24,156 nucleotides of DNA, taken from positions 1-24,156 of IMG/VR virus record IMGVR_UViG_3300031773_000040. The stretch is one strand, 5' to 3'. Positions 1 through 24,156 of this stretch are shown one piece after another. Source of the stretch: a virus. Each line of letters begins with the position of its first letter. The first letter of the stretch is position 1. Both the position numbers and the translations under genes were made by a program. The notes beneath the pieces were generated by a model. That model was not told where the DNA came from. It did not search any database and saw only the letters and a program-made list of their open reading frames with translations.

Positions 1-858
1 TCTGTTAATCTTACCTTCAGACTCAAGTTTATTCTCAACAATTTGACTATTGTATTTTGGAAGTTCATCATCAATAAGTTTGTTAAGATGATCAACCTTT
101 TCATTAATTTGATCTTCAAAAGATTCAATCTTATTTTTAAATTCCTCATTAAAAAAAGATATAGATTCTTCTGTCTTTAATTCAGTTTCTGCAAAAAAAG
201 TCTTATACTGTGGAATTTCCTTATTAATTACTCTATCAACATCTTCAGATATAGAAGAAATTTTCTCTCTTATTGAACTTAGTGATTTAAGATTAATTCC
301 TTCAACTTTCTCTTTGATAGAATCTATCTTCTCATCAACCTTTTCATTTTCAGTAACTAGGTAATCCTTTATCTTACTAACTTGTATATCAACTCTGTTC
401 TCACTTCTTAAAAGATCTTTCTTATATTGAAGTGCATCAACATTAATAAAAGAATCTACTTTCTCTGCTAATGAGGAAAAGTCATTCTTAATCTTATAAA
501 TGGACTTTGTATTTAAAGTGTCAATGCCTTCTTCTACTTTAGCAATACTCTCCTTAACATACATTAGATGTGCCATCATAGCATCATCTAAATCTTCTTT
601 TTTTACAAGAGTATTAATATCTTTCTTAAGTCCTTCAAATTCTTCTGATATATCTTGTATTCTTTCTACATTTTCACTAAATGTTCCAAAAGTCTTTGTA
701 AAATCATTTAAAGACTGAATATGATTTACATTTACCTGAAATGATTGAAGAGCTTCATCTATTGTGGTAATATCCTTCCCACTATATTCCTCTCGCACTT
801 CCTGGAAAGGAGTGGATTCCTTTTTATTGAAAAGTTCTGAAGGTTTCTTTAATACCAC
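1..858 (-). CDS. Long coiled-coil protein, probably virion-associated (3' end outside window)
   Basis: An open frame of 286 codons starts at GTG (856-858) and runs without a stop to the left window edge, so the C-terminus is missing. GTG was chosen because a perfect GGAGG lies 7 bases upstream, directly after the stop of the preceding gene. Residues 1-25 are a short non-helical leader (VLKKPSELF...). From about residue 30 the protein is rich in Glu, Lys, Ile, Leu and Ser with heptad-like spacing, as expected of a long coiled coil. Two related segments near residues 211-229 (NKEIPQYK) and 262-280 (DDELPKYN) are 51 residues apart, with a weaker relative at 139-156 (VDALQYKK). There is no signal peptide or membrane segment. 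In T4, gene 17 (large terminase) follows gene 16; here this gene and the 120-residue gene come in between. I recall similar coiled-coil proteins beside neck genes in marine T4-like phages, but their role is not known to me. A fiber, whisker or internal virion rod is possible (inference). Confidence 0.8.
   Translation of the reverse strand, partial: MVLKKPSELFNKKESTPFQEVREEYSGKDITTIDEALQSFQVNVNHIQSLNDFTKTFGTFSENVERIQDISEEFEGLKKDINTLVKKEDLDDAMMAHLMYVKESIAKVEEGIDTLNTKSIYKIKNDFSSLAEKVDSFINVDALQYKKDLLRSENRVDIQVSKIKDYLVTENEKVDEKIDSIKEKVEGINLKSLSSIREKISSISEDVDRVINKEIPQYKTFFAETELKTEESISFFNEEFKNKIESFEDQINEKVDHLNKLIDDELPKYNSQIVENKLESEGKINR
10..228 (-). repeat. 51-residue coiled-coil repeat with [IL]P[QK]Y breaks
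   Basis: Within the coiled-coil protein, residues 211-229 and 262-280 align: both have an acidic-[IL]-P-[QK]-Y start followed by a helical stretch containing E-x-[EK]-L-[KE]-[ST]-E. The distance between the two prolines is 51 residues (153 bases). The array may continue past the left window edge. Confidence 0.55.
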
Positions 859-865
859 TTATATT

Positions 866-870
866 CCTCC
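866..870 (-). promoter_or_regulatory. Strong Shine-Dalgarno deciding the GTG start
   Basis: On the minus strand GGAGG lies directly after the TAA stop of the 120-residue gene (871-873) and 7 bases before GTG (856-858). It is the strongest ribosome-binding site I see in the window and supports coupled translation of the two genes. Confidence 0.8.
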
Positions 871-1233
871 TTAAGCTATGCCAGCAGTAACAAGAGCCAT
901 TCCTTCTACTAATCTTACTTCAGTAAGACCATCGGCAGTTGTTAATCGTACATCATAATCATATCGACCTTCAGTGATAATACCAGTAACAGCAGCACTC
1001 ATTGAAACCTTAACTTGACCGGCAGCAGAAGAAGCAATTCCAACATAACTGAAACCTGTTGATGCAGCAGCACCAACCCATTTTCTTAATGCAGCAGTTA
1101 CACCATAACCAGTAAGATCATATGCTGCACCAGAATCATCGGTATATGTAAAAATTTCCTCAAAAGTAGCATTTTGAGGTATAGTTAGATTTATTACTGA
1201 GACCGAAGTCTTAATACCAGCTTTTACTGCCAT
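871..1233 (-). CDS. Small Ig-like phage structural protein (120 aa)
   Basis: A complete 120-residue protein with no signal peptide. Its pattern is that of a small beta-sandwich seen in many tailed phages: an N-terminal strand, then YDLTGYGVTAALRK near residues 38-51, a VKVSMSAAVTG segment near 74-84, and a YDYDVRLTTADG segment near 91-102 followed by a RLVEG strand. From memory this resembles the DLTGY...LSAA.T..I..G.Y.YD family of BppU-N-terminal-like Ig-fold proteins, usually near tail or head-completion genes. It lies 12 bases after gp16, behind an ACTAAATA late-promoter-like motif that overlaps the gp16 stop, and its stop touches the ribosome-binding site of the next gene. It is probably a minor virion protein; the exact site is unknown. 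Confidence 0.75.
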   Translation of the reverse strand: MAVKAGIKTSVSVINLTIPQNATFEEIFTYTDDSGAAYDLTGYGVTAALRKWVGAAASTGFSYVGIASSAAGQVKVSMSAAVTGIITEGRYDYDVRLTTADGLTEVRLVEGMALVTAGIA

Positions 1234-1245
1234 TGTCTTTTCTAA

Positions 1246-1695
1246 TTATTTAGTTTGTTCCTGCTCTGCTTTATTTGCTTTCAGTAGTTTTGATAACTCT
1301 GATGTTGATCCAACAAATAATGCATTATTAACAGTTGTAGGTCCTTTAGATTCTTTTTCTTCTTCCACCTCTTTTAATTTCTTCTGAAGATCCATTAATT
1401 TATCAGTTGCATCAGAAACACTCTTAATCAACTGACCAGCAACCTCATATGCTCTAGGCATTTCACTTTCCTGAGCAAGTTCAAGAATGCCATTAATTGC
1501 TTCTTGTCCTTTCTCTATTATACTATAAAGATTACCTCTTGTATACTCATAGTCCTTTGTAATGTCATCTTGTGTTAATCTAGAAGGTTTCTCTCTTTCA
1601 ATAGTGGTAGGTACTGTTTCAGTCGCAACAATTTCAGGTTCTACTTCTACATTAAAAGTCTTGTTTAATTTATTAAATTGTTTTGTCATTTTCAT
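1246..1695 (-). CDS. gp16: Terminase small subunit, gp16-like
   Basis: A 149-residue protein matching T4 gp16 (164 aa), the small terminase subunit that recognises concatemeric DNA and regulates the gp17 packaging motor. Visible matches to the family are a disordered acidic N-terminus, a DYEYTRGNLYSIIEKGQEAI helix (residues about 48-67; T4 has DDYGVVRRNMH), an MPRAYEV stretch near 79-85 (T4 SPRHMEV), a central coiled coil at about 92-115, and a C-terminal ALFVGSTSELSKLL segment at 125-138 (T4 has ATVFMGSPTELMDEI). The C-terminus is charged. The start could be the first or third codon (MKM); neither has a clear Shine-Dalgarno. It follows gp15 by 8 bases as in T4 order. Large terminase gp17 is not within the window. 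Confidence 0.9.
   Translation of the reverse strand: MKMTKQFNKLNKTFNVEVEPEIVATETVPTTIEREKPSRLTQDDITKDYEYTRGNLYSIIEKGQEAINGILELAQESEMPRAYEVAGQLIKSVSDATDKLMDLQKKLKEVEEEKESKGPTTVNNALFVGSTSELSKLLKANKAEQEQTK
1247..1254 (-). promoter_or_regulatory. Late-promoter-like ACTAAATA
   Basis: Six of eight positions match the T4 late consensus TATAAATA. It overlaps the gp16 stop codon and ends 13 bases before the ATG of the 120-residue gene. It is the weakest of the series. Confidence 0.4.
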
Positions 1696-1703
1696 GTTTC
1701 ATA

Positions 1704-2717
1704 CTAAGTGTAAGTACCACTGAATCCAAAGTCATCTCCATCTGGAATAAGAGGAACATCTGCAGTTGTAATAGATTTGATAGAAGATCCTCGAAGATGT
1801 GAAGTCTTGGTAGTACCATCTTGACCTCTTTCTACAACAATACTGTCAGTACCAACAGATTTAACCCATACTTCCTCACCATCCAAATCTACATACAACT
1901 TACCTTGATCTGGTATTGTAAATCCTGCAATACTATCAACCTTAATTGAAATCTCAGTTGCATCAATATCATCAGTTAAAGTAGTAATTACTGTACCATC
2001 ATAATTCTGAAGTGCTCTCCTAGTTGCACTGTATGTAACATCTCTATCAGGAATTCCAGTTGCATTACCAGCAACATATCCAATACTAGTTTTAGTAATG
2101 ATATCGGAAGAAGCCGTGCTGACAGGTCCGAATAGATATGTCTTTACACTAAATCTCATAGTATAAATCAATGCTCTACGTGTAGCAAAATCTCCTTCAT
2201 AATCATCATTTGTAGTAATGCTTTCAAGAACAACAGGTATATCTCTCTTTTCACCAATTGTTTCTACCAAATTAACTGTCAAATTAAAAGATGGTTGAAA
2301 ATAAGGAAGAATCTGTTCAACAATTTGAAGCATATCATCATTCAATTTTGTCATAATTGCCAATTCAAAATTCATATTATAAGGTACTGGCATATATGCT
2401 TTTGAAGTGGATTTTTTATCCGTTGATAATCCCTTTGTAAATTGCTGTGTTTGAGTTACTTTCCTTGAAGGATCATATTGCAATCCAGTAAATTCAAATG
2501 ACATCCTTGGTAATGTCATTTGAATAGACCTATTAAGATCTGGTGATTGCTGAAGACGTGCTAAAAACTTTTGAGTAGGACCATAAGCTAAAGGAACTCT
2601 CAATTGACCTACTGTTGTATCATCAGCATTTTCTTGCTTTATAACAATCTGATTAAATAAAGAACCGAAAGAAATGATGGTCCTTCTAAAAATTTCGTGA
2701 TAAAAATGTTCAAACAT
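1704..2717 (-). CDS. gp15: Tail terminator / proximal sheath stabiliser, gp15-like, with extra C-terminal domain
   Basis: A 337-residue homolog of T4 gp15 (272 aa), the hexameric protein that caps the contractile tail and docks it to the neck. Matches are the N-terminus MFEHFYHEIFRRTIISFGSLF (T4 MFGYFYNSSFRRYATLMGDLF), TLPRMSFEF at 68-76, and an almost identical block QIVEQILPYFQPSFN at 131-145. The RRALIYTMRFSVKTYLFGP segment near 180-198 matches the last conserved T4 block. Residues about 240-318 are additional: a beta-rich module with LYVDLDGEEVWVKSVGTDS and VVERGQDGT that has relatives in the two giant proteins of this window. The gene starts 33 bases after the gp14 stop behind a CATAAATA motif, and ends 8 bases before gp16. 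Confidence 0.95.
   Translation of the reverse strand: MFEHFYHEIFRRTIISFGSLFNQIVIKQENADDTTVGQLRVPLAYGPTQKFLARLQQSPDLNRSIQMTLPRMSFEFTGLQYDPSRKVTQTQQFTKGLSTDKKSTSKAYMPVPYNMNFELAIMTKLNDDMLQIVEQILPYFQPSFNLTVNLVETIGEKRDIPVVLESITTNDDYEGDFATRRALIYTMRFSVKTYLFGPVSTASSDIITKTSIGYVAGNATGIPDRDVTYSATRRALQNYDGTVITTLTDDIDATEISIKVDSIAGFTIPDQGKLYVDLDGEEVWVKSVGTDSIVVERGQDGTTKTSHLRGSSIKSITTADVPLIPDGDDFGFSGTYT
1764..2000 (-). other. Accessory beta module at the C-terminus of gp15
   Basis: Residues about 240-318 of gp15 lie beyond the region shared with T4 gp15. The pattern is I..T..IDATEI.IKV..I.GF...G.L.VD.E.V.V..VGT..I.VERG.DGT...H..G..I. The same pattern appears near 19800-20035 (LVKIGDEVMKVQAVGVGT ... VQRPWMGT ... 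H.TGA) and, more weakly, near 6250-6510 (GYLKIGNTIVGYTTASGTTI). Confidence 0.6.
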
Positions 2718-2741
2718 CTTTCGATTCTTTAGATTAACTAC

Positions 2742-2749
2742 TATTTATG
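2742..2749 (-). promoter_or_regulatory. Late-promoter-like CATAAATA
   Basis: Seven of eight positions match TATAAATA. It lies just after the TAA stop of gp14 and ends 24 bases before the gp15 ATG. Confidence 0.55.
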
Positions 2750-2750
2750 T

Positions 2751-4172
2751 TTAAGGCGTACCAAAAGGATTTCCTTCACTAAAATCCATTATAGCATCTG
2801 CTGCTATTTCTATTTCTTCATTAGCAGTAAATCCAGATTCATCTTGTGTAAATGAAGATAGTTTATAACTTGCACCAGATTCTAAACCAAGAATTGATTC
2901 TCCAGTATCAAAATTGCCAGTTAGATTTCCAATCTTCAATGTTCTATTGGTGGATGTCCAACTTACAACTCTTCCAGTAACACCAGAAGTCTGACCTGTT
3001 ACTACTTCATTAAACAGATATGTTCCAGATCCAGTTACACCAGGATTAGCCAATGCAATAGTTGGAGCTGCTGTATATCCAATTCCACCATTTGTAATGC
3101 GAATCTGACTAATTGTTCCAGCAGAACTAACAACAACAGTTGCAGCAGCAGATACTGTTGAAGAACCAGTAAAGGTCACTAGAGGTGCTGTCATAGTGGT
3201 ATATCCACTACCACCATTAGTTATAGTAACAATACCAATTACGCCATCACTAAGTCTTGCTGTAGCAGCAGCACCTGTACCACCAGTAGGAGGTGCAATG
3301 AATCTAACTTTAGGAGTCTCTGTATATCCTGCACCTGCATTTATTAATTCAACACTTTGTACAGATTTGTTGATAGGATCAACATTCTTTTCACATGCAA
3401 CAATTCCACCAATCATAGTTGCTGTAGCAATTCCTGTAATTCCTGACGATGGAGCAGAAGATATAGCAACTCTTGGAATAAGTGCATATCCACCACCACG
3501 ATTTGTTATAATAATTTCCGAAATTGCACCGTCAGAAACATATCCTACTGTTGCAGCAGCACCAGTACCAACACCAGCCATAGTTAATGTTTGAGTAATT
3601 CCTACTGTTGTTGCAATATCACCACTAGAATCACCAGTTAGAATATCATCAATTTCTGCGACATCGGTATCAATAACTTCGTTCTCATACCTAAAGAGTT
3701 CACACTTTAATGTATAAACATAAGTCTTTCTTAATTGATAGAATGGTTGTTCATGCTCAACAAATTTAATTTCAAATAACCTATCACCAAAAGGAAAATA
3801 AATTAGATCACCTTCTTTAGGTCTAGTTGCCAACTTAATATCTGATTGACCATCTAAAAGTGGTGTAATATAAGATTCATACCTTTCTTTTGAAATAGTT
3901 AGTGTTATCTCATTAAGTGCTTGAATTCCAAATTTTGATAGTATTGTAGTCTGATCTCCATATCCATCATAATTTTCCAAGTAAGCTTCTATTGGATATG
4001 CATCATCAAATGTAGATTGAATTACTTCTCTTATTACTGTTTTTTCTGTAATATATTTTCTTGGAAGATAGTGTACTTCAACACCATACATCCTCAACTG
4101 TTCGTTGATAAGATCCTGAACTAAATTTTGTTCTCCTTGTGACCCTTGCAGGAAAAATGAATTTAATGCCAT
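2751..4172 (-). CDS. gp14: Neck protein gp14-like with large repeat insert
   Basis: A 473-residue homolog of T4 gp14 (256 aa), the neck protein that with gp13 closes the DNA-filled head and provides the tail attachment site. The gp14 core is residues 1 to about 175: GVEVHYLPRKY at 30-40 (T4 GVECYYLPREY), ENYDGYGDQ at 66-74, SKFGIQALNEITLTI at 79-93 (T4 SKFGMQVQDEVTLSI) and EGDLIYFPFGDRLFEIKFVEHEQPFYQ near 120-146. Residues about 195-380 carry four repeats of a GAAAT...ITNGGxGYTxxP type, followed by a TGQTSG module at about 385-440 and a short acidic tail. This nearly doubles the protein relative to T4. The start is 4 bases after the gp13 stop and there is no separate promoter, so the two neck genes are probably co-transcribed and translationally coupled. 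Confidence 0.94.
   Translation of the reverse strand: MALNSFFLQGSQGEQNLVQDLINEQLRMYGVEVHYLPRKYITEKTVIREVIQSTFDDAYPIEAYLENYDGYGDQTTILSKFGIQALNEITLTISKERYESYITPLLDGQSDIKLATRPKEGDLIYFPFGDRLFEIKFVEHEQPFYQLRKTYVYTLKCELFRYENEVIDTDVAEIDDILTGDSSGDIATTVGITQTLTMAGVGTGAAATVGYVSDGAISEIIITNRGGGYALIPRVAISSAPSSGITGIATATMIGGIVACEKNVDPINKSVQSVELINAGAGYTETPKVRFIAPPTGGTGAAATARLSDGVIGIVTITNGGSGYTTMTAPLVTFTGSSTVSAAATVVVSSAGTISQIRITNGGIGYTAAPTIALANPGVTGSGTYLFNEVVTGQTSGVTGRVVSWTSTNRTLKIGNLTGNFDTGESILGLESGASYKLSSFTQDESGFTANEEIEIAADAIMDFSEGNPFGTP
3033..3590 (-). repeat. Four GGxGYT repeats inside gp14
   Basis: Repeat units begin near residues 204 (GAAATV), 247 (GIATAT), 300 (GAAATA) and 341 (AAATV). The signature ends are ITNRGGGYALIP, LINAGAGYTETP, ITNGGSGYTTMTAP and ITNGGIGYTAAP. 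The period varies from about 41 to 53 residues. The consensus is G-A-A-A-T-x(8-9)-G-x-I-x-x-I-x-I-T-N-G-G-x-G-Y-T-x-x-P. Confidence 0.85.
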
Positions 4173-4176
4173 TATC

Positions 4177-5025
4177 CTAACCTATCATATCAAGAGGAGG
4201 CAATTCCCAAGTACTGGACATTCTTTCTCTTATCACATCTAAATCTCTTTGTGCATCATCATACATTTGCCTTCCATTCAACTCTATACCACCAGGAAGT
4301 TTTACTCCTTGGAATTTCATCATATTTTGTCCCCATTGTTTTTTAATTAATGCAGTCAAATATGGTTTAATGAAAGAATCATTCCATACTCGTGCATAAT
4401 CATTGGGATCTAATGTAGAGAAACAATCAACAATTAACCAATCACCAACTGTCACATTATCCCAATCAATATCCAAGTAAAGTCTATCTTGACGTTTATT
4501 AAATCTGATTTGCTTTTCAGTATTTAATAAGAAATTCAAATCTTCAAGATATGTCTTAACCATTGCATATGATAAAAGTTCAGTGGATCCCCAATAGTAA
4601 ATATCATTCAAGAATAATTGATACTTCACACTAAACATATTATTCGTCATGCTAGCAGAGCCATCAAAACGGAATATTTTTGTTACACCAATAACATTAG
4701 GAGGAACTTGTAAATAATTGCTATTCTCTTCAAAAGCAAATGATGTATTACCAATACCAGGAATAGAGGTAGTTGCTGTTGTTGTTGCTATTCCTACTGC
4801 TGGTGCCTTTCCTTTTCCTCTTCCTCTATCAACATCATTTTGTGTTATCTGATATTTGTAATATGCTTGATAAACACCATCGAAATGCCTTTCCTGGAAA
4901 AATTGAATAGCATCATCCGTCAGATCATCAAGTTGCTCATCTGCAACATTAATTTCTAAAACAGGAGCACCTAATTGCCTCTTGCAATAATCAATTAATT
5001 CTGTTCTTGTAGATGGTTGTGCCAT
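4177..5025 (-). CDS. gp13: Neck protein gp13-like
   Basis: A 282-residue homolog of T4 gp13 (309 aa), the neck/head-completion protein that binds the portal side of the packaged head and pairs with gp14. Diagnostic matches are near the N-terminus ELIDYCKRQLGAPVLEINV at 9-27 (T4 ELKDVILRRLGAPIINVEL), followed by DDAIQFFQERHFDGVYQAY at 36-54 (T4 QRALELYGEYHFDGLNKGF). VIGVTKIFRF is near 111-120. The C-terminal block includes FQGVKLPGGIELNGRQMYDDA near 243-263 (T4 [21 protein letters not shown]), and the ending LPPLDMIG parallels T4 DPPFGILVG. A TCTAAATA motif precedes the gene, and an AAAGGA Shine-Dalgarno-like stretch lies between the motif and the ATG. Confidence 0.95.
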   Translation of the reverse strand: MAQPSTRTELIDYCKRQLGAPVLEINVADEQLDDLTDDAIQFFQERHFDGVYQAYYKYQITQNDVDRGRGKGKAPAVGIATTTATTSIPGIGNTSFAFEENSNYLQVPPNVIGVTKIFRFDGSASMTNNMFSVKYQLFLNDIYYWGSTELLSYAMVKTYLEDLNFLLNTEKQIRFNKRQDRLYLDIDWDNVTVGDWLIVDCFSTLDPNDYARVWNDSFIKPYLTALIKKQWGQNMMKFQGVKLPGGIELNGRQMYDDAQRDLDVIRERMSSTWELPPLDMIG

Positions 5026-5039
5026 TTACACAATTTCCT

Positions 5040-5270
5040 TTATTGATATTTAGACTGGACAAGTTGGCGCAATAAATCTTTGATCTCATTAATCTCACCT
5101 TTTAAATTGGCAAGATCTTCTTCCATGTTTTGTGCCTTATTCACTTCTTCATTTTTAGCATTACGTCTGGTTACATATTGATTATATGCAGACTTATTGG
5201 TGTTTATAATACCATTTGATTCAGGATCTCTCACCAAATTTGAGTGATCCTTTACTTTTAAATATTCCAT
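5040..5270 (-). CDS. Small coiled-coil protein upstream of gp13 (76 aa)
   Basis: A complete 76-residue protein without signal or membrane segment. The N-terminus is polar with a KVKDHSNLVRDPESNGIIN pattern (residues 5-23). Residues about 38-72 have leucine/isoleucine spacing typical of a short coiled coil (EEDLANLKGEINEIKDLLRQL). I recall small proteins with a DH..LVRD...G.I.N start followed by a coiled coil in marine T4-like phages, usually next to gp13 and without a known role. It begins 4 bases after the DUF4815 gene and ends 14 bases before gp13. A late-promoter-like motif for gp13 lies inside its last codons. A small virion linker or assembly chaperone is possible (inference). Confidence 0.75.
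   Translation of the reverse strand: MEYLKVKDHSNLVRDPESNGIINTNKSAYNQYVTRRNAKNEEVNKAQNMEEDLANLKGEINEIKDLLRQLVQSKYQ
5047..5054 (-). promoter_or_regulatory. Late-promoter-like TCTAAATA
   Basis: Seven of eight positions match TATAAATA. It sits inside the last codons of the 76-residue gene and ends 21 bases before the gp13 ATG. Confidence 0.5.
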
Positions 5271-5274
5271 AATA

Positions 5275-8200
5275 TTAAGCGAGAGCTATAACTCTCAATT
5301 CTTTAACCGAAGGTGTATATACTTGACTGGTTGAAGTCAATAAGAACTTAATTCTATATGATTTGAATGTTGGTAATTCACTCGAACTAAATGTATACTC
5401 TGACCACATACTTTCCTCAGAAGATGTTACTGTCTGAATAGGAACATAAGTATCTGGCAGACCATCACTATCCTGCAATTTAATCATTTCTCCTCTCTCA
5501 TTAATGTTATTATATCCAGGGAATGGTGTAAAAACAGGATCAAAATTCTGATCTTCACTTATTGCATAAAAAGCACGAATATCAGTATGAGGATTCATAG
5601 AGACATTCATCATAACTCTCAATGATGTTGCTGAATTTTCAAGAGTAATTTCCTTAGAGATATATTGGAATGCAGTAGGATCATCAGTCATTGAACATGC
5701 TCTCTTATCCAGTGCATAATCTTCAATTATATTATTAACTCTACTAGAAGTTAGAACATTATAAACTCTTTGAGTATCAATAGTAGGAGATACCATTGTA
5801 TTATTTGAGGCCAACTGAACACTTAACTGGAATGACTTCTTACCAGGAAGTGTGGCCAACTTATTATTCTGATTAACTTCAGAACAAATAACACGCGGAC
5901 TATCCATATAATTTTGCTTATTCAATGCAATAGTTTCCCATCCTTTATCAATAAATGGAATTTCATTACCACTAATACTCTTTCCACTTACTGTTTTAAT
6001 CATTCCAGTCAAAGTTGTACCTGGAACAGTAGTATTAGCAACCATTGGCGTAATAATTTCATAAGGCATATTTTGTGTTGCCTTAATATTACCTCCACCA
6101 GCAGACTTTGTATCTCTTGTATAAAGTTTTGGCCATCCAGCAGCAGCAGTTCTATCTACACCATTAGTAGACATTCCAACCTTAATATTATAAGAATCAA
6201 ATGTAATTGGATTTGCGATTGTTGCATCACTCAAATTATGTGTTACATCATTAATCCTTCTAAGAGAAATTCCATTTACTTCATACTTAGAAACTGGTGT
6301 TCCAGTAAGATAAGTTGTCTCATCACCACTGATTACTGTTACTCCATTAATAGTAGTTCCAGATGCTGTTGTATATCCAACAATAGTATTACCAATCTTC
6401 AAATAACCACTATTGGTTGTACCAACTCCAACACTTTCAAAGGATTGGAAATTATCTGTAGATTCAACAGACAATCCTCCACCTGAAATTGTATCCCATG
6501 ATGCACTTAATCTTGTTGGTAAAACATCTGATTGAACATCATACAAGATAACTTGGTTAGTATCAGAATACATTCCATGGTTTTTATGATTTACCTTAAT
6601 ATGTAATCCATCACTTACTATAACTGATTCATTAATTTGAACTCCACCAACATCAGACATATCAGACATAGTAGAACCACTGCTTACCCAATTCAAGCAA
6701 GTTGTTATACCTGATGGACTGGTAAATTGAAGTGTAGAAGCGGTTCCAACAGTAACAAAGTTTCCTTGAACATTTTCAAGAACCAATGAACTTGTGCTTC
6801 CAATTGATGATACAGACAATCTTAATGCAGTACCAAGATTATTAGTTCCAATTGTGGTTACACCAAGAGTATCACCAACTTCATATCCAGTTCCACCAGT
6901 TACAATAGTTGCAAAACCTACTGTTCCATCAATAGCAACTTGAATATCAGCAGTTGCATTTCTACCAGATCCTGTGACAGTTGTTACAGCAACTCCAGTA
7001 TATGTAAATGGACCAGTATATCCAATACCAGAATTAATAACATTTAATGCTCCTGTTACACTTCCAGCAACTCCAACAAAAGTACCAGTTGCATTATTTC
7101 CCATTTGATTGAGAATAACACCTGATTTTAAATCAGGATCATTAATTGTTGTAGAAAGTCCAACTCTAACTGTTCTAGAAGTCATCTCTAGAGAATTGGG
7201 CATCAATCGAGGAATTTGTTTGTTTCCTTGACTTAATGCAGGATTATAGAATTCTATCTGCCCTTGCTCAACAAAATCTGCTCTGTAAAGAACAAACTTC
7301 AAATCTTCCCACTGACTGGGTTCCCAAGTAGAAGCATTTTGTGATTTAAAGAGTGAACCAAGATATGGTTGGTTTGAAATAAATGCATCAGTCAATATAT
7401 CATTTTCACCAATCCTAGAAATATAAACACTATATTTCGTAGAATTTGATGCTACACAAATTGCATACTCATTATTTCCTTCCAAATAAACCGGAGCTTT
7501 AAAATTAACTGGTGTTGCAACCGATCCATCTCCAGAAACATTAATTTCATCTGGATTCATAATAATTTCAGAGAATGGCAGAATCTTTTGTGTTGGGAAT
7601 CCACCCTTCATTGTTCTCAATTGAATTGTTACTGGAATGTCAGCATCATCTTTAGATCTAAAGAATAAATCGCATCTTGTAACAAAAATACCATCTGTTT
7701 CATCAACCAAGAATGATTGAGCCAATGGATCATAATACATGGTAACAGTTATATTTCTTTTCGTTTCAGATATAACTCTAGTGGAAATTACTTGCATTCC
7801 GGTTGTTCTATTAACCGCATGCTCCTCAAATTCTATCTTATTCTGAATTCGGGCATTCCTTACAGAAATAATATTTTCTTGAACAGTTTCAAGAGTTCCT
7901 GATGCTGTAAATCCTTCTTCAGAAATTGTTGTTGCAATGTCTTGATTATTCTGTGGATCATTAACGAAAGTTAGTACTTTAGTTCCAGCCTCAAATTTTG
8001 GATTTGATTGAACGTTTGGATCAGGAATAAAGAAACTACCACTCAAATTAGCAGATATATCTGAAACTAATTTAACATCAGTAATTTTTGCACGTGCTTT
8101 ACTACTTTTACCATATAAATCCATTCCTGCTTCAACCCAACCAAAATACTGACCTTTTGCTTGCTCTTGTAATGAGAAAGTATCAACATTCAAGATATTT

Positions 8201-11200
8201 GATGTTGAAGAATAAGATTCAGAAAGGAGTTGTGAGGTGTAAGGATTCCTAATATATGTTTCTGTAGGAATATTATACTCACCAGCTCTATGGTTTGCTT
8301 GTGCTGCTCTAAATGTAATCCCCAATCGTATTGATGAAGCAACACCTTGACCAAAAGTGGATGTTGTGGTCACCCATCCATTAACCTGTTCTCCAACTTC
8401 AAATGTACCACTCTCCATTTCAATTTCAAGAAGTTTTGGAACACAATACTTGGTTACATTTACTCCATCAAAGAATGAATACATCCTTGTGAGAGGTTTC
8501 ACCTTCTTGTTAACAAACTGAATATTCCTTGACCTCATGTAAGGAATAGCATCTCTACTTACAGTCCTATCACCAACAGAAGTATTATCCCATTGCTCTG
8601 TAACAATCGTTCTGTTACCTGTTCTTGACCTTAGACCAGTATCTCTAACTTCTTGAAGAGTATCTTCCTCTACAAAATCTCTTACTTGTTGAGTCCATTG
8701 TGATACTCTAGAACTACCACCACCACCTTGGAATGAATAACTGTGACCACCATGCCCTGTCCTAATCTGCTTTCTTTCAATAACTTCTTGACCAGTCCAG
8801 TTAGTCTCCCAAGCATTCCAAATTGTAGGACCAAAACCAGTCTGTGGGTCAACACCATTATTTTCAACCATTTCACGCATGGTTTCTTTATAGTCACCTT
8901 CTGCTTTAATAATTTTTGCTTCTAACCTTGCAGTATCAATCCAAGTATCAGATGCTGGTGTTAGTTCCAAAGCACCTTGCCAGAAACTTACCAAGAATGG
9001 AGTTACACTTTCTGATCTTGTTGCAAATGATTGTGTAAGCCATGGAACTTCGGCATAATCAAGAGTAACAATACCTTCTGTTTTTCTAATATTAATACCT
9101 TCAGGTTGCGTAAATGCCGAATCTAAAGTGGCATCATAATTATCCCACCCAGCTTCAGGACCTTCAACCAGATCAATAGCATTTGTATAATGTTGAGGTT
9201 TGAGAATTTTATTCTTAATATCAACACTATTTTTAAAAGGAAGTTCCTCATCTGGTCTTTGCTGAGCTCTTACGGATGCAAAATTATCAACAAAGAATCC
9301 AGATTTAAACCTATTCAAACCCTGACTATCAGGAACAAACATATTAGCAGTGTTTGTTTCAAGTAGACTTAAGGAAGTATAATATTCAAGATTTTTAATT
9401 CTCTTCTCAAGTTGCCTAATATCAACCATCCTATATCTCTTGTGCTCCAAGAAATCAACATCAGCTTGAGATGGATTGAAAAGATATGGAGGAAGATCTA
9501 TAGTTGCAATTTCAATTGCATTATCTACAGGTACAGGTGGTTCTGGATTTTCTGATGGATCTCCATACTGAACCTGGAATTTACCGTCCTTTGTAAGGAA
9601 GAGTCTATCAATTCTAGGTAGATAGAATGAATATGTAAAATTAAGAGATTCATCTGATGCTAGAATATTTGGAGCAGAATTTCCTGATTGATCAAATGTT
9701 CTACCGTAAAATTCAAATGGTGATCTTGCAGATTCAGTTACAGTATAATTATTAACAGATGGTCTAATATCAATTATATCAGATACTCTTTCGCCATTTA
9801 CAATCTTAATATCATTCGTATAATCAAATCCATTATCATATGAATTAACTGTTGTTATATCTCCAAGATCACTAGATTCATAATATCCATTCGAGAAATA
9901 AACTTTTATTTGCTTTAATGGCGCATCAAAACCATCTCTTCTAATAATTGATCCATAATCATAAAAAGTTCCACGCTGACCAGGATTAAATTTAAACTCA
10001 CGTGAAATATTAAAACTTGAAGATGCTAAATTAGAAACTGATGCTTGAATTTTAGATTCTTCAAATTTTACAACTTCTCCTTCTCTGAAATCATAAGAAT
10101 TGAGAGGAATAAACTGAATTTGAGAATCTGTAAGTTTTTGTGCAACCATACCAATTGCACCAGTATTCTGACCAGTAAATTTCTCACCAATTATAAAATC
10201 TTCTGTTGAATTTGATGACCCAGAAATATCAGAAAATATAACTGTAGGTGCAGATGCTTCAGTAGTATCAACAGACTCATAAACACCAAGAATTGTAATT
10301 ACATCAGGAAGATTAAGTGAAATCCTCTTATCTTGAACTCTTGTTCCATATGGATAAGCGCCCCAAGTTAATCCATCTTTTAAGGTTCCTTCACCTGTAC
10401 CAGAACTATCAAATTTAGACTTATCAATTATAACCGAATTAACTCTGTTCTTTAATTTTTTCTTTGCAGTAGGCTTACTCTTCTTCAATGTATATGTTAA
10501 CCTTGCTGCACCATCATTGGCACCTAGGTTATAAATCTGAAGACTTGTTGATGCACCACTAAATCCAAATTTATCCTTTGTAAGAACTTCTGTAGTTCCA
10601 TCTGATCTAATCAAAGAATATCTTTCTTCATCATATGGCATAAATGTTTCATTAATTCCTGCAACAACAGGAGATCCTAATTGATTCCCACTAATAGTTA
10701 CTGTTACAGATTTTCTAATTATAATATAAGAATCTTCAAGATCAACATTAGAAACATTCTTTCTAGGAAGTGATGTATAAAGTGTCCTATCAATAGAATC
10801 CTCTAATTTTGTTTCTAATACCTTAAGATCAGTTACAGTAGATGTATAATATAGAGGAAGTCTACCATCAGCAATACCACTAACAGTAGTAACACCAGTA
10901 ACTGTAACTTGAGTAGTTCCTACACTAACAACAGATGCATATATAGGTCTCTCATATCCCCATGGTACATTAGGATCACTCCAAGTTATTAAATCTTTCT
11001 CATGAACAACTTGGCCAGTTCCTGGGAATAGCGGATTAGTCGATGTTATTGTGCTTAATCCACCTGGACTAACTTTACTAATAGTAGCAATACCTACATC
11101 AAACTTAATAGATTGAATAACATCAGCACTAAATGTAGTTCCTACGCCAACAACTCCACCAATATTTCCATGAATAGATGAAACATCAGATAGTCCAAAA

Positions 11201-12831
11201 TTAGTAATAGCAGTGGCAACTCTTCTATTCGTACTAATTCCATTAAATTGGAACTCTTCATTTAACATGAAGGTCCCTGTCTTATCATAAACATCAATTA
11301 CATTAGTATCAGATATACTATTCTTCAGATATCCAACTGCACCACTATTCTGTCCTTCAATAATTACAGGAGTTGTTAATGTAACATTCTCATTTAAAGT
11401 AATTTTTGTTGTGGTTTGTACATCAAAAAGTGAAATATCCCATTCATTTAGATTTTCATTTGTTGTGCTATAAGAACCAGATTCTAATCTAAAGTCATAA
11501 ACTCTTGCTACTCCAATTTCATTTCCTGCAGGAGTAGTTTGAGATGTTCCTACTCTACTATCTCTAAGACTAAGAACATATGTATTACCAATACCTACTA
11601 AAGGTGTTCCAAAAACTCTATTTAATTTTAAAGTAGATCCTGTATTATAAAATACTGCTTCATTTTCAATTGTCTTTACCTCTCTTGGTTTAGGACAATC
11701 TGCATTTATTGATGTAATAGTTTCAATTTCATATCCTTTAACAAAAGCCTTTCCTGGAGAAACTTGATAGACTGCCAAATCTTCAGTTACTGGAGATCCT
11801 GCAGCAGTAAGTTGACCTTCATCCAAGACTCCATTATTACCCATTCCATCATTTAAAGAATTTCTAACTGTAACATCAAAGGGTTTTGTAATATAATCAC
11901 CAGATTCGGCATAAGTTCTTCGTGCTAATTCATCACTAACTATAGCATATTGATCAGTTTCTTTCTTGGACTTTAAAATTCCATTTTCAACAACTGCCAA
12001 CTCAACAAAATTTGCATCATTCTTATCAGATAAAGCCTTCTTAAAAAGTGATGCTGATATTTGAAGTCTATCTGCACCTGGAGCAGCGTAGTTATTGTAA
12101 CCAGTTGCATTATCAGTTAAAGTTTCATCTTGATCTGCAGTAATAATCTGTTCATTAATATAGAGACCAATCCTATATGAAGGAATATTTGTATACTGAT
12201 CAAGAATTAATGTCTCATCATCTACAGTTACAAATTGACCTCTAATAAAATAAACACCATTAACTATAGAAAAAGCAGATCCAATTGAAGCTGCACTATC
12301 TGCAGTAGTAATTGCAAAGGTTTCTCCTGCAGGAATTGTACTATTACCTAAAAGACCACTTAAAATCGCACTTTCTGCAGTTAATGATTCTCCATCTAAA
12401 AAGAATTGTGTCGTATTATCTTGATTACTTGAAGCTAGATAATTTACATATAATGTTGTATTTCCTCTTTCTGAATCACTAGATAAAAGAACATTATCAA
12501 CAATAGCAGTAATTCCACTTGTTTGACCAGTAATTTTTATTCCTAGTAACTGATCAACATAAGCATCTACAGGAACACCTTGATATGTATTGGTAAGTTC
12601 AATAGCATAATAATTTCGAGTATATGCAGTATTTCCAGGTATTACCTTTGCACCTTCTTTAAAGAAATGCTGTCCAAAACGCTCAATCTGATTTTGGAGA
12701 ATTGACTGAAGGTTTGTTAATTCTCTTGCCTGAACAGGATAACCTGGTTTAAACAATACCCTATGGTAATTGTCAGCCGGATTAAAATCGTCAAAATACG
12801 GTGAAACGTTTAGATTAGTTACTTGTGACAT
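5275..12831 (-). CDS. Giant DUF4815-type virion/baseplate protein (2518 aa)
   Basis: The N-terminus (NLNVSPYFDDFNPADNYHRV, then LFKPGYPVQARELTNLQ, ILQNQIERFG, FKEG) is the hallmark of the DUF4815 family of large myoviral structural proteins; that homologous region runs to about residue 600. TGQTSG/EGQNSG/TGQNTG modules start near residues 101, 492 and 886. Residues 1130-1160 include a predicted helix (VDIRQLEKRIKNLEYYTSL). A Gly/His-rich loop lies at 1359-1374. Residues about 1715-1850 form a recognisable block (CDLFFRSKDD, PVYLEGNNEYA, YISRIGEN, GSLFKSQNASTWEPSQ) common in marine phage baseplate/fiber proteins. GGxGY repeats lie near 1930 and 1977. The C-terminal 190 residues look like a beta domain. 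It follows gp8 by 6 bases and ends 4 bases before the 76-residue gene, occupying the place of T4 genes 9-12 and wac. It is probably an outer baseplate wedge/fiber-bearing component (inference). Confidence 0.85.
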   Translation of the reverse strand: MSQVTNLNVSPYFDDFNPADNYHRVLFKPGYPVQARELTNLQSILQNQIERFGQHFFKEGAKVIPGNTAYTRNYYAIELTNTYQGVPVDAYVDQLLGIKITGQTSGITAIVDNVLLSSDSERGNTTLYVNYLASSNQDNTTQFFLDGESLTAESAILSGLLGNSTIPAGETFAITTADSAASIGSAFSIVNGVYFIRGQFVTVDDETLILDQYTNIPSYRIGLYINEQIITADQDETLTDNATGYNNYAAPGADRLQISASLFKKALSDKNDANFVELAVVENGILKSKKETDQYAIVSDELARRTYAESGDYITKPFDVTVRNSLNDGMGNNGVLDEGQLTAAGSPVTEDLAVYQVSPGKAFVKGYEIETITSINADCPKPREVKTIENEAVFYNTGSTLKLNRVFGTPLVGIGNTYVLSLRDSRVGTSQTTPAGNEIGVARVYDFRLESGSYSTTNENLNEWDISLFDVQTTTKITLNENVTLTTPVIIEGQNSGAVGYLKNSISDTNVIDVYDKTGTFMLNEEFQFNGISTNRRVATAITNFGLSDVSSIHGNIGGVVGVGTTFSADVIQSIKFDVGIATISKVSPGGLSTITSTNPLFPGTGQVVHEKDLITWSDPNVPWGYERPIYASVVSVGTTQVTVTGVTTVSGIADGRLPLYYTSTVTDLKVLETKLEDSIDRTLYTSLPRKNVSNVDLEDSYIIIRKSVTVTISGNQLGSPVVAGINETFMPYDEERYSLIRSDGTTEVLTKDKFGFSGASTSLQIYNLGANDGAARLTYTLKKSKPTAKKKLKNRVNSVIIDKSKFDSSGTGEGTLKDGLTWGAYPYGTRVQDKRISLNLPDVITILGVYESVDTTEASAPTVIFSDISGSSNSTEDFIIGEKFTGQNTGAIGMVAQKLTDSQIQFIPLNSYDFREGEVVKFEESKIQASVSNLASSSFNISREFKFNPGQRGTFYDYGSIIRRDGFDAPLKQIKVYFSNGYYESSDLGDITTVNSYDNGFDYTNDIKIVNGERVSDIIDIRPSVNNYTVTESARSPFEFYGRTFDQSGNSAPNILASDESLNFTYSFYLPRIDRLFLTKDGKFQVQYGDPSENPEPPVPVDNAIEIATIDLPPYLFNPSQADVDFLEHKRYRMVDIRQLEKRIKNLEYYTSLSLLETNTANMFVPDSQGLNRFKSGFFVDNFASVRAQQRPDEELPFKNSVDIKNKILKPQHYTNAIDLVEGPEAGWDNYDATLDSAFTQPEGINIRKTEGIVTLDYAEVPWLTQSFATRSESVTPFLVSFWQGALELTPASDTWIDTARLEAKIIKAEGDYKETMREMVENNGVDPQTGFGPTIWNAWETNWTGQEVIERKQIRTGHGGHSYSFQGGGGSSRVSQWTQQVRDFVEEDTLQEVRDTGLRSRTGNRTIVTEQWDNTSVGDRTVSRDAIPYMRSRNIQFVNKKVKPLTRMYSFFDGVNVTKYCVPKLLEIEMESGTFEVGEQVNGWVTTTSTFGQGVASSIRLGITFRAAQANHRAGEYNIPTETYIRNPYTSQLLSESYSSTSNILNVDTFSLQEQAKGQYFGWVEAGMDLYGKSSKARAKITDVKLVSDISANLSGSFFIPDPNVQSNPKFEAGTKVLTFVNDPQNNQDIATTISEEGFTASGTLETVQENIISVRNARIQNKIEFEEHAVNRTTGMQVISTRVISETKRNITVTMYYDPLAQSFLVDETDGIFVTRCDLFFRSKDDADIPVTIQLRTMKGGFPTQKILPFSEIIMNPDEINVSGDGSVATPVNFKAPVYLEGNNEYAICVASNSTKYSVYISRIGENDILTDAFISNQPYLGSLFKSQNASTWEPSQWEDLKFVLYRADFVEQGQIEFYNPALSQGNKQIPRLMPNSLEMTSRTVRVGLSTTINDPDLKSGVILNQMGNNATGTFVGVAGSVTGALNVINSGIGYTGPFTYTGVAVTTVTGSGRNATADIQVAIDGTVGFATIVTGGTGYEVGDTLGVTTIGTNNLGTALRLSVSSIGSTSSLVLENVQGNFVTVGTASTLQFTSPSGITTCLNWVSSGSTMSDMSDVGGVQINESVIVSDGLHIKVNHKNHGMYSDTNQVILYDVQSDVLPTRLSASWDTISGGGLSVESTDNFQSFESVGVGTTNSGYLKIGNTIVGYTTASGTTINGVTVISGDETTYLTGTPVSKYEVNGISLRRINDVTHNLSDATIANPITFDSYNIKVGMSTNGVDRTAAAGWPKLYTRDTKSAGGGNIKATQNMPYEIITPMVANTTVPGTTLTGMIKTVSGKSISGNEIPFIDKGWETIALNKQNYMDSPRVICSEVNQNNKLATLPGKKSFQLSVQLASNNTMVSPTIDTQRVYNVLTSSRVNNIIEDYALDKRACSMTDDPTAFQYISKEITLENSATSLRVMMNVSMNPHTDIRAFYAISEDQNFDPVFTPFPGYNNINERGEMIKLQDSDGLPDTYVPIQTVTSSEESMWSEYTFSSSELPTFKSYRIKFLLTSTSQVYTPSVKELRVIALA

Positions 12832-12837
12832 AATTCT

Positions 12838-14394
12838 TTAGAACTGCAATATAACCTTGACATCTTCTTTTTGATTAGCAGATCGGGTGACTGAGGGTCT
12901 GTTATCAACATAAATTATATTTCCAGATTCTTTTGTAACTTCAGGATTTGCAATTCCATCTACAAAAGACTGCCCAAGGTAATAGGTTCTATTATTTATT
13001 ACAGTTGAGACACCGGTAAAGGTGTTATCAATTGTTAATCCTTCAGCTACAGATCCTCCAACAATAGTGAGACTTCCTGTACCACTAGGAGATGCTGTAA
13101 ACTCATGTTGCTCAAATCCAAATTGTGGATTGGTAATTGCCACTCCAACAGTATTGAATCCCGACATTGATCGATCTTGCCAGACTTTTAAGACTCCTGT
13201 TGCTTGGTCATAACTAACAACTCTTGCAACTGCAGTAGATCCTGTTGCTACTGTTTGAGTAACAAATGAATCAGAAGCAAATGTTGCTGAACTATATCCA
13301 ATTCCAGTTAATCTAAGACCTTGAAGTGCGCTTGCTTTATCAAGATCTAATACTGCAGTTGAACCAAAGGCTCTAGGATTTTCGATAATACCAACTCTTG
13401 CAACTTGGTTTCCTGTAATAAAATCTGGATTTTGAATATCATTTTCATATCTAGAATACATGAGAACATTCTTTGAACCAAGTTCTCTGTAAATATCATA
13501 TCCATGCCCACCTTGGGGAGGAATAATAACATCAAAAGTTGGTCTAGTAATTCCAGTAGGAACTCCACCAGCAACTAAATCAACATTTCCATATGTATAT
13601 CCAGATCCTTGATTTGATACAACTACTGAATCTACTTGAGCATCATTATTAATAGAAACAGTACATTCTGCACCTGTTCCATCACCATTAATCGGAACCT
13701 TTGTATAAACTACACCTGCAGTTCCAACACTTGTTCCTCTATTTGTAATAACAACAGTTTTGAGTGAACCATCAATTGCATTATTACGAATAGCACTATA
13801 TGCATCCGCAGTTTCCCAATCAGAAGGAACCGGAATGTAATTAGTTGAATCAAATTTCACAATATCAGCAGGACTAATAGTATAAAGATACTTCCAAATA
13901 TATCCATCTCCACTAGATCCAGCTGCTCTTGGTTCTAAATCAATAAATGTTGGTTCATCAAGAGAAGGACTTCCATTAGGTGTTTCTGGTGTTGTTCCAT
14001 TCTGCAAACAAATATAAACTCTATAATCACTATTCATTACAAAGAATGATGCACCATATAGATTAGTTGCACCTGATACTGGAGCAGTATTGGAAGTACT
14101 ATAATCTGAGCGATACATATCATACGTATTACCAGATCTCCAAGCAATTTTCGGAATTACTAATTTAACATCTCCTGATGCAAGTTTTTTAACCGCAATT
14201 ATAGTTTCCCAATATTCGTTTTCTTCATCAAAACTATCCACAGGTGAAGGTGGATTATTATCCCAATCACTTTGAATATCAGAAGCATTTGGTAATCCAA
14301 TAAAAGAATAGTAAGAATTAATACTCGTAGTTATTCCTGCGACAAAATTCTTTGCGTTCAGTATTCTAATTTGGTCGGTTATAATTGCGGCCAT
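12838..14394 (-). CDS. gp8: Baseplate wedge protein gp8-like
   Basis: A 518-residue homolog of T4 gp8 (334 aa), the wedge protein that dimerises and binds gp7, gp10 and gp6 during baseplate assembly. The N-terminus ITDQIRILNAKNF...SYYSFIGLPN aligns with T4 VTSKFRTEKMLNFYNSIGSG. Further matches are VIPKIAWRSGNTYDMYR at 79-95 (T4 VIPRRDWGDTRYPDPYTFR), SGDGYIWKYLYTISPADI at 161-178 (T4 PGDGYVWEYLFEIPPDV), VARVGIIENP at 331-340 (T4 RQISIITNP) and the ending NIIYVDNRPSVTRSANQKED (T4 MIYMENRPPIIMAMDQTEE). The additional length comes from inserts at about 210-285 (two GGxGY-type repeats) and about 345-460 (a TGS-type module). It starts behind an AATAAATA motif without a clear Shine-Dalgarno, and is followed after 6 bases by the DUF4815 gene. 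Confidence 0.94.
   Translation of the reverse strand: MAAIITDQIRILNAKNFVAGITTSINSYYSFIGLPNASDIQSDWDNNPPSPVDSFDEENEYWETIIAVKKLASGDVKLVIPKIAWRSGNTYDMYRSDYSTSNTAPVSGATNLYGASFFVMNSDYRVYICLQNGTTPETPNGSPSLDEPTFIDLEPRAAGSSGDGYIWKYLYTISPADIVKFDSTNYIPVPSDWETADAYSAIRNNAIDGSLKTVVITNRGTSVGTAGVVYTKVPINGDGTGAECTVSINNDAQVDSVVVSNQGSGYTYGNVDLVAGGVPTGITRPTFDVIIPPQGGHGYDIYRELGSKNVLMYSRYENDIQNPDFITGNQVARVGIIENPRAFGSTAVLDLDKASALQGLRLTGIGYSSATFASDSFVTQTVATGSTAVARVVSYDQATGVLKVWQDRSMSGFNTVGVAITNPQFGFEQHEFTASPSGTGSLTIVGGSVAEGLTIDNTFTGVSTVINNRTYYLGQSFVDGIANPEVTKESGNIIYVDNRPSVTRSANQKEDVKVILQF
13565..13765 (-). repeat. Two GGxGY-type repeats in gp8
   Basis: Residues about 213-222 (TVVITNRGTS, degenerate) and 256-266 (SVVVSNQGSGY) show the same I-x-[NS]-x-G-x-G-Y pattern as gp14. 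They lie inside an insert absent from T4 gp8 and separate the conserved GDGYIWKYL block from the VARVGIIENP block. Confidence 0.6.
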
Positions 14395-14411
14395 TTTTAT
14401 AATTTTTTAGT

Positions 14412-14419
14412 TATTTATT
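14412..14419 (-). promoter_or_regulatory. Late-promoter-like AATAAATA
   Basis: Seven of eight positions match TATAAATA and the motif continues as AATAAATAACTA. It lies between the 369-residue gene and gp8 and ends 17 bases before the gp8 ATG. The leader downstream is A/T-only with no Shine-Dalgarno. Confidence 0.55.
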
Positions 14420-14424
14420 AAGGT

Positions 14425-15534
14425 TTATTGTGATGAAGGATTGATATATTTTATGATGACTATTCCTTTACCACCAGATCCAGAATTCTGATGAATTACC
14501 TGCTGACCGCCACCACCACCGCCAGTATAATCAACTGCAGGGGCTCCGTCCATGCTGGGGTTACCACCATTGCCACCACCACCAGTTCCACCAGCTCCAA
14601 ATTCAGGCATACCATATTCAGCACCGCCACCACCACCACCATATAAACCCCCAGGGTTTACTTCAGGAATCCAAGAAGGTCGAACTGGGGCAGGAATAGC
14701 AGGGGCAACATATAAATCACCAAAGTCATCAAAGGGATATCCAGGACCACCAACATTATCAGCACCTACAGCACCGGCACCACCGCCACCATGACAAACA
14801 CTGCCTCCAGGATCAGACTGAGTTCCTCTATAAATGTATTGAGAGTCATATCCTCTACCACCTGTCTTAGTATATCTTGCTGGATAAACAGGAGTTGTAA
14901 TATATTGTGAACCTCCTCCTGCAGAACCACCATGATTTCCAGCCATATACTCAACACCACTATAAGAACCACCACCGCCGCCACCCAGAGCTATAACTCC
15001 AGTAGATGCTAATCCAACATTAGATAAGTAATTTGTTACTATTCCTACAGTTTTATCATTAAGTCTACTGGATGTGTAATTAAGTGTAGGATAAAATCTA
15101 GAATCACCACCATTCACACCAGTATGATACTGAGTATCCGTACCATTTGCAAAAACACCTATTCCACCTTCACCAACGTCTACTTTATACTCATATCCAT
15201 TGGTTTGATCAAATGTAACTGCAGCACCATAAACAACTTCACCAGCACCACCACCTCCAGCATAATATGCACCACCACCAGAACCACCACCAGCAACAAC
15301 TAAAACAGTAAAAGTTTTTCCAGTACCTACTGCTGCAGGACCTAAACGAAAATGACCTGGTTCTGTAAATACATGATAATTAGTGACTTTTCCATCCTTA
15401 CCTGTGGTTGTAATTCCAGTACCACCACTTGCTAATATTGGAAGAACATTATCTGCTGTAGTACCAATATCAGAAGTATTATTAACACTTAAAAAACTAC
15501 TTAAATTTTTACCTAATGTGGATCTAATTCCCAT
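14425..15534 (-). CDS. Glycine-rich adhesin-like virion protein (369 aa)
   Basis: Residues 1-60 form a non-repetitive leader (MGIRSTLGKNLSSFLS...), possibly the attachment region. From VTNYHVFTEPGHF (residues 50-62) the protein follows the phage glycine-rich domain pattern: a strand ending in FTVLVVAGGGSGGG, then repeated GGGG tracts separated by short aromatic/Asn/Pro loops (for example ALGGGGGGSYSG, CHGGGGAGAVG, YGGGGGGAEYG, YTGGGGGGQQ), and a terminal GKGIVIIKY strand. The family is common in environmental phages. It recalls T-even gp38 adhesin tips, in which poly-glycine II helices present variable loops, but no sequence homology to gp38 is claimed. A tip adhesin that contacts the host surface is a reasonable inference. 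Its ATG overlaps the preceding stop (TAATG), with GAGAGGA upstream, so translation is probably coupled. The GGN codons make this gene more G+C-rich than its neighbours. Confidence 0.8.
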   Translation of the reverse strand: MGIRSTLGKNLSSFLSVNNTSDIGTTADNVLPILASGGTGITTTGKDGKVTNYHVFTEPGHFRLGPAAVGTGKTFTVLVVAGGGSGGGAYYAGGGGAGEVVYGAAVTFDQTNGYEYKVDVGEGGIGVFANGTDTQYHTGVNGGDSRFYPTLNYTSSRLNDKTVGIVTNYLSNVGLASTGVIALGGGGGGSYSGVEYMAGNHGGSAGGGSQYITTPVYPARYTKTGGRGYDSQYIYRGTQSDPGGSVCHGGGGAGAVGADNVGGPGYPFDDFGDLYVAPAIPAPVRPSWIPEVNPGGLYGGGGGGAEYGMPEFGAGGTGGGGNGGNPSMDGAPAVDYTGGGGGGQQVIHQNSGSGGKGIVIIKYINPSSQ

Positions 15535-15917
15535 TAAACGGTCCTCTCAATATCCCCAAGAACCATAATATTTGCAGTTGACGCAATTCCAACAACAGCA
15601 CTTAATGTATCATGATGTGTAAAAACCAATGGATAATTAAGTTCTAAAATTTGAGTCTCATTAGCAGAAAGTGTTTGATGATAAAACTGATCTGCTTCAG
15701 CTGGAGGATTTGATGCGGGACTAGTAGCCGCTTCATAATACAAAGAAATCGTAGAAGCAAAAGAAGTTGGATTATGCATCACCACACTTTTAACATAACA
15801 GGTAGAAGCAATTCCAACAGGAGTTGGAGATACTCCACCAGTAACAAGACCAACAGCCTGATTAGCTACTCCTGTGATTTTAATGATATCTTGTAATCTA
15901 GTCTTCTGTAATGCCAT
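15534..15917 (-). CDS. Small conserved virion protein (127 aa)
   Basis: A complete 127-residue protein without signal peptide or membrane helix. It opens with LQDIIKITGVANQAVGLVTG, then has a beta-rich body with YVKSVVMHNPTSF (41-53), a TISLYYEA strand (56-63) and a LELNYPLVFTHHDTLSAVVG segment (91-110). The VxLxNP...I.LYY.......N...........L.PNET..LELxYPLVL pattern is one I recall from small phage structural proteins, but I know no function. It starts behind a GATAAATAACTA motif without a Shine-Dalgarno, and its stop shares one base with the next ATG, pairing it with the glycine-rich adhesin. A connector or chaperone for that adhesin is plausible by context only. Confidence 0.75.
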   Translation of the reverse strand: MALQKTRLQDIIKITGVANQAVGLVTGGVSPTPVGIASTCYVKSVVMHNPTSFASTISLYYEAATSPASNPPAEADQFYHQTLSANETQILELNYPLVFTHHDTLSAVVGIASTANIMVLGDIERTV

Positions 15918-15935
15918 TAGTTTATAGTTTTTAGT

Positions 15936-15943
15936 TATTTATC
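15936..15943 (-). promoter_or_regulatory. Late-promoter-like GATAAATA
   Basis: Seven of eight positions match TATAAATA and the motif continues as GATAAATAACTA. It overlaps the TGA stop of the fiber gene and ends 18 bases before the ATG of the 127-residue gene. Confidence 0.55.
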
Positions 15944-16859
15944 ACATGCTGAACATACCAGCAGAGAAGGCATCTAAACCTGCCTCTATACCAGTAAGTC
16001 CAGATCCACTACCAGTAAAACTAGTAGCAGTTACTACACCAGCAACATTTGCATTATCAGCAGTTACAATACCAGTAATATTTACACCAGAAACAGTAGT
16101 TTCTAATTTCTTGCCATGATCATAAAATATGGATACAGATCCACCATCAACAGCTAAAAGGTAATCTTCACTACCATTTTGAGTTTGTAATCTTATATCA
16201 TTACCAACAATTCTAAATTCACCTGTTTCATTTTTTATAGTGCTATTACCACCAGTATGGTATATCAACAAATCTCCACCAGATGCACTACCAAATACAC
16301 ATTTGGCAGAATCATCAAACTTAAATTTACTTGTTGCTTGATCCCATAGAACATTATATGAAGCACCAGGGAATTGTACGTCCTGATTAAATGTAGTAAC
16401 ACCAGATACGCTAAAATTTGTTGCTGTTGCAATACCAAGAGTAGAAACACCTGATACATTCAGATTATTAATGGTACCCATTCCGGTAACATTAATATAT
16501 TCAAATTGATTAGGCATTGCTGCTGTTGCAGCTTCAATGGTTGCTGTTGTAGTGGCATCTATGGCAGTTACACCACGAAGATCCACAACAGTAGCAATAC
16601 CACTTATACTAATATTTGTAGCACCTATTCCACCTCTTACATCTAATAAATGAGCAGGAATAGTGCTACCAATTCCAACAAATGATTCTCCTATAGTAAT
16701 AGCACATGTACTGCCTGTACCAATTCTTAAAGTAGTACCATCACCTATAGCAGCATAAACTTCATCAAAGTTGGTGTTAACTTTTCCGCCACCAACTCGC
16801 AATCCATCGCCTGTTCCATCATTAGGAGCGGATCCTGTATTTATTCCTAACTTTGCCAT
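15942..16859 (-). CDS. Short tail-fiber-like protein (305 aa)
   Basis: The N-terminus LGINTGSAPNDGTGDGLRVG, followed by KVNTNFDEVYAAIGDGTTL (to about residue 44), is a segment typical of T4-like marine phage fibers and probably the baseplate-binding end. Residues about 55-160 contain short beta repeats with SGI/SGV, ATxxF and TTT steps (NISISGIATVV, NVSGVSTLGIATATNFSVSGVTTF), typical of trimeric beta-helical fibers. Residues about 170-265 hold a block (YNVLWDQATSKFKFDDSA, DLLIYHTGGNSTI, DYLLAVDGGSVSIFYDHGKK) found repeatedly in long fibers of this phage group. The protein ends with a TATSFTGSGSGLTGI step and a short tail, without an intramolecular chaperone domain. At 305 residues it is short for a host-recognition fiber, so it may be a fiber base. 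It starts behind a TCTAAATAACTA motif. Confidence 0.82.
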   Translation of the reverse strand: MAKLGINTGSAPNDGTGDGLRVGGGKVNTNFDEVYAAIGDGTTLRIGTGSTCAITIGESFVGIGSTIPAHLLDVRGGIGATNISISGIATVVDLRGVTAIDATTTATIEAATAAMPNQFEYINVTGMGTINNLNVSGVSTLGIATATNFSVSGVTTFNQDVQFPGASYNVLWDQATSKFKFDDSAKCVFGSASGGDLLIYHTGGNSTIKNETGEFRIVGNDIRLQTQNGSEDYLLAVDGGSVSIFYDHGKKLETTVSGVNITGIVTADNANVAGVVTATSFTGSGSGLTGIEAGLDAFSAGMFSM

Positions 16860-16882
16860 TGGTTAATAGACCTTTTACTAGT

Positions 16883-16890
16883 TATTTAGA
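16883..16890 (-). promoter_or_regulatory. Late-promoter-like TCTAAATA
   Basis: Seven of eight positions match TATAAATA and the motif continues as TCTAAATAACTA. It follows the stop of the giant gene at 16894 and ends 23 bases before the fiber ATG. An AAAGG stretch lies between them. Confidence 0.5.
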
Positions 16891-16893
16891 TTT

Positions 16894-19800
16894 TTAAGCG
16901 AGATAGTCTCTATATTTCAAAGGTACATTTCTTCTGACATACGCAGAAGTAGAAATTCCAGTTACTCCATTTTGATTATAGAATGGAAACTCTTGTGTTG
17001 CTGTTCTTGCATCACAATCAATTTTACCCCAACTATAAACTCCATAATAATTACGGAAGACAAAATTATCAAAAGAAGTGGTTGTAGAATCAAAAGTTTG
17101 AACCATACTATCAAAAGTATCAGTTTCACCAAAAACGTATCCATTATAAGTGCTTACACCAACAGTAATTTTTCTAATGAACACATCTCCAACACCATAA
17201 ACAAATTCTTTAACTGTTTCAGCTTTTAATGCCTTATAAACATTATCAAGAGAAGTTGTTCCAACACCAACAACAGTTCCACTAGCATCCAAAGAAGTTA
17301 CTGGATTACCAATATTAGATTCTCTATAGACAAAATAATCATTTGTGCTTATACCACTTATAGTGACTGCAGTTCCAGTAATAACTGTATCTCTCATAAT
17401 AGAATTTTCTGGAATCAATAGTTCAAATATAAGTGCTGTAGATGCAATCCCAGTTACGGCAGTTGTTCCAACACCAACAATCAATCCAAAATCACCACTA
17501 TATTCCACTCCAGAACTAATCTTCTCATCCAAAACAGGAGGTGGTGTCATTAAGACTTGTGGTACAGAAGTATATCCAGTTCCAGGTCCAGTCATTGTAA
17601 TACCCGTAACTATACCAGCATTACTGATATATGCTCTAGCAGTTGCTCTATTACTAGTTCCAACACCAACTGGATTTCCAAGAATTACAACAGGATTAGT
17701 AGAATAACCAACTCCACCATCAGTAAGTGTAACTGCAGAAATTGTATTACCAGCAGACACAGTAGCCGTAGCAGAAGCAGCAACTCTACTGTCCTGAGAA
17801 ACAAGAACTATCTCTTTTTGGAATGATAGTGAAAGATCATTTTCATTTTGAGCATTAAAGAGTGGTCTTACACTTTCAACATAGATGGTAGTAGATCCAA
17901 CACCAACAGTTTGAATAACATTAGTATTTGGATAGATAGATGCCTCATATAAAGCACGATCTTTAGCAACTCTCTTACCATTAAGAATCATATCTTCAGT
18001 CTGTCTGCACCAATTCATTGGACGCTTCAGTTGAATATCATTAATATTTCCAGGACCAAAATATGGGTTAGTTGATACTACATCAGTAGAATCTATACTC
18101 ATCACAATTCTTGGATCTTCCTGGAAATTCTCATCTTGACCTTGTAAAGGATCATTATTAAGTTGTAAAGTATCACCCTCTTTTACCGTTTCAAGAATAT
18201 CAACATCAACAACATCAAGACCACCGCTTCCTTTATAAAATACAATACTTACTTTATCACCAGACTTAGGAGCCTCTCCAAAAATAATTGTACTACCACC
18301 TGGGAATATATAACCCTCACCAGGAACCTGTAGAATATTATTATAGAATACAAGTAATACATCTTGAATATTAATATTTGATCCTTTGGATGCTTTAATG
18401 GAAGTAACTACACTATTAACTCTTAATTGGAAATCTGTAGTTGTTCCATCAAATTGATCACTAATATCATCAAGAGGTTGAAGTTGACCAATAGCCCATC
18501 CAGCAAATTTATCAGTAAATGTCTTTTCAAGAGTTAAAGTAAATCTCTCCAACTTCGATGCTGTTGCATCAGTTGGAATTCCAGTAATACCACCTGTAGG
18601 AACAGTAAGATTATCATTTGGTTTGTAACCATATCCAGTATTTACAAGAGTGAAATCAGAAACCTTCGTAGTTGCACTAACAAAAATATCAACCTTACCT
18701 TCAGTTCCAGTTCCTACTGGAGTCGATACGCCATCTGTTTGATAAATCAAAGGAACACCAGAATAAGAGAGAGGACTATCAACTACCGCTTCATATGTTT
18801 TGGTTGTAGAGAATCCAGTGTCTGTATTGGTTATAGAACATGCTGTTGAAACAAAACCATCTTTAATAGTAGTGAATCCAATATGTGTGATAACGTTATC
18901 ATTAGATGGATCAGTTCCTGTTACAATACCAATATTTGCAACACCAACTTGTGGAGCAATAATCTTAATCAAGACAGCAGTACCAGCAGCAATTTCATAG
19001 TCACTTGCACTTGAAACTCCAATTGTTACTGATGTTGTACCTATAGAAGTAATATTCGTTGGTTTGATATATGTACCAATTCCAATTGTACAAGTACTAC
19101 CATAACCAAGTAATTGAAGTTTTCCAAATACACTATTCTTGTTATCAAGAGTAATAATATTTGATGAAGCAGGAATTGCTGTAGTAACGTCTGTTAGAAT
19201 TTCATAGTTGTAATCTGCTCTATAACCGGACCCAGTGCTGCCAATTGTGATTGCAGATATAGTTCCACCTGAACCAACGGTTATCGTTGCTCCAGCACCT
19301 ATGAGAGGTTGATAAGCGCTTCCTTCAGAAGATCCTACCGTAACGATTACACCACCAATTGGAAGGTTTGATTTGTTAACATCAGCACCAAGTATACTAG
19401 CACCATAAGAATCACTAAAGATTGCTGAAGTAATTCCAGCTTGTTCATTCATTGTATAATCATTTGCAAGTCCTGGAATCTGGAAGATATCATTAACCAA
19501 TATAACAGCATTTTCATTCTCAATTCCAGTAATATTCGCAGAATCTTGCTTTAAAGTAAATGTAGTCTCAAGACCATTAAAGTCATCTGAAATATCATCC
19601 AATAGATAGTTCTTACTATATGCCTCATTAGAACCACCAGGAGTTCCAGATCTCATAAAGGATCTTCCTTGGAAAACAGAACTGGTAGTAATTCCAACCC
19701 AATCTCTATCATATGGTGCATTTGTAGTAGTAGAAAGTGGAATACCACCATAAGGTGCTTCAACAAAGTTAAGGAAATTACCAACAATATTATAATTTCC

Positions 19801-22800
19801 AGAAATTTTCTGAACTTGAGCACCAGTATCATGACCAACAGCTACAGTTCCCATCCAAGGTCTTTGAACACGTAATGCATTTGTATAAGTTCCTACTCCA
19901 ACTGCCTGAACCTTCATAACTTCATCACCAATTTTAACCAAATCATTACCATAAATTGATGTAATTCCCACCAAATGTATAATATCTTCAGTATCTAAAG
20001 CTGGTAGTGTCAAAGAAGTTGTTACAGATGTTCCAACAATAGGAGATTGGAGATAGTTATCCAATGCAACTATACATTTTTCATTCTGATTTTTTGCAGT
20101 AAACGTATGAGAAGTACCAATACCAACATGAGAAATATCAAGCACAGTTGGAATAACTTTTAAAGCATTTTCCGCAGTTGATGCAAGTTTAATCTTATTA
20201 GAATCAACCTTAATAGCAAAAACAGAACTTGGTAATCTATCAGTAGATCCAATACTAGGTACTGTAGTAGTTACTATTCCAATATTTTGTGTTGTACCTG
20301 TTCCTGGATTGGAATATACCAATTCTTCACCAGTAACAAAGAAATGATTGGGAATAGTAATAGCATTTTCAGTGAAATTATTAGAAATTGCATATTCAGG
20401 GAAAAATCTTCCTCTCTGTGTAGAATAATTCCTTTCAACTTCAGATAAATCCAATCCTTTATCTTTATATACTCTAACTACACCAATATCCATTGTTCCG
20501 GCAGTTCCAATTTCAGACTTACCAATTAATACTCTTGATTGTGTTGTTTCAATAGAACCGGCATAAGTTTGAGTGGTTGAACCTGCTTCTCCATTAAGAT
20601 AACTATAAACAGTTGTTCCAATTCTACTAACTGCAATATACTGCCATTCATTTAATGTTGCTTTTGCAGGAAAATCTCCTGAAGTATCCAAAGCACCATT
20701 AACTGCTTTAAATACGAGGGTTCCTTGACCACTATCAGTATATCCAGAATCAATATAAAGTGTGAATGTATTATCAGGAACACTAATACCCCATCCAGCA
20801 GCAATTATGTGTTGATTTGCTCCACCACCAGGCGCAAATGATGTTGGTCTAACCCAAGCTTCAATGGTAAAATCTCCAGTAAAATCAAAATCAGACCCAT
20901 CATCAGGAACTTCACCATGTGCACTGTCAAAATCAAATCCTAATTCTTTACCACCTTCTCCATATAAAATATCTGCTGTAACAATATTAGTTAATGTTGC
21001 GTCATTACCTTCACTACTAGAATCAATCCAAGTAGTAGTACCACTAATATTTCTTCCATCCAAATAGAGTGATAAGTCATCTAAAATTACATTCTCACCA
21101 TCTGTACCAACAATAGTTCCATCTGATCCGTCAAAATATCTTTCAAAAATCTGATATGTATCATGTGTTAAGTTAAATGCCCTCTTAACATCAACTTCAG
21201 TTCCTTTATATGTACCGTACTGTGAATCCATCCAGGCATTAGTAAATTCAAGCGTAATTGGATTATCAGCTGCTCCAATATCATCTTCAAAACGCATATA
21301 ATTGTAGAATGTTCTAACTTCTACATCTACACTAGCATTTGGAGTAAACTTCAATGCTGTTAAACCAGTAGTAGCGTTATAAGTAGCACCAAAGGTTCCA
21401 ACACCAACAAAACTACCAGTAGCACCAACTCTAAGATCTCCCCATTCAGTCATGTGAACATCATTACCAGTATCACATAACATTATTTCAGAAATTACTG
21501 TAACGTTATTAGTTGTATCAGTAGCTTGAGCAATAATATAAGCACCATCATAACGATCTGGATATTCTCCTACTGAATGTGCTGTTGGAGAACCAGATGC
21601 TGGAATATTCCAATACTCACTACCGACTAATGCATGATTAAAGGCAAAGGAACCAATTCCAGCAGTATTACCCATACCAACTGTTATTGCATTAATAGAA
21701 GCAGCAGTAGAAACGTTAGGAATAAAATCAATTACAACATTACTGCCTGAAATATAAGGATGATATGTTCCTAAACCAGATGCAGCATCATCAAGTTCAT
21801 TTAAGTTAGTTAATCTACCATATTCTTGCAAATCTACTGTGGTTCCATCATGTACAAAAGTCAGTTCATTAAATTCATAATCTCCAGAAGTTGTCTTAAA
21901 TTCAAATAGAACTTTTCCTGAAGTATAGGTATTAGCAATACTTACAAAACGAGTGGTTGAACCAGTTCCAACTCCTGTAGCCACTGCAGTACTTGCTGTA
22001 GCTATCCTAACTCCACCAAACTGAGAAGATCCTGTTCCTACTACCAAATCATTAATATTATATGATAGAGTAAAAACATTATAGTCATTTACAGAATACT
22101 TGTTTGGAAGGAATTGAATAACACCATCAAGTCCATCAAGACCATAATCAAAAGATCCTAAATCAGATACAGTATCAAGTCTAGCATATTGGTTCATATA
22201 ACCAAATCCAGAATCATCATGTAAAAGAGTCAAAATCATCATTTGACGCTCATATGTATATCTACGATCTTGAACATAAGTTATGAACTTATGAGCATTT
22301 GCATCAAGGTTTGTAAAACGTGCAATATTACTATATCTTGTTGCTCTTGGATTACTATTAAATTCTGAACTAAAATCATCAATAGAAAGAACTCTATTGC
22401 CAATAGATTCTGAGTAATCTGTTAATATTTGACTTTGAAGTACAACTTGATCAGAAAGTGTATCATTCTTATTATTTTCTGTAGCTAAATCAAAATTATA
22501 AACACAATTAGTATCAACAACATCATAAAAATCAGTAACAAGATCAACCGTACTTAAAGTTGACCCCACTCCAACAACTGCATCATTAATAGGTACTGAT
22601 TCAACTTGTAAATTAGAAAACTTCTTAAACCCTGCTGTATGGTTTAATGCACTTACTACATCATCCCATTTTGCCATATCAATAGTAGATTTCAATGCAT
22701 AGGAGAATTTCTGATAATAATCACCATCTTGAATAACCTGACTATTTAAATTTAAAAATCCTGTTCTTTCTTCCCAACCAGATTCAACTTTTGATTTAGC

Positions 22801-24156
22801 TTCAAGATTATAAGTGGCAGTAAAATTCTTAGTTGCAGATATTCTTCCTCTAGTTTTTGAGGAAGTTCCTTCAATTACATGACCAACAACAAAATCTTTA
22901 TTTGTTTGAATTTTGAGATATCCAGTCTCACTATCCCATCTTTCAACAGTTCCTGTAACAGTACTATCATCTAAAGAGATAATTCCTTCACCTTTTAAGA
23001 AATGTGTAGTTGTAAGGGTAATATCAAATATTGGGAAATCTTTTTTAGGAATAACTCTACCAGAAGATTTTTGTGGATTAAAGTTTCCGGGAATTTCACC
23101 TGCTTCCAGGAAATTACTCATACTAAAGGTTACAAAACCAATTCCACCAAGATTTTCATCAATACCAGATACTGTAAACAGTTGATAATTATAAAGATCA
23201 GTATTATATCCTTTTCCAGTATTGACAGTCACAACATCACCATTTGCAGCTGTTGATGCAATACCAACACTAACATTCTCAATCATAATTTCATCACCAA
23301 TAGAGAATGGGAATGAATTTACAGTACTAAATCCAGTAGCTAAAGTAATGGATGCGTCCTGAGTAGTAGTATTGAATGTAATTGTTTGAATTCCTACACC
23401 ATTAGAGTTATTAATTGGAAGTAATCTTGGTTCAACATCATTAATTCCATAAGTATTTTTAAGAACTTTAAGATCTCTGGCACCCTTTTCAAAAAGCAAA
23501 TCAACTTCAATCATTTGCTCACCACTTTGACCATCAAAAACAATGACTTTAGGTGTAGGACCATATCCTCTACCAGCAGAAGTAACTCCGATAGAATCAA
23601 AAATTGCAAGATTATCAATTTTAACTATTTCAGGAAGTTTTGCAGTAGGTCTTAAAGTCTTATCAGAAGGATAATCAAAACCAACATCTTTCAATTTAGT
23701 TCTCTTAATAATACCGATCTCATTACTTACAACATTAAGAACGGCATTTGAACCTATTCCAATCGTAGAATCATTTACTGTAGTCCTTTTGAAAATGCCA
23801 TTAATTTTGGGTAATTTGTAATAATTATTACCTCTGTTATAAACTTTCAAATCAACAATGGATCCAATTCCAGAAGAAGAATCTGTAGAATACTTAATAT
23901 TTGCATTACTTTGAGTATAGGACAAACTTTCAGGAACTTCTGAAATAAAATATGTAAATGTATTTGTTGCACCAATTGAAACAGTCTGCTTTCCACTGTA
24001 TACACTATCTACAATTTCTATCTCATTATTTGCCTTTACTTCATCATCAATACTAATTTGAAGCTTTTCAATTGGAAGTTGATCAGTTGAAATTGGAACC
24101 AGATTATAATAAAGTTGTTTTGGAAGAGTAGAATCAACAACTAACGTAACTTGACC
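16894..24156 (-). CDS. Giant modular virion protein, gp7 position (5' end outside window)
   Basis: The frame is open from the right window edge, giving 2420 residues with the true N-terminus missing. An apparent start at 23925 is a TTG inside the frame; the 77 codons before it read through without a stop (GQVTLVVDSTLPKQ...). Modules in order, as DNA positions: GGxGY-type repeats near 23790-23850, 23535-23595 and 23180-23240; two related beta domains at 21670-21930 and 21285-21555; a LamG-like lectin domain at 20400-20960; a gp15-tail-like module at 19800-20035; two LDDISDxF modules at 19410-19615 and 18230-18490; and more GGxGY repeats near 19200-19260, 18600-18660, 17670-17740 and 17540-17605. 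The C-terminus (YGVYSWGKIDCDAR..) is distinct. It lies before gp8 with fiber and adhesin genes between, so by T4 order it occupies the place of gene 7; no direct gp7 homology is claimed. It is probably a baseplate/fiber scaffold with carbohydrate-binding capacity (inference). Confidence 0.85.
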   Translation of the reverse strand, partial: GQVTLVVDSTLPKQLYYNLVPISTDQLPIEKLQISIDDEVKANNEIEIVDSVYSGKQTVSIGATNTFTYFISEVPESLSYTQSNANIKYSTDSSSGIGSIVDLKVYNRGNNYYKLPKINGIFKRTTVNDSTIGIGSNAVLNVVSNEIGIIKRTKLKDVGFDYPSDKTLRPTAKLPEIVKIDNLAIFDSIGVTSAGRGYGPTPKVIVFDGQSGEQMIEVDLLFEKGARDLKVLKNTYGINDVEPRLLPINNSNGVGIQTITFNTTTQDASITLATGFSTVNSFPFSIGDEIMIENVSVGIASTAANGDVVTVNTGKGYNTDLYNYQLFTVSGIDENLGGIGFVTFSMSNFLEAGEIPGNFNPQKSSGRVIPKKDFPIFDITLTTTHFLKGEGIISLDDSTVTGTVERWDSETGYLKIQTNKDFVVGHVIEGTSSKTRGRISATKNFTATYNLEAKSKVESGWEERTGFLNLNSQVIQDGDYYQKFSYALKSTIDMAKWDDVVSALNHTAGFKKFSNLQVESVPINDAVVGVGSTLSTVDLVTDFYDVVDTNCVYNFDLATENNKNDTLSDQVVLQSQILTDYSESIGNRVLSIDDFSSEFNSNPRATRYSNIARFTNLDANAHKFITYVQDRRYTYERQMMILTLLHDDSGFGYMNQYARLDTVSDLGSFDYGLDGLDGVIQFLPNKYSVNDYNVFTLSYNINDLVVGTGSSQFGGVRIATASTAVATGVGTGSTTRFVSIANTYTSGKVLFEFKTTSGDYEFNELTFVHDGTTVDLQEYGRLTNLNELDDAASGLGTYHPYISGSNVVIDFIPNVSTAASINAITVGMGNTAGIGSFAFNHALVGSEYWNIPASGSPTAHSVGEYPDRYDGAYIIAQATDTTNNVTVISEIMLCDTGNDVHMTEWGDLRVGATGSFVGVGTFGATYNATTGLTALKFTPNASVDVEVRTFYNYMRFEDDIGAADNPITLEFTNAWMDSQYGTYKGTEVDVKRAFNLTHDTYQIFERYFDGSDGTIVGTDGENVILDDLSLYLDGRNISGTTTWIDSSSEGNDATLTNIVTADILYGEGGKELGFDFDSAHGEVPDDGSDFDFTGDFTIEAWVRPTSFAPGGGANQHIIAAGWGISVPDNTFTLYIDSGYTDSGQGTLVFKAVNGALDTSGDFPAKATLNEWQYIAVSRIGTTVYSYLNGEAGSTTQTYAGSIETTQSRVLIGKSEIGTAGTMDIGVVRVYKDKGLDLSEVERNYSTQRGRFFPEYAISNNFTENAITIPNHFFVTGEELVYSNPGTGTTQNIGIVTTTVPSIGSTDRLPSSVFAIKVDSNKIKLASTAENALKVIPTVLDISHVGIGTSHTFTAKNQNEKCIVALDNYLQSPIVGTSVTTSLTLPALDTEDIIHLVGITSIYGNDLVKIGDEVMKVQAVGVGTYTNALRVQRPWMGTVAVGHDTGAQVQKISGNYNIVGNFLNFVEAPYGGIPLSTTTNAPYDRDWVGITTSSVFQGRSFMRSGTPGGSNEAYSKNYLLDDISDDFNGLETTFTLKQDSANITGIENENAVILVNDIFQIPGLANDYTMNEQAGITSAIFSDSYGASILGADVNKSNLPIGGVIVTVGSSEGSAYQPLIGAGATITVGSGGTISAITIGSTGSGYRADYNYEILTDVTTAIPASSNIITLDNKNSVFGKLQLLGYGSTCTIGIGTYIKPTNITSIGTTSVTIGVSSASDYEIAAGTAVLIKIIAPQVGVANIGIVTGTDPSNDNVITHIGFTTIKDGFVSTACSITNTDTGFSTTKTYEAVVDSPLSYSGVPLIYQTDGVSTPVGTGTEGKVDIFVSATTKVSDFTLVNTGYGYKPNDNLTVPTGGITGIPTDATASKLERFTLTLEKTFTDKFAGWAIGQLQPLDDISDQFDGTTTDFQLRVNSVVTSIKASKGSNINIQDVLLVFYNNILQVPGEGYIFPGGSTIIFGEAPKSGDKVSIVFYKGSGGLDVVDVDILETVKEGDTLQLNNDPLQGQDENFQEDPRIVMSIDSTDVVSTNPYFGPGNINDIQLKRPMNWCRQTEDMILNGKRVAKDRALYEASIYPNTNVIQTVGVGSTTIYVESVRPLFNAQNENDLSLSFQKEIVLVSQDSRVAASATATVSAGNTISAVTLTDGGVGYSTNPVVILGNPVGVGTSNRATARAYISNAGIVTGITMTGPGTGYTSVPQVLMTPPPVLDEKISSGVEYSGDFGLIVGVGTTAVTGIASTALIFELLIPENSIMRDTVITGTAVTISGISTNDYFVYRESNIGNPVTSLDASGTVVGVGTTSLDNVYKALKAETVKEFVYGVGDVFIRKITVGVSTYNGYVFGETDTFDSMVQTFDSTTTSFDNFVFRNYYGVYSWGKIDCDARTATQEFPFYNQNGVTGISTSAYVRRNVPLKYRDYLA
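17540..17740 (-). repeat. Tandem GGxGY repeats near the C-terminus of the giant protein
   Basis: Two adjacent units, LTDGGVGYSTNPVVILGNP (about 17675-17740) and MTGPGTGYTSVPQVLMTPPP (about 17540-17605), match the gp14 repeats most closely, including the GYT/S..P ending and an upstream Ala-rich ASATATVS or NRATARAYI strand. Confidence 0.75.
18230..18490 (-). repeat. LDDISDxF module, copy 2
   Basis: The segment starts LDDISDQFDGTTTDFQL, then has ILVFYNNILQVPG-like strands (VLLVFYNNILQVPGEGYIF) and ends VSIVFYKGSGG. It aligns with the segment at 19410-19615. This arrangement (a DDIS.qFnG..T.FtL start, an INgv.Q.PG middle and an I.F..aP..G ending) is known from many marine phage fibers and baseplate proteins. 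Confidence 0.7.
19410..19615 (-). repeat. LDDISDxF module, copy 1
   Basis: The segment starts LLDDISDDFNGLETTFTLKQD, has the strand AVILVNDIFQIPG and a Y-T-M near the end, and aligns with copy 2 at 18230-18490. It is slightly shorter, with a less clear final strand. Confidence 0.7.
19800..20035 (-). other. gp15-tail-like module inside the giant protein
   Basis: LTLPALDTEDIIHLVGITSI, then LVKIGDEVMKVQAVGVGT and LRVQRPWMGT...GHDTGAQVQKI reproduce the order of elements in the accessory C-terminal domain of gp15 (IDATEISIKV, LYVDLDGEEVWVKSVGTDS, VVERGQDGT...SHLRGSSI). Confidence 0.55.
20400..20960 (-). other. LamG / concanavalin-like lectin domain in the giant protein
   Basis: About 185 residues with the order expected of a Laminin-G-3 jelly roll: LGFDFDSAHGEVPDDGSDFD, then GDFTIEAWVRPTSF, a HIIAAGWG strand, FTLYIDSG, LNEWQYIAVSRIGTTVYSYL with NGEAG, RVLIGKSE and a closing MDIGVVRVYKDKGLDLSEVE. 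The EAWV, W.+iAv.r.g....+yvNG and G.+d.vRvy.+.L...Ei steps are the recognised family features. Such domains bind carbohydrates; in a virion this suggests contact with the host surface or virion decoration. Confidence 0.85.
21285..21930 (-). repeat. Two related beta domains in tandem in the giant protein
   Basis: Unit 1 (about 21670-21930): SGKVLFEFKTTSGDYEFNEL, then HDGTTVDLQEYGRL, a GTYHPYIS strand and VVIDFIPNVSTAASINAI. Unit 2 (about 21285-21555): DGAYIIAQATDTTNNVTVIS, then CDTGNDVHMTEWGDL, a GTFGATYN strand and LKFTPNASVDVEVRTF. The shared order is polymer strand, [HC]-D-[GT]-x(1-2)-V-x-[LM]-x-E-[YW]-G-[RD]-L, GT[YF], and F-[IT]-P-N-[VA]-S. This points to an internal duplication of one beta sandwich. 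Confidence 0.7.

Follow-up and report, generated by a model that had tools for sequence, protein, structure and literature searches.

What does a glycine-rich protein of 369 residues do between two baseplate genes of a marine virus, and how does it relate to the two genes beside it? The question arises from the window, a stretch of 24,156 nucleotides comprising positions 1 to 24,156 of the IMG/VR record IMGVR_UViG_3300031773_000040. The window covers part of the genome of a T4-like marine cyanophage: genes of the gp8, gp13, gp14 and gp15 types and a terminase small subunit were recognised, and among named records those of Synechococcus and Prochlorococcus phages, e.g. S-SM2, come closest. The product of the gp14-like gene (2751-4172) has, in addition to the core typical of neck proteins, a part (residues ~246-377) that matches stretches of families of baseplate and fibre proteins (phrog_708, 701, 5342 and others). 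On the minus strand, a very large baseplate gene in the gp7 position (16894..24156, running off the window) forms the upstream border of an insertion slot and the gp8 baseplate wedge gene (12838..14394) its downstream border. The slot holds three genes, in the order fibre shaft (15942..16859, 305 aa), a 127-residue protein (15534..15917) and, third, the glycine-rich protein (14425..15534). Taken together, the evidence makes it probable that the third gene encodes the glycine-rich tip of a fibre of this T4-like cyanophage, presumably receptor-binding, jointed to its shaft and exchanged among viruses by recombination.

The open reading frame of 369 codons was located exactly at 14425..15534 on the minus strand in an ORF check of the window. 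Glycine accounts for 94 of the 369 residues (25%) and forms six runs of four or more, at residues 93-96, 184-189, 249-252, 299-304, 318-321 and 338-343. Over 20,000 residue shuffles the mean number of such runs was 1.10 (P for six or more = 0.00035), and none of the shuffles reached the three runs of six glycines. The strand GIVIIKY is present at the C-terminus; both the tracts and the closing strand that an earlier note on this DNA had described were thus recovered. Residues 73-363 match the Pfam family PF21722 (Gly_rich_2) with 37.6 bits against a curated cut-off of 24.3, which places the protein in this family (38.8 bits in a six-frame search), and all 15 members of alignment A4 match it as well. 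A sequence-family match to gp38 was found neither in Pfam, where PF21722 was the only hit, nor, at an E threshold of 0.01, in PHROGs, where phrog_2295 was. When the phage collection was searched with the protein by tblastn, nothing matched, probably because the low-complexity filter of BLAST masks the sequence; the family profile found relatives in four of the 11 phage records searched (Bellamy, S-SCSM1, S-SSM7 and P-SSM2). In S-SCSM1 (L123, 1328-5365), Gly_rich_2 is the C-terminal domain of a 1345-aa protein labelled as an outer capsid/virion protein, and hence the domain is also fused to other virion proteins. On the plus strand, an 80-aa proline-rich ORF (14552..14794) lies antisense to the glycine tracts and is their shadow, not a gene.

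The AlphaFold2 model of the tip, built from 15 sequences (the window and IMG/VR), is of medium confidence (pLDDT 67.5, pTM 0.74), with pLDDT below 50 at 88 of the 369 residues. Residues 1-30, inspected for an N-terminal helical bundle of the Pam3 type, belong to this low range and no helix was called there. With Foldseek, the model matched the tail tip of Bxb1 (E 3.4e-5) and the Pam3 fibre (E 2.7e-3). VIA-align likewise ranked the Bxb1 tail tip (9d93, chains Qa/Qb) as the best fold match, chain 9d93_Qb giving Z 16.0, rmsd 3.3 over 204 residues and 27% identity, ahead of Pam3 7yfw_a (Z 14.5, rmsd 3.0 over 192). Bxb1 is a siphophage of actinobacteria with another tail architecture. The glycine-rich domains of the animal receptor kinases ALK and LTK were weaker matches, indicating resemblance of fold only (Z 7.5-8.1, rmsd 3.1-4.0 over 143-154; ALK 7mzy Z 8.1, rmsd 3.1 over 145), and the next row, unrelated, had Z 2.1. 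S16 gp38 (6F45) was not among the matches listed by either program, and no enzyme fold appeared among the structural matches of the model. At the sequence level, profiles A2 and A4 found nothing in the PDB or composition-like hits (best E 0.019; no phage tip and no ALK protein), and a single-sequence search with the protein gave composition-like hits at most. The predicted model has the TNF-like sandwich with a glycine-tract bundle known from Pam3 gp24, and its matches to solved structures suggest a poly-glycine bundle in the tip. The earlier note had proposed a poly-glycine sandwich like the gp38 tips of T-even phages, to be checked by structure prediction. The model does match solved glycine-bundle proteins of phage tails and not a globular enzyme, and its TNF-like β-sandwich base with glycine tracts agrees with the proposal, but among the matches listed the solved structures closest to it are those of the Bxb1 tail tip and Pam3 gp24 rather than gp38.

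The site in which the gene lies is occupied in various ways. Among 13 GenBank records (of 474 with gp8), the gp7-gp8 slot is empty in nine, holds one fibre in three and a fibre together with an oxygenase in one; the three-gene cassette was found in none of the 13. At IMG/VR loci the slot is filled by a cassette of the window type, by single or tandem fibres, by a fibre of ~866 aa or by nothing. A plastic region that splits the baseplate module in some cyanomyophages was noted earlier (PMC7029224), and the slot is therefore a known kind of variable site. Loci L027, L029 and L034 carry before gp8 two adjoining fibre genes (121 and 305 aa) with near-identical N-termini, and their relative L030 has the 305-aa fibre only; the N-terminus of the short copy in L034 resembles the start of the window fibre. 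The sequence TAAATAACTA occurs exactly at 14408-14417, 15932-15941 and 16879-16888 on the minus strand, each time shortly before a gene (gp8, the 127-aa gene and the fibre gene, respectively), and is absent before the glycine-rich gene. These three exact copies are all that the window contains, and with one mismatch the count is no more than expected by chance; the element is possibly a late promoter.

The cassette of the window is also present, at the same position, in two related IMG/VR loci, L001 and L002. Upstream of the glycine-rich gene, the window and L002 differ at one position in 4,950 bp, the fibre and 127-aa genes being 100% identical in DNA. Within the glycine-rich gene 145 differences occur over the 1,059 bp covered (L002 ends inside the gene), corresponding to identities of 86.3% in DNA and 81.0% in amino acids. 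Only two amino acid differences fall in residues 1-88, and residues 89-353 form the diverged part; the variable part of the protein is thus placed at residues 89-352 (14479..15270, minus strand), where the loops differ among near-identical viruses and the glycine tracts are kept. Residues in GG tracts changed at 2/51 sites and other residues at 63/214 (Fisher 4e-5). Locus L001, which covers the whole gene and runs on into gp8 (96.2% identical), gave 1/53 against 70/228 (Fisher 9e-7). The pattern recurred in a separate lineage: in DNA, L020 and L023 are 90.7% identical in the fibre, 95.5% in the 127-aa gene and 86.0% in gp8, but 70.2% in the glycine-rich gene. Their tips differ at 3/80 of residues 1-80, at 3/55 in GG tracts and at 117/225 in the rest (P 2e-11); L021 and L022, copies of L020 and L023 in the shared genes, were left out of the variation counts. 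Some non-glycine stretches are steady as well, residues 141-180 differing at 4/40 from each of L002 and L001. The pattern of a hypervariable adhesin, i.e. variable loops on a kept glycine core between conserved flanks, is accordingly seen at the sequence level in two pairs of relatives.

Over codons 89-353, the window and L002 are separated by 39 synonymous and 98 non-synonymous differences (dS 0.23, dN/dS 0.82); in codons 161-250 dN/dS is 1.54, a value resting on few synonymous changes. We do not take the ratio of 0.82 as positive selection, and the loop differences appear to reflect import plus constraint on the core. Since synonymous divergence is also high, the variation in both pairs of relatives is best described as whole imported alleles, the body of the gene having, as seen in the sequences, been replaced by recombination, and not as point mutation or the work of a diversity-generating retroelement (DGR). 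The rise of dS from ~0 upstream to 0.23 within the gene fits such a replacement; neither a DGR nor selected point mutations arising in a burst would be expected to produce it. We make no claim of recombination within the gene: informative sites of the window, L001 and L002 fell into 93 runs compared with 129 in shuffles, third positions alone gave 49 runs (P 0.58) and a breakpoint test was weak (P 0.017), and clustering of sites may only reflect multi-base codon changes. The comparison of loop and core diversity in metagenomic relatives, suggested in the earlier note together with the forecast that loops would vary rapidly, hence agrees with that forecast as to where the changes fall, but they arrive as whole alleles and not as point changes. 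In laboratory evolution of the cyanophage S-TIM4, mutations for host adaptation were not concentrated in hypervariable regions, and the authors considered allelic exchange to lie beyond that setup (PMC6224464).

The two genes upstream suggest how a tip could be exchanged and still fit its fibre. The shaft begins with a T4 gp9/10-like N-terminus (PF07880) and ends in the peptide FSAGMFSM (15945..15968, minus strand), which contains the [LM]F tail that every readable shaft before a ~130-aa gene carries; the stop codon of the 127-aa gene overlaps the start of the glycine-rich gene (TAATG). A search of IMG/VR with the ~130-aa protein returned 39 loci and, after removal of four copies, 35 distinct cassettes. 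The neighbours are as the earlier note had described them, a 127-residue partner and a fibre between two baseplate blocks, and its suggestion of a cassette is upheld by this recurrence, host recognition being the presumed function. The upstream gene could be read in 33 cassettes, and in all 33 the shaft ends in [LM]F followed by one or two further residues, although the N-termini of these shafts are quite different. None of 20 control genes that precede gp8 without a ~130-aa gene has the tail, ten of them being fibres that start like the window fibre. At the other side of the small protein, the N-terminal ~35 residues of the tip (MGIRSTLGKN..., 15430..15534, minus strand), low-confidence in the monomer model, are the proposed docking peptide. 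Their type is common to all 30 readable cassettes, a count in which starts were picked favouring M[GAPS], also VG, and only the [KR][STAG] part of the motif is independent. The tips themselves are glycine-rich in 25 of these 30; the other five comprise a concanavalin A-like domain (Laminin_G_3, L069), DUF7483 (L047), two proteins with no Pfam match (L061 and L075) and one cut after 82 residues (L063).

Distances among the ~130-aa proteins were compared with those of their neighbours in 27 cassettes, duplicates and cassettes missing an end having been dropped and tip starts having again been picked with a preference for M[GAPS]. They track the shaft C-terminus (Mantel r 0.65) more closely than the N-terminal end of the shaft (0.40), and the tip N-terminus (0.59) more closely than the tip body (0.25), correlations that still include shared ancestry and linkage. 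Because the gene order and the terminal peptides are invariable, we infer a joint composed of the shaft tail, the 127-residue protein and the tip N-terminus, in which the small protein is the putative adaptor. Judged from the sequences, such coupling of shaft, adaptor and tip would allow tips to be exchanged.

The 127-residue protein belongs to phrog_20100, whose function label is unknown. Its model is an all-β sandwich (pLDDT 65.8, residues 1-37 unreliable), and against the PDB it gave a jelly-roll background, the best match (Z 8.3, turret of a Haloferax tailed virus) being tied with unrelated proteins; profile A5 found nothing significant in the PDB. In BFVD, 82 predicted viral proteins matched the model at E 0.001 or better, and the 50 listed of these are mostly phage proteins of ~100-130 residues. 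The main alternative is a chaperone role in fibre folding, comparable to that of Pam3 gp25 or Mu Tfa, with the tip attached directly to the shaft as gp38 is to gp37. The small gene adjoins the tip gene here too, as this alternative would have it, and we nevertheless regard it as unlikely on three grounds. The model is all β and has no C-terminal helical trimer domain like that of Pam3 gp25; indeed, no chaperone of the Tfa type (β-sandwich plus helical trimer domain) was found beside the tip gene, whose neighbours are the all-β 127-aa protein and gp8. The BFVD matches include proteins labelled in the table as virion structural protein in S-TIM5 and MaMV-DC and as virion protein in S-SCSM1; the 181-196 kb part of S-SCSM1, examined for a virion-labelled adaptor, gave no deciding evidence. 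Finally, the protein tracks both the shaft C-terminus and the tip N-terminus, with lower correlations at the far ends.

A different objection concerns the tip and not its neighbour. The glycine-rich protein may be a decorative or structural component of baseplate or neck devoid of receptor function, its variation being neutral after import from another lineage. High dS alongside high dN would agree with this, as would the Gly_rich_2 end of the S-SCSM1 protein with its outer capsid label. What argues otherwise, however, is that in each of two independent lineages the variation keeps to the body of a single gene whose flanks are conserved. The concanavalin A-like domain carried by the same module in L069 and the alternative fibres that occupy the slot in relatives point the same way, and we consider a role without receptor function improbable. 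Diversification of the loops by a DGR would account for hypervariation localised in a tip protein, and can be given hardly any weight: the 145 differences fall on every codon position (50/44/51) and comprise all types of substitution, adenines are not hit in excess, many of the differences are synonymous, and a reverse transcriptase domain was found in none of the ten window proteins scanned, a set that leaves out the two largest ORFs and a 76-aa ORF. An exchangeable receptor-binding tip hence remains the preferred reading.

For such a tip, at the distal end of its fibre, the following arrangement can be proposed. The shaft would plug into the baseplate through its gp9/10-like N-terminus, as its family suggests, and its [LM]F peptide would form a joint with the 127-residue β-sandwich protein and the N-terminal peptide of the tip. 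The C-terminal ~330 residues of the tip are predicted to fold as a TNF-like β-sandwich with the glycine tracts projecting from it and packed together as a poly-glycine bundle, as in the matched solved structures. The loops between the tracts, whose variation was observed, would then form the exposed binding surface; contact with the host is suggested by this variation and by a haloarchaeal glycine-rich adhesin that tracks host range. New tips arise when recombination swaps the body of the tip gene and leaves shaft and adaptor in place, as the sequences of the two pairs show.

A broader rule can be offered tentatively, since we hold it to be slightly less probable than its negation: in marine T4-like phages a docking code may exist, in which each kind of adaptor (~120-136 aa) pairs one class of shaft tail with one class of tip head, and shafts and heads (poly-glycine, lectin-like, DUF7483) are freely recombined. 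In the Synechococcus phage Bellamy (L120, 39000-57500) four matched kinds of shaft/small-protein/tip set were distinguished. The first has tails ...DITASLF or ELDAALF and phrog_20100-type proteins, the second the tail ...ALSMVFG and a 126-aa protein of another type, and the third the tail ...DTWLYGGG and a diverged 120-aa protein. The fourth has tails ...SINP/SVGV, no small protein, and tips starting with M(S/G)(V/I)FNEFFKKEKP. Should the terminal peptides indeed constitute such a code, experiments could directly address how receptor-binding tips are exchanged in nature. Most fibre genes of cyanophages lack a name, and hence the host-contacting protein can seldom be told from sequence; with phrog_20100 as a marker between shaft and tip, metagenomes would directly reveal the adhesive tip. 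Near-identical viruses that differ in their tips furthermore represent natural pairs for tying host range to one gene.

As far as the literature searched shows, the recurrent unit of shaft, ~130-aa protein and tip with conserved terminal peptides is apparently new, as are its presence in the gp7-gp8 slot and a near-identical pair in which, over the shared stretch, hardly anything but the tip differs; in open-licence PMC papers no previous account of the unit was found. Glycine-rich fibre tips are already known, a cyanophage case included.

Judged from the model, the closest precedent of the tip is this cyanophage protein, Pam3 gp24 (7ypx, 7yfw), rather than T-even gp38. The gene of T-even gp38 directly follows the distal long-fibre gene gp37, as it does in S16, whereas in the window the 127-aa gene lies between shaft and tip. 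Like the window protein, gp38 of the Salmonella phage S16 (6F45) is a separate tip protein with a poly-glycine bundle; its middle domain is described as a β-helix and its lattice as three-layered. S16 gp38 and ALK are both described as glycine-rich PPII bundles, and the gp33 and gp29 domains of the Bxb1 tail tip have been likened to the S16 bundle (PMC13243192). Pam3 gp24 combines a TNF-like base with a glycine-rich domain at the fibre tip, its conserved glycine motifs running parallel into a lattice and its diversity rising toward the distal tip (PMC9608196). In contrast to the separate shaft, ~130-aa and tip genes of the window, gp24 is a single protein with an N-terminal helical bundle and is accompanied by the Tfa-type chaperone gp25. 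Haloarchaeal hafunaviruses, compared by description only, encode a glycine-rich tail fibre adhesin in a hypervariable region with a small gene following it, and this adhesin tracks host range (PMC8651126); the likeness extends to glycine content, variability and the adjacent small gene, although these are viruses of archaea. In Bellamy the cassettes lie in a distant fibre cluster (genes 28-54) and not between gp7 and gp8, and some tips contain two tandem Gly_rich_2 domains; nonetheless, the same cassette of shaft, ~130-aa protein and Gly_rich_2 tip is present there twice (genes 31-33 and 36-38).
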